Shown here in pieces: positions 1 through 64,000 of a stretch of DNA of 64,000 nucleotides. Location of the stretch: the NCBI RefSeq assembly GCF_050624435.1, contig NC_134543.1:124649475-124713474 (forward strand), written 5' to 3'. The DNA comes from Tenrec ecaudatus. Lineage: Eukaryota; Chordata; Mammalia; Afrosoricida; Tenrecidae. The stretch's first letter is position 1; each line of letters begins with the position of its first letter. The notes beneath the pieces are model-generated. The model did no database searches and was not told the origin of the DNA. It saw only the letters and a list, made by a program, of their open reading frames with translations. The position numbers and the translations under genes are program-made.

Positions 1-594
1 CTCTACTCCTTATCTCCCCATTCCCTGGGGCCCTTGCAGGAGAGAGGCTCCGCTATCACTTACCAGGAAGTTGGGTTCCTCTGTCTGGTATTGGGTCATA
101 AGTAAGGAATTGTGAGTTATAAACAAAGCCCAAGACTACTGTCATTGTTGAAAGTGACTGAGGGGGCCTCTCGTGACAGGCGTGACAGGCGTTGATCCCA
201 CGCAGGCACATTTCCCTCAAAAGCTCTTGCCAAAGACCCTCCCCAACAGAGCAGAATGATGATGGATTAGGGAGGCATTTCATCCAATTGGGCTGTGATT
301 TCCTACCAAGAAATCCTCTAACATATCCTGTGGAGATAGATGAGGGCTAATGGATTCAACTAAATGTCCCGCCTTGGTATTTCTGCAGAAAGGTGGAGTG
401 AGGCTGTAAAATCAGACACTGTTTCACAAGCTCAGGCATTAATTTTATGTATTTGTTTATTATTTTGTATTATGATTAATTTTATGTATTTGTTTTCGTG
501 CTGGACGTAGTTTTATCAGGAAATTGGAAAGTAATTACAAATATCAAAAAGGGAAAACCCTAGTTAACTATTATCTACATAATTTTTTTAGCAT
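1..594. other. No gene recognised; AT-rich flank
   Basis: No coding pattern, RNA or recognised repeat is visible. The AT-rich part near 438-495 contains a direct duplication of about 21 bases ('attaattttatgtattt' plus 'gttt') at about 438 and 475, consistent with a local slippage or tandem duplication. Confidence 0.5.
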
Positions 595-760
595 TTTTTT
601 AACAATTTATTAGGGGCTCATACAACTCTTATCACAGTTCATATATATACATACATCAATTGTATAAAGCACATCTGTACATTCTTTGCCCTAATCATTT
701 TTTTCTCCTCTTTTCTTTTTTTACATTTTATTAGGGACTCTCTACATAATTTTTTAAAGC
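595..760 (-). mobile_element. L1-type 3' tail, 5'-truncated
   Basis: The antisense 3' end of the afrotherian L1-type family is readable ('ttattaggggctcatacaac', then the 'catacatcaattgtataaag' block). It stops after about 120 bp. A second very short piece of the same end ('acattttattagggactc') follows at about 724-742, so either two tiny insertions or one rearranged copy is present. Confidence 0.85.
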
Positions 761-2700
761 CTGAAATAAGAGTCCAAAGAAGAATTTTTTCCAAACAATA
801 GTAAATTGACCCATGAATTGGCAGTATGTTAAATATGTAACTGTTCGTAATAATTGGTAGTATAACAGGTCTGTGGTTTTATCACCTTCCATATTACTCA
901 TTCCTTACCTCCCTTAGGTATTACAAAGTGCAAAGGAAGTACTTCTCAGCACTGCCGTGGACCTACGTAGGGTTTCTGAGATGTTGCGACTCTCTGCAGG
1001 AGCAGACAGCCGTGGGTCCAGCAACAGTGCCTGGCGACTGACTGCAAGTGTGGTCCTCAGGCCATCGGCCTGTGTCCCTGCAGAGCTAGTTAGAAAGGGA
1101 GCATTTCAGGCCCTGCCCAGACCCATTGATCTAGAATCTGCATTTCGGCAAGCTCCTCAACATAAAACTCCAGGAGAGGTTGCCTGGGGGGGTGAGGAAA
1201 GGACTTGCTAGATTACAGAGCTTGGAGAGCCTCCATTAGTCTCCAGAAGGACAGAACGTGAAAAATGAGCTTTCACTTGCAAAGAAATAATGGGCTACTT
1301 AGGACCATCACTAAAGTCAGGATGGAAAGTTTTTTAAGGCAATTAACATGCTTATTAGGATGTTAAAATGAGAATGGATGACCTGGAAGTTAACCAATAG
1401 AAAGCTACTATCATTGTCATAGAATACACTTTTCTGCTCATTTGTTATCCTTCTAAACAGCTCCCTGGAGTCTCAAATTCCATTATGAATGGTGCAGGAT
1501 GGTGAGCTGTCACGCTCAGTTTGCACTAGCTAATCTTGGGGGTGGTACCCCGTCTGACGATGAGCTCAAGTAGCAAATGTTTAGCTTACCTGTATTTACT
1601 ACTGCTTTCTTTGTTTTTTTGTCTTTTAAGTCAGATGGTTATATATTTGGAAAAATGGATTCTTATACCAGATGTTTCAGTTTGGTTTTTGCAGAGCTGA
1701 GCTGTGATCTGCTAGCCTCGCACACAACTTTCACAGAAAGAAATCAGTAAGTCTTTTGACCCTGGATGAACTGTATTCAGTATGGAAAGCGTTGCAATAA
1801 GTTATTATTTTGTTCCAGTATCAAGTTTTCTGGATAACCAAAGCACACATGCCTGAGAAACAGGATACTTCACTCTGAGACAGTCTCATAACCAAACAGC
1901 CAGCCGTCTGGCTGAAGATCACAAATTCTTTCTTGAATGCTTTCGATACAAAAACAAAAAGAAAAAAAATACATACCATTTACTTTTTTTGCTTTCATCT
2001 GGCATGTTTTATTGACGTTTATTCAAACATATTCTCCTACTAAGTGGGTCATTTTAGTGGAAGCGTTAGGCTAGGTTTCTGGGGTGGCTCACCTCCGTTC
2101 TTGCTTCGCAACGCTGAAAGACTTCACGCTGCAGAAGCACTTTTGTAAATCCAGGGCACTCTTTGAAGGAAGGAAAAGCTTCAGCTATGACTGTCGCAGT
2201 AGCCGTGCACACTTTCCAGACACTGCATATGCTACTGAGATGGCCATTTCAGGGGAGCGCAGACAAACACGTGGAACAGGAGCACAGAACCAGTGAGCAG
2301 AGCCAAGAGCAGGAATTCTCAGGGCCGGCACCCTGGCACGTACACGCCAACGGCACAGGGGAGGAATCTCACCCTCTGCTTGCAAAGCCCACCCAAACAG
2401 GAGAAGAGGTCCTTGGTATTGACTGACTTTACTGGCTGAGTTTAAGCATACCTGTGTGATGTCATCTGGCTGGTGCCCAGTCTTTACTCCCAGGTAGACC
2501 TCCCACCTGGGCCTAGGTGACTTAGGTCTGAGTATACTCAGCTTTGAATTCCCCCATAGGTGTCTAACTAGCGTGCCTGATTTCTTCCCAACCTCTTTAT
2601 TGTGTCATGGATGGCTAATTTTTGTTTAGCATAGGCATTCGGGAAGACAACCTCCCTTCATCCCTGATCTATTAACCTGTCAGAAGGACCTTCGAATCAT
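761..2700. other. No gene recognised
   Basis: This is mixed-composition single-copy-looking DNA. Overlapping open frames at 2084-2426 share no family motif and look like chance frames. The only repeat noticed is the 49-bp block at 1494-1542, listed separately. Confidence 0.45.
1494..1542 (+). repeat. 49-bp near-identical block, inverted partner at 42276-42324
   Basis: This block and the reverse complement of 42276-42324 match at 48 of 49 bases (one A/G difference). The flanks on both sides do not match. I do not recognise the block as part of AfroSINE, MIR, L2, RTE or the L1-type family. It may be the core of an unlisted dispersed repeat or a small duplication. Confidence 0.8.
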
Positions 2701-2704
2701 CTAA

Positions 2705-3075
2705 TAGCACAGAGGGGGCAATGCTGGGAGAGTGGAGGGTGAGTGGGTTGGAAATGGGGAACTGATTACAAGGATCCACATGTGACCTCCTCCCTGGGAG
2801 AGGGACAGCAGAGAAGGGAGGGAAGGGAGACTCCGGATAGGGCAAGATATGACAAAATAACAATGTATAAATTACCAAGGGCACATGAGGGAGGGGGGAG
2901 CGGGGAGGGAGGGAGAAAAAAAGAGGACCTGATGCAAAGGGCTTAAGTGGAGAGCAAATGCTTTGAGAATGATTGGGGCAGGGAATGTACGGATGTGCTT
3001 TATACAATTGATGTATGTATATGTATGGATTGTGATAAGAGTTGTATGAGCCCCTAATAAAATATTTTTAAGAAA
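2705..3075 (+). mobile_element. L1-type 3' end, sense, 5'-truncated
   Basis: About 360 bp of the family 3'UTR in sense orientation. It includes the G-rich polypurine stretch near 2886-2912 and the terminal 'gagcccctaataaaat', followed by an A-rich tail. The truncation and tail fit target-primed reverse transcription. Confidence 0.88.
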
Positions 3076-3129
3076 AAGCAAAAAAAAGCATGCAATAACA
3101 AAAAAAGACAAACAACAAAAACGTTTTCC

Positions 3130-3856
3130 TTTTTTACTGATAGGCATTGAAGTGTACCTGATTCTAATTTCAAGTCTCCAAAGAGGAAATTAAGACCTAA
3201 ATGAAATTAATTTTCAAGTAGTTGACTGGAGTATTGGTCTCCAGCACCATTTTCTGTCTGTCTGTCTGTTCTCAGTCTCTTTCTCCTGCTCTTCTCACCG
3301 GTCCAGCTGCATAAGTCCCATCACACTCACCATCATGACCGCATTTTGTCTTCTTGTTCTGAAACTCTTGCTTTGCCTTCAGCAAACCCAGCCCTGGCAA
3401 CATTGCTTCCCTTTCTATAAATTTTCGACCTTTCGACTTTGATTTGTGAAGAGCCTCTCCTTGATATTCCATGGTTTTTTCAATGCTGCCTTTCCCACTC
3501 AACCTGGTTGCTTCCTTGCTCCAGAACATTTGCGGCCTTGGCTTGATCCAGTACTTTAGCTTTTAGTTTTGCTTCCTTCGTGCTCTTGTTTACCTGGTAA
3601 TTTAGTCTCCGCATTATTTAATCGCCTTTTACTTCATTCATTTTCACAAAGTGAGCTTCCTTGAAAATTATTAGTAGGTCCTTGTCTTGATGCTTCTGGC
3701 TTGGGGTCTCGACCAACTTCTTAGCAGGTTCGATGGTGTATCAAACCCCACAAACACTGATTCATCAAATGCTCGGTGTGCTGTTGTTCTCACCTGAACC
3801 TTGCATACTTGAGCTCTGTCCTCTACCCATTCTCCAGCCACCAGGGCTTGCTTCAC
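3130..3856 (-). pseudogene. Possible unidentified retrocopy, decayed
   Basis: On the minus strand, two open stretches (about 3856-3671 and 3529-3272) join into a longer protein-like reading if a few frameshifts and stops are allowed. The reading is Lys/Glu/Gln-rich and charged, with short segments such as '[14 protein letters not shown]' and 'KARVSEQEDKMRS'. It looks like an intronless copy of a basic, coiled protein rather than random sequence. I do not recognise the parent gene. The evidence is only the coding-like amino-acid bias across frameshifts. It could instead be part of an unlisted repeat. An L1 tail lies on one side and an AfroSINE on the other. Confidence 0.3.
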
Positions 3857-3859
3857 TTG

Positions 3860-4262
3860 GGAAGCTTTTCAGTGCTGTGGAGCTGATTCTGACTCACAGT
3901 GACCCCTTTGTGCTCTCCGAGAAGCAGACCTCCAGTCCTTTCTTACCCAAGCTTAACTGCAAATCGTTGTTGATGTTAACTCCTGTCCAGTTGGCCCCAT
4001 GTACAATGGAATGAAACGCTGTCCAGTTTCATGCATATCCCCATGATTGGTTATGGATTGGACTAGTGTCATCTATAGAGTTTTCATTGGCTGAATTTTA
4101 GAAGTCGATCGCCTTTCTACCTAGCCCTTTCTTCCTAAACCATTTAGTCTGGAAACCCCTTTGAGACACTGGAATCGGTTCAGCATCTTAGTAATGTGCG
4201 ACACCCCACTGACAGATGGGTGGCAGCTTCTTATGAGGTGCATTCGCTGGGAACAACATCCA
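3860..4262 (-). mobile_element. Long-type AfroSINE, antisense, degenerate
   Basis: The antisense SINE tail ('gattctgactcacagtgacc') is followed by the extended middle found in the long AfroSINE type ('cattggctgaatttt', 'cctttcttcctaaacc', 'cactgacagatgggtggcag'). The copy is old and has indels. Confidence 0.6.
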
Positions 4263-4339
4263 GGGCTCCTGCAGGAGAGCATTCTATTATCACGAAATCA
4301 CCAGTGCCTCATGCTTCAAACCATACAGGTTACTGTTCA

Positions 4340-4460
4340 CTCGCTGGACATTTATTGAACATCTACTACGTGCTGGGCATGGCTATTAGGATCCCATTAG
4401 CCACGACTCCCGCTTTCACATATCTTACACTGTAATGGATTTAATAAACAATTACAATTT
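4340..4460 (+). mobile_element. L2/MIR3-type fragment
   Basis: The stretch 'tattgaacatctactacgtg' followed by 'ctgggcatggctattagg' is the typical conserved end of mammalian L2/MIR3 elements. It is short and diverged. Confidence 0.6.
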
Positions 4461-4981
4461 GGAGATATGTGCTGTGGTGGGAGAAGTGTGGAGCATCATA
4501 TGTTCTGCTTTTTTCCTCGTTCATTTAGGTAAATGAGAAAGTCTCATAACTCGTATATGAAGGTGAGTCAAAGGTACGGCTACTAGGGTTCCCGTTCACA
4601 GATGTATGAGTTAATTCTAAACCAAACACATTAAACTTGTTAGATGATCTCTGCGCTTGCTGAATGAACACAGACGTTCTCTCAGGAACACGTGTCTTTG
4701 TTCCGTACGTGTGCCTTCCCAACGCATTCCCCGACCAGAGAAGAGGTGCTGGACCAGCTAACTTCAAGGCAGAGAGCCTAGTTCAGAAGATGATGGCAGC
4801 TGTTTATTATTATTATTCCCAAGGAGTAAATTTGAGAGACTTTTCAAAAGACAGAGGATGGCAATGGATAACTTTCTAGGAAGAAGTTTCAAGAAAATTG
4901 AAAAGTACATTGGTGTGAAAAAGGCTAGGAAAGTTATGCCGATTTGTCCCTGTCCATATCAATGTACCTGCTCCAGGGTAG
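4461..4981. other. No gene recognised
   Basis: No known repeat or coding motif is visible. Open frames on both strands at 4525-4879 overlap each other and carry no recognisable domain. The last five bases are the left target duplication of the solo LTR that follows. Confidence 0.45.
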
Positions 4982-5627
4982 TGAGGTAGTTAGTTTATGG
5001 TGTCAACCTGGCTGACAAACACATGTGGGGTTAATCGAAGGGGGGAGGGATAAATGGCTCAGTGAGCCTTGCCTTTTGAGTTCTCAGGTCTCTTGCTTTG
5101 TGATGGTCGCACAGGGTGCAGCTGCCTTAGCCAGTTCCCTGCTTCAGCTGGCAAGGCTCACTTCCTGCCAGACATCCTCAAGGAGAAGCCACATGAACCT
5201 ACCCCAATGCAGCCCTGGGTGCTGGAGCACCCGTGTGGAAACCCCTGCCAGTGCTGAGATGCTTACACACATTCACTGACTCGGCTTTCCTCCTGCCGTC
5301 GGCATCACTGTGTCTATTTTGTGAGATGGAGGAGGACTTTGTGGATTGATGTTGGACATATGAGCTAATGTTGGACTTGTGGGCTTGGGCAGCACTGGGT
5401 TGGGTTGTTTTCTTGATGCACACTTAACCTTTATATAAAACTCTCTCTTACCAAACGATCCCTGAACTAACTACAAGCTTTTCTCTTGTGAAGTGTTTTG
5501 TTCTGTTCTTTGTCAGTGGTTTGTTTTTGTTGTTTTGTTGTCTGGTTGTATACTGTTAAAAAAAAACTCTCTCTTACACATATGAGTTTCTGTGGATTTG
5601 TTTCTCTAAAGTATCCAGACTAACACA
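4982..5627 (+). mobile_element. Solo LTR, MaLR/ERVL-like, copy A
   Basis: Complete solo LTR of a family seen five times here. It starts 'tgaggtagttagtttatgg' and ends 'ccagactaacaca' (TG...CA ends). It is flanked by a perfect 5-bp TSD 'ggtag' (4977-4981 and 5628-5632). At 646 bp it is the longest copy, with an internal T/G-rich expansion near 5480-5565. No retroviral coding sequence flanks it, so it is the product of LTR-LTR recombination. The class III assignment rests on the 5-bp TSD and the end motifs. Confidence 0.85.
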
Positions 5628-5789
5628 GGTAGCAAGGGCTGGCCTATGAGAATTTTCTTAGAAGACTACCCCATGGACCCTACAGCCTAATCTTGTCCCT
5701 TTTTGTTCCCTATGCACAAATGACATTTAAAAGCAACACCACTTGAATCCCTTGAGGGTGCCAGCAGGGCTCCTCCCCTACGCCTCCTT

Positions 5790-6185
5790 CCCCATGAATC
5801 TAGAACACACAGTGGTCCCATTACTACCCGTACTGACAACGTGTCTAAAGTAGATTACACAACATCTCTCCATCCTTGCCTCTATGGAGCACTCAGTCGT
5901 ACTTCTCCCTGACAGTTGTCTGTACTCCTGGCAGTCCATGGTACTTCCACTATCCTTCGTCAGTGCCATAATTGAGATGCATGGACTCTTCTTCAGTCCT
6001 CCTGTGCAATGTCCAGCTCTCACATACACACGAGGCCATTGAAAATACCATGGCTTGGGTCAGGCGCACCGGAGCCCTCAAACTAGCATCCTTTCCAACA
6101 CTATGTGAAGGCCTTGTGCAGCAGATTTACCCAACCCAATGTGAATCCATGCTAATGAAATATTGATTTAATAGATTAAGAATCG
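5790..6185 (-). mobile_element. RTE-clade LINE, 3' part, antisense
   Basis: Antisense of the afrotherian RTE C-terminal and 3' region. Recognisable blocks are 'catccttgcctctatggagc', 'ctggcagtccatggtac' and 'gaaaataccatggcttgggt'. The same region is seen at 46.6-47.0 kb and 56.5-56.9 kb. Confidence 0.75.
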
Positions 6186-6204
6186 TTTGGAAACTTTCTC
6201 ATTC

Positions 6205-6835
6205 TATCGTTTTAAACACTTCATTGGGAGCTCTTACAGATATTATTACAACCCTTAGTTCCATTAGATCAGGCTCAGTTGTACAATTGTTGCCATCATC
6301 ATTCACAATCCATTTACTTTTTCTTTTTAAGTAGAACTTTTTTTTAACATTTTATTAGGGACTCATACAACTCTTAGTCTTTTTTTTTCTTGAACTGGAT
6401 ATCAACTCCCCTTTATTCTCCTCTCTCCCCCACCCTCCCAACCCCTGGACCCTTAATAAATTATATACGATTGTCATTGTTGTTTTTACCATAACTCACA
6501 CCAGCCAATGAATCTATTCATCTATAATTCTGACGTGCATTCCCTTAAAATGGGGTTATACTGTCATCGTTGCTATCACTTCTCCCTTCCCTGCTTTCCC
6601 CTCCTCTCTTCCTGTACCCTCAGGGAACCATTACCCCCATTACTGTTTCTGATGGGGTTATCTATTTTGGATTTTGTGCATCAAAAGATCTGACTAGTAC
6701 TAAAGTGCATACGCTGATCTAGCAAGATTAGTGAGGTAAAGCTAAGACCATAATAGTGGAAGGAAGAAATGTTAAGAACTAGAGGCTAGTTATGGGTTTC
6801 ATCACCGATCTACTGTACCCTGGATATATCGCCCC
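6205..6835 (-). mobile_element. Older L1-type 3' region, antisense, with a small younger tail inside
   Basis: A diverged version of the same 3'UTR (tail-like 'cattgggagctcttacagat' at the left, then the pyrimidine-rich middle and 'atcgttgctatcacttctcc'). At about 6338-6380 a short, better preserved tail ('acattttattagggactcat') interrupts it, which suggests a later small insertion. Confidence 0.65.
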
Positions 6836-6841
6836 TTCTGT

Positions 6842-7183
6842 GTGGCTCTCATTCTGTTTTTTGCTATTCAATATTTTTATCCACTTTTCAAACAATATAC
6901 AAATGGAAAGTTTTCAGTTCTGACCATTTCTCCTGTTATATCTTTTTTATCTAGCAGTTTTGCATTTTTAAATCTGTGCATCAGTTACTGTTGTATACAC
7001 ACAGAGGTTATTTGGACTCACCAATTTACTTGCTAACTATTTCTTCTAACACTCCCAGTTTTATTTTTCTTCCCTTTAAATTATGTTCTTTAAGACGTCT
7101 TTTAAGGAAACTCTGTGAGTAATCATCTTTCTTGCTTTTCGTGTACCTGAAATGTCTTTATTTTGATTTTATTCTTGAAAAAC
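6842..7183 (-). mobile_element. Ancient L1 3' fragment, antisense
   Basis: AT-rich sequence with L1M-like phrases, for example 'cctgaaatgtctttatttt' followed by 'cttgaaaaacagtttt'. The family call is from these short conserved strings only. Confidence 0.5.
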
Positions 7184-7185
7184 AG

Positions 7186-7386
7186 TTTTCTCCCTGCCAT
7201 TGAGTCAATGCTGACTCATAGTGACCGTACAGGGCAGGGTAGGACTGCCCCTATGGGTTTCTGAGACATTAATCTTTATAGGGATAGAAAATCTCATCTT
7301 TCTCCCTCAGAGTGACTGGTGGTTTCAAACTGCTGACTTTAACTTAGGCCCCACGCATGACCACGACACCAACGAGGGCTCCTGAA
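7186..7386 (-). mobile_element. AfroSINE, antisense, near full length
   Basis: Antisense order is complete: tail 'ccattgagtcaatgctgact', the 'cagggcagggtaggactgcc' block, 'ctttctccctcagagtgact', the B-box region 'ggtttcaaactgctgac', and the head 'aacgagggctcct'. The family is a tRNA-derived SINE with an internal RNA polymerase III promoter. Its 3' end resembles the RTE end, which implies RTE-driven mobilisation. Confidence 0.88.
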
Positions 7387-7417
7387 AGGCAGTTTTAAGG
7401 GTCTAAAATTCAGTCTA

Positions 7418-8522
7418 CTCATTTTTACTGAGGTATAAGTTCTTCACCACAGTATCCCCCCATTTTAAGTGTGCAATTCAATGTTTTTATTTATTAAGTT
7501 CACCAAGTAGGATTACTGTTGCCACAGAATCCAGTTTCAGAACTTGTCATCACCCCCGTTTTGTCCACCGCACCCATTGATAGCTCCCCGCTCGCCTCAC
7601 CTCAGTCCTCAGGCCCAGACAACCACTGATGTGCTTCCTGTTCCCACAAATGGGACCCTTTCAAGGGTTTCCTCTGAGCAGGACCATGTACTGCATGGTC
7701 CTTTGTTTCTGGCTTCTTCCACATCACATGTGTCTGAGCCTCGTCCATGTGGTAGCATGCATTCATCCACAGCATGCCATTGAATGGGAAAAATGGTTGG
7801 ATGATTCTTCTACACGCTGGTAGACAGTGTGTTTTCATCTTAGCTATTAGCTATTATGAATAATGCTGCTTTGAGCATTTGTGTACAAGCCATTGCGTGA
7901 ACATGTTTTCAATTCTTTTGAGTTTTGCTGGGACAGATGATAGCTTTATATTTAATTTGTTTTTCGAGGAGCTGTCAGGTTGCTTTCCAAAATGGAGCTG
8001 CACCATCTTGGAAGATTTCTGCTGGTTCACATCCTTGCCTGCTTTTGTTACTGTCTTCCTTGGACTATGGCCATTATAATCCCAAACCGAATCCTCGGCC
8101 GTGACTTAACCCTGACTCAGACCAGCCCTGCGAGACAGAGTAGCGCTGTGTGCCGTAGGGCTTTCAAGACTATGGGTTTTCATGAGAGTGCACAGCCTCA
8201 TTGTCCTTCCTCTGAGTGCCTGGTGGTTTGAACAGCGAGCTTTTGACTTCACAGTCCAATGCTTGTCCCCAGAGCTCATAGACACTGTCACGGCTCTGGA
8301 ATGGCGTCTTATTGTGGCTTCGTTTGCATCTCCCTACTGATTTTGAGCATCTTTCACATATTTACATGTAGTCTCAGATGAAATGGCTATGCTTGTGCAC
8401 CCTTTTTAATTGCGTTGTCTTCTTATTGAGCTGTGACACGGTTCCTTGTTTAGTCTAGATGTAATCTGACATGTTGTTTGCATATATTTTACCCCAGCCT
8501 GTGTCATGTCTTTCCCTGTGAG
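7418..8522 (-). mobile_element. Ancient L1M-type LINE, 3' end, antisense, split by a SINE
   Basis: The well-known mammal-wide L1M 3' region is readable over about 900 bp. Landmarks are 'tttactgaggtataag', 'cattttaagtgtgcaattca', 'ctattatgaataatgctgct', 'ttgctttccaaaatggagct' and 'tttttaattgcgttgtcttc'. An AfroSINE at 8093-8288 interrupts it, so the SINE is younger. Confidence 0.85.
8093..8288 (-). mobile_element. AfroSINE, antisense, diverged
   Basis: A degenerate copy inside the ancient L1. Blocks 'gcgagacagagtagc', 'gggctttcaagactatgggt', 'tgcctggtggtttgaac' and a head-like 'cccagagctca' occur in antisense order. Confidence 0.65.
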
Positions 8523-9594
8523 TAGACATGCTCTCCAGAATCCTTGGATCTCACAGCCAATAATGGGCAGAGCCGGGGCTTGAATGGGGCTCTTCCAAAA
8601 GGATCATCTTTTGGGGCCCTCACGCCGCCTCTCTAGGCTGGTCCTGGCAAGGCCATTGCTATGGTCATCTCAGTGGCACCCTATCTGTTCGGAAACTTTC
8701 CAGGAAGCCCGTCGTTCCCGTCCCAAACAGCACCCCCTCCTCTCTGCAGAGAACTAGCTTTGCTCTGTGGCCAGGCAGCTGGCATTTCCCCAGCCTGCTT
8801 TGTGCCAATTCTGTGGCCTCCTGAGCATCCTCTGGACCATCCAGCAGGAAGGCTGGGCATCAGCTGAGGCGTTCCTGCCAGCGATAATGCTCACCCCCGT
8901 GGTGGCCAGGCAGGAAATGCCTCTGGCCTCAAGACTGCACACAGAAGCATCTATTTCAGTGTCTGACCTCAAAAGCCGGCGAGTTTTGTTTTCTTTGCTC
9001 TGAAGAATTTGCAGGAGTTTCAGAACCGATTGTTCCAAACACACTTCTCTCCTCTCGATTCCATTCGCATCCGCCATACTGTGTGTTTGGCGTTTCCATG
9101 ATCTCCTATACACTGTATATGTCCCTCCCCCCGCCACCCCCATGGGTGGCTTCTGCCTCCCTAACCAGAGATGACAAGGCCTAGTCTGTGTTGAGCAAAA
9201 AGATTAGCGAGGCTGACCTCATGAGGGTAGGTGCAGTTGTGGAGAAAATGAAGCCATCGAAGCTGCTGAAACTTCCAGAAACCCCCTGGACATCTCTATT
9301 CCTGGAAGTCGGGGGCATCTACATGAGAGAGACGTTCACATCTCTTTTTTATACCATCGCTGGGCTGTCTGCATATTTAAATCTGAGGCCATGATGAATT
9401 CAACTCCTCTCAGAAACAAACCTCCAAACTTTGAACCGATTCTTTCCTCACTGGCATACTACACACCCTCTGACCCTATCCCCGAGGGTCACGCAGAGCC
9501 CCAATGAACTCGGTGGCAGGGAATTTGAGAGAGATTTTTGTTTTGCTCTGTTTTGTTGAGCCATTACATAGCACTGGGGTGAAGGTAAAAAAAA
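8523..9594. other. No gene recognised; small MIR-like piece
   Basis: At about 8545-8600 the antisense MIR phrase 'gggcagagccggggcttgaa' is visible. The rest, including an open frame on the minus strand at 8754-9143, shows no family motif. Near 9595 a short L2-like 'aacaaatatttattgggccc' begins just before the next SINE. Confidence 0.45.
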
Positions 9595-9649
9595 TTAGAA
9601 GATACTGTTTGATTCAACAAATATTTATTGGGCCCTACCATGAGATAAA

Positions 9650-9855
9650 GCTCAGTTGGTGTAGCAGGGGAAACATCAGGGTGGTAACCATAAGGTCAGT
9701 GGTTCAAACCCAGCAGCCATTCTTTAGAAAAAGAGTGTGCCTGGGTGCTCCTGTAAGGACCGGTAGTCTTGGAAATCCTATGGAGCAGTTCTTTTCTGTC
9801 CGACAGGCTGTGGCAAGTCTGAATCCACTCGACAGCACTGGTGGTGTTGGACTAC
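9650..9855 (+). mobile_element. AfroSINE, sense
   Basis: The head ('tcagttggtgtagcaggg'), B-box region ('ggtcagtggttcaaaccc'), body and 3' end ('aatccactcgacagcactgg') are in order. It sits directly after an L2-like fragment. Confidence 0.82.
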
Positions 9856-9944
9856 GTCACAAGAGTTTGCAGGGGCTGCAAGCAGTTAACACACTCCGTT
9901 GCTAACTGAAAAGTTTGCTACTTGTGACCAACCCGGAGGTGACT

Positions 9945-10058
9945 GAGAAGAAGCCTTGGCACTCCAGTTGGGGAAAGCCAGACTTTCAAGATCCTGCAGA
10001 GCAATTCCCCGCTGACACACGTGGGGGTCGCCGTGATTCAGAATCAACGTGACGGCAA
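9945..10058 (+). mobile_element. AfroSINE fragment, sense
   Basis: A shortened copy: head-like 'aagaagccttggcactcc' joins to the tail block 'gtgattcagaatcaacgtga' with the middle largely lost. Confidence 0.5.
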
Positions 10059-10874
10059 GAACTTTAGCATGGGATGGGCGTCATGGCTCAGACACACGTC
10101 TGCCCCCCTCTCTGCCCGAGTCAGACAGAGGTGTGCTCACGTTTCACTCATTGGTGGTTTTCACCCTTCCAGAATGTCCGTCGCCAAAAGAGATGCAACT
10201 GGTATGAGTTATTTTTGTTAGCGAATCACCATGACAGAGAACAAGATGTGACCCTGCCTTGTGTTTACGTTGAGAGGCTGTGCAGCCTGGGACCTGCAGG
10301 CCACTAACAGCCCTAACTAGGACATTGGCTAGCCACTGACCTGTGAAGAGAGGCAGCTGACACACCCAGCCTGGCTGCGACACCCATTCTTGCCAACCTC
10401 GCCGGGCACCTCAGCCTGGCAATGAGGACCTCCACTGGCCACCATTTCCATTCTTTGGGCCCCTCTGTGGGCTCAGGGGCCCTGTTGCTGCTCCACCTGC
10501 TCTGTGTTGTGGTTCTGGCTGCTTCTCCTGCTAGACATTATGCCCCTCAGGTGAGGTGCCATGCCTCAACCAGTGGCTGGGCCATGCTTGCAATGAGCGG
10601 CCGTCAAGTTGAAGATGGCTCCCGAGGTCCAGGTGCGCAGAGCACTACTCTCCGTAGGGCGTCCAGGGCTGTCACCTTTGTGAAGCAGGTTTCCTGGGGA
10701 AGCTCAAAGGCGCTGCTGGGGAAGAAGGAGAAGTCGGAGCAAGATGTTAATAGAGACGGAAATTCCATGAGCTGGAATCTGCTCCATGGATTCAACTGAT
10801 TTGTGGAAGCTCAGGTCCTGTGATATGTCATCTTGGGAGACCTGCACCCTTGCCCACATGAAACCCAAACCCAT
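10059..10874. other. No gene recognised
   Basis: A 125-codon open frame starts at 10422 on the plus strand, but it has no recognisable domain and overlapping minus-strand frames are equally open. No repeat family is recognised. It may be single-copy intergenic or intronic DNA. Confidence 0.4.
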
Positions 10875-10879
10875 TCTGA

Positions 10880-11968
10880 CTCTCACTGTCATTGAGTCAA
10901 TTCACACTCATATTGACTCTATAGGACGGGGAGAATGCCCCTGGAGTTTTGGAAACTAGCTCTTTTTTTAAAAAAAAATCATTTTATTGGGGCTCATACA
11001 ACTCTTATCACAATCCATACATACATCAATTGTGTAAAGCACATTTGTACATTGGTTACCCTCATCATTCTCAAAACATATGCTCTCCATTTAAGCCTGT
11101 GGCATCAGTTCCTCATTTTTTTGCCTCTCCCTCCCCCTCCCCCTACCTCGTGTACTCTTGATAATTTATAAAATATTATTTTGTCATATCTTGCACGGTC
11201 CAATGTTTTCCTTCACCCACTTTTCTATTGTCTGTCCCCCAAGAAGGAGGTTATATGTAGATCCTTGTAATCGGTTTCCCCGTTCCACCCCACCCTCCCT
11301 GTATCGTCACTCTCACCACTGGTCCTGAAGGGATCATCTGTCCTGAATTCCCTGTTTCCAGTTCCTGTCTGTACCAGTGCACATCCTCTGGTCTAGCCAG
11401 ATTTGTAAGGTAGAATTGGGATCATGATAGTGGGGGAGGGAGGGGAAGCATTTAGGAACTGGAGGAAAGCTGTATGTTTCATCATTGCTACACTGCACCC
11501 TGACTGGCTGGTCTCCTCCCCACGACCCATAAGAGGATGTCCAATTGCTTTGGGTCTCTACTCCGCATTCCCCCTCATTCATAATGATATGATTTTTGTT
11601 CTGATGATGCCTGAGACCTGATCCGTTCAACACCTCGTGATCACAGAGACTGGTGTGGGCTTTGTTGCCTCTGAGCTAGATGGGCATTTGTTTACCTTCA
11701 AGCCTTTAAGACCCCAGACGCTTTATCTTTTGATATCCGGGCACCATCAGCTTTCTTCACCACATTTGCTTATGCACCCATTTTTTGTCTTCTGCAATCT
11801 TATGGGGAGGTGAGCACACAGTGATATGATTTTTGTTCTTTGATGCCTGATACCTGATCCCAGAAACTAATTCTTTTTATGGAGTAGAAACCTCCAATTT
11901 CTCCTGCTGGTGGTTTTACACTGCAGTACTTGCAAAGGATGCATAAAGGCTACCCCAGCACGGCTGTC
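10880..11968 (-). mobile_element. AfroSINE, antisense, split by an L1-type insertion
   Basis: The left part (10880-10967) holds the SINE tail and 'ctctataggacggggagaat'. The right part (11863-11968) resumes with 'tctcctgctggtggtttt' and the head. The two halves are contiguous in the SINE consensus, and the L1 copy listed next lies between them. Confidence 0.82.
10968..11862 (-). mobile_element. L1-type 3' copy, antisense, with TSD
   Basis: An 895-bp 5'-truncated copy running from the poly-A side (T/A-rich at 10961-10978) to 'gatgcctgatacctgatcc'. The flanks 'gaaactagctcttttt' and 'gaaactaattcttttt' form a 16-bp TSD with two differences. The target was an AfroSINE. Confidence 0.92.
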
Positions 11969-12949
11969 ACTCCCACTCTAGAGCATGTAAACATGAGGAG
12001 CCAGAGTCAGAACAAGGCTTATCTTCATTGCCGATTTTGAACATCCTTAAGCAGAAACCATTGTCTCCCGGGGAGAGGCGGAGCCCAGAGCTGGAGCAAG
12101 CCGCCTGCTCTCATCTAAAATAGATAAGGGGCCCCAGCCGGAGCCCAGCTGCAAGAAGTGATCCCCTTCCTAAATAAATCAGCGGCTGGCAGCCTCTCCC
12201 TGGAAAGCTTGTAAGGAAACCCAGCCGGGAGGAAGGGCTGTGCGTCTAGGCTGGAAAGACGATTGGAAGGACCCTTTAGCATTGGGGGGGTGGGGGAGTT
12301 TGGTTCATGGTTGCCCGCCCCCACCCCCACCCCCTGGAGCCAGGGGGCAAAGGGAAAGCTGCCGGGTCTAGTTGGGGTGGGTGGGGGGCAGGGGCTGTAC
12401 ACGACAGGTCTTTTCGTTTTCAGTGCCATTAGAGTGGCTGGTCCTTGGGTATTTGTCGTCCTTCTGAGGACTAGAGAGGGGTGGTGAGGACCAGTTCCCT
12501 TTCTTGCAGCCTGGCCTTGGGCGGTCTTAGAGGGGTCCCTGAGGTTGCCGCCCTCCGCCCTTCCCTTCAGGCCGAGGGGCCTGGCTCCCTAGCTGCTAGT
12601 GGTGATGCTGATGAAGCCCGGCAGGTGAAAGGGGATCCCCCCCTGCCAGGAGATCCTCGGGGCTGATTATCATATCGGTGTCCTTATCACAGTGGGAAGC
12701 TAGATGCTGTGCGGGACTCTGAGCCTCCTAGGCAGGCTGCCTCCTCCCCTCCAACGTCTTCTCCGTTCCGAGCCTCAGGTCAGTGGGGACTCACAGGCCC
12801 CATCCAGGAGGAAGACCTGGGGAACCCCAGCGAGAGGACCCAGGACTGTGGGAAGAGCGGTGACAGGGAGTCAGGAGCGTTGGGCTCCGGCCCAGCTTTG
12901 TTTCCAGGTTGCTAGCTCGCAAGCCCTGCCTGAGTCTGCCCCAGAGAGC
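11969..12949. other. GC-rich stretch, no gene recognised
   Basis: GC content is visibly higher from 12060 to 12900, with some CpGs. At 12115-12180 there is a GATA-type site ('agataagg') and 'taaataaatcagc'. Open frames on both strands (for example 12704-13135, plus) lack motifs. Without conservation data I cannot say whether this is an exon, a regulatory element or neither. Confidence 0.4.
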
Positions 12950-13105
12950 CTTGGTCACTCGGTGGTTAAAGCACTCAACAGAGAGCCAATCAGTAGTTCA
13001 AGGCCACTCGCCTTTCTGTGGGACAAAGATGTGACTGTCTATACCTTGGAAACTCTATGGAGCAGTTCTGCTATAGATATGGGTGTGAGTTGGAATCTTG
13101 ATTTA
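12950..13105 (+). mobile_element. AfroSINE, sense, shortened
   Basis: Head 'gagccttggtcactcggtgg', B-box-like 'gtagttcaaggccact', and body 'accttggaaactctatggag'. The final tail is diverged ('gtgtgagttggaatcttga'). Confidence 0.78.
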
Positions 13106-13554
13106 CTACAGTGGGTTTTTATTCATGGAGATTAATACCAGGAGCCAGAGGGGGCATGGGAGACATATCACCCCCCTTGAGGGAGGGACCACGTGATGAA
13201 AGGAGTCAGCTGTGTCAGCCAACAGGAGGGTGAAGAGGAATGGCCTTCCAATGGAGGGTTCAGTGGAGTCAAGGCCTCAGAGGTAGGACACTTCTTGATG
13301 TCTGAAGAAAATAGACCATTTGGGTGCTGCTGGAAGAAGTGACAAGGAAAGATCCTGCTCTGCAGGCTGGAACCAAATACAGTGGCTTCACACCTCACAG
13401 CCTGACCGCCAAGCAACAGCGTGATACCTGTAGGCAAGGGCGAAGTCAAGGATTTCACCTCCCATGGGCCAATGATGCACACTCAAGGAAGCAGCAGCAT
13501 GAATCTGCTGCCCGAGTATCGTTAAAATGTTCAAAGTAAGGACCAAGGTGGGGC
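13106..13554. other. No gene recognised
   Basis: No repeat family or coding motif is visible between the SINE and the RTE 3' part. The right portion may belong to the RTE element but is too diverged to claim. Confidence 0.4.
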
Positions 13555-13952
13555 TAACCTACCTGTGGGATTTTCTATCGCTCTGTATGCAGTAGAAAGC
13601 TGGACAATGAAAGAGAAGACCAAACTACGATGTTGGTGAAGAATACGGACTAAGCCGTGCACCGGCAGCAGAAAGAACACGTGTGTTTGTGGAAGAAGGA
13701 CAGCCAGCATGCTTCTTCGAAGTGAGGAAGTGAGACATCATCTCGCGTACTTTGGACATGTTGTCAGGAAGGATCTGTCCCTGGAGAAGGACATCATCCT
13801 TAGAAGTCCCTCAACAAGATGGATTGACACTTGGCTGCCATGGTGGATGCAAACAGAAGAATTGTGAGAAATATGCAGCATCCAGCAGGGTTTCATTCCA
13901 TCACACATAGCGCCACTCTGAGTCAGTATCCACTCAATAACTCCTATCACAA
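13555..13952 (+). mobile_element. RTE-clade LINE, C-terminal and 3' end, sense
   Basis: The plus strand reads the diverged RTE C-terminal region: a segment like 'ESWTMKEKTKLRCW', then 'YFGHVVRKDLSLEKDI' around 13750-13800, then a short 3'UTR. It ends in 'ctgagtcagtatccactc', which resembles the AfroSINE 3' end. Stops and frameshifts make it non-functional. Confidence 0.82.
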
Positions 13953-14004
13953 GCCTTAGGCTAACCCACTGTGCTTGAACTTAGCCCTCTAGACAGGCCC
14001 TTTT

Positions 14005-14728
14005 AGATACACCCACAACGTGCCACTCCTCTGCTCAGAGTTCTGCCAAGGCTCTCACCTGCCCACAGTTAAAGCCAAAGTCCTTCCAGTTGCCCCTCTG
14101 ACCTCATCTTTTCCACCCTCCTCCCTCCTCCTTCCCACACTCACTGTTTCAGCTCATACCTTTCTCCCTGTGCCTCACGTTAGTCAGGATATGCCTGCTC
14201 ATGACCTTTGCACCAGCAATTCCCTCTGACCGAACTCTCTTTTTCTCGGGTCTACACACACCACCTCCACCACCTCCACCTCCACCACCACCACCACCAC
14301 CACCTCCACCACCATCACCACCACCACCACCATCACCACCACCTCCGCCACCACCACCACCACCACCACCACCTCCACCACCACCACCTCTACCACCTCC
14401 ACCTCCACCACCTCTACCACCGCCACCACCCCTCCAAGCCTTGGCTAAGCATTGCCAATTGCTCCATCTTTTCTCCCGCCCCGCATTCTAGTCTCCTAAA
14501 CTCCCTACTTTGTTGGCCTTTTCTTCCCTCGAGCACTCATGATCTTCTGACATATTATACAATTTTCCTGCTAATCATGTCTTCCCCATTCGATTCTAAG
14601 CTGGCCCGGAGCAGGGAGCTCTGCCTGCCCTACTCTTGGCTATCTGTGTGCCGAGGGCAGTGGCTAGCACATAGCAGCCACTCAGCTAGTACTTCTGAGT
14701 TAGTGAGCGGCCTTGGCAGGCACTCAAT
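14005..14728 (+). mobile_element. Ancient L2 LINE 3' end, split by a microsatellite
   Basis: The left part contains 'ttaaagccaaagtccttcca' and 'gacctttgcaccagcaattc'. The right part contains 'cgattctaagctggcccgga' and 'gtggctagcacatagcagcc'. These are consecutive L2 3' landmarks. The CCA repeat at 14256-14432 has grown between them. Confidence 0.8.
14256..14432 (+). repeat. (CCA/CCT)n triplet microsatellite
   Basis: About 175 bp of nearly pure CAC/CCA with CCT interruptions. In its three frames it would encode poly-Pro, poly-His or poly-Thr, and on the other strand poly-Val. None of these is evidence of a gene. It is embedded in an L2 fossil. Confidence 0.95.
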
Positions 14729-14737
14729 AGGGCAGTA

Positions 14738-14938
14738 AGAAGCCTTGGTGGTGTAGTGGTTGTTCATTTGGCTGGGAGCCACAGGGACAGCAGTTTGCAA
14801 CTGCCAGCACAAAGAACGACAGGGCTTTCTACCCCCGCGAAGAGTCAGTCTCAGAAACCCACAGGTGTAGTTCCACCTTGTCTTATCGGGTCGTTTATGC
14901 ATTAATATCAACTCAATGGCAGTGAGTTTGGTTTTTAC
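14738..14938 (+). mobile_element. AfroSINE, sense, near full length
   Basis: A clear copy. The head is 'agccttggtggtgtagtggt' (A-box region), followed by a B-box-like 'cagcagtttgcaactgc', 'gtcagtctcagaaacccaca', and the tail 'tcaactcaatggcagtgag' with 'tttggtttt'. Confidence 0.9.
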
Positions 14939-15050
14939 AATAGGGATTGACAATTAAAAATCATTCTAGCTCCAGGGCGTCAACTCACTGTGGGCTTCCT
15001 CTTTCCCTCATGACCCACAGTAAGAAATCCATTGTACATTATAACCCAGC

Positions 15051-15070
15051 ACACACACACACACACACAC
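15051..15070 (+). repeat. (AC)10 microsatellite
   Basis: A pure AC dinucleotide run of 20 bases. Confidence 0.95.
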
Positions 15071-15302
15071 CATAAAATAAACACATACACCTAACTGGAT
15101 CCCAAATTTCATGAAACACTCTCCTTTTACCCTCTGGCCTGATCTATTGTATTGTCTTCTATTTTGTTTTATTAAATCCATTACCTTCCAGTAATGGGTT
15201 ACCTTGCCACTCACGGCAGCCTTGAAGGACAGAGTGGAACTTTCCCTTGAGATTTCCAAGACTGCAATATCCACAGAAGGGAGCTGTCACATCTCGCTTC
15301 CC

Positions 15303-15378
15303 TGGAACCGCCGTAGTTTTGAGCTACCAACCTTTTGTTAACAGTTGAGCATTAACCACTGAGTGGCCAAGGCTCCTT
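15303..15378 (-). mobile_element. AfroSINE head fragment, antisense
   Basis: Only the antisense head half is left ('gttgagcattaaccactgag' then 'ggccaaggctcctt'). Confidence 0.6.
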
Positions 15379-15380
15379 TG

Positions 15381-15409
15381 GTGATGATGATGATGATGAT
15401 GATGATGAT
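15381..15409 (+). repeat. (GAT)n microsatellite
   Basis: About nine GAT units directly beside the SINE head fragment. Confidence 0.95.
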
Positions 15410-15411
15410 TT

Positions 15412-17131
15412 AAATAGTCGTTGCAAGCCATTGAATTGAGTTCACCACCCACCAACAGATCTGCAAGTTAATTCATGATGATTAATTAGTTGCACAAAAT
15501 GGTGAAAATGTTAACAATGACTAAAATGGATATTTGAAATGGTGAATCTTATGTGACAGAAGCTTTATCTGAACAACACTTTTAAAGTTGAACCAAAAAC
15601 ATCACTAGTACTGAAGATAAATTTAAGAAATCCCCGACTGGAGATAAAAACCAATTAGAAAATACTATAACCCAGGCAAGAGGTGATAAGGGGACAGAGA
15701 TCATGGAAGAACTAGAGATGAAAGGACAATTCTAGAAGGACTTAGAAGGTTGAGTTGGGTGGGGTGAGACAGGAAGAGTCAGGGATGATTCCCAGGCTTC
15801 TGCCTTGGATACAAGGGGAAGAGGTGGTATCGCTTGAAATAGAGAAATCAGCCAGGGCATTGGTTACATACCGTTTTTAACCGAAAACCTAACCCGAATG
15901 TGTGCACTCACACACATACACTTGTGGGTGCACGGGGAGCCGTGAGGCCGCACAACACACCGTCGCCAGTCAGGGAACATATATAGTGTTAGACTCCAGA
16001 ACTGAGAATGGAAATGCCCGGCATGAAAGTGGTGGGCACAGAAGAGGAGGCCCGGAAGTAGGGGATACACACAGGAGAGCAGTGTCCGGGGATCCAGAAG
16101 ATCAGAGACACCCCAGGAGTAAGGTGACAAGCCAAGCCATCCAGAGATCCAGGGGCTAGAAAGCAAGTGAGGAGGCAGCAGGGACGAAGGCAGGGGACTG
16201 AGTCAGACGGACAGTTCCAGAACTAGCTCCCCAAATGGTTCTTCCATTGACTTAGAGTTAAGCAGGCCTCAGGCTGGATGGAATGGGGGGATTGGTGGGG
16301 TGAAAATGGACCTGGGAAATAAGACAGGGTCGTTTCACCAAAGACATTATCAGTCAAATCAAGGAGATTTTACTTTCTCCTGTGGAGCGTAAAGAACCAT
16401 TGAGGTGGGGTATCAACAATAGACAGAGCATGTTCTGGAAGATCACTCACAGTAAAGGCTGGAGGGGAGAGTCAAAGGAGATTCTATCAGAGGTAAGGAG
16501 ATGAGATGTAGGATGAGGTGGGGCTCAGGCCTGGAGGGTAGACTTCTGATCAGACTCTGGATATGTCTGCAAGGGGGAACAACAAGATTTACTGAGAGAT
16601 TGGATGTAAGTTGAAAGAAGAAGTGTCTAGGGGGCTTTAAAGGATTTAGCTCAAATAACTTGGGGTTATAAGGAGGGAGTTTCCATTTACCTAGGAAAGA
16701 GCAGATGGAGTGAAGGGGCCATTGTTTGGAACATGTGGACTTTGGCCTGCCTGTTCGACATGCCCAGGCCCTGCTGGACTCCATGAAGTTCCCCCATATA
16801 CAATGAGTCTTCCTTTGCCACTGAAATTCCAACAACACACTACGTCCTCCTGGAATACCTTCCCTACTCGCTGCTCACTCCCAGCTCTGACCTTGGAGAA
16901 CAAATCAGAAGAAAGAGACCCTGAAGTATGGAACACTTTCCATGCCTGGTCAAGTGTCCCACCTCCTACGGGCACGGACCAGCTCCCTCTCTGCTCTCAG
17001 CTCCCAGGTGGGTGCAGAGGTCCGTAGGGCTGGCAGAGAGGAGTCAGCTGGGCCCTTTGAGGTCTAGGAAAGGTGGCTGGACAGCCTCCAGACAGGACCA
17101 CTCGGGCAGCCCCAACAGCCAGCTCTTGTTA
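15412..17131. other. No gene recognised
   Basis: AT-rich at the left, with a homeodomain-type 'gattaattag' near 15479. From 15850 it is moderately GC-rich. Open frames at 15864-16166 and 16443-17027 on both strands lack motifs. Around 16830-16990 there are weak L2-like phrases ('cctcctggaataccttccc'), not enough to call. Confidence 0.4.
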
Positions 17132-17146
17132 TTACAGTTACTTCTT

Positions 17147-18087
17147 TCTTCTTAAAAAAAATCATTTTTGGGGGGGACTCATACAGTTCTTATCACAATA
17201 CACACATACATCCATTATGTCAAGCACATTTGTATATTTGTTGCCATCATCATTTTCAAAACATGTTCTTTCTACTTGAGCCCTTGGTATCATCTCCTGT
17301 TTTTTCCCCTCCCTTCCCCACCCTCCCTCACAAACCCTTGATAATTTACAAATTATTATTATCTTTTCATGTCTTACAATGACACATGTCTCCCTTCACC
17401 CACTTTTCTGTTGCTCATCCCCCAGGGAGGGGTTATACATAGGTCATTGTGATAGGTTCCCCCTTTTCCCCCCACCCTCCCCTTGCCCTCCTGGTATCGT
17501 CACTCTCACCACTGGTCCTGGATTCCCTGTGTTTCCAGCTCTTATCTGTACCCATGTACATGCTCTGGTCTAGCCTGATTGGGATCATGACAGGCGGAGG
17601 GGGGCATTAAAGAACTAGAGGAAAGTTGTATGTTTCCTCAGTGCTATACTGCACCCTGACTGGCTCATCTCTTCCTTGTGTCCCGTCGGTAAGGGGATAT
17701 CCAATTATCTACAGATGGGCTCCACTCTGTACTCCCTATCATTCACATTGATATGATTTTTTTGTTCTGGGTCTTTGATGCCTGATACCTGATCCCATCA
17801 ACACTTCACGATCGCACAGGCTGATGTGCTTCTTCCATGTGGACTTTGTTGCTCTGAGCTAGATGGCTGCTTGTTTGTCTTCAAGCCTTTAAGACCCCAG
17901 ATGCTATATCTTTTGATAGCCGGGCACCATCAGCTTTCTTCCCCACATAATGCTAAGCATGCATTTTGTCTTCAGAGATCGTGTTGGGAAGGTGAGCATC
18001 ACGGAATGCCAAGTTATTAGAACAAAGTGTTCTTGCATTGAGGGAGTTCTTGAGAAGGGGCCCAATGTCTGTCTGCTACCTCGATGC
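17147..18087 (-). mobile_element. L1-type 3' copy, antisense, perfect 15-bp TSD
   Basis: A 941-bp 5'-truncated copy. It begins at the T/A-rich poly-A side and ends in 'tgtctgctacctcgatgc'. The TSD 'ttacagttacttctt' is identical at 17132-17146 and 18088-18102, so this copy is intact and relatively young. It holds only 3'UTR. Confidence 0.95.
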
Positions 18088-18231
18088 TTACAGTTACTTC
18101 TTAGTGGAACACCATACCCTGATAAGGCCTCAGTGGGTTCTGAACCCCAACCTTTGTCTGAAATAGTGCCCCTGTCCATCCTACTCCTACCCTGGCCCTG
18201 GCCCTCAGGCTTGGTTTCCCCAGTCTGTTAG

Positions 18232-18365
18232 GTGCTTGTTCAGTGCCATCACACCGACTCAGACACACCACAACCCCATGGACAGCAGCGTGGAATACTG
18301 CCCAGGCCTGCCCCCTCCTCACAATGGTTGCAGCCACTGTGTTAATGCATCTCCTTGAGAGTTTT
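18232..18365 (-). mobile_element. RTE-clade LINE 3' end, antisense
   Basis: 'gttgcagccactgtgttaat' and 'ctccttgagagttttcctct' are RTE antisense 3' landmarks. Its very end ('cagtgccatcacaccgac') is the part shared with AfroSINE tails. Confidence 0.65.
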
Positions 18366-21300
18366 CCTCTTTGCCTTTTCTAGGGGCATAGCTTGCCGTT
18401 TAACATGTAGGCCGGAAGTAGACGGCCTTTCCTAAATTGTCCAGGGTTGAAACCACACCCCCTGCGGCATCACTCAGGGGCACTGGACAGACGGAGGTGC
18501 GGGGAAAGGATGAACCCTCATGTAGCCCAGCCCATAGGAAATCTTCAATGACCTCCATCCGACATAATTCACAAGGTAACAAGTCAAGTCCAGAGCGACT
18601 GCCGAGCTGCAGCCTGCCCATCGGGGGTCGTTCGAGGTGCAGTTCGATGTAGTTAGCTGCTCTCGGAGGTAACTGAATATCCCCTCGTGCATTAACCATG
18701 TGCTGGGCGAGGGCGATCAGAGCTTCGTTACCCGCCGTCCACCTGTGGCCCCACACCTTCTCCACAGGCCATCTGGATGGACACCTTGATTGATTACCTG
18801 GGCCCCCAAGGTTACCTAGGCCTGCTGGGAGGAGGGAATACGCCTTCTTGGAACCTGGGGTACGTTACATGGACACCCTCAGTGACGTCCTGCTTGTGTC
18901 AGCACGTTGTCTCCTGCTTGGCTCGGCTCTGCCAACCCGCAGGCTTGCTCCAAATCCCACACAAAGGGCTCTGGCCCCAAAGAGTCAGAATTCAGCAGGT
19001 CTGATAAGGCACCTGAGAGAAGAGCATCCTGGGTAGGAACGAGCCGCGGTGACTTGTAAATTACAAACCTCTGCTGTCCAGTCAGGGCTGGGGGGTGTGG
19101 GGAGGGGGATAGGGGGCAGGCAGGGTGTGTGTGCAGAAACTAGCAGGGCTGGCTGGGAGGGCAGTGGTTGACCAACCCCTCCTCTCTACAAGTCTCAGCA
19201 GGTAAGGACAAGATGGTGAGTCAACGCATTGACCAATCTTTGGAAGAGAGGGAGCAAAACTTAATCCGCCATTTTTCTTTTGGAGTGGATGGTAAAAGAT
19301 CTGTGACGACTTTAAATTTAGTGGGCCAGGGAGAGCCAGGACTTGCTTCTGGGAAGGAATGTTACCCGCTCAGTTCCCACTTTTCCTTAGCTCTATTCAC
19401 GCCTGTGTGAGGTTCAGTCGCATAGACAGGACTTAGGGGACTGAGAGCGGGTGACTGCTAGTGGTGGGCGTATGGCAGTAGTTAACTTCTGGGAAGAGAA
19501 TGCCAATCAAGATCAGCCATGGCTGCTCCCCCTGAGGTGGCAGTCAGACGCACCTCCATCCTCCTGCCTTTTTACCACTTCCGCCACCAACTGCCCCTCC
19601 GGGCACTGTCTACTTCTCTTCTGGGTTTGATAAGCCATCGCAAGGACCACAAAGAACTCCCGGCCCACATTTACACCGAAGGGGGTCATTAAGGAAGGAG
19701 CAGGCTACAACACAGGCAGGGTCAGGATTAGGAGGCATGAAGGCAAAGGCTCCCTTTTCCAATAGCGCTCTCTCGGGCCCCAGAGGCTAGGCTCCTCTTG
19801 ACCCTGCCGTCTGTTGCCTCCAACTCTACCCAGGACGCCTTCCAGACCCATTGCCATCTGCAGGGTCACAGCCCTTGACTCATGTTACAGCTCTCCCAGG
19901 AGTCTCAGTCTCTCTCCCTGTTACTTCGCTTCCGGCTTCATTCTATCTCTAAGCCTCTGTGGGTCTATTTGCGTAAATACACACAACTCCTAGTCAAATT
20001 CATGATCTGAGCCCATCCAGTGGTGGGCCACCTACCGATCAATCCCCTCTGTGTAGGACATAGAAACTTCATTTACACATTAGACTACAATTCACCTAGT
20101 GTGCATAGTCAATCGACCAATCCGTGCAAGGTGCTTACTCATCATGAAGCAGGCTGCAGGTTACCAATGGCCATCGATTTGGACAAAAGTGACGAACCTT
20201 CTGGGGAGAAAAGTAGGGCAAGGCAAACCCCCTGGGATAGAAAACTGCGGGGGGAAAGTCAATCTCTCAAGCTGCTTTTCCAAAGATCTAGCACTAAAGG
20301 CCCCACAGAGGAACCCATTACACTTCAGTCACTGATCCCCAAGGTTTACACAAGCTCTGGGGCACCCGCTGTGGGAGGCGGTGTGACTTGGAACGGAACA
20401 GGCTAGATAGCACACCATCTTCCCACACCACTGAGTCCTGCGGGCTGAGAGGACTGCTGGGACCACCTTCGCCCTTACCGCTCGCTTTTGAGATTTCAAC
20501 CTCCCTTGCTCTTTTTTGTTTAAAAACAAAAAAACAAACAACTTTGATGCAATAAAACAAAACGTATTCCCAGATGTTGGCCCTAACTTTTCCCCTATGG
20601 ATCCCATTATTGTAGCAACAGGATCTCTTGGCTGCTGTATCCATTATCTTTATCTGGTAATCAAAGTCAGGCTGTTGTTTTTAGTTGTGGTCAAGCTCCT
20701 GCCAACGCAAGGCAATTCCGTGTGTGCAGAAGAGAATAGCTCCAAGGGCCTTCGAGGCGGTTTCTTTTCAGAAGCAAACGGCCAGGCCTGCCTTCGGAGG
20801 CACCTCTGACCAGGTTGAAAGCACCCACCATTCAGCTAGTAGTTGGGCATTCAACTGTGCCCTCTCCACGGACTCAGATCTAGTTAAAAAGACATTTTTG
20901 TTTTCTTCTTACCCATGTCCAGGGTATAATCAGTGGGGCGTCATAAAAACCACTTGTCCAACCCCCTTATTTCATATATGGAAAAAACAAAACCAAACAG
21001 AAGCCTAAGAGTCCTCGCCAGCCATCCCCTGAATTGGAGGAAAGGGTGGGATTGGGAAAGCAGACATTACACACTCAGGCCCTTGCTGTACAGGGTGACT
21101 CATTCTCCTTGGCCAGCATGCATCCTCCGTGCTTGTCAGCTCATTGCATGATTCCACTGTCCACTCAAAAAGGAGTCCAGAACCTTAGAACTCCCACCAC
21201 GGTCTTCCCTTTCACTCACCTTCACAGGCTCCAGTAGACATCTAGCCGAAGAAGAGCCAGCTTCTCCCTCTGAGCTCACCTGAGCTCTCTTTCCCTCCTG

Positions 21301-21460
21301 CAGCACTGATGATGGAGAGCAGCCTTCCCAAACTTGAACTTGTATACACACTGCCTGTGGATCTTGTTAAAATGGAAACGCCAATACAGTGGGTCTACGG
21401 TAAATCTTAGAAGCAAGAATCCTGAGACTTCATCTCATATCCTTTATACACATCCGTAAA
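18366..21460. other. Longest stretch without a recognised repeat
   Basis: About 3.1 kb in which I identify no mobile element and no coding family. Open frames (for example 18400-18765 minus, 20020-20406 plus, 20318-20644 minus) overlap on both strands and show no domain. A G-rich run is at 19085-19125. At about 20515-20565 an A-rich tract runs through 'aaaacaaaaaaacaaac'. In a repeat-dense window, sparing from insertions may hint at constraint or be chance. Confidence 0.4.
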
Positions 21461-21461
21461 G

Positions 21462-21670
21462 ACCAGGCCCTGGAAAGGAATATGGTGCTTGGTAAAGTTC
21501 AGGGGGTCTTCTGATCAAGAGGGAGACCCTCAAAGAGATGAATCAACACAGTGGCTGAAACGAAGGGTTCAAACCTAACAAAGCTGGTGTGGATGGCACC
21601 AGACGGGGCCATGTGTCATTCTGTGGGACATAGGGCCACCGTGGGTTGGAACCTACTTGAAAGCACCAGT
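21462..21670 (+). mobile_element. RTE-clade LINE 3' end, sense
   Basis: The terminal RTE reading ('atggtgcttggtaaagttca', 'gatgaatcaacacagtggct') followed by the 3'UTR and the shared tail ('ggccaccgtgggttggaacc'). It parallels 49.74-49.99 kb. Confidence 0.75.
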
Positions 21671-22139
21671 CCACACGCCAAACTCTGACTAGCCGGTCCC
21701 CAAACTCACACCTTAGTCTTCGCGAGTTAGAGCCAAAAGGAAGAGCCCGAAGTCGGGCTGTGCAGAAACAGATCTGGGTGCTTTTGTCAGAGAGACCTGT
21801 AAGATTGAAGGGAGTAGAATGAGGGAGAGGAAGAGGCCAAAAGGGGGCTTCAGCTGGTCTACCCTCAGCCCAATCCTACAAGGAGCTCTGGATCCTGAAT
21901 GTACCCAGAAGGTTGTCCCATTCTGAAGCAAAGGAACCAACCAGGCTTTTGTACTGAGTGTCACTCCGTCATTAGCTGTTGGCTTCCCTGGGAGAAGGGC
22001 AGAACCTCCCAGGAAAACCTCCTAGGCATCTTGAGTGTTCATAGATCATATTTGGCCAAGGGCAGTTCTCCAGAAAATGCAGCTGTGGATCATCAGCATC
22101 CGACACCCACAGAGGATGGGATGAACCCCACTACCAACC

Positions 22140-22346
22140 AATGTACCCATTACTGTCAAGTCAGTTTGGACTCATGGTGACCCCACATGTATCAGAGCAG
22201 AACTGGGCTCTACAGGGTTTTAGTGGCTGATTTTTGGAAGTAGCTCTCTGGGCTTCTCTTCAGAGGCAACTCTGTGTAGACTTGAACTTCCCACCTTTCA
22301 GATAGCAGTCAAGTGCCTTAACCATAGGCACCACCCAGGGACTCCC
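22140..22346 (-). mobile_element. Long-type AfroSINE, antisense
   Basis: The antisense tail 'cagtttggactcatggtgac' leads into the long-type middle 'gtggctgatttttggaagta' and the head 'ccttaaccataggcaccacc'. The next SINE follows within about 12 bp. Confidence 0.72.
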
Positions 22347-22357
22347 CAGGGTCTACT

Positions 22358-22540
22358 AACCCAAGCCAAACCCACTGCCATTGAGTCTATTTCTACTCAT
22401 AGCAACCCAATAGGGGGGCTTTGAGATGTTGCCTCTTTCTGGGAGTAGACGGCTTCATCTTTCTCTGGTGGGTTTGAACCACAAGCCTTGTAATGAGCAG
22501 CCTATTGCCTGCCCCACAGCACCACCAGGGCTTCTTTAAA
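22358..22540 (-). mobile_element. AfroSINE, antisense
   Basis: 'cactgccattgagtctattt' (tail), 'tctttctctggtgggtttga' (middle and B box), and 'agcaccaccagggcttctt' (head). Confidence 0.85.
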
Positions 22541-22556
22541 ACCCATTCAACTGCCC

Positions 22557-23059
22557 TGTGTTAGTCCAGGTGGACTAGAGAAACAAATCCAGAGACACTC
22601 ATATATGTATAAGAAAGAGCTTTCTATCAAAGAATAATTGTATATTAAGAAAACATCCCAGCCCAGTCCAGATCAAGTCCACAAGTCCGATATTAATCCG
22701 TACGTCCAACACTAGTCTATAAATTCCTGTTCAGACTCATGCAGTGCGTGCAATGATGTCAGATGCAGGCAGAGCACAGGCTGGTGGGTGAGAAGTCCTG
22801 TGGATCCAACGGTAGGGAAAACATCTCTGTAATGGGCATTTCCACATGGCTCCTCCATGCTCTGAGGGTCTCAGCAGCAGGAAAGTGAAACAGAGAGAGT
22901 GTGGCCCGCCTCCTGGGAGGAGAGGAAGTTCCCAGAATCCTCAGGAGAAGGCCATGCCCATCAGGAGGTATCATCAGGCTGTGACCTGATTGACAGGCTA
23001 AACCCCACCCCTTCACTCTTAAGACCCTCAAGTTGACATTAGATTATGTAACTACCACA
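22557..23059 (-). mobile_element. Solo LTR, MaLR/ERVL-like, copy B (most diverged)
   Basis: Antisense LTR of 503 bp, starting 'tgtgttagtccaggtggact' and ending 'gtaactaccaca'. A perfect 5-bp TSD 'tgccc' is present (22552-22556 and 23060-23064). The middle differs from copies A, C and E, so it is probably an older or different subfamily. Confidence 0.82.
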
Positions 23060-23102
23060 TGCCCCATCACTACTTATCTTCACATCAGAGATTTTTCCCA
23101 AT

Positions 23103-23104
<2 letters not shown>

Positions 23105-23137
<33 letters not shown>
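23105..23137 (+). repeat. (TG)n microsatellite
   Basis: An uninterrupted TG run of about 33 bases, 45 bp beyond LTR copy B. Confidence 0.95.
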
Positions 23138-23138
<1 letters not shown>

Positions 23139-23307
23139 TATCTTGCCACCATGCTGTACAACCATCACCACTCTGCTTTCAGATTTCTCTACCGCCCTTA
23201 ACAGGAACTCAGTGCCCCTGAGCCAAGAGTCTCTCCCCTCCCCTCCTGCTCCTGATAATAACGATTGAGATTGCATTCTTAAAGTTATGTACATATGCAT
23301 AGGCAGG

Positions 23308-23486
23308 ATCCCTGGTGGTATAGTGGTTATACATTGGCGTGTGATCCACATGGTCAGCAGTTCAAAACCACCAGCAGCTCCAAGGGGAAAAGACAGAGCT
23401 TTCCACTCCTGTAAGCAGTTACAGTGTCAGAAACCCAAGGAGTTGCTGTAAATCAGCATTGACTCGATGGCAGTGTGCACACGAAC
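23308..23486 (+). mobile_element. AfroSINE, sense
   Basis: The head 'gatccctggtggtatagtgg', B-box region 'ggtcagcagttcaaaacc', body, and tail 'cattgactcgatggcagtg' are all present. This is one of the better-preserved copies. Confidence 0.9.
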
Positions 23487-23489
23487 CTA

Positions 23490-24732
23490 GAAAAATAGGA
23501 GAGAATTAGAAATACATCTGCTAAACCCTTCACAACCGTGATTTAGGTTGACAGGCTGCTGTTTGTTCCATATTTTCCTAGAGTGGCTACGATGGACACG
23601 CGTGAATATAAAGCAACGATCAAAGACATCGCCGATGCCCGCTCAGAGTCTGAGCAGCGTATCCATTCAATAATGAACTCATTTAATAATAAGTAATAAC
23701 GGATGACAAGGATGACCATACACAGTTCTGTGGGCTTCCAAGTCACGTTCACAATGCGCTGCTCCTGGCAAGGACATGGCTCTGAGATGCAGATTTGAAT
23801 AAAGAGAAATTATAGACTCATCAGTATGGTTTTAAGTTTGAATCTACCTTATTTTTTCCAATTCTTTAAACATCACTTACCTACACAGCAAATGCCCTGT
23901 CATGAGAATACCCATCCGTGGATGCCCGGATTAGCGATGTGAAATGTCAGGCCAGGTCTTGGCAGGGGGTCAAGGGAAAACCCAGAGCTGATTCCTGCTG
24001 GGTTCACTAAGACTACCCGGCCCATCTTGGCCCCATAAACAGTTTTCATTTCCAAGGGTTTGTTTGTTTGTTATTGTTTTGCACTGCCTGTTTAAGTAAT
24101 CAAGGTCTCTGAGATGAATGGCTTGGTTTATAGGAATTAATGACTTGTCAAAAATAACGCCCCCCCCCCCCGCCCCTCCAGGCTTGGCGCTGCAGCTTGG
24201 AGCAGCAGAATGCTCCTTCGGAAAACTAAAGAGGTGACGGGCTCTCGGCTCACGTCTCAGGAGAGGCTTCAGGCCCTCGGGAGGACGCAGGATGCTGGGA
24301 GGCGGCGGTGAGACAAGGCTCCCTGATTCGCTGTGTGATTACAGCTTCTGAGCAGGCTGCGGCCAGTCCTGTTCAAGAGGCAAGGCACAGGCACCAAGTT
24401 CAGAGTTCTTGGCCCTCCAGAAGATCACAGGGTCCCTCCTAGTCCTAACAGGTGGCTCCCGGGACTTGCAAACGGTAGGTAGCATGCCTGGCAGTCAGCA
24501 GAATAAGGTCTTGGCAATGCCCTCTGGAGAAGCCAGCACTGGAATCCCTGTGCTGCACAACTCTGCCTTGGCACCTCGTAGTGACCCATAGGCACCTGGA
24601 GCCAGCCAGCGGCACAGAAGTCAGTGTCAACTGTTTGGGCTTTCATCCCAGCAGTCTGGGTTTCATGGTTCCCAACCTTGCTTGGTTCCCTCTTAGAATC
24701 GCCTTCGAGGAATTTTTTTTTTTTTTATGCTG
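23490..24732. other. No gene recognised; local CpG-richer patch
   Basis: At 24155-24172 a poly-C run is followed, to about 24360, by a GC-richer patch with several CpGs. The rest is ordinary. Open frames on both strands at 24409-24763 have no motif. Confidence 0.4.
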
Positions 24733-24915
24733 CCATCAGGGCCCTTGGGAGTGGTTGAGTTGATTCCGACTCTCAGTGAGCCCGTGCAGACACAACTGCC
24801 CCACTGGGTTTTCTTGGGTGTCGCCTTTAAAGGAGCAGAGAGCCAGGTCCTTCTGCAGCGAAAGTTTGAACCGCCAGCCTCTCGGTTAACTGCTCCGTCA
24901 CCAGGACTCTTGACC
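24733..24915 (-). mobile_element. AfroSINE, antisense
   Basis: 'gttgattccgactctcagtg' (tail), 'gaaagtttgaaccgccagc' (B box) and 'ctccgtcaccaggactctt' (head). The T-run at 24711-24726 lies at its 3' (A-tail) side. Confidence 0.82.
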
Positions 24916-25449
24916 ACAGCCGTCCTGTAGAGGCCTTTATTTGCTTGGTCAGAGGAAGGTGGGTTCTTCTGTAAAAGCTACTCCAGGTGAGTCTAACCTG
25001 CAGGCATTGAGATCAAGGAGCGCTTGTAAGCTCAGGCTTCTGGAAGTCCCAGCCCCCGACACCCGAGGGCTTCTCAGACCGAGGAGGAGACATAGGGGGA
25101 CTGGCCTTCCTAGCAGGGCGGGAGGCTGCCTGAGCCAAGTGGAATGGTCCCTCTCTGCCCCAGTGGACTTTCCACCCAAGGTCTCCTGCTGCTTCTTAAC
25201 TGGCCAATTGACTTCCCCCTAAAGAGGCCTCACCAAGGTGGGATGCCTTTGTCTCCTGTGAGGAGCGGCTAGTTGGAACATTTAGATGAAAGGACAAGGG
25301 GACCAGCCCCCCCCCCAACCCCTTCCTTCGTCGGTCAGAGGGCTCTTCCCCCTCTTTCCCCTGGTCACTCAAGGTGGGAGGTGGGCTGGACAGTCCAGAA
25401 GCCACAGCACCTGCCAGCCCAGGGGTGAATTTGCTTTCACAAGACTCTA
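24916..25449. other. No gene recognised
   Basis: GC-rich single-copy-looking DNA. The open frames 24941-25222 (plus) and 25196-25492 (minus) lack domains. A C-run is at about 25308-25318. Confidence 0.4.
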
Positions 25450-25656
25450 GTCTCCTGGTGCCGTAGTGTTTACATGTTGGCCTGCCAACCACAAGGTCAG
25501 CAGTTTGAAACCAGCAGCCACTCCTAGGGGAAAAGATGGGGCTTTCAACTCCTGTAAAGAGTTACAGTCTCTGAAAAGCAGAGGCCAGTTCTGTAGGACA
25601 GGGTCGCTGTGAGTCAGAATGGACTCAATGGTACTGCGTTTGGTTCGTTTTGTCTA
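25450..25656 (+). mobile_element. AfroSINE, sense, near full length
   Basis: Head 'tctcctggtgccgtagtgtt', B box 'ggtcagcagtttgaaacc', 'gtaaagagttacagtctctg', and tail 'agaatggactcaatggtac'. Confidence 0.9.
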
Positions 25657-25987
25657 GGTTGTTTTAGGGCCTCCTCTTCAAAAGCTTTAACAACAAAAAA
25701 TGTAACCAGGTCTTTCGCGATTGGAGGAGGAGGCAAGCTGGTCTCACAGAAAACTCTCCTGAAAGGGCGAGAGGAAGAGCCAATCAGATGAGTTCCTTAC
25801 GAGTTTAGGGGATTATGAGAAGGACTGAGAGAGGGAGCAGGGGGGATTGACACCTGATGGATCAGAATTCTAAACATTTGACTATGGTTCATGACTGTAT
25901 CACCACCCTCTAGTGTCTTTAGAGACAACCAAACGATTTAAATTAGAGACATCAGAAAAGTTCTCAATTGCCTTTCAATTAGATTTA

Positions 25988-26108
25988 GGAATCCTGGAGG
26001 GACAGTTACCAGCTTCCAGGTGGGTGGTTCAAACCTACCAGCTGCTCCATGGGAGAAAGCTGTGATGGCCCGAGTCTGCACGGATTGACAGCCTTGGAAG
26101 CCAATGGG
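25988..26108 (+). mobile_element. AfroSINE, sense, 3'-shortened
   Basis: The head-to-middle part is present ('ggtgggtggttcaaacctac', 'gacagccttggaagccaatg'). The common tail is missing. Confidence 0.7.
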
Positions 26109-27361
26109 CCACCCTCCTCTGTGCCCCAGGGCCCACCCCCACCCCCACTCCCACCCCTCACCCCGGGAGTAGGAGTTGAAGCCATGGCAACCAGCGGGTG
26201 TTTGGTGCAAGTATATCCGGATGTTACTTCGAAAGGTAAAAGCCTGAGTATGAAAGCTAACACCCAGACCAGGGAGCGCGTCTCTTCAAGAACACTAAGC
26301 CCTGCCATCCAGGCGGTGGGAAGATGCTCCTGCAAACATCTTGCAGTGCAGTGCCCGGCACAGGCGGGCAGGTGCTCGCTAATGATGGGCTCTCCCAGCC
26401 CCTCCCACATCCATCCTTTCCTGAGTGGGTCCCTGGAACAGAATTCTAGCCTAACGGAATGACACAGAACCGAACTCCTTGAGTGGACAGTGCCCTGGAA
26501 GCCTCTAGATGGGAGGGTTGGTGGACAGCCGACAACTCCTAAATCTGGCTTAGGGGCCGTTCTGACCTGGTGGGGAGCATACCTCCACACATCCAGCCTA
26601 CTTGGGCACCAGCGTTCCTGGCAAGAGCAGATCCCAGTGGCTTCCCTTTGACAGGCGACCAGCTCCGGTGACCTCAGTAGCTGTGCCTCCATCAGCTACC
26701 ACCCCAGTCCCTGACTTGCCCTGACTTTCAGGACCCGCTGGGGCCAAGCCCTAGGGATTGCGGTTGTGGAGGGGGTGGTGAGTCGCTGATGGACAATCCA
26801 AGAACTATGTCTGTCCTGTGGCCTGGATGGAGTGGACGTCCAGATGCAGGCAATTTTTTGACTTTGATGTGAACAGAATTACAAAGAAGCATTAAAAAAA
26901 AAGCCTATGATTTTGGAATGAAACCCTGCCAATGCTGTCTGATCCCAGCCCTGGGTCTGTCTAAACAGAAGCACTTGAGAAACCAAATTCCTTCACACAG
27001 CTGACATGACCTAGGAGACTGCTTCCTACTGAGCACAGCCCCTTCCTGCCCCCACCTCATCTACAACCTTCCCCCCCTCAGCCTCCCTTAGTACCACAGG
27101 CCCTTCAGGCTTCTCGAACCTCCCAGCCTTTGCTTGGAGGAGTTCATGAGGCCTGGTAGCCGGCCCTCCCAGCCCACGCTCTGCCTTGCCAACTCCTGCG
27201 GTTGATCTCCTGACTGCCACTGTCCTCTCTCAGTGTTTCAGTCGGTCGTGGCTTACTGCCGAAATAATACTAACCCACTGCTGGTGGGTTCACATTGCCT
27301 GTTGCTAGTCTACCTCTGAGACTTTAACCCTTGCGCCACCAAACTCAATAAAACCCCCATT
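26109..27361. other. No gene recognised
   Basis: This holds the longest open frame of the window (minus strand, 26692-26006, 228 codons). It runs through the SINE at its end, shows no domain, and a 137-codon frame is open on the opposite strand over the same bases. GC-rich sequence with few stops explains both. Confidence 0.45.
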
Positions 27362-27478
27362 CCTTGATGATGGCAACAAATGTACACCTCTGCTTGACAC
27401 GATGGATGGATGGATGGATGGATGGATGGATGGATGGATGGTGATTAGAGTTGTATGAGCCCCCAATTAAATGATTTT
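27362..27478 (+). mobile_element. L1-type 3' end, sense, with expanded (GGAT)n
   Basis: About 115 bp of the extreme 3' end ('gatggcaacaaatgtacacc', then 'gagcccccaattaaatgat'). The 'gatggatgg' motif normal for this tail has expanded to about ten units at 27402-27441. Confidence 0.85.
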
Positions 27479-27485
27479 AAACAAA

Positions 27486-27690
27486 CAACCCCTTCTTGCC
27501 GTGGAGTCGATTCTAACTCAGTCACCTTGTGGGTGAGAGCAGAGCTGCTGTGGAGGCCCCCAAGGCTGGAGATCCTCACAGAAGCGCCGGCCTCCTCTCA
27601 GAGCAGCTGGTGGGTTCTCCTCTGTCTGTCTATCAGGCACCACTGCTCGGAGCTGCCACCGTCCTCTCTCCAAGACCCTTGTGACCCACG
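27486..27690 (-). mobile_element. AfroSINE, antisense
   Basis: Tail 'ccgtggagtcgattctaact', middle 'cagagcagctggtgggttc', and a diverged head. It lies directly after an L1-type tail. Confidence 0.72.
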
Positions 27691-28149
27691 TTCTGTCTGG
27701 TTTTTTAGTTGTTTCAGGTAGAAGGATAAAGGCAGGTCCTGTTAGTCTAGTTTGGTCGCTTGCGAAGTCCGTTCCATCATTTTCATCCACTGTCTGCCAC
27801 ATCCGAAGCACCAGCGTTGGCCACTCGGGAAGCAAAAATGGTGTTCCAGGCAAAGGCTCCTTGCTCAACTTCAACCACAACCACACAAGAGCATCTCCCC
27901 AAGTGCCTTGGGGGCTTTCAGACAAGTGCTTTCTGAGCATTCCTGCGTCTGCTCCCAGAACACTAGAAAGACATCGACTCCAGGGGGGAGATTTCCAAAA
28001 GACTGGTCGCGTGACTGATCAAGGACGTTCTTAACTGAAATGTTCTCTTACTTTAAACCATGAGTGTGTGGTGAAGGGTGTGGCCACTGCGGGTCCTGGA
28101 GAGAGCCACAACTGGTAAGGAGTGGCCTGTCCTTCGATTAGGCTGGGAC

Positions 28150-28400
28150 ACTTTTATTCCCCATCACGCAGCTCTGCCGCGCTCCCAGCCTCACCTCATC
28201 CATTCCCCATTTTCAAATTACTCACGGTGCCCTGAGCTCACCCGGCTCTTCCCTGCTCCAAGCTTTGCACCCTGGTCTTGCCGAAAATGCTTTTCTTCAC
28301 CTTGACCGGAAGGGACATCCTTCCCCACCTGCTTAAGCATTTCTTCCTCCAGGAAACTGCCCTGGCTCCACCCCAGAGTTGTGGTTCCCTGTCGCTGTGG
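28150..28400 (+). mobile_element. L2 LINE 3' fragment
   Basis: L2 phrases in order: 'caagctttgcaccctggtct', 'cttccccacctgcttaagca', 'aggaaactgccctggct'. Diverged. Confidence 0.55.
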
Positions 28401-28491
28401 CCCTATCCGTGACACTTCCCTGCTGCGTCCGAAGGGTTTGCTTCCAAGTGCGGCCTCTCCCATCACCTTAGAACTCCTCGTGTACGGGTCC

Positions 28492-28700
28492 CTGCATCGC
28501 TCAAATGGCTACACACTTGGCTAATCAAGAGGTGGGAGGTTCAAATTCACCCAGCGGCATCAGAGAAAGAAGGTCCAGCAGCCTGCTTCTGGAAGTTCTC
28601 GACCTTGGAAAGCAGATGGAGCGGTCTATATGGGGCCATAGGGCATTGCAAGGAGTCGAATGGCCTCCACGGCAGCTAACAACAGGGCAGCGCTTGCACC
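28492..28700 (+). mobile_element. AfroSINE, sense, diverged
   Basis: 'aagaggtgggaggttcaaat' (B box), 'ttctcgaccttggaaagcag', and tail 'aaggagtcgaatggcctcc' ending with 'ggcagctaacaaca'. Confidence 0.72.
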
Positions 28701-28709
28701 TCCTGAAAG

Positions 28710-28790
28710 CAAGAGGACGCGTCGCATTGCCAACTTCAACTCATAGCGACCCCACAGAGGGCTTCCCAGGCTAACTCTTTGCAGAAGCCG
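28710..28790 (-). mobile_element. AfroSINE tail fragment, antisense
   Basis: The antisense tail 'gccaacttcaactcatagcg' followed by a truncated body. It lies tail-to-tail with the preceding sense copy. Confidence 0.6.
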
Positions 28791-28839
28791 CAGCTTCATT
28801 TCCTCCCAGCGGATCGCTTTTAGATTCTAGCAGTCCGGT

Positions 28840-29470
28840 TAGAACCGACTAAAGACTCTTCTAAATTCTGAAGACATTCTAGGGGCTGTCATTTATTCAC
28901 ATCTGCAACACCATGAGCATGGATGGTAGAGCCAGGCAACATGAAATCCCTAACAGCCTCAATCATTTCTCTGTTTAATACAATGTTGTCTATGGGTCCA
29001 GTGGAGAGGATCCTTCGCATCAAATTGCAATCCCTGATCTTCATCAGCAAGTGCTTCAAGGCCTGCTCTTTGCATCAAGCGGGACTGTGTCATCTGCACA
29101 TTGCAGGCTATTACTAAGCCTCCCTCTAACCCTGAGGTCACGTAAGAACACATATATCGCCCAGCTTCTCTAATTATTTGCTCAGAATATAGCTTGAAGA
29201 AGTATGGGGAAGGATACAACCCTGACACACACCTTGCCTGGTTTTAAACCATATTCTGTTCAAATAACTGCCTTTTGGTCCAGGTACATGCTCCGGGGGA
29301 CTCCCAAGAAGTGTCCTGGAGTTCCCATTTTCTCAAGGTCATCCATAGTTTGTTTTGACCCTGGCAGTCTAATACCTTAATATAGTAGAGTCAATAAAAC
29401 ACATGTAATGTCTTTCTGGTGTTCTCCATTTACTCATATCTAAAGCGGTTGAACAATATTGTAATCATAT
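28840..29470 (-). mobile_element. RTE-clade LINE, reverse-transcriptase region, antisense
   Basis: Antisense RTE over about 630 bp. The minus strand reads the catalytic box as 'CADDT' near 29088-29103 (the family has YADDT) and an upstream region that includes the 'gggatacaaccctgacacac' block (the RQGCILSP region). Frameshifts and stops are present. The 5' and 3' parts are missing. Confidence 0.82.
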
Positions 29471-29961
29471 CAAAAGAATTCTAAAGTAACCACCAGCTTG
29501 GAGATGAGTCCTGGCAAATGCTCTACTGGAACTTGATTCTCAAAGATGACGGCCTTGATTCTAGTTACAAGTAACCCCCCACCCCCAGGGTGGAGAGGAC
29601 CCGGTGGATAGCGCTGTTTCTATTATCGGTTGTGTCCCCCAAGTGGGATGGAGCTCCATTCTCTCCTCTCAGAGCTCATGTGGAGTGGGAAGAGTAGTCT
29701 CAGAGAGACCGAGCACCAGATGTGGGGGAGAGGGAAAGAGCAAGTTGAGGATTTCATGTCATAAAAATAACTAGCCTTCCTGATTGCCTGCTATATGCTA
29801 ACGTACCATTTTAGCTCTATTACGTTTAAACTGCAAAGCTATCTTTGAAAGTAGGCATTGCCATGCCAGTTTGACAGCTGTTGTGTCAGAGGGTACTTTC
29901 TGGAGGTCGTAATGACAGAAGAGGCAGGCAGAGGAGGATCCTGCTCTCCTGACCACTCCTG
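29471..29961. other. No gene; weak MIR-like piece
   Basis: At about 29770-29900, 'ttgcctgctatatgctaacg' and 'gaaagtaggcattgccatgc' suggest an old MIR/L2 fossil. A C/T-rich run is at 29575-29588. Otherwise nothing is recognised. Confidence 0.4.
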
Positions 29962-30235
29962 GCTCTTTCCCCAACTAGTGTGTCCACTTCTCACCGTGCA
30001 CCTGGAGGATAGACCTGCCCGCTCTTTCCCCAACTAGTGTGCCCACTTCTCACCGTGCACCTGGGGGATAGACCTGCCCGCTCTTTCCCCAACTAGTGTG
30101 CCCACTTCTCACCGTGCACCTGGGGGATAGACCTGCCCGCTCTTTCCCCAACTAGTGTGCCCACTTCTCACCGTGCACCTGGGGTCTACAGTGTGCCCAT
30201 TTCTCACCGTGCGCCTGGGGGATAGACCTGCCCCT
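29962..30235 (+). repeat. 59-bp minisatellite, about 4.6 copies
   Basis: Units start with 'gctctttccccaactagtgt' at 29962, 30021, 30080 and 30139, giving an exact 59-bp period. The fourth unit loses its end and runs into a partial fifth unit (about 30190-30235). Units 2-4 are nearly identical and unit 1 differs at a few sites. The unit has no hairpin and there are no distinct spacers, so it is not a CRISPR. Confidence 0.96.
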
Positions 30236-30349
30236 CAGGTAGGTGCTAATCTGATTCCGTGTGACAGCCATCTCACATGCCCTCCTGGTCCTGTGGGTGA
30301 AATTGATGCTGATGGCAGGACTACGACAGTCAGAGGGACCATGAAGGAG

Positions 30350-30475
30350 CTTGAAATCCACATTCCTATTTTACAGACTGGCGCACTGGTGCTCAGAAGA
30401 TGGCATGTAAGTGGTCAAGACCTCAACCTCCCAACAGCTGATTCTGGGTGTCAATTGCTACTCCACGCTGTCTCG
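30350..30475 (-). mobile_element. MIR SINE, antisense
   Basis: 'cctattttacagactggcgc' and 'gcatgtaagtggtcaagacc' are the antisense MIR landmarks. Confidence 0.65.
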
Positions 30476-31365
30476 TTACCCCCCAAACCAGGGTGAGACA
30501 TCATTTGCACTCAGATTCCTTGTGAGGTCAGGATACTTCCCAAGGGACGCCCAGTCAAGTAACTCTTTGGCCATCCACCCCTTCGGACACATCCCCCAGG
30601 GAGACAGAGACTCTCTGGGAGGCTGAGAGGGCGCCTCCTCTCCAGGCAGGGCCGGCCACACTCTGCTGGGACAGAACCGCCCTTGGGAACATGATCCAGA
30701 AATCACTCCTTTCTCTTATGCAGATGTGTAAACTGTGTTTTACTTCATATTTTAAAATAGAAAATCTATCTTCTCTGTGTTTTAATTTTCTCCCTGAATT
30801 TAAGTCACAAAGACCATGATAAAATGAAATTATTAAAAATAAACTCTCAGCTTTCCAAACATGCACTGCTGTCCCGTCAATCCTACCTACGCTGTTGGAC
30901 AGGGAAGGGCTCCCCAGCGGGTTTCTGAGACTGTAACTCTTGAAGGGAGTAGAAAGCCTTGTTGCTCCCATTTTAAAAGAAAGGATCATTCTATGCTTTC
31001 TTTAAAAACAACAACAACCAAAAAAGCCTTTTTAATCGTGAACTGGGTGGAGATTACAGAGCAGATCAGGTTTCCATTCAACAATTTATATGCATTCTGG
31101 TTCATGTCATGGATTGCAAATCCCCGCAAGGAGACATCACATCGCGCTTCCTCTGTTTTCTATTATACTCCCTATTTCTTTCCTAACCCTTCTGGTTAAA
31201 TGCTGCTCTTTTAACCTCACGTGGCTGATTATTCTGAAGGGTTCATAGCTCCCTGGTGTTCTTGTTCTATTTTTATAGACCTGTGTGTTGTCTGGCTGAA
31301 AACTGAGCCAAGGAGATGAGTTCCTTTCCAGATGTGCATTGTGACCAAGGGGCTTAGCCTGGTCT
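30476..31365. other. No gene recognised
   Basis: At 30901-30960 a short SINE-like body ('ggtttctgagactgtaactc') occurs without head or tail. The minus-strand frame 30989-30555 has no domain. A/T-rich stretch at 30720-30850. Confidence 0.4.
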
Positions 31366-32272
31366 TTTTAAAAATAATTTTGAGTTCCGTTCCACATTTT
31401 TCCTACCACATTATCTAGGACAGCAGTTCTCAATCTGTGGGTGGAGACCCCTTTGGGGGTTGAACGACCCTTTCACGGGGTCGCCCGATTCATAACAGTA
31501 TCAAAATGACAGGAAGTAGCAACGAAAATGGTCGGTGGGGGGTTCACCACCACATGAGGAACTGTATGAAAGGGTCAAAACATTAGGAAGGTTGAGAACC
31601 AATGCTCTGGGACCTTCTAGCGTGATCCCTTTCAGAGCTGTTGGTAATGATAGCCAGGTACCAGCTAGCTCTTCTGGTCTCAGGGTGATCGAGACTGATA
31701 GCCATGTGGTCCATAGTTATCTTGTCCAATTGTTTCCATGTATCTTCAATCTTCTTCATTCATCTTTCCTCCAGTCAGGGAGCAACTAATTGTTGCAGCT
31801 TACGTAGCCACTGATGAGCTTTTAAGGCTCCAGTTGCTACTTGGATGTCGAACATTGTCTTTCTGAACTATGCTATGCCACTTGACCCAGCAGTCCCCTC
31901 AGACTATGGTCCTGAAATACCCAGTCCAACAACTCAATGTCTCAAAGTGCTTGGTTATGCCAGAATCGTTTTCATAGCTTTCCCCCTGTCTGCTCCATCA
32001 CTCAAGGATAGGTGTGTAGCAAAGATAAATACCCATGTACAAATATCTTGTGTCAAACACACACACACGCATCCTCCCTCTCCCTGTCCAGCCTACATGT
32101 CTATTGTTGCATCTCCTCATAGAGCAGCCTTATTACAGGAGTGCACAGATAACAGTCTTTACCTCCATTGCCTCTAACTCATATCCTAGTTTTTATACAT
32201 ATCAGATCCCTGTTCAAAGGAAGTCATTTGCATATTGAGGAAATAAACAAGTGTAGAGTCGCATTTCATTAA
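31366..32272 (-). mobile_element. Older afrotherian L1 3'UTR, antisense, split by SPIN
   Basis: 'ccttctagcgtgatcccttt' to 'tcttctggtctcagggtgat', then 'aattgtttccatgtatcttc' and 'gaacattgtctttctgaact', follow the 3'UTR of an older afrotherian L1 lineage distinct from the abundant tail family. The SPIN element at 31421-31604 interrupts it, so the L1 is older. Confidence 0.65.
31421..31604 (+). mobile_element. SPIN non-autonomous hAT transposon, copy 1
   Basis: The ends 'cagcagttctcaatctgtgg' and 'aaggttgagaaccaatg' are the SPIN terminal inverted repeats. The interior keeps 'gggggttgaacgaccctttc' and 'gaagtagcaacgaaaatgg'. It is 184 bp, with an imperfect 8-bp TSD (atctagga / ctctggga, 6 of 8). 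SPIN is a hAT family known for horizontal transfer into several tetrapod lineages, tenrec among them. There is no transposase; it would have used an autonomous partner. Confidence 0.92.
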
Positions 32273-32274
32273 CA

Positions 32275-32428
32275 CCCCTCACTCACTGCCATTGAGCCCA
32301 TGCTGACTCATCATGACCCCTGTGGGTTTCCAAGACTGTAACTGTTTCTGTGAGCAGAGAGCCCAGTCTTTCTCCCACAGAGCTGCTGGTGGTTCCAAAC
32401 ACATAAGGTCGACACCACTAGGGCACCC
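32275..32428 (-). mobile_element. AfroSINE, antisense
   Basis: 'ctcactgccattgagcccat' (tail), 'gggtttccaagactgtaact', 'agagctgctggtggttccaa', and a shortened head. Confidence 0.85.
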
Positions 32429-32429
32429 C

Positions 32430-32522
32430 AGAAAAGTTTATTTTCTCTGTGCCTCAGTTTCCCAAGGACAAAAGGTATCATGATAGGACCTCGTGCGCTG
32501 GGCTGTTGTGAGGAGTCCATAA
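32430..32522 (+). mobile_element. MIR SINE, sense
   Basis: 'ctctgtgcctcagtttccca' is the conserved MIR core, followed by the 'gggctgttgtgaggagtcca' region. Confidence 0.75.
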
Positions 32523-32527
32523 GATAG

Positions 32528-32722
32528 AGTCAGAACCACCATCACTGAGTTGGATCTAATTCATAGCGGCCCTACAAGACAGAGCACCACGGCCCTGTTG
32601 GGTTTCTAAAGCTGTGGCTCTTTACAGACGCAGACTGACGCATCTTTTTCCCTGTGGAGCAGCCGATGGGCTTGTTTAACAGCTGGACATTCGAGCCACT
32701 GCCCCAGTAAGGCTCCTTCTGG
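32528..32722 (-). mobile_element. AfroSINE, antisense
   Basis: 'gttggatctaattcatagcg' (tail), 'ttgggtttctaaagctgtgg', 'gtggagcagccgatgggctt', and the head 'gccccagtaaggctcctt'. Confidence 0.82.
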
Positions 32723-33400
32723 AAGATAGTGTAAGTAGCAGACACAGCGTGGCGCAAAACCAGGCACTGTGTGTGAGTTATTACTGCTGATATTAACTAG
32801 CTTCTAGTAATTCTCTAGAACTGGCATTGGCAAACTGCTCTTGGCCTGTTTTACTATGACGCATGAGGTAAGAGTGGGTTTCACGTGTTTTTAAGGTTTT
32901 AAAAAAGGAAGAGGGAGAGGGAGCAGGTGCTGAAGCATCAACAGAGACCATATTTATGATGGGCCTTCTGTGGAAAACATATGCTGACCTCTGCTCCAGA
33001 AGTCCCGAATGAGAAATTCATTTCCTGCCTGTCACTTCCTCCAGGTTCCCACAAGTCAGCCGAAGGGCTATATTTCCCCTGAAGAATGAAGAGTCCACTT
33101 GGACTGGGCTCCCCTGGGCGCCCTCCCTGAACCTCCAGGCTTGGGGGTCTTATCCTCCTGGGTCTGGGCCCCTACTTCTATCCCCCAACCAGTCATTGAG
33201 CTGTGTGAGGACTCAGACCATCTGTCACTCTGTGCATCCTCTTCTACTGTATTATCCTGAACATAGCCGATGCTTAGGTAATGTTTGCCAAACTTCTGGC
33301 TCTGCCCACTCCCCTCTCTCTCCTTCACATTCGAAGAAATCTATGTGTATGAAACTGACAGCAGATAGGTCCAAAAGTATATCCCTGGAGTCTCGAAGAC
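32723..33400. other. No gene recognised
   Basis: At 32815-32995, 'actggcattggcaaactgct' and 'gggccttctgtggaaaacat' suggest an old mammalian DNA-transposon fossil, but I cannot name it. An open frame on the minus strand at 33328-33068 has no domain. Confidence 0.35.
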
Positions 33401-33404
33401 AGGA

Positions 33405-34700
33405 GGGGGTACCGAAAAAACCCCAAGAATTTATTTTTATTTTTTTCCTTCAAAGCTAAGGATTTAAATTATTTTACAAACCTTATTACCTTCAATTACT
33501 CTCTGTTACACTTAATACATCTGTCAACTCTGTGATTCCATTCTGGAAAACACTGTTCAAACTCATCTGTTTAGATGGCTGATAGCAGCTCCCTCATTTT
33601 TTTTTCCTCACCTCTTCGATGTCACCAAATCACTGCCCTTTCATGTCCCTTTTCATTCACAGAAACAAAAAGAAGTCCTACCGAGCAAGGTCAGGTAAGT
33701 AAGGTGCGTGGGGCAAGAGAGGCATTTTATTTTTTGCCCAAAACTGGTGAACTGAGCTGGCTGTGTGTGTTAGTCTGGGTACTTTAGAGAAACAAATCCA
33801 CAGAAACTCATGTATAAGAAAGTTTTATGTAAAGGTTAAGTACACATCATGAAAACATCCCAACCCAGTGCTGCCCAAGTCTACAAGTCCAACATACACC
33901 CAGTAACCCAGATGTCTAATACCAATCTACAAAGTCCTCCTCCAACTCACAAAACACACGCAATGATGCCAACTGCAGGAGGAAAGCCAAGTCAGTGAAT
34001 GTGTAAGCATCTCAGCACTGGCAGGGTTCTCCCACGGGTGCTCCAGGGGTAGGTCCATGCGGCTTCTTCTCAGTAATGTCTTGCAGGAAGTGAGCCTTGC
34101 CAACTAAAGCAGGGAACTGGCTAAGGCAGCTGCACCCTGGCCCAACCATCAGAAAGCAAGAGACCTGAGAACTAGAAAGGTGAGGCTCACTGAGTCATTT
34201 ATTCCTCCGCCCTTCAATTAACCCCACATGTGTTTATCAGCCAGTTTGGCAAAATAAGCTAACTACTTCACTGTGCAAGCAGGTGCATTGTTGTAGTGGG
34301 AAAACCAGTCTCCCGTCTGCCATAAATCTGACCTTTTTTTTTTTTTGTCATACACTGTTACGCTATCTTTTCAGAACCTCTAAATAGAAAGCTTGATTAA
34401 CAATCTGACCTGGTGGAATGAACTCCAAGTACACTATGAGTTGACGTTTTCAGCCATTCGGGAAGTTGACAGGTGTCCAGAACAAGGTTTGTCATCAGTT
34501 GACATTTCACCTTTTTTGAAATGAGAAAACCACTTGTACACTTGAGTTTTTCCCATAGTGCTGTTCTTGTAAGTTGTGTTCAACATCACAACAGTTTCTG
34601 CGGCATTTTTCCTCAGCAGGAAACAAAATTTCCCAGCCACAAGCTATTCTCTTAAATCAGCCATCACAAAAAAAAAAAAATGACATTAAAGTGAAACTGC
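33405..34700 (-). pseudogene. Mariner-family transposase, broken, split by a solo LTR
   Basis: Minus strand. The N-terminal helix-turn-helix region is open at 34640-34434 and reads mariner-like segments such as 'KNAAETVVMLNTTYKN', 'TQVYKWFSHFKKGE' and 'DDKPCSGHLSTSR'. After an internal deletion, 34306-34274 reads 'FSHYNNAPA', matching the conserved FHHDNAPAH block with the catalytic Asp changed to Asn. The LTR of copy C is inserted right there. On its other side the C-terminal part resumes (the PHPPYSPDLAP region, decayed) down to about 33440. Tc1/mariner transposases cut and paste DNA at TA sites. This one has stops, frameshifts, a deletion and a lost catalytic residue, so it is dead. The terminal repeats were not resolved and the ends are approximate. 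Confidence 0.8.
33766..34270 (-). mobile_element. Solo LTR, MaLR/ERVL-like, copy C, inside mariner
   Basis: 505 bp, antisense, from 'tgtgttagtctgggtacttt' to 'aagctaactacttca'. A perfect 5-bp TSD 'ctgtg' (33761-33765 and 34271-34275) confirms a clean insertion into the mariner transposase. Confidence 0.92.
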
Positions 34701-35735
34701 TTTTACAAAAAAATTCAGTGTGACCAGAGGGAACCTTCCCGGGAGATGCCAGTGGGTTCAGTAACGCAGCGCAAATCGCTTGGTGCTTGCCTAAGTGGGG
34801 AAAAGGCGTGCTTTTGAAAGCTCTGCCCAGCATAATTTCGGTTTTGGGGGGTAGTCCATCAGTAAAAGTACTTCACTGGTCTCTAACAAAGCTTTTGCCC
34901 AATGCCTACACTTGCCACCCTGAACTGGCTAATCCCTATATCCCAGCTGCCTCTGAGCACCCTCTTTGATCACCAAAAGCCAACCTGGGAGGCAGCCCTG
35001 GAGGTGGTCTTGAGGACAGACAACCAAGGGAACTCTTGGCTCCAGGAAGCAAGAGTATTTGGGTACCTACGGTCCCTGGTTGTCACCGTGGGTGGACAAG
35101 GGATTCAGTGGCCATAGACTGAGGGGCTTTCAACAGGTGGCCACCAAATCCTGAAACCCAGGGAAAGCCTGAGAACAGGTTGTTGACCTTGCATTGCGTT
35201 ACATGACCAAGTAGTATGCCCTCTGCCCCCTGGACACTTCAGACAGGGAGCATTGTTTTTATTTAATGCTCACAAATGTTCAACGGACTATTGATCACCA
35301 ATTCCTGCCAGAGGACTAAGGCTCAGGGGATGCTTTTGGCTCACACTCACATAGGATTGAGGGCAGAGGTAAGATTTGCACCCACTGTCTGACCTGGGCC
35401 CAAGTTCACATACATTCCCCAGTTCTCACTTCCCTAACCTATGGGGCACTTTGCTTAGAGCTGGGACAACTGGAGAAGCAGGGTATCAGCACCCCTTACA
35501 CTGACACATAAGACCAGATGCACAGGAGCCATGCGCTGGCCAGGGAGTTCAGGCCTGTGGACCAGTAGGCCCTGCTGGAGAAGGGCCCAGACAGGAAACC
35601 CAGGGTTGACCGGACCTGGCCTAAAGCCAGTGATAAACTCATTCCGAGGCCAGCTCTGAGGTGTGTTGAAGGAACCTGGCCTGGGGCTGGGGGTTCAGGC
35701 TCAGCTGTCCTGTCAGGTTTTGCCACCACAGACAC
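34701..35735. other. No gene; one MIR-like piece
   Basis: At about 35240-35400, 'ttaatgctcacaaatgttca' and 'gaggtaagatttgcacccac' are an antisense MIR. The remainder, including overlapping minus-strand frames at 35496-35912, shows no motif. Confidence 0.4.
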
Positions 35736-35737
35736 AA

Positions 35738-35902
35738 TGCCACTGAGTTGATCTGACCTGTAGACCAGAGTAAACTGCTCCCTGGGGCTTCTGAGGCCGT
35801 GCGGGAACAGATGAACCACCGCACAGAGTTGCTGAGGGCTCTGAAACACTGACCCTGCAGGTAGCGGCCCATGTGTGAACCACGATGCCGCTGGGGCTCC
35901 TA
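35738..35902 (-). mobile_element. AfroSINE, antisense, diverged
   Basis: 'atgccactgagttgatctga' (tail), 'ctccctggggcttctgaggc', and the head 'ccgctggggctcct'. Confidence 0.68.
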
Positions 35903-36635
35903 ACTCTGTCACCCCAGCATCCCCTCAATCCTCCCCTCCTTGGACTCTGCCCTACTGGCTGGACAAAGGCTCTGACTTTGCAGGGATATAATCTACCAGA
36001 AGATGCTGCTGTTAGCACCGCGCCTGAGGATCACAACAGTTCTGGGAACATGTGGCCTGTATCCCATGACCCTTCCCCGCTATTTGTCAGCCTTGGGATT
36101 CAAAACTACAACCTAAAACACCCCTGCAGACACCAGCTTCACAAGTCGGTATCAGTCGCCGCACCAACTTTCAGGAGTGCAAACCCACGTGCACTGAAAT
36201 GGAAGTGGGCCCCAGAGTGAGTGATTTTGGAAAGCTGACGACTAGGCCTTTCTTCTGAGGCACTTCGGGGCAAACCCAAACCTCTGCCCTGCATGTATTA
36301 GCCAATTACAGCACACATGGACACCCCCACGTCCTGCGGAAATAGTGGCACTTACCATGATTATTGGCGCTCTGAAGTCCCCCAATCGCTCTAGAATGGT
36401 TTTCTTTCTCCTGCTCTCCACCCTTTCCCATCTCTGAGGTCCCCTTCTCGGCACTGTCCAACGCCTGCGAGGCCTGAGGGGAACTTCGCCCACAGATGGG
36501 TAGTTCTGGGAGCTGAGCTGAGCCAGGACGCCCTGCTGACAAGTGAGCGAACACTGGTGGCGTCCTGTGTGGCTTCCCACATGCCTGCTAGGGAAAAAGA
36601 CACAGGAGGCGCAGTAAAAGCAAAAACAAAAGGCA
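35903..36635. other. No gene recognised
   Basis: Open frames on the minus strand (36652-36242, 36750-36391) overlap in different registers and carry no domain. No repeat is recognised. Confidence 0.4.
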
Positions 36636-36639
36636 AGCA

Positions 36640-36762
36640 AACCCACTGCCATGGCGTGAATCCTGATTCATAGTGACCCCCAGGAGAAGCAGCTGGTGGG
36701 CCTGAACCACTGACCTTGAGCTTTGCAGTCCAACACCTACCTGACAGCACTGCCAGGACTTA
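36640..36762 (-). mobile_element. AfroSINE, antisense, shortened
   Basis: 'acccactgccatggcgtgaa' (tail) is followed directly by 'gaagcagctggtgggcctga' (B box). The central body is missing. Confidence 0.75.
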
Positions 36763-36767
36763 TCTCC

Positions 36768-36976
36768 CCAACTCCAAACTCACTGCCATCGAGGCCAGGC
36801 AACTCAGAGCAACCCTATCAGGCCAGCACAGAAGTGCTCCTGCAGGTTTCTGAGACTGTAACGCTTTCCAGGACTAGAAGGCCCTGTCTTTCTCCTGCAG
36901 AGTGGCCGGTGGTTTCGAACAGCTAACCTTGAGGTTAGCAGCTCCATGAATAACCTCTAAGCCACCAGGAGCCCTA
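36768..36976 (-). mobile_element. AfroSINE, antisense, near full length
   Basis: 'aactcactgccatcgaggcc', 'ggtttctgagactgtaacgc', 'ccggtggtttcgaacagcta', and the head 'aagccaccaggagcccta'. It is arrayed head-to-tail with the preceding copy. Confidence 0.88.
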
Positions 36977-37732
36977 GGGCTCATCTTAGCAGGTGTTTAT
37001 TGAGCAATTACTTAAAGCAAGGCCCTCTGGGAGACTTCGCCGATGTCCCACCAAAGCCGAGAAGAAGGATTTAACTTGGAAGGGACACTTCCTGGGCAGA
37101 GCTGTCATGTAGTGACCTCTTAGCTGCAGCCGTTGACCCTAACTCTTTTTGTTCCTCACAACCAGAGTCAGGAGGACACAAGGAAACAAATGGCAGAGGC
37201 CAGAACAAAGAGAGCCCACAGAATTGCAAACCAGTATGAAAACCAGATGCCCTGTTGAGCTGTGGTTTGCCTAGCAATCACATCAGAGTAGCTGAGATCC
37301 CCCCATCCCCCTCCCCCTCCCTGGGTGAGCTCCCTGAGGAATGGTCTGCTGCTTCCTGGGGTCTCCCTGCTCACTCCGAAAATCCCTCAAAGGAAGCCTG
37401 AGAGCAGAAGATCCCTGCCATGTTCTGGGGCCCAGGATCACATTGACAGATGGGTCCATGGGGTCCCAGGGGTGAGCCACCGGCTTCTATGCTCCTGAGA
37501 CAACAGCCTAGAAGACCCTCGGGGGCAGCTCTACGGTCGCGGGGGGCTGCCATGAGTCGGAGGGGTTGATTTTGTACATTGTAGATTGTAATCCTGATGC
37601 AACTCCCAGTTTATCATTTGCTTTTTTATCTTGTTCATGACATTGTCCTATTCTTTCTTCTCTTTAATGTCAAAACATATCTTTGTCTATAACTTCTAGG
37701 TTTATTACCTTGGTTTAAAAGATATTGCTACT
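36977..37732. other. No gene; short L2 and L1-like pieces
   Basis: L2-like 'ggtgtttattgagcaattac' occurs at about 36991. From 37560 an AT-rich stretch ('ttatcatttgctttttt') looks like an old L1. It continues after the hAT element, whose 8-bp TSD begins at 37733. Confidence 0.45.
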
Positions 37733-37855
37733 CTCTAGGTCAGGGGTCCCCAAACTTGTAAACAGGGGCCAGTTCACGGTCCCTCAGACCTGTTGGAGGG
37801 CCAGACCATAGTTTAAAAAAAAACTATGAACAAATTTCTATGCACACTGCACATC

Positions 37856-39236
37856 TTTTTTAGCAGGGGTGGGGGTGGGAGAAAAGTCCACTTATATTGG
37901 TATCTTGGGTATCAAATCTAAGAGTCGGAGGTGTGGGCAGTCAGGCGCCCAGGATCCTCCCTCTGGGCCCGTTCAGCCAAGAGTACGTTGTGCATGGAAA
38001 GCAGGCCGAGAGGTTCCCCTGTGCCACGCACACTAAAGTACAGGCACGGAGCTCCCCGAAGTCAGAGGTTCTGAGAAGAAGATGAAGGGGTGGAGCAGGA
38101 GAGGGTGGGGAACAGGGCTGAGGTGGGCAGGAGGGACTTGAACACTTGAATGTCCAAGAGGGGAGGCTCTTCCTTCAGGAATGCTGACCACATGGGCCAA
38201 CCTGCGATGGGGAGCAGCATACGGAAGGTCGGGCGCCTCCCAGGGGTCTGAAGAGGTCACCTCGACCTTGCAGGAACTCCTGGTGCAGCCAGAGCGAGTC
38301 CAGGTGGAAGCGCGGCTCCCCCAGGCGCTCGGCCGTCCTCTCGTACGAGTCACAGTACAGGCGGCCGCTAGTCTCTGAGACACAGTGTTTGCAGGCCATC
38401 GGGCCAGACGAAGCGGTCGGAGTTTTCCAGCAGTAAGTTCATCACCCAGATGCGAAGGGAGATGCTGGGGGCGAAGTACACCACTGTCAGGAGGGTGGCG
38501 CCTTTGAACTTGTGGAACAGGAGGCTGACCAGCCCCGCCTGGAAGACGATGGTGTTGAAGAACATGAGGCAGAGGATGCTGCTGCTGAAGGGAAGTGCAG
38601 CGCCCTGGAGGGTGACGAGGACCTGCTGGAGGACGGCAGCTGTTCGGAGCTCCGAGAAGGAATTGCCAAAGAGGTCAGAGGTCAGCAGTAGGAACTGCAG
38701 GAGCACCAGGCTGTAGTTACTGGTCTGGAGCATCTTCCTCCTGCCCTCTTGGGCTCCAGGGGCGCATTCCAGAGTTTTCCAGAAAACAGCTCCTGCCTCG
38801 AGCACCCACACAGAAGAGGGGGCCTGCAGTCCGAATCAGGGCTGTTTCGCGCTCTAAGGCATGGATCTCAAAGAGCCATCCTCGGTTGTCATGGGGACGC
38901 CTTCCTGGCTTCCGGAAACCAGATTTCAATGCCGGAAGTGCCTAGAGGACAGCCATTCCACCTCCATCCTGGGCGTTAAAGTCGCTGTCCTGGTCCCCCT
39001 GCTGACCAGAGCCTCCTGTCCCGCTGTGGGGAGCTGCAGGATGGGACAGGCCCGTCACGGCGCCTCTGGTCCCTGGCACCTGGGCTAGGGGTTAGAAATG
39101 CCAAGGAGGAATGCACCTGGGCTAGGGGTTAGAAATGCCAAGGAGGAAAAGGAACAGGCGCCAGGGAAAGGCAACCGGCACCTTGGAGCGCTGCCCTGCG
39201 GCAACACGCGGTTTGGACTTCATTTCCCAGGGGGCC
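37856..39236 (-). pseudogene. TMEM138: TMEM138 processed pseudogene (retrocopy) inside a hAT
   Basis: The parent encodes a four-pass membrane protein of about 162 residues linked to cilium assembly. On the minus strand the copy starts at ATG 38733 and reads '[11 protein letters not shown]', then hydrophobic spans with '[14 protein letters not shown]' and 'LLFHKFKG', then 'VWPDGLQ'. Near 38385 the frame shifts, continues as 'SQRLAA', then shifts again to '[18 protein letters not shown]' and 'QEFLQ' by about 38262. The native stop is out of frame. No introns interrupt it. About 400 bp of 3'UTR follows down to a short T-run at 37856-37861, the remnant of poly(A). About 500 bp of 5'UTR extends to 39236 and begins with 'ctgggaaatgaagtcc', a promoter-proximal motif type, so the copy is close to full length. 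Short flanking repeats ('ctgcacat' / 'ttgcacat') fit a TSD inside the hAT. An upstream in-frame ATG at 38811 is incidental. It is not expected to make a working protein. Confidence 0.9.
39077..39148 (+). repeat. Tandem duplication, 37-bp period, in retrocopy 5'UTR
   Basis: A 35-base block beginning 'cacctgggctaggggttaga' occurs at 39077 and again at 39114. It is identical in both and is followed by different dinucleotides. The duplication lies within the 5'UTR part of the TMEM138 retrocopy. Confidence 0.95.
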
Positions 39237-39364
39237 TTGCACATATATTATTTTGAAGTTAAAAACAAACAAACGGCAGGCTGGATAAATGTCTTTGGTG
39301 GGCCGCATGTGGCCCGCGGGACATAGTTTGAGGACCCCTGCTCTAGGTAATATACAAAGGAGCT

Positions 39365-39535
39365 CTGTTGACACCGCAGATGAATGCATTGGGCTGACCC
39401 ATGAGGCCGGCGGTTCAAACCCACCAGTCACTCCAGGGGAGCGAGATGAGACTTGATGCTCATGTGAAGACTGACAGCCTTGGAAAGCCATGGGCAGTTG
39501 TCCTCTGTTGTCCAGGGTTGCTTTGAGCCAGACTG
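39365..39535 (+). mobile_element. AfroSINE, sense
   Basis: 'ggccggcggttcaaaccc' (B box), 'ctgacagccttggaaagcca', and a diverged tail ('ggttgctttgagcca'). Confidence 0.75.
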
Positions 39536-40050
39536 GTCCAACAGCTATGCATATGCTCTCCTGGACTCTCCTATGGTTTCTTCTCCTATGGTTTTGTGGG
39601 TGTTTTGTTTTGTTTTGTTGAACAGGATCTCCTGTTCTCGGGCCTCCTTTGAAGAATTTTAGGTCTTTCATTGATGGAGAATTTATTCATAACTGCAGTG
39701 TGAAGCAAGGGATTCAGCTACATTTTATTTCAGGACAAATGACCAGCTAGGGCAGCAACATCTTAAGGTGCAGTCATTTCAACTGCAATAAAATGTCACC
39801 CTTCAGTCACATAGACACGGTGACTCTTCTTCGTGTCCTGTGGTTCTAGTCTCATCTTTTCCTGTGCTGTCTTTGATTGCACAGGCTCTGTGGTAGCTTT
39901 TAATATCTTATAAAGCGCTCAAGTCCCTCTTTTTAAACTTTCCAGTGCTACATGGCCAAACCCTTGTTTTTCAGAAAGGATATGAACATTGATAGTCCCC
40001 ATGAAACTGTACTAAAATTTTATTATATTAATTTTCATTACAAGAAGAAA
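39536..40050. other. No gene recognised
   Basis: No recognised family. 39655-39830 ('gagaatttattcataactgc') may be an unlisted old repeat. The open minus frame 39671-39129 runs across the SINE and hAT end and is not a gene. Confidence 0.4.
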
Positions 40051-40055
40051 GAGGT

Positions 40056-40255
40056 CCTGGTGATATCCTGGTTACCCATTAGACTGCTAACCACAAGGTC
40101 ATCAGTTCAAACCCCAGCCACTCTGTGGGAGAAAGACAAGGTTCTTTGCTCCCGTCTAGAGTTACAGTCTTGGAAATCCACAGGGGTAGTTCTGTGCTGT
40201 CTTATACGGGTGCTGCAAGTCAGATTGACTCAATGGCAGTGGGTTTGGTTTTGAG
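40056..40255 (+). mobile_element. AfroSINE, sense, near full length
   Basis: 'gtcctggtgatatcctggtt' (head), 'ggtcatcagttcaaaccc' (B box), 'gttacagtcttggaaatcca', and tail 'attgactcaatggcagtggg'. Confidence 0.9.
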
Positions 40256-40257
40256 TT

Positions 40258-40402
40258 TTGGTGGCATTGGGGAATAAGCATTGAGCTGCTTACTGAAAGG
40301 TCAGCAGTTCAAACCTACCAGTTGCTCCTCAGGAGGAGAAGGAGGCTCTTTATGTGTTGGAATCTCCTCAAAGGCAGTGAGTTTGGCTTTGGTGGATATC
40401 CA
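40258..40402 (+). mobile_element. AfroSINE, sense, internally deleted
   Basis: Directly after the previous copy. The head and B box ('ggtcagcagttcaaacctac') join to the tail ('caaaggcagtgagtttgg'). Confidence 0.82.
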
Positions 40403-40554
40403 AGAATTTAGAATAGTATTCTATGTATTTCATTTTTGTTTCAGATTTTCAATATTAGTATAGAGAAAAACTATGTTTTTAAAAGGTTTATCTCAGTACC
40501 CAGTACTATTTTTTAAGTTAATTTTGTTTACTTTCTTTTTTTTAAAAAAAAGAA

Positions 40555-41290
40555 AGCTCCTAACTGGAAATGCTTGGGGATTTGGGGGTGCCACCATGGC
40601 ATTGGCAGAGGGAGAAATTCATTCTTCCATCTCCAAAATTTCTGTGCCACTTTGATTGATGGCACCCACTGGAGTCTCCAAGCAAGTTGGATAACAATGG
40701 GGTAGTGGACACCCTTGCCTCGGTCCCTGACTTAAACGGCAGTGTTTTTAGCATGTCACGGTAGCACTAGTTCGTGATTTCCTCATATTCTTCAGACTTT
40801 TATTGGGCAAGGTTACTGAATTTTATTGGAATGCCTTGTCAGCCTCTGTTGATCTGATCACATGCTGGTCTCGATTGTTCTGCTGATTAATAAAGAAGGA
40901 AAAGTCTACGTAAAATATTAGCATTGTGTCAAAAAGACAATGCACTTTGCTCCAAAGCCTCTGTCCCGGATGTGAGGGTAGGTCAATACATATATTCACA
41001 GATGAGATCATTTCTTTTCACTTTGGGACTAATTGTATCAGGCATGAACCCATTCACACTTTCTGTCTGTTACCAATGCTCCTTAGGCTTTACCAAGAAG
41101 TCCTCCACTTCTTCTGGGTTTTCAAACGTGTTGCTGTGTTGTTATACCTGCATTTGTCTACGATGGTTTCCATCTCTCCTCTATCCATTGTTAAGCTTCC
41201 TTCTCATCTTCATTTGCATTTCAGTATTTTTTAACCTTAATTGGACCTTTCAAAAATGGAAATTATTTTTTAGCACTGGAAGGTGGCTAT
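40555..41290 (-). mobile_element. L1 ORF2 fragment (reverse-transcriptase region), antisense
   Basis: Antisense L1 ORF2 phrases: 'ggtagtggacacccttgcct', 'attggaatgccttgtcagcc', and 'gaagtcctccacttcttctg' in the same order as in mammalian L1. Stops are frequent. It shows that ORF2-bearing L1s exist in this genome, in contrast to the ORF2-less element at 56.9-61.6 kb. Confidence 0.72.
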
Positions 41291-41671
41291 TTTAAATCTT
41301 AAATGCGCTTTTAATGACCAAAGTCCTGTGGGCCACTCTCCCATCTTGACCCACCTCTCTCATCTTCAGAGGGGACACCACCACTGTTAGAGAAGAAACC
41401 CACTTGGGCTGGGAGTTCCTCCAACACCGTCTCTGGTTCTGGGGCAGAGGGCTGGGCACTGCTGGTCCATCAAGAATGTTGAGAGGAACGGTTGGAAACT
41501 GATTGTGGTAGCAACTGTACAATTCTACTTGACGTGATTGAAATATGGAATGATGTCATATGTATTTAATCCCAACTAACAGGTTCTGGGTTTGTTTGTT
41601 TTTTAAGAATGTTGAGAGGATGGATACAGGAAAAATTTTTTAAAATATTTCCCTAAAAAATGGAAAAGACT
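41291..41671. other. No gene recognised
   Basis: No repeat or domain is visible. A short minus-strand open frame at 41522-41292 has no motif. Confidence 0.4.
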
Positions 41672-41850
41672 AGTTGTTATAAGTCAACTCCAATTCATGG
41701 GTGTCAAAGTTGAACTGTGCCTCATTGGGTTTTCAATAGATGGTTTTCTGTAAATAGATCCCCAAACCTTTCTGCCACAGTACCTCTGGATAGCCTGGAA
41801 ACTTTAACCTTTCAGTTAGCACCTGAGTGCTTTAACCATTTCCACCACCC
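41672..41850 (-). mobile_element. Long-type AfroSINE, antisense, diverged
   Basis: 'gtcaactccaattcatgggt' (tail), 'tgcctcattgggttttcaat', 'cctttcagttagcacctgag' and 'ccaccacccag' (head). Similar to 22140-22346. Confidence 0.65.
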
Positions 41851-42117
41851 AGCTACACCTTATCCCCGACAATGGTTCCAAATGATGAGGGCTAGAATAG
41901 AGATGTTTCCATTTCTCTCTAGTGCTCCCTTTCATCCTCTCTTTCCTGATTACAAAAATAATATTTCTTCATTGAACAAATAAAATATGAATAAGCAAGG
42001 AAAAGAAAACACTTTAAAGCCACCAAGAAATTACAAATCCCTCCCCCTCTCCCCAACATTCTATACGGTGAAGCTACTTTCTCTGACAGCTGGGACTTAG
42101 GGTCAACAGCCAAGCTC

Positions 42118-42245
42118 CATTATTGGCTACTTGCTAACCTCGGACAAGAGTTCTATCTCTTTTTTGCCTCAATTTCCTAGTCTGTAAAACAAAGATAATA
42201 CTGAACTTCCTAGGTTTGCTACGAAGAGTACATGAATCGATCCTA
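42118..42245 (+). mobile_element. MIR SINE, sense
   Basis: 'ttgcctcaatttcctagtct' and 'gtaaaacaaagataatactg' are the MIR core. It ends about 30 bp before the 49-bp block. Confidence 0.82.
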
Positions 42246-42275
42246 TTTTCTATTTGGATAGTAGTCAAGAGAGTG

Positions 42276-42324
42276 CCCCCAAGATCAGCTAGTGCAAACT
42301 GAGCGTGACAGCTCACCATCCTGC
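42276..42324 (-). repeat. 49-bp near-identical block, inverted partner of 1494-1542
   Basis: The reverse complement matches 1494-1542 at 48 of 49 bases. See the first copy for details. Its neighbours here are a MIR on the left and unrecognised DNA on the right. Confidence 0.8.
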
Positions 42325-43469
42325 CATCGGACATAGCAAGGGCTCGCTCAGCAGCTCTGAACTGGCAACATTTTGGTTCTTAGCCCTCTGTTCTTTTCTT
42401 GAAAGCAGATGTCTACATTAGAGACACAGACACACACCTGTCACAAAATGGCATCTGATTGCCAGTCCTTAGTGCACGTTCTTACTCTTCCAGCCCCAGC
42501 ACCTGGAGGCGGGGCTCAGCTTGCGGTCTGCACTCTCTGCTCCACACATAGCAGCCCAGGGCAGTCGGACTGGAGCCCGGCTCCCACTTAGGGGGATGTG
42601 CACCCTCTAAGCTCACCTGGGGGTTATTAAGTAGGCAGAATCAAAGAAAACTAAGTGTATGTTTTTCCTTTAAATGTAACCCATATGTCCTACCAGGTCC
42701 TCCTGGTGCAAGAATGCATCTCAGAATGAAGGAGCAGACATCACTAGTTCCAGTGTCACCGGGTGTAGATCATTCCAATGCACTGCAAAGGTATTGTTTT
42801 AAATGAGACTGAACAGGGGCAGGTGAGATGCTCACTCCATCCTCTCTGACCCCACGACACTTGTGAGGAACCCTACACTACCTCTCTGTGCTGACGTTTA
42901 TAAATAGCACCTTTTCATCTGTTCGACATGTTTCTGCCTGCCCTGCAGAACCTGGGCTCCTTGTTAACGTTCATTGCCTAGGGTCAGACACAAAGAGGAT
43001 ACTTTCAGTGTTCATTGGTCAATGAAATGAATGAATGACCTTCTGCCCAAGCTAGTAGTTAAAAGAGCACGAGCTAAACCGCAGGTCTCATGATCCCAAG
43101 CCAAGTTCACCTACTTTGCTATCCTTTCAAGAGAAATTGTAACTTGTCCTGAGCCCAAATGACTCACCAGGCCACAGCCAGTACTGTCCACTACCCATTC
43201 ATTCATTCATTCAGCAAATAGACACTGAGCGCCTGCTACTTGCCAGTTGTTTCCTCTGTTAGTTACACACAGAACTGGAGTGGCTGACCTTGATTGGAAA
43301 GTCCAAGAGGTCTAAATCATGTTGCCCAAGGAAGGAGACCTGCTTCCCTTATCACTCCTGCTACAGCCGGTCTGATAAGAGAGTCTAGAGGGATAAACAC
43401 TGATCCAAGGACTCTCTGTGCCCTTGTCTTTCTTAAGTCCTGTGTTCCAGACCCTCCGGTTCTTCCTCC
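42325..43469. other. No gene; small L2-like piece
   Basis: (ATTC)n at about 43197-43213 joins an L2-like 'cagcaaatagacactgagcg'. At 42940-43040 a MIR/L2-like antisense string ends in 'aatgaatgaatgacc'. Nothing coding is recognised. Confidence 0.45.
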
Positions 43470-43645
43470 TGTGTACTCACTGCTAGAGTCCCTTACAGCT
43501 CACAGGGACCCTCAAGGACAGAGTAGAACTGCCTCTGTGGGTTTCTGACGTGATATAGTGGGTTATGAGTTGAGAGGCAATGCACAAGGTCAGTAGTTCG
43601 AAACCAGCAGCCACTCTGTGGGGAAAAGATCCTTCTTGCCCCCTT
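43470..43645. mobile_element. Two AfroSINE fragments, tail-to-head
   Basis: 43470-43545 is an antisense tail and body ('aggacagagtagaactgcct'). 43550-43645 is a sense head and B box ('ggtcagtagttcgaaaccag'). Both are truncated, so this looks like an inversion or two separate insertions. Confidence 0.72.
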
Positions 43646-43923
43646 CAGCTCCTCTCACTTCCCAGCTATGGTCCTTCAGCCAAGTTGTTCTGCTTCGGAT
43701 ATCTTGGTTTTCCGTTCCTCTCTGAAAGAAGGGTCAGCATCCCTTTAGAACCTGTTCATCAGGGCACTTCCAGCACGGCCTCTTCTGACGCACTTCAGTT
43801 TCTTAGCATCTTCCTCCTTCAGCTGTGCTTATCCAGTTGTGTCTCCGTCTAGCTCATCTTTATATTTCAGCAGGGTTTAGGAGCCTCATAGTGGATACGG
43901 TTTAATCCTGTTGAGTAAGTAAG

Positions 43924-44480
43924 TGTGTTAGGCAGGGTTCTCTAGAGAAACAAAACCAGAATGCTAATAATTATATCTATATAGATAGATAGATAGATAA
44001 CATAAGAAACAGTTAATTAAATTATAAAGCAGTACAAATGGCTCAGTGCAACTCACTCCCATGAGACAGTTGTAAGACACTGGCAGTCCTTCAAGTCTTG
44101 AGGGCCGTCAGGTAGTCCTCTGTAGAGCAATTCAGGCTATCCAGGCACAGGTAGCAAACAGCAAGGCAGGTCACCAACAGTCAGCCAGATGACAGGGTCT
44201 GACAGTCCCCAGCTCAAGAGATGTAAATTCCAGTAGTGTGGAGAAGCAGGTCTTGAAGGAACCTCAAATTACAGTGACACAGTCCACGGGTTAGGTGTCC
44301 CACAGGTAGTGTAGCTTGCAAACTGAGGCTCAGAACAAGCAAGGCAGCCGCACACTGGTCTGATGATCAAAGAGCAAGAGACAAGAAAGGCGAGGCTTGC
44401 TGAGCCATTTATCTCTCCACCCTTCAATTAATCCCACATGTGTTTATTGGCCAGGTTGGCACAATAAACTAACTACCTCA
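43924..44480 (-). mobile_element. Solo LTR, MaLR/ERVL-like, copy D
   Basis: 557 bp, antisense, from 'tgtgttaggcagggttctct' to 'aaactaactacctca'. A perfect 5-bp TSD 'gtaag' is present (43919-43923 and 44481-44485). An (ATAG)n expansion is at 43978-43999. Confidence 0.92.
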
Positions 44481-44485
44481 GTAAG

Positions 44486-46479
44486 TGTGTAATTGGAAGA
44501 GAAGTATTATTTGGGGAAGTAGGGGCTGGAGAGAGCAGACTTTATTGCTAAGTATAAGACATGAAAATTTGGAGTGGAGAAGAAAAAGGGAGAGAGCCAG
44601 TCAGCAGTGGACTTTTTTTTTTTAATGAGACACAAAATGTTTTCATTTGTACTATAAAGAAAATGTAATTTTGCTGTTAATGCTCTGCATTTTTTCAATA
44701 TTAATTGAAAATTACGTGGGGCCTTACATTTCACATCAAGTTTGTATTCATCAGTCAAAGCTACTAATCAAATCCCTCCCCCGACTCTTCACTAGTTCAC
44801 TCTTCCCCTGTTCCTTGATTTCTCTTCTCCTGCCGGGGACTGTCTTCCATTTCACCCAAGTGGACACCCATCAATGGGCTAGCCGGTTGCTTTAGATTCA
44901 CTCCATGGTCCTCCCCCCATTGACAACCTCTACGGTCTTTTTAAGAAAAAGCGAGCTTAACATTTGAAACCGAGGTTAGTAGAAAGCGTTGTTCCTCTCC
45001 GTCAGTGAAATCCGCTGCACTTCCAGCTACCCGGAGTGGGTGGCGCTGTCTCTGGGCAATCATAAAACGGAGCCGTGTTGTCCATGGGGGTGAAGCCAGA
45101 GAGAACAGGGACAGCCTTTGGCCAAACCCACAGGAAGTTGGGCAAGAAGAGACCCGGTTTTCAGTCCCAGTCCCTGATTCTCTGTGCTGCTAAGCGAGCC
45201 CCTGATTATCTCTGAGTTTCTGTTTTCAGACCTGTCGGACATTGGCCCTTGGACTGCACCCATCTCCTCCGAGCGTTGCTGGGAGGCCTCGGTGTGGACG
45301 GAAAGCAGCTGGGAAGTCCAATCTGAGGCCCTTCGAAGTCTGCATCAATGCTAATATGGGTGCGCGCCTTCTTGAGCCACCTGCGTGGGCTCCTGCCCGG
45401 AATTCCACACGGCCAGTAGGGCTGCTTTGAGTGCACAGGGTGCATGATGGGTGTAGACACACAGGCGACTGGCCTCAACAACTGTTGACAGAACACAAAG
45501 AAGGTCACAAGATGGGACTCTGAAAAACAACATGGAGCTATTTATGAGGCAATAAAACTCCATCACCCCATAAAACTTAATACCCCCCAAAAGTGTCTCC
45601 AGGGAAGGAAGACAGGCTTTTGGGCCAAGATAGTGATAGCTCATGCTGATGACTGGGTCCTGCCGGGATTGGTGCTCAGGACACGCTGCAGGCAACGCTT
45701 GTCTTTACAAGGAGGGCTTGCCTCCTCAAGGGCAGGTTCTGGAGTGGCGGGACGCAAGTTCTAAGGAAGGTGAAGGGAGGCGTGGTTTAGAAGACATGGT
45801 AGCAAGGCGAAGGAGGAAGAGGATCTGTTCGGGAGCAATGCAGACCTAGATCCAAACCCAGCCCCTTCGGTTTCAGCTGCCTTAGAAGACCGCAGGAAGA
45901 ACAAGGTTGGCCTCACAGAGGGACTGAGAGGCTTGCTTAAAAAACAGAACCTGCGCCACGACCTGCACGGTCGTTGCCTTCCGAGATGGAGCTTCTGGGA
46001 CCAGGGATGGCAGGCAGGACCAGGAAACATCGTGTGCGCTTGCGCACCAGGTCATCGCAGTGGGGCTGACGCGGTGCAACTCCAAGCATCCGGGGATTGC
46101 CAGGCCCCAGTCGCGACTCCCTCCCAGAACGCTGGGCCATCACGGTATCACCACCGTGGCTGCGATGGCCACAGGGGCTACCACTGTGATTCTCCTTGCT
46201 GCTTCCCTCTGCGAGATCAGAGATCACAATCCAAAAAAAGCAATCCTTTTCAAGGCCAACGTGAGCTTTCAGGGCTCAAGCTTCCAAACTTCTTTCACCA
46301 CCAGCCTCTCCCAGGCAGATGGTCCCTCCCCCGCCCTGGGTGTACCCCAGGGGGCTGTCCACACCTAGGTCCTCTGTCCTTCAGGCGTTCTCATCTTTGT
46401 GGACATGGTGTTCTGTGAACATCAGTGTGCTCCATCGCACTCAGGTAGACTGCATGCAAACCTGAATGTCCCCTTGGCC
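44486..46479. other. No gene recognised
   Basis: The left part (44550-44760) is AT-rich with 'aatattaattgaaaattacg', possibly a non-coding conserved type. From 45000 GC rises. A 161-codon plus-strand frame (45933-46418) is matched by open minus-strand frames over the same bases and has no domain. A few CpGs occur at 45950-46170. Confidence 0.4.
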
Positions 46480-46615
46480 ATGATGTGTTACCTCTCTAAG
46501 CCTCAGTTTCCTAATCTGTAAGCGGTGTGCTGGTGGGGGTGGTGGAGGGAGAGTTGTATCTACTTCGTAGAGACAGCAGGAGGATAAGATGAGTCGTTTC
46601 ACGGCACAGTGCCTG
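46480..46615 (+). mobile_element. MIR SINE, sense
   Basis: 'tgttacctctctaagcctca' and 'gtttcctaatctgtaagc' followed by the downstream MIR region ending 'ggcacagtgcctggag'. Confidence 0.82.
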
Positions 46616-46617
46616 GA

Positions 46618-47055
46618 GACAGTGGTGTCAGGTGCCATCGAGCTGAGTCCAATTCCCAGTGAGCCCACGTGGGACAACCCAAATCTGACTGGCCCTGGGT
46701 CATCCTCACAGTCACCAGCAGTGCTCTGTTGCAGCCACAGTGTCCATCCTTCTCAGCCTCGGTCTCCCTCCTGTCGGCGGGCCCTCTCTCTACTTTATCA
46801 AGCGTGATGTCCTACTCTAGCGATTGGGCTTTGCTAGATGAGGGATCCAAACTAACTGGGACCGGTGTCAGCGCCCTGGCTCCTAAGGAGCATTCTGGCT
46901 TACAAGGACGGAGTTATTTGTTCTCCTGGCAGCTTACGGCATAATCAATATTCTTCGCCAACCCCACAAGGCAAGCACCTCGATTCTTCTCCTTTGGTTT
47001 TTGTTTTATGGTCCAGCTTTCCCACACATGTGAGGTGGTAGAAAGGAGTCAGTGT
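46618..47055 (-). mobile_element. RTE-clade LINE 3' region, antisense
   Basis: 'aggtgccatcgagctgagtc' (end shared with SINE tails), 'tttatcaagcgtgatgtcct', 'ctaaggagcattctggctta' and 'ataatcaatattcttcgcca' follow the RTE 3' end inward. Decayed. Confidence 0.78.
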
Positions 47056-47779
47056 CGCCAAATATTAGCGAGCTATTATTATTCTTGGTACAGTTGAAAT
47101 GCACCCTCGTGTGCACGAATGCTGAGTAAAGGTTTTACGAATAAGTGGATAAAACGAGATGAGCTTGGAGAAATTCTTCCACTACCCAGTGGATGCTGGG
47201 TAGGTTTTCTAGAGAGGCTGTGACCTTTCCTGTCTCATTGTCAGGCTGGTGGAGGTGCGGAGTCCGCAGCACACACTGAAACCCTTTCTTGGTTTTAGGA
47301 GACTCACTGTCTTGGGAGGGCACAGAGGAGGAATTCAGAGGACCTTCGCCTGAAGCATTCCAGGCGAGGAATTCCACCCGCCATCCTAAATAAATAAACA
47401 ATGCAACTGGGACTAGCCCCTTCTTGCCATAGGAAACCACTTGTTCCTTTTTTTCCTCTCTCTCTCTTGCCCTTCTCTGCCGTGCTAGGGTGATACATCA
47501 CTAAAATGTGATGTGACCTCAGAAAGCCAAAGGGGCTCCCAACCCCTGGCTCCCACCACCAGCCAACTCAGCAATCCTTCCTGTGGAAACTCTCTGTGCC
47601 ACTAGAACTTAGAAAAAATTCTTGTATGTCCCCCAGTGACCGGTTCCTGTGAGTCCTGGAAGCCTGGGAGCGATAGGGTTGGGTGTAGATCGCATTCCCT
47701 CTGCTCAGGTGCTGGGGGGTGGGGGTGGGCTTGAGGAGCCAAGGGACTCTGACTGACACACTGAGAACCGAGCAGAGCC
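47056..47779. other. No gene recognised
   Basis: The minus-strand open frame at 47440-47135 has no domain. A G-rich run at 47712-47728 and a pyrimidine-rich patch at 47448-47470 are noted. Confidence 0.4.
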
Positions 47780-47781
47780 CC

Positions 47782-47895
47782 AGCTAGGGCATATGGTTAC
47801 AGTGCATGGCTACTAACTAAAAGGTTGGGGGTTCAAGTCCACTCAGAGGCCCCCTTATAAGGAAGGCCTGGTGATCTACTTCAGAAAAACCAGCC
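47782..47895 (+). mobile_element. AfroSINE head fragment, sense
   Basis: 'cagctagggcatatggttac' (head) and 'aggttgggggttcaagtcca' (B box). The tail is lost and an L1-type tail follows. Confidence 0.7.
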
Positions 47896-48003
47896 TTTGT
47901 TCTGAGAATGATGATGACGGCAACAAGTGTACAAATGTGCATGATACAATGGATGGGTGGATTGTGATAAGAGTTGTATGAGGCCCCAATAAAATGATTT
48001 GGG
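47896..48003 (+). mobile_element. L1-type 3' end, sense
   Basis: 'gagaatgatgatgacggcaa' to 'ggccccaataaaatgattt', about 105 bp. The motif 'ggatgggtggatt' is the unexpanded form of the GGAT run. Confidence 0.88.
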
Positions 48004-48114
48004 GACAGAAAGCCCTATGGAGCCCAGTTATATTCTGACACACGGGGGCGGGGGGAGGTGGTTCAGCTGGATGGTAACTGGTAAGTGTTAAGAGCAGAGC
48101 GCACCAGTTAGTTC

Positions 48115-48262
48115 AGGGTTAGGGCGACCTGAGCACCTTGGCCCTGCCACTTAGAGAGTGAGACATGGACACGTTGCTTTGATCCTCTGAGCGCCCATCT
48201 CTGCATCGGTGAGATGGGGCGGCAGCATCTACTACGCAGGCCTGTTGGGTGGAGGAATGATG
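48115..48262 (+). mobile_element. MIR SINE, sense
   Basis: 'ggccctgccacttagagagt', then 'cgcccatctctgcatcggtg' and 'gggcggcagcatctactacg'. Diverged but in order. Confidence 0.7.
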
Positions 48263-49454
48263 GGCAGGCACGGAGAACTTGCACGTGGCAGAAAAGGCCA
48301 AGCCATGGGGTTGATTGTGGCCGACATGGGAACATCTGGAAGGACAGCTGTACCTGAGACAGGAGCTCCTCGTGTAGTGCCAGCCCACGAATTCACACGG
48401 GGCTTGTGCACATTATTTAAACGCCCTGTCTCAGTTCCCTCGGCAGCAGGGGGATCAAACTAAGCCCCCGGGTTACTTTGCAAACCTGAGCTTATTCCTG
48501 CCCTCTGCGTGTACTTCGAAGTCGACAGGCACATTTCGTCTTTCTAAAGTGCCACAGCCAGAATTCTAAAAACGTCCCTTTGCAACGGCCTCTGATATGT
48601 CAGATTAGATTGCCTCTTGCAGGTGAGTCATTCGAGCCTCCGTCAGCAGAGAGACTTGCCGTGCACTCTTGTAGCCTCACTCTGGTGTCCGTGATCCCGT
48701 GGGCTCAGCGAGTCAAACGCACCCACTGCTCCCCGCGAGAACGTGGAGGCGGTCAGATGGAACCCCTACGCAGAGTCACTCCGAGGCAGCAGTGACTCCG
48801 TGGCTGTGGGTCTGCTACCCACGGCTAAGAACAGATCCTTTCTGGGAAAATCTGGATCAAACAGAGGAGTAAATGCAGGAGCAGCTGAGCGACACAGAGA
48901 CCCATGACAGCACACGTTACCCACATCTCCTGCAGCCGTTGGGCTGGACTAGTTCTCATTCTTATGCTGTCCTCTCCCCAAACCAGATGGCGCGGTCATT
49001 TAAAGCTGGTGATGATGAGGTGTCTGGTTTCAGAAACACGTGCTCCCTGCTGCACCCATACCAGCAACAGGCAGCCTGGTGTCCCCAGGTTACCCAGATT
49101 CGGGAGAGAGCTTCGGTCAGGCTCCTGCCACGCAGCTTTCAGGCTGAGCTCTACGAATCAGCATGGAGATCAAAGAACTGCAAGCGGTCGGTCGCAGCAG
49201 CACATCTCGTTGCATGACCAGGAGCCTTCCTCAGCTACCTCAAAGCTCTCTGGCCTCACGGTCCTGCCTCTTGTCATCAGGTCTGGGCGATGAGCTCAAA
49301 GAATGGCCCAGGGCTGAGCCAGGAATGTCTTTGTCCTGGCCTAGCCAATGGGTGTTCCCTGCCAGTCCTTCAGTAGCGAAAGGATGCAAAAACGATCATT
49401 TTGTTTCTTTCTGGAAATGACCACCATGGTCAGGTCCAAATCCCTGAACTTCCT
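48263..49454. other. No gene recognised
   Basis: No repeat is recognised. Overlapping plus-strand frames at 48873-49420 lie in different registers and carry no domain. Confidence 0.4.
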
Positions 49455-49612
49455 TAAAAGGGTACTTGTTTCCCTTCAGGGAGAAAGATGAGGCTTTTTA
49501 TTTCCATAAAGAGTTATTGCCTCAGAAACCCATGGGGGCAGATCTACCTGGACCTGCAGGATAGCCGTGAGTTAGAATCGATTCAATGGCAGTGAGTTTG
49601 GTTTGGATTTGT
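49455..49612 (+). mobile_element. AfroSINE, sense, 5'-truncated
   Basis: Body 'agagttattgcctcagaaac' and tail 'agaatcgattcaatggcagt' with 'gagtttggttt'. The tRNA-like head is gone. Confidence 0.85.
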
Positions 49613-49737
49613 TTCCCTGCGTGAGGACAGTGAGAGATCTGGCCAAACTTGTTTGGGCAACCAACACATCTCCCATCTACCATGTTCTACCTGGGACCAG
49701 AGGGTAATACAACAGAGCGAGGGAATCATTGGACACC

Positions 49738-49985
49738 ATCATGTTGAGCTGTGTTGTGTTGTGTTGTGTTGTGTTGTGTCATGTCGTGTCGTGTTATGGG
49801 GAGGGACCGGTCCTTGGAGAAGGACATAGTGCTTGGCAAAGTAGAGTCAGCAACAAAGAGGAAGACCTTCAGTAAGGTGGATGGACACAGTCGCTGCAAC
49901 AAGGGCTCACACAAGGAATGGCCGAGAGGATGCACGGGCTGAGCAGTGCATGGGCTCTCTAGGACTCAGAACCAACAATAACAAC
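49738..49985 (+). mobile_element. RTE-clade LINE 3' end, sense, with (GTGTT)n
   Basis: After a (TGTGT/GTGTT)n run at about 49749-49798, the plus strand reads 'GRDRSLEKDIVLGKVES', the RTE C-terminal end. Then come 'atggacacagtcgctgcaac' and the tail 'ctctaggactcagaaccaac' plus 'aataacaac'. Confidence 0.82.
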
Positions 49986-50394
49986 GGGTGTCACTTGAGT
50001 TTGATTCCTCCTGTCACTAGATCTCTCCTTTCCTCTGATGTCCCACACCCCCAGTCTCTGCTACGGTCCCTGTTGGGGATACATTCCCTATTGGCCCTCC
50101 CTTTATTCATTCCACGAGTGTTGATCGGGTGCCTGACCCACCGTGCCCCCAAAGAAGAGGGATTTCTGTCCCCAGAGCCCAATCTCATAATTTTCGGTTT
50201 CCCTTCCCGACGGGAGAGGACAAGAGATAGAGACTCTAATCCCTATGGTCCCTGGCCCCGGGAAAATACTCCAAGTCCCCTGTGAAGCCCGGCCCACAGT
50301 TTGCCTCCACAGAGCTGAAGCGGACTGGTGTCTTTGAAAGAGTGTTGATCAAACCCTGAAGGAATCGGGGAGGAGAGGAGTGGAATGGCTCTCA
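49986..50394. other. No gene; weak L2-like piece
   Basis: 'ttcattccacgagtgttgat' near 50106 resembles L2. The plus frame 49881-50285 starts in the RTE tail and has no domain. Confidence 0.4.
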
Positions 50395-50560
50395 ATTCAA
50401 TAAATATTTAAGGAGCCAATATTATGTGACAGATACTGTATCAGCAAGGGGATCCCGGGGTCGTATAAACAGCTAAGTGTTAGCTACTAAGACGAAGTCT
50501 GTAGTTCAAGTCCACTCAGCAGCACGCAGGAAAAAGACCTGGCTGTCTGCAGGTATGCCT
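50395..50560 (+). mobile_element. L2 fragment joined to AfroSINE head
   Basis: 50395-50450 ('caataaatatttaaggagcc', 'cagatactgtatcagc') is L2-like. 50452-50560 ('gtctgtagttcaagtccact', 'ggaaaaagacctggctgtct') is a sense SINE head and body. The SINE probably inserted in the L2. Confidence 0.65.
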
Positions 50561-51395
50561 CACAGATCGAAGGGGGCTTGCTTTTAGACTGCCGCCATAC
50601 ACTGGGTATAGAAATAAAGAAAGGTGTATTAATTATTTTTTGTTTCCCCGTGCATGCAACAGTTCTGTTTATGCTACCGTAGCCTGTGAAATGTACAATC
50701 ACATGATAAAAAACATGGGAGATGTGTGAGAATTACCAAAACGTGACCCAGAGACAGGAAGTGAGGACCCGCTGTTGGAAACATAGTGCCAACAGACTTG
50801 CTCGGCACAGGGTTGCCACACACCTCCCATAAAAAAAGACCACATCGCCCGTGGGGTGCGATCATGTGAATGCTATCTGCAGGGTGCAACAAAGCGTGAG
50901 CCCAGGCGTCGAAAGCTGGAAGGAACTGCTCTACTCTGTTGCACTAGGTGTCGCCAGGAGTGAAAATCAAGTCGGGGGCAAAAGGTTTGGTGTTTGGCTT
51001 TTATTGAATAGGAGTTGAAAAACAACCAAAGAGACTTCTCGAACCTCTCACTTTACGGAGTTTCTGACAAGCCCAGGTGCTGGATTCACACACACACACA
51101 CCCTTTCAGCCGCTGTCATTTCACCCCTGCAAAATGAACGCCTAACATTATTTACTCTCCCATGTGAATTGGGGAGCTAAAAGCTAAAAGTTCATGCTAA
51201 CAGGCATGATTAATTAGTAGTTGTCATGGAAGAAGAATGTCATTAATTATGGAATTTGGAACTGTTCGAGCTCACTTCCCCTAAAATCACAATCTGAAAC
51301 TCTGGCATCGGAAAGCCTCCAGGAACGTGGGATGTACAGTTGAGTCACGCATAAGACGCCCATGCTAAGTGTTATCTAGAAAATGACTGGCATGT
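50561..51395. other. No gene; candidate conserved non-coding stretch
   Basis: At 51170-51270 two homeodomain-type TAATTA cores ('gattaattag' about 51209, 'cattaattat' about 51241) lie 32 bp apart in non-repeat sequence. A CA run is at 51090-51102. No coding motif. Confidence 0.4.
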
Positions 51396-51399
51396 CCGT

Positions 51400-52755
51400 C
51401 TTCTCCTACAATATTTTTCAAATTTATGTCCCAACCACTAAATCTAGGGGTGAAGAAGCTAAGAATTCCACCAAAATCTTCACTCTGAAATGGATCGAAC
51501 GTGCATCAAGATGCATTGATAATTATTGGAGATTTTAATACAAAAGTTGGAAACAAAGAGGAAGAAACAGTAGTTGGGAAATATGGGCTTGGAGAGAGAA
51601 ACAAAGCTGGAAATCACATGGTAGAATTTGACAAGACCCAACAACCAATTCATTGCAAATACCTGTTTCCAACAACACAACAGCAATTCTCCAGATGGAA
51701 TGCATGAAAATCAAACTGATTACTTCTATGAGAAGAGACATGGAGAAGTTCAATATTAGCAGTTAAAACGAGACCAGGGACTGACTATGGAACAGACGCA
51801 TCAATAACTCAAATGCACAGAAGTCCAGGTTGGGGTTGAAGAAAATTAAAACAAGGTAAGGCAGGCAAAACACAACCCTGAGTCTATCCCACCGAAATGT
51901 CAAGACCATCTCAACAACAGACATGATGCATTAAGCCCTGATGACAGAGGACTTGATGTGCTGTGGGATGACGTCAAGAACATCAAGAGCAGCAAACGGT
52001 CATTACAAAGACAAAAAAGAAAGAAAGAAATCTAAGTGTGTGTCAGGAGAGACTCAAAAAAATGTTTGCTATGCAAAGGCATTCAGCTGCGTGGATCATG
52101 ACAAGCTCTGGGCAGCCTTGAGGAGAACTGGAATTCCAGAACACTTCGTTGTGATCGTGAGAAACCTACGCATGGATCAAAAGGCAAGTGTGTGAACAAA
52201 CAAGGGAATACTGCATAGTTTAAAATCAGAAAGGTTGGTGTCAGGGTTGTATCGTGTCGCCATACTTATTCAATCCTCAGAGAAGCTGGATTATATGAAG
52301 AAGAATGCAGCATCAGGATTGGAGGAAGGTTTATTAACAACCTGAAATATGCAGATGACACAAACTTGCTTGCTGAATGTGAAGAAGACTTGAAGTACTT
52401 ACTGATGAAGGTCAAGGACTGGAGCCTTCAAAATCCTCACAACTGGACCATTAGGTAACCTGGAGAAAAGATTGAAGTTGTCAAGGATTTCTGTCTTGCT
52501 TGGATCCATAATAATGCTCATGGAAGCAGCAATCAAGAGATCAAAGGATGCCTCGCTTTGGGAAAATCTGTTGCACAAGACTTCCGTAAGTGTTGAAAAG
52601 CAAGGATGTTACTTTGAGGACTATGGCGCTCCTGACCCCAGCCATGGTATGAACAATTAACAGTGATTAGAGACAACAGCATGGGCTTGTAGTGGGTGCG
52701 GATGAGACCAAGGGATTCAGAGTCATTATAACTGGATAACAACGACAACTTTGAC
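51400..52755 (+). mobile_element. RTE-clade LINE, endonuclease plus reverse transcriptase, sense, broken
   Basis: The best RTE copy here. The plus strand reads the APE-type endonuclease motif GDFN at 51528-51539 followed by 'KYGLGERNKAGNHMVEF'. Then comes the reverse-transcriptase block 'FSCVDHDKLWAALRRTGIPE' (52082 on), an RQGC-like region near 52230, and the catalytic box 'YADDT' at 52348. The next part, 'ECEEDLKYLLMKV', is typical of RTE/BovB-like elements. The region between endonuclease and RT is largely deleted and several stops and frameshifts occur. The end at 52700-52755 jumps to the short 3'UTR ('ggataacaacgacaac'). RTE elements encode one polyprotein that nicks target DNA and copies RNA at the nick. 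This copy cannot do so, but its family probably supplied the machinery for AfroSINE. Confidence 0.9.
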
Positions 52756-52839
52756 CAGTGCTTAGAAGGTGCAAAAGGTGAGTCAGCATAGAGTGTTTGT
52801 CTTATAGGTATGTTACATGTAAACTGGGATTATGAAAAA

Positions 52840-53025
52840 TGATTTTGTTGGGGAGTGGGGAGGGAGGGGGGGAAATGAGGAGCTGATATTAAGGGCTCAA
52901 GTAGCAAGCAAATGTTTTGAGAATGATGATGGCAACAAATGTACAAATGTGCTTGACACAATGGATGGATGGATGGATTGTGATAAGAATTGTACGAGCT
53001 CTCAATAAGATGATTTTTTAATGTT
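52840..53025 (+). mobile_element. L1-type 3' end, sense
   Basis: 'gaggagctgatattaagggc' to 'gctctcaataagatgattt'. Three GGAT units are at 52962-52977. It follows directly on the RTE copy. Confidence 0.9.
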
Positions 53026-53139
53026 TTTGTTGTTTAACTACTGGGATATTTTTATTAAAAATAAGGAATTTTTGCTAAAACACTCGACAAAAATCTTAGA
53101 GTCATTTTGATGTCTCCGCCACTGACAATGTCACCCTCT

Positions 53140-53335
53140 GATGCACATTCACTGCCATCTAGTTGATGAATTCACAGGTAGGATGACACCTGTTGGTTCC
53201 CAAGGCTCTTCATCTGTATTAGATTTAAAGTGCACAGTCTCATCTTTTTCTCACAGAGCACCTGGCGGGTTTGCCCTTGTGGTTAACAGCTCAGTGTGTA
53301 GCCCATTCCACCACCACAGCTCCTTCTACCTCCCA
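53140..53335 (-). mobile_element. AfroSINE, antisense, diverged
   Basis: 'ttcactgccatctagttgat' (tail), 'ctttttctcacagagcacct', 'cattccaccaccacagctcc' (head). Confidence 0.72.
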
Positions 53336-53347
53336 TCCCCATAGACC

Positions 53348-53896
53348 TGAGATCGTTAAGGCTTATTGTGCCAACCTGGCCGATAAACACCTGGGGGGTT
53401 AATTGAAAGGCAGAGAGATAAATGGCTCAGTGAGCCTCACCTTCCTGGTTCTTGGGTCTCTTGCTTTCTGATGGTCGGACCAGGGTGCAGCTGCCTTAGC
53501 CAGTTCCCTGCTTCAGCTGGCAAGGTTCACTTCCTGCAAGACATCCCTGAGGAGAAACCGCATAGACTTACCCTGATGCACATAGACTTCTCCGGGTGCT
53601 GGAGAAGCCGTGTGGAGGCCCCTGCCAGTGCTGAGATGCTTACACCACCACTATATCCAATGACTTTCTACCCACTAGCCTGCGATCCTCCTGCAATCGG
53701 TGTCATTGTGTGTTTTGTGAGTTAGGAGGACTTTGAAGATCGGTGTCAGACACATGTGGGCTAAGTCAGACTTATGGGCTTGGATTGGACGGGGTTGAGA
53801 TGTTTTCTGAATGTCCACTTACTCTTTATATAAAACTCTCTCTTATATACATATGAGTTTCTGTGGATTTTTCTCTAGTTTAACTAGACTAGCACA
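53348..53896 (+). mobile_element. Solo LTR, MaLR/ERVL-like, copy E
   Basis: 549 bp, sense, from 'tgagatcgttaaggcttatt' to 'taactagactagcaca'. The flanks 'agacc' (53343-53347) and 'gtacc' (53897-53901) match at three of five, so the TSD has decayed. 'actctttatataaaactctc' near the 3' part holds a TATA-like box that is also present in copy A. Confidence 0.85.
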
Positions 53897-53909
53897 GTAC
53901 CCTCCAAAT

Positions 53910-54116
53910 CAGCGGTTCTCAACCTGTGGGTTGTGACCTTTTTGGGGGTCGAACAACCCTTTCACAGGGGTTGCCCAATTTATAACGGTATCAAAATGAC
54001 AGTTATGAAGTAGCAACAAAAATAATTTTATAGCTCGGGGGAGGGGGGGCGGGTGTCATTGCAACATGAAGGACTGTATTAAAGGGTCACGGCATTAGGA
54101 AGGTTGAGAACCACTG
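53910..54116 (+). mobile_element. SPIN non-autonomous hAT transposon, copy 2
   Basis: 207 bp with ends 'cagcggttctcaacctgtgg' and 'aaggttgagaaccactg', so the inverted repeats are well preserved. The 8-bp TSD 'ctccaaat' / 'ctccaaag' matches at 7 of 8. It lies 13 bp after LTR copy E. The G-rich run at about 54038-54053 is a local expansion. Confidence 0.95.
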
Positions 54117-54124
54117 CTCCAAAG

Positions 54125-55558
54125 GATAGCACTGTTCATTTGGACTTCTTATCCCCATCCCGTGACACAGTGATCTCTGCTCTTATAAGTCACCAGTCAG
54201 TGGATTTTCTTCTGCATCTTTGGAATCCACTGATCTCTAGAACCCATCCACTTTCAGTCCTGCTGCCAGCCCTCAAATACCATTCTCCATCCTCTTGTTC
54301 CATAATTCACTTAACCGATCTCCTGGCATGCTTCTCTGAGCGTGGGCCCTTCATCTGTTGGACAACAATCCCAATACCACATAGTGGTTTGGCGAATTAA
54401 GTGGAACAACGGATGAGAAAGGTGCCTGGTAGATGCTGGAAAGGGTCAAGAAAAGGTTAGTTCCCATCCCTGTAGTGTCTAATCCCAAACATACTGATGA
54501 CTAAATAACTCTTTGCAAAGTGAAGGAATGAATCGGTGAATGATGAACGACTGAAAGTACAAGATAAAGAGTGGCCTTCTCGTCAAAATACATCACCATC
54601 TCTTGGCGGGCATGGGGGGACACTGTCAGATGCGACACTCCAGAGGGACTTTTGCTGCTTGGCTCCAAGATCCTGAAATGTTGATGGTTGGGGAAATAGT
54701 TTGATTTGGATCTTGCTGCTGCAACCAACTCCTTTTTGTAGGTTTCACTGAGTTTGTGATCTGTCGAGATTCCCAGAAGAGAGTGGCAGGCACGTGTTTC
54801 TGATATACTGAAAAGGAATTCTTGTGTAAATCAATTTTCACTGGCATATGTCTGGCTCCGGGCTCTGGAAGAATGAGACTACGCTAGTCACAAAGCCTGG
54901 CTATAAATATTTATTCCCTGCCCTGTCTCTGGTGTTTGTAGAAACTGCCTTTTCACTAACGGGCATTCCATTCGTTTCTTTAAAGACCTAACAGTATCCT
55001 CAAAGCACATGAAGAACCTTTGTTGGAGGAGTGTGAGGGAGAAGGGAGCATCTCTGACAACTTCGGACCATTTGGTTTTCTAGTTCCTCCCATTGAGTTC
55101 ATGGTATTAGTTTTGAGAGCTCTGTGGAGGGTATGACTTTGTGATCAGCTTCAATCGGCAGTGACAATTAACCCCTCTGTCTTCAGTGCAAGAAGTGACA
55201 GGTGAAAAGATTTATCTAGTCTTCCTCTGACCCCTTGATTCGGTCTCCCCTCTGCCCTCCCAACAGACCACCCATCACTCCACCACCTTATCTCCTAAGG
55301 AATTGTTCTTGACCTCATTTAGGGACCACACTGATATTCCATAAATGCCGATGCAAATCGGAAACATTTATTTATTTCCACAAAGTGGACAATCTGGAAG
55401 GGATTTCATAGATCACCTAGTTCAGAAAATCCCTACTTGTTGTCCAAGAGCCTCCAAGGGCTTTCTCAATAGATTTCTATCAGTCCATGAATTTGGATAA
55501 GAAAAAAAAAGTGCTATCTGTATTTTCCCTAACCAGTGAAAACAGACTTAGGGTTACT
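54125..55558. other. No gene recognised
   Basis: About 1.4 kb without a recognised repeat. A 98-codon plus frame (54104-54400) begins in the SPIN end and has no domain. Confidence 0.4.
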
Positions 55559-55559
55559 T

Positions 55560-55765
55560 TTGAAAAACCTCAATCTCGCTGCCATCAAGTCCTTTCTGAC
55601 TCATACCAACCCGATAGAACAAGACTGCCCTGTGGGTGTGCAAAACGGTAGCTCTCCATGAGAGTAGAAAGCCTTGATTTCTCTCTCAGACAAGCTGACA
55701 GTTTCGAAATATTGACCAAACAGTTATCAACTCAACTCACAACATTATGCCAACAGGGCTCCTTC
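55560..55765 (-). mobile_element. AfroSINE, antisense
   Basis: 'ctgccatcaagtcctttctg' (tail), 'gagagtagaaagccttgatt', 'gccaacagggctcctt' (head). Confidence 0.82.
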
Positions 55766-56125
55766 AGACTTAGTCTAAGACCTTAAACTCATCATTCCTT
55801 TAGATTCTAACAGCAGTGTTGACCGCGTCAGTGACTTTTTCACAAATAAAGCATAGTTCTTTTGATACGCGACCACTGCTACAATTTCACATAACAACTC
55901 GAAAGATGAGTTAGGAAACCTAGGCGACAGTGAGTTTATGTTCATAGGGGAGAAACAACCAGACCCAGGAGAGTGAGGAGGATTGAACAAGTCAAAGGAT
56001 GTAATCTATGTCACTGCATTGTGCATGTAGAAATTGTTGAACTGGTGTATGTTCTGCTGTGTATATGCTCAACCGTCTAAAATAAAATAATTTTAGATTA
56101 AATGAAAATAATTATAATTTATCAA
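55766..56125. other. No gene; possible short unlisted repeat
   Basis: 55985-56090 ('agaaattgttgaactggtgt', 'aaaataaaataattttag') reads like the end of a retroposed element, but I cannot name it. The rest shows nothing. Confidence 0.35.
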
Positions 56126-56312
56126 AAGGTCACAAGGATGGGAGGGGGAGGGAGGGGGAAAAGAGGAGCTGATACCAAGGGCTCAAATATAAAGTAAATG
56201 TTTAGAAAATAATGATAGCAACATATATATAAATATGCTTAATACAATTGATGTATGGAATGTTATAAGAGCTATAAGAGCCCCCAATAAAATAATCTTT
56301 TAATATAAATAA
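56126..56312 (+). mobile_element. L1-type 3' end, sense, diverged
   Basis: 'aagaggagctgataccaagg', 'acaattgatgtatggaatgt', 'gagcccccaataaaataatc', followed by an AT-rich tail. Confidence 0.85.
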
Positions 56313-56449
56313 ATAATTTAAAAATCTGTTCTATTCTTAAAAAATAATAATAATTTTAGATTTTCAAAACACCATTTACTCTGAACATTATTACAAAATT
56401 ACAGTAAATGTATAAGTAAAAAATCACCAGCCACTCTTTGTAGTTGATA

Positions 56450-56930
56450 CTAGGTGCTGCCGCATAAGCTCTGAATCTCGGTGACCTTCTGTGCACAGAA
56501 GAAAACACTGCCCGTCCTGCACTATCCTTTCAGCCATGGCTATGTGTGAGCCCACACGGTGGCAGTCCCTGTGCCGATCCGTCCCCGGAAGGATCTTCCA
56601 CTTTCTCTCTGATCCTCAACATGAGGTCCTCCTGGAGGTCCCCAGGCTCTGGTCCCTTCTGATATGATGCCCAAAGCACGTCAGCTGAAGTCTGGCCATC
56701 CTCCCTTCTCAGGAGCATTCTGGCTGTACTTCTTCCAACACAGATGTGTCGGTTCTTCTGGCAGTGCCCAGTACACGCAATAGTCTTTGTCAACACCATC
56801 ATTCAAAGGCATCATCAATTCCTCTTTAGTCTTCCTTATTTATTGTTCAACTTTCTCATGCATAGAAGGTAACTGAAAATATTGTAGCCTTTAATTTGCC
56901 TTAGTCCTCAAAGTGATATCTTTGCATTTT
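56450..56930 (-). mobile_element. RTE-clade LINE, 3' part, antisense (left half of a split element)
   Basis: Starts with the shared tail ('gtagttgatactaggtgctg') and proceeds inward: 'ctcaggagcattctggctgt', 'tggcagtgcccagtacacgc', 'gttcaactttctcatgcata'. It stops at the TSD of the L1-type insertion and resumes at 61572. Confidence 0.88.
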
Positions 56931-59900
56931 TTTTAAAAAATCATTTTATTAGGGGCTCATACAACTCCTATCACAATCCATACATACATTAATTGTGTCA
57001 AGCACATCTGTACATTCATTGCCCTCATCATTCCCAAAACATTTGCTCTCCACCCAAGCCCCTGGTATCAGGTACTCATTTTCCCCCTCCCTCCCTGTTC
57101 CCCCCTCCCTCATGAGCCACTGATAAATTATAAATTATTATTTTGTCATATCTTGCTCTGTCTCTCATCTCCCTTCACCCACTTTTCTGTTGTCTGTTCC
57201 CCTGGGAGGAGGTCACATGTAGATCCTTGTCATTGGTTCCCCCTTTTCAACCCACCCTCTCTATACCCTCCCAGTATCGCCACTCACACCAGTAGTCCTG
57301 AGGGGATCATCCACCCTGGATTCCCTGTGTTTCCAGTTCCCATCTGTACCAGTGTACATCCTCTGGTCTAGTCAAACTTGCAAGGTAGGATTTGGATCAT
57401 GACATTGCGGGTGGGGGTTGGGGGTGGGGGAGAGGAAGCATTTAGGAACTAGAAGAAAGTTGTATTTTTCATCGTTGCTACATCACACCCTGTCTCGTCT
57501 CCTCCCAAAGACCCTTCTGTAAGGGGATGTCCAGTGGCCTACAAATGGGCTTTGGGTCTCCACTCTGAACTCCCCTGCTCATTCACTATGGTAAGATTTT
57601 TTGTTCTGATGATGCCTCATACCTGATCCCGTTGACACCTTGTGATCGCACAGGCTGGTGTGCTTCTTCCATGTGGGCTTTGTTGCTTCTGAGCTAGATG
57701 GCCGCTTATTTACCTTCAAGCCTTTAAGATCCCAGACGCTATATCTTTTGATAGCCGGGCACCATCTGCTTTCTTCGCCACATTTGTTTATGCACCCATT
57801 TGTCTTCAGCAGTCGTATCAGGAAGGTGAGCACACAATATGATTTTTTTATTCTTTGATGCCTGATAACTGTTCCCTTCAGCACCTTGAGGTCAAACAGG
57901 CTGGTGTGCTTCTTCCATGTGGGCTTTGTTGCTTCTGAGCCAAATGGCTGCTTGTTTACCTTCAAGCCTTTAAGACCCCAGACACTAAATCTTTTGATAG
58001 CCGGGCACCATCAGCTTTCTTCGCCACATTTGGTTGTTCACCCTCTTTGTCTTCAGTGGTTGTGTCGGAAAGGTGAGCATCATAGAATGCCAATTTAGTA
58101 GAAGAAAGTATTCTTGCATTGAGGGAGTACTTGAGTGGAGGCCCAATGTCCATCTGCTACCTTAATACTAAACCTATAAAATATATGCACATAGATCTAT
58201 TTCCCCATCCTCATATATAAATATATTTGCATATGTACATGTCTTTATCTAGACCTCTATAAATGCCCTTTGCCTCCCAGCTCTTTCCTCTATTTCCTTT
58301 GACTTCCCTCCTGTCCCACTATCATGCTCAGCCTCCACCAGGGTTTCAGCAATTCCTCTTAGTTACATTACCCTTGATCATGTCAAACCAGGCCTCCCAC
58401 ACCCTTCTCATCACCGATATGGATCGCTTGTTGTTTCCCTGTCCCTGGGTTTATTAACACCACTACCTTTCCCCCACCTCCCTCTCTCCCATGTACCTGC
58501 AGAACTATCGATCCTGTTGTTTTCTCCTCCAATTGTTCATCCAGCCTATCTTATTTAGACAGACCTGCGGAGATAATAGCATGCACAAACACAAGACAGA
58601 GCACAACCAAGCAACAATATATAACAAAACAACAACAACAAACTAATGACAGGGAAAAAAAAACCACAACAAGAAAGAAAAGCTTATAGTTAGTTCAAGG
58701 ATTGTTTGTTGGCCTTTAGGTGTGTTTTCCAGACCAATCTCTTGGGGCACCATGCTCTGGCCCCAAAGTCCACCTTCAGCATTCCCTGGGGTCCTCGTCA
58801 CTCCATTCCCTTGCTGTTCTGTTGCACCCCTTAATGTTTTGCCTTGGTGTGGTGGGATCCAATTGGGTGCAATTCCCATACTGTGTCTCTGTTGTTGTCC
58901 TCCTATAGGGCTCTGGGTCAGTGAGGGGCGTCATGTCTCATAGTGGGGCCTGCCATGTGATCTTCTCTGTGGACTGGCTGCTCTAATTGGGAACATCGTC
59001 CTCATGGCCTGGTGGGCCATGATGTGCTCCACTCCTCCTGCCCCTTCATCTGCTCCTGTGTGCTCCAATCATATATGTCCCCCCTTCAGAGCTGTAGATA
59101 CAGTGCCGTCCTTTGAAATAAATAAATTCTTCTGAGGGGAGGGGCAGGTGTCCACTTAGTAGTTGGAGTTGGGGCCGGCCCCCCAGACCTCTGCAGACTG
59201 ATTCCCTACTCCATGCCGGCATGTTGCATTCACATCTTGGAGCACTGGGTTGAAGTCTGGTCCCTCTTTCCCTGTGGAGACACAAGCAATACCCTCCTCT
59301 TGGGTGGGTTAGTGCCCTGTGCCCCATTACCCTTTTTTATTATTATTATTTTTCCTTTCCCCACCTCCTTTTTAGTTGTCTACCATTTGTATCCCTGTAT
59401 TTGGTCTGGTCCCTGCCATATTACCTGGTCCTCACCCCAGGAATGTTTGTATACCGTAGTTTTTTCCCTATGTCCCTTTTGCCTTTTTTTTTTTTTAAAG
59501 CTTACCTCAGCAGCCTTTGAAGTCTTTCCATCTTTAAGTCAATGCTATCTTGGCATCTGTTTTCTCTTTTTTGCCCTCTGAGTGAGGTTGATCTATGTGG
59601 TGATCTCTTATTTATGCTTGGTGAGCGTTGTTCTTCTGCCCATACTGGGTCAGGAAGGATCTTTTGTAGGGCTGGGTTTCTTCTAAATTATTCTTTGAAT
59701 TTTTCCTTGCCTGGGAAGACTCTTACTTCTACATCTATCTTGATCGATAGTTTGGCTGGGTAGAGTATTCTTGGGTTTGCATTGTTTTCCTTCAATTTTT
59801 TGAATATGTTATTCCACTGTCTCCTCTTCGTCATAGTTTCTGCTGATAGGTCTGAATATATTCTTATTTGGGAACCTTTATATGTGATTGCTTGTTTTTT

Positions 59901-61571
59901 CCTAGCTGCTCTCATGATTTTCTCCTTTCCCTCAAAGTTGGATAATTTAACTATTATGTCCCTTGGTGACTTCTTCTTGGGATCAAGTCTACCTGGTGTT
60001 TTTCAGCCTCCTGAACGGTTGCCTGGTTTTCATTCATTAAGCTGGGGAAGCTTTCCTCCAGGAATTCTCTCACTATTGTTGCAGATGACTTTTTTGTTGT
60101 GTCTTCCTCCGGTAAGCCAATAATTCTAATGTTGTTCTCCTTCATAGCATCAGACATAGCTCTTACGTTTTCTTCAGCTTCTCTGATGATCTTATTAGAT
60201 TTTTGTTCGCGTTTGCTAAAGTCTGCTTGACTGTCCTCCAAGTCACTGATGCAGTTCTCTAATTCCTCTAGTCGATTCTCGAGTCCGTGAGTGTGCTACT
60301 GGTTTTTGTTATCTCCTCCCTAAGCTCCTGTATTTTCCTTTAATTTATGGCTTTTACCTCTTCTATTATTTCATCCCTTTTCTGTATTGTTTCCCTCATA
60401 TCCTGTATGACTCCAAGTAGCATTCTGAAAATTTCTTTCTGTGTCAACTCAATGTCTGCTTCTTCTATTCATGCCATTATGTTCAGAACATCTTCTGCCA
60501 TTGCCTTTTGTTTCTCCCGTTTTTTCGTTGAGGTAATTGGGGCTGATGGCTGTTTGCGTTGCATTGTTTTAGAGGAGCCAGGTGCCATTTTCCAGGGAGT
60601 CAAAGAGCACTGACTCTCTCTGGGAGACTTGTAGGAATGCTTCTTTGAACTGACTATATCTTATTTCACTATGGAATTAACTTACCACTTTATCCTCCTG
60701 TGGCTTCCCTCTCAGGGGAATGACCCAGAAAGCTGGTAGGTTGCCTGCTTTGGTGTTACAGAGGTTGGGCAGAGGTTCCTGCAGCAGCTGGGAATTTTGA
60801 AGAGTGTTGGCTGAGCTACCTTATGTCCCCAGGCACACAGGCAGGAATTCCCCAGTAAGAAGTTGAGCAGAGTATCCCCTGGTGGGGGTCAGCAGGGCTT
60901 GCTTCAGCCTTGGGCTAGCTACACAGGGTGGAGCTCACCTAGCTGGGTGTGGTGCAGGCATAAATGCCCTAGGCTAAGGGGAGTGGTCTGGAGGTTAGCA
61001 GTAGTGTGTGAGTGACCAAGAAAGAGACAAAGAGGAGGGAAAAAAGTTAAAAAGCAAGCCTGCTGAGCCTGTGGAGGGTGTGGGAAGGAGGGTATTTGAA
61101 GAGATGGAAACAAACGCAAAGTTCCGATCCGCCAGTGGAGCTGCAAGGGTCCAGTCCCTGCCCCGAGGCAGGTGGTGACAAACTGTGACTGTGTTGAGAC
61201 CAAGCAGCCCTAGAGGCTCCAAATGGCCTTGGGCTCCAACAGAGACAGTGGTGGGGCCAAGGTCAAGCCCCAGCCGGCCTCCACTGAGGTAAGCCAAAAG
61301 CCCCCAGCCCCTCAAATCCCCGTGGGTCTGTGCCTACTTATCTTTATGATGCTCCTCCTGAGATCCAGCATTGTTTAATTTCCCTCTAACCAACTCTCCT
61401 GGGCCGAATTCTGTGGAGTCCCTCTGGTATGTGTTACTCAGTCGCTATCTTCCCGGAAGTCCGGAATGGATCTTGGCATCAGTCTTCTCTTGGGTTCATG
61501 AGGTTTTCAGTTCAGGCACCCTGGTTCCACGGATTTACTCTGCTCCCAGCAATTCTTCCTTGGTCCCTCTT
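56931..61571 (-). mobile_element. Full-length L1-type element without ORF2 (HAL1-like)
   Basis: A 4.64-kb minus-strand element flanked by a 16-bp TSD with one difference: 'gatatctttgcatttt' (56915-56930) and 'gatatcttcgcatttt' (61572-61587). From its 5' end it has about 980 bp of GC-richer 5'UTR, ORF1 (60588-59501), an A-run, and then about 2.55 kb of non-coding 3' sequence ending in the abundant 'gggctcatacaactcc' tail. No endonuclease or reverse-transcriptase motif is found. A long 3'UTR directly after ORF1 is the arrangement of half-L1 (HAL1) elements, which depend on L1 ORF2 protein in trans. The alternative is a deletion of ORF2 in this single copy. The short copies elsewhere in the window are all 3' pieces of this same region. 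Confidence 0.85.
59501..60588 (-). pseudogene. L1-type ORF1 (RNA-binding nucleic-acid chaperone), broken
   Basis: Starts at ATG 60588 ('MAPGSSKTMQRKQPSAP'). It runs through a coiled-coil-type region rich in Glu, Lys and Ile, then the conserved central domain ('NIRIIGLPEEDT', 'EAEKHQVDLIP') and the C-terminal domain ('RAARKKQAITYKG', 'RILYPAKLSI'). It ends at a stop near 59501, just before an A-run. Length is about 362 codons, close to the usual 330-370. It contains an early stop after about 39 codons, a stop after 'KEKFKE', and at least one frameshift. L1 ORF1 protein trimerises and coats its RNA in the cytoplasm. This copy is inactive. Confidence 0.88.
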
Positions 61572-62835
61572 GATATCTTCGCATTTTAATACTTTTTTAA
61601 AAAGTATTGCTTTCGCAGCATATTTTCCAACTGGAATACACAGAATTTGGTTTCTAATGACTGATGTTTCCATGATCATTGATTGTGGATCCAATTAAAA
61701 TTAAATCCTTGATAACTTCAGTATTTTCCATTTAATAGAAGTGCTCAATAATTGCCATAAAAATTTTGTTGGATGATCTATCTTTGGAATGAGCACAAAT
61801 ATAGATGTCTTCCTATATGTTGTAACTATCTTCCAAATTTCATGACATCAATGAGTGAACACTACCAGTCTTACAGACATTTGTTGAAATATCTCAGTTG
61901 AAATTCTGTCAATTCTTGGAGCATTGTTTTTCATCAGTCTTCAGTGCAATGTGGATTCTTCCTTTAATACTATGGGTTCTTAATCCTATGATACCTCTTG
62001 AAATGGTTGAACATTTACTAATTCTTTTGGGGACAGTGACTCTCTATTCCTTCCATCCTCTTTTAGTCCTTTCTGTATAGTTCAATATTTTGCCTTTTAA
62101 ATCCTTCAAAATTACAGTTTAAGGTTTGAATTTTCTTTCTTCAATCCTTTCAGTTTGAGAAATGTGCCGCATGTGCTCTTCCCTTTGGGTTTTCTCTCCC
62201 CTGGTCTTTGCATAACAATACTCTCCTTTGTCTTCTCAAACTACCCTCTGAACTTTTTTCTTCAACTCTTTTGCTTCATTCTTTCTTCCTTTCACTTTAG
62301 CCAATCTGCATTCAAGAACAAGGTTCATAGTCTCCTCTGACAACCTCCTTTGTCTTTTCTTTCATTTTTCCATGCTCCTTAGTCATTAGTGCTTTGTTCT
62401 TCAAATCTGTTCTTAAGATGGTCTCTAAATTCAAGTCCGATATACTGTAGGTCGTTCTTTGGCTCTTGTGTACATGTTTTAATTTTCCTCAGCTTCAACG
62501 TGAATTTACATTTAAGCGATTGCTAATCTGTTATGGAGTCAATCCTTGGCCTTATTCCAACAGATATTGTTGTACTTCTCCATGCTCTTGTTTCACAGAT
62601 GTAGTCAGTTTGATTCTTGAAGGTTCCATCTGGTGAAAGCATGTGCATACTTACTGTTTATATCATTACATACCAGATATTTCCAATGAATGAATATATC
62701 TCTAGTCTTACAAAATTCTGTTATGCAGATCTATCTCCAGTTTCATTGCTATCAACAGGCTATATTTTCCAATTACTTATCCTTCTTTGTTTCCAATAGC
62801 TAGTAAGTATCAATGCATCTTGATTGCTTGCCACA
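61572..62835 (-). mobile_element. RTE-clade LINE, RT and endonuclease parts, antisense (right half)
   Basis: Continues the element from 56930: 'gattgtggatccaattaaaa' and 'tccttgataacttcagtatt'. After an internal deletion near 61740 it covers the region between RT and endonuclease ('tggaatgagcacaaatatag', 'ctgtcaattcttggagcatt', 'ttccttccatcctcttttag'). It ends in the endonuclease near 62825 ('tatcaatgcatcttgattgc'). With the left half it forms one RTE copy of about 1.75 kb split by the ORF2-less L1. Confidence 0.88.
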
Positions 62836-62985
62836 AGAAGTATTGTTTAATGAATTAAGAAACAAGTCTATGAATATGTCAAACATTTATTCTTTTAATA
62901 TTTTGAAAACTGTATGTCAATATAATGAGTGTTTTCGTTTTGTCTTGGTGATCCTTTTATTTTGATCTATTAAAAACACTTATCC

Positions 62986-63395
62986 GAAGAGCTGGAAACA
63001 CAGGAAACCCAGGACAGATAAACCCCTCAGGACCAATAATAAGAGTAGCCATACCAGGAGGGGAAGAGGAAGGTGGAGGATCTACATATAATCCTTCCCA
63101 GGGGAATGGACAACAGAAAAGTGGGTAAAGGGAGACATCAGTTAGTGTAAGACATGAAAAAAATAATAATAATTTAAAATTATCAAGGGTTCATGAGGAA
63201 GGAAGGGTGGGGGAGGGAGGGGGAAATGAGGAGCTGATATCAAGGGTTCAAGTAGAAAGAAAATATTTTGAGAATGATGATGGCAACAAGTGTACAAATG
63301 TGCTTGACACAATGGAGGTATGTATGAATTGTGAGAAGAGTAGAACAAACCCCCAATAAAATGATTTTTTTTTAAAAAAAGAAAGAAAGAAATAG
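62986..63395 (+). mobile_element. L1-type 3' end, sense
   Basis: About 400 bp from 'gagctggaaacacaggaaac' to 'cccccaataaaatgattt' and a long A-rich tail with (GAAA)n. A TSD-like pair 'aaaacacttatc' (about 62974) and 'aaaacccttatc' (about 63433) suggests that the unit includes about 35 bp after the tail, possibly a small 3' extension. Confidence 0.85.
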
Positions 63396-63744
63396 TGCTT
63401 AACAAAGAAACCAACTGTGTCACACACACCAAAAAAACCCTTATCTGAGGGGATGGGAGGGAAGCTCATTTGCTTAACCAGATTGCCAAAGTGGCCATGT
63501 CACAAAAAGGTGAAGAACTCAGATCTGGCCCTTAGGAAGCACAGAGTTGGTTTCATAGATGCATTCAAAGTCAATTGGATATAGCTGGATCTTTAAAGAA
63601 GAGGTATAAGAGACATTAGTACATAGCAGGAAAAGCAATACTATGATTGATTAACAATGTCTGCCGTGGGCACAATATGGAGAGAAACATGAACTTGTAA
63701 GATGCCCACCTTAAATTAGGCCAGTGATATCTAATAATTGTGGA
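63396..63744. other. No gene recognised
   Basis: No domain or named repeat is visible in this short stretch. Confidence 0.4.
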
Positions 63745-63895
63745 TCCAATTAAACAATGAAAATATTTCATGGCTATTGAGCACTTGAAAAGTGACCAGT
63801 GCAACTAAAATTGTGAATTTTAAATTCTATTGAACTTTAATGAATTTCCATTTAAATAACAATGTATGAATACTGTATTGGCTATGGAAGCTAAG
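63745..63895 (-). mobile_element. Ancient mammal-wide DNA-transposon fossil
   Basis: 'atggctattgagcacttgaa', 'gaccagtgcaactaaaattg' and 'tactgtattggctatggaag' follow a common non-autonomous DNA transposon of mammals (the 'ggctattgagcacttgaaa' family). I do not assign the exact subfamily. Confidence 0.55.
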
Positions 63896-64000
63896 CTAAT
63901 CTACACGTACCCAGCCACCCCTTACCACCTAATACAGAGAAAGATCCAGGACTCAGACAGGGGTCTGCTTCATCAGAGGTGATTAGGCCATCGGTGACAA

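Follow-up and report, generated by a model that had tools for sequence, protein, structure and literature searches.

In the genome of Tenrec ecaudatus, a single L1-type retro-insertion almost certainly loaded a short hAT element (MITE) with a copy of the TMEM138 mRNA, which repeated transposition of the element then carried to many sites. A cut-and-paste DNA transposon has thus amplified a near-complete copy of a host mRNA in a mammal, as the duplicated target sites of many loci show. The copies themselves record how the gene was acquired: its insertion into the transposon bears the hallmarks of L1.

The element in the window

The window, that is, the whole stretch of 64 kb that was analysed, was scanned throughout for 8-bp direct repeats lying directly outside 16-bp inverted ends with at most 3 mismatches and at most 4 kb apart. 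The sole match was a hAT-type element at 37733-39348, with ends CAGGGGTCCCCAAACT / CAGGGGTCCTCAAACT (1 mismatch) and the 8-bp target-site duplication (TSD) CTCTAGGT on each side. These are exactly the limits, the hAT ends and the perfect 8-bp duplication that an earlier note on this DNA had proposed. First-order Markov resamples of the window (n = 100) gave a mean of 0.02 matches at 3 mismatches or fewer and 0 at 1 or fewer. The parts of the element are as follows, with the strand, where there is one, in brackets.

37733..37740: left 8-bp target-site duplication CTCTAGGT, from the direct-repeat scan and the TSD tally
37741..37756 (+): left 16-bp terminal inverted repeat, from the inverted-end scan
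37741..37855 (+): left arm of the hAT MITE, from alignment with empty MITEs and sister copies, its end placed by eye
37849-37855: left copy of the inner target duplication TGCACAT, closing the left arm
37857..39237 (-): TMEM138 mRNA copy (tail remnant, 3' UTR, coding remnant, 5' UTR), from the exon-by-exon match to the C41 gene without introns and from the junctions
~37857-37861: tail remnant of the TMEM138 copy, a T run
38257..38733 (-): TMEM138 coding remnant, frame-broken and open only at 38368-38733, its end placed by eye from the gene stop codon
39076..39148: tandem of a 36-bp unit, two copies with spacing 37, in the 5' UTR part
39238..39340 (+): right arm of the hAT MITE, from alignment with empty MITEs and comparison of right junctions
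39238-39244: right copy of the inner target duplication TGCACAT, opening the right arm
39325..39340 (-): right 16-bp terminal inverted repeat, from the inverted-end scan
39341..39348: right 8-bp target-site duplication CTCTAGGT, from the direct-repeat scan and the TSD tally

The cargo is an antisense, intronless TMEM138 copy. Its minus-strand ORF at 38368-38733 matched the Pfam TMEM138 family (PF14935) at 1e-19, and the match went on weakly in another frame at 38175-38399 (E 0.0088, under the Pfam cut-off). The open frame that the earlier note had assigned to TMEM138 does belong to it, but the frame of the copy as a whole is broken. In the window's own genome (3.92 Gb, 2140 contigs), the parent TMEM138 gene occupies roughly 12,715,575-12,721,689 of contig C41, with five exons, GT-AG introns and an intact 162-aa frame. 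The exon blocks of this gene adjoin in the insert, the introns being gone at all exon junctions, as expected of the intronless copy that had been described. The copy had also been called nearly full-length; a local alignment of the insert covers 1299 of the 1534 nt of the spliced parent gene as cut in this analysis. As to the proposed poly(A) remnant, a short T run remains, but the region in which sister copies have the poly(A) signal is mostly gone from the window copy through a small deletion. The earlier note had named flanks that are not hAT ends, an insert with introns and a frame other than TMEM138 as findings that would speak against it; the cargo is in fact flanked on either side by an arm of a MITE that is multicopy and has hAT-type ends, and the insert and its frame are as given above.

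Several smaller observations concern the same region. The closest sister copy (L004) has a gap of 37 columns where the window has the 36-bp tandem, and the 5' UTR part of the spread cargo keeps ETS-like motifs. A 180-aa minus-strand ORF (39129-39671) runs from outside the element across its right end into the cargo; it has no Pfam match and is probably due to chance. None of ten other window ORFs gave a Pfam match above the cut-off, and Rfam gave 0 matches for positions 30000-46000. In IMG/VR, two contigs matched only the 16-bp end, which we took as chance, and the degenerate arm pattern was found in 0 contigs.

Loaded copies across the genome

All 34 candidates of an insert-only search were scored; their 53 matched pieces fall in 30 places, each of which was examined. 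At 28 of these 30 loci, spread over 11 contigs, the inner junction between MITE and TMEM138 cDNA is the same (the left one at 24 loci, the right one at 23, both at 19). The other two are the parent gene (L027) and one copy without a hAT (L030). The latter, at C119:22334772-22338405, is a TMEM138 retrocopy in its own right, with about 74% identity to the cDNA of the gene. A whole-element search, in which the best 40 of 4211 first-look candidates were scored, likewise returned many loci with hAT ends and TMEM138. The counts of both searches are lower bounds. Empty members of this MITE family abound (2775 first-look candidates), and all 40 that were scored match it. At L011 (C65:40661404-40665135), such an empty MITE and a loaded copy are about 690 bp apart. 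Two further empty MITEs on C130 (L066 and L067, at 70.42 and 76.47 Mb) agree in their TSD and in the flank bases next to it, a likeness that points to a segmental duplication.

Since loaded loci are multicopy, the window element is a member of a family and not a product of chance nesting. A retrocopy that entered a hAT once and never moved again would account for the window alone, where there is no second copy of the arms, but it fails to account for 28 loci with the same inner junction, the tallied ones with different outer duplications. The multicopy result rules out this simple nesting, to which we assign practically no probability. The earlier note had spoken of a DNA transposon spreading a mammalian gene copy, should the loaded version prove multicopy, and the 28 loci are such a family.

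We tallied the 8-mers outside the ends of 18 loaded loci, in two of which one end was moved by 1-2 bases. The two 8-mers agreed at 8/8 bases in 8 loci, at 7/8 in 7 and at 6/8 in 3; six slid controls, of 18 comparisons each, gave 0-5/8 matching bases. The left 8-mers differ in 17 of the 18 loci. They have A at position 5 in all 18 and T at position 4 in 15, and fit the preference nnnTAnnn, which is that of Buster-type hATs. The sister copies also bear ends similar to the 16-bp inverted repeats of the window. The ten loaded loci outside the tally comprise eight with a missing or damaged end, together with L028 and L073. L028 has both ends and a TSD match of 5/8 (6/8 if shifted by one base); L073, which was not scored, has 6/8 by eye. 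The earlier note had held that more than one locus with different TSDs would support movement of the loaded element, and this is what the tally gives. It had offered two readings, a retrocopy landing in an existing hAT or a loaded hAT moving as one unit; the shared junctions and the distinct TSDs indicate that both happened, in that order.

Could the whole loaded element have been copied by segmental duplication, or by L1 retroposition as a retro-DNA? Such retro-DNAs have been described in primates (PMC11195612), and within two pairs of loaded copies long tracts are nearly identical. However, TA-centred 8-bp duplications lie directly at the inverted ends, and there is no flank homology at the edges: within 1 kb or less, the flanks contain scattered shared repeats (E 1e-10 or better), none of which extends to the edge of the element. 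Moreover, the outer parts of these two pairs have diverged as much as other copies have from each other. We therefore regard copying of this kind as highly improbable, and transposition of the loaded MITE by its own ends as the source of the copies.

Loading, spread and decay

In empty MITEs, the target of the retro-insertion is uninterrupted (...CACACTGCACATATCTTATTTTGAAG...). In loaded copies, the left junction reads CACTGCACATAT (TATCTT in some), followed by a T-rich run and then by the reverse complement of the TMEM138 3' end; at the far junction, ...GGCGGCCT is followed by TGCACATATCTTATTTTGAAG. An inner duplication TGCACATAT (up to TGCACATATCTT) is present on both sides of the cargo and is single in empty MITEs. 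The exact TGCACATAT was seen at the left junction in only 13 of 23 rows, and an exact AATAAA in 10 of 23 (both counted by eye). The duplicated inner target is about 9-12 bp, perhaps up to 17, its exact length being blurred by the T-run. The A-tail comes after a poly(A) signal that is present in sister copies and also in the gene, where AATAAA sits 17 nt before the point at which the tail starts. A duplicated target together with a tail on the expected side constitutes the L1 pattern.

The L1 nick needed here is TTTT/G and not the usual TTTT/A. This, together with the blurring of the inner duplication by the T-run, would favour entry of the TMEM138 copy into the MITE by gap filling or by replication template switching from a cDNA or retrocopy, the kind of route that Tan et al. 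favour for Pack-TIRs (PMC8277862). On the other hand, the A-rich tail begins right after the cleavage site of the gene and its poly(A) signal, the 5' end is near-complete, and an inner duplication of 9-12 bp lies on the expected sides. We consider gap filling or template switching unlikely, and retain target-primed insertion by L1. Independent retro-insertions at the same spot are ruled out because the insertion point, the orientation, the 5' start and the tail are all common to the copies. For the same reason, namely that the junctions are shared among copies, we infer that loading came before movement.

The anatomy shows the first step: L1-type target-primed reverse transcription placed a spliced, polyadenylated TMEM138 mRNA, in antisense orientation, near the centre of a hAT MITE of about 215 bp, and left an A-rich tail and the short inner target duplication. 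The loaded MITE, with both of its ends, then moved as a unit to many sites, as the copies show, making its own 8-bp duplication at each. The tree suggests that this took place mainly in one burst. Transposase would presumably have been supplied in trans by an autonomous relative of the same hAT family. What followed is the decay of the copies, which show no constraint on the TMEM138 frame.

We aligned 22 of the 28 copies, four of them partial, with the gene; six partial or rearranged copies were omitted. In the tree of these 22, inner branches are short (about 0.0125 at most, apart from two pairs), and some groups have middling support. Relative to the majority sequence, the mean non-CpG divergence of the insert is 6.4%; that of the arms, for which few columns were available, is 8.9%. 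The pooled dN/dS of the copies against their majority sequence is 1.10, as opposed to 0.19 for the gene against the majority sequence (8 synonymous and 5 other differences). Every one of the 22 aligned copies has at least two frame-shifting gaps relative to the gene; some of these gaps are common to many, though not all, copies. Thus, the copies decay neutrally and the TMEM138 cargo looks like a passenger. A coding function as a retrogene is ruled out by the frame-shifting gaps in 22/22 copies together with the dN/dS of 1.10. Since the majority sequence itself has three such gaps, part of the spread may have involved a copy whose frame was broken beforehand.

Two pairs of copies on contig C109 depart from this pattern, L003 (the window copy) with L004 and L012 with L013, 1.27 and 6.15 Mb apart, respectively. 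Both have 100% support in the tree. Their inner tracts differ at 18/1200 positions (L003/L004) and 12/720 (L012/L013), and their outer parts by 12-17% and about 10% (inner versus outer, Fisher p = 1.5e-15 and 2.3e-13, with tract limits set after viewing the profile). Among 224 pairs of copies, the lowest 400-column windows, at 0.3% and 1.3%, are those of these two pairs; the next is 6.5% and the median 9.3%. Recent second-round jumps are ruled out because near-identity is limited to the inner tracts and the outer parts have diverged by 10-17%. On these alignments, ectopic gene conversion would explain both pairs better than recent jumps, and an exchange of inner tracts within each pair is well supported as the last step in the history of the family. 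The family also offers a neutral multicopy set for measuring decay and gene conversion between dispersed copies.

Transposase source and known systems

Among the best 150 of 1024 candidates scored, at least 147 matched the hAT dimer domain (PF05699). An autonomous element with the ends of the MITE was not found among 30 sampled of these matches, examined on one side. Eight PF05699 matches that have one profile range (15-80) and one 86-aa open frame in common are spread over about 22 Mb of contig C40 (~16-38 Mb), possibly an amplified hAT-derived segment. Judging from its ends, the MITE may belong to the OC1 (OposCharlie1) family. In the tenrec, OC1 is a hAT with many short non-autonomous copies (6,837 copies, 8.1% mean divergence; PMC3621081). 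With 6.4% for the insert and 8.9% for the arms, the loaded copies have a similar divergence, so that a single wave would fit both if the MITE is indeed OC1. Unlike the loaded MITE, OC1 has no gene cargo in the available part of its description (PMC3621081). hATs have been reported to have entered the tenrec horizontally (PMC5857283).

The nearest known kind of element in animals is the Pack-TIR. In 100 animal genomes, 57 of them mammalian, Tan et al. (2021) recorded 370 Pack-TIRs, most often hATs (208/370), and four multicopy ones, three in frog and one in alligator (PMC8277862). As in these, host sequence lies between the ends of a TIR element, and its multicopy nature is evident from distinct TSDs, as for hAT-N8_XT of the frog (PMC8277862). 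With several loci and a parent gene on C41, the TMEM138 family has the features of a multicopy Pack-TIR or transduplication. In contrast, the cargo in that survey consists mostly of fragments, and an intronless cargo falls outside its strict Pack-TIR definition (PMC8277862). The design of the survey excluded any copy of a multi-exon gene that lacks introns, and a case like that of TMEM138 would have been dropped; the retrogene ARF6 in MER20 appears there as a single capture, with recurrent retroposition as the alternative (PMC8277862). Given this filter against intronless captures, families of this kind may be more frequent in animals than the count suggests. A broader reading, which we put forward tentatively and hold to be doubtful, is that retro-loading is a general two-engine route in mammals, in which L1 writes host mRNAs into abundant MITEs and hAT transposase spreads them, and which was missed because screens discard intronless captures. 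On the same reading, the spread 5' UTR part might have promoter activity at some of its sites, and such cargo could pass between species with a hAT family that is prone to horizontal transfer.

In fungi, hATs have amplified intronless histone H3 to 26 copies in Pyrenophora and hundreds in Pseudocercospora, the latter mostly dead (PMC6710886). They share with the TMEM138 family the hAT ends, the 8-bp TSD and an amplified intronless host gene copy inside. However, the representative fungal element carries a hAT transposase domain, and the L1-type tail and inner duplication of the TMEM138 family have no counterpart in the available description of the fungal elements (PMC6710886). Helitrons of bats are likewise DNA transposons that multiply host gene pieces in a mammal, having spread promoters of 15 genes in 4,690 copies (PMC4778049). 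Unlike the TMEM138 family, they are rolling-circle elements that carry genomic promoter fragments and, as characterized in the available part of that report, have no TIR or TSD (PMC4778049). Searches of the open-access literature gave no report of a transposon carrying TMEM138, nor of any mammalian hAT that is loaded with a retrocopy and multicopy. Transduplication is thus already known as a kind; what is new, as far as these searches reach, is a mammalian hAT family that carries a near-complete mRNA copy written by L1.
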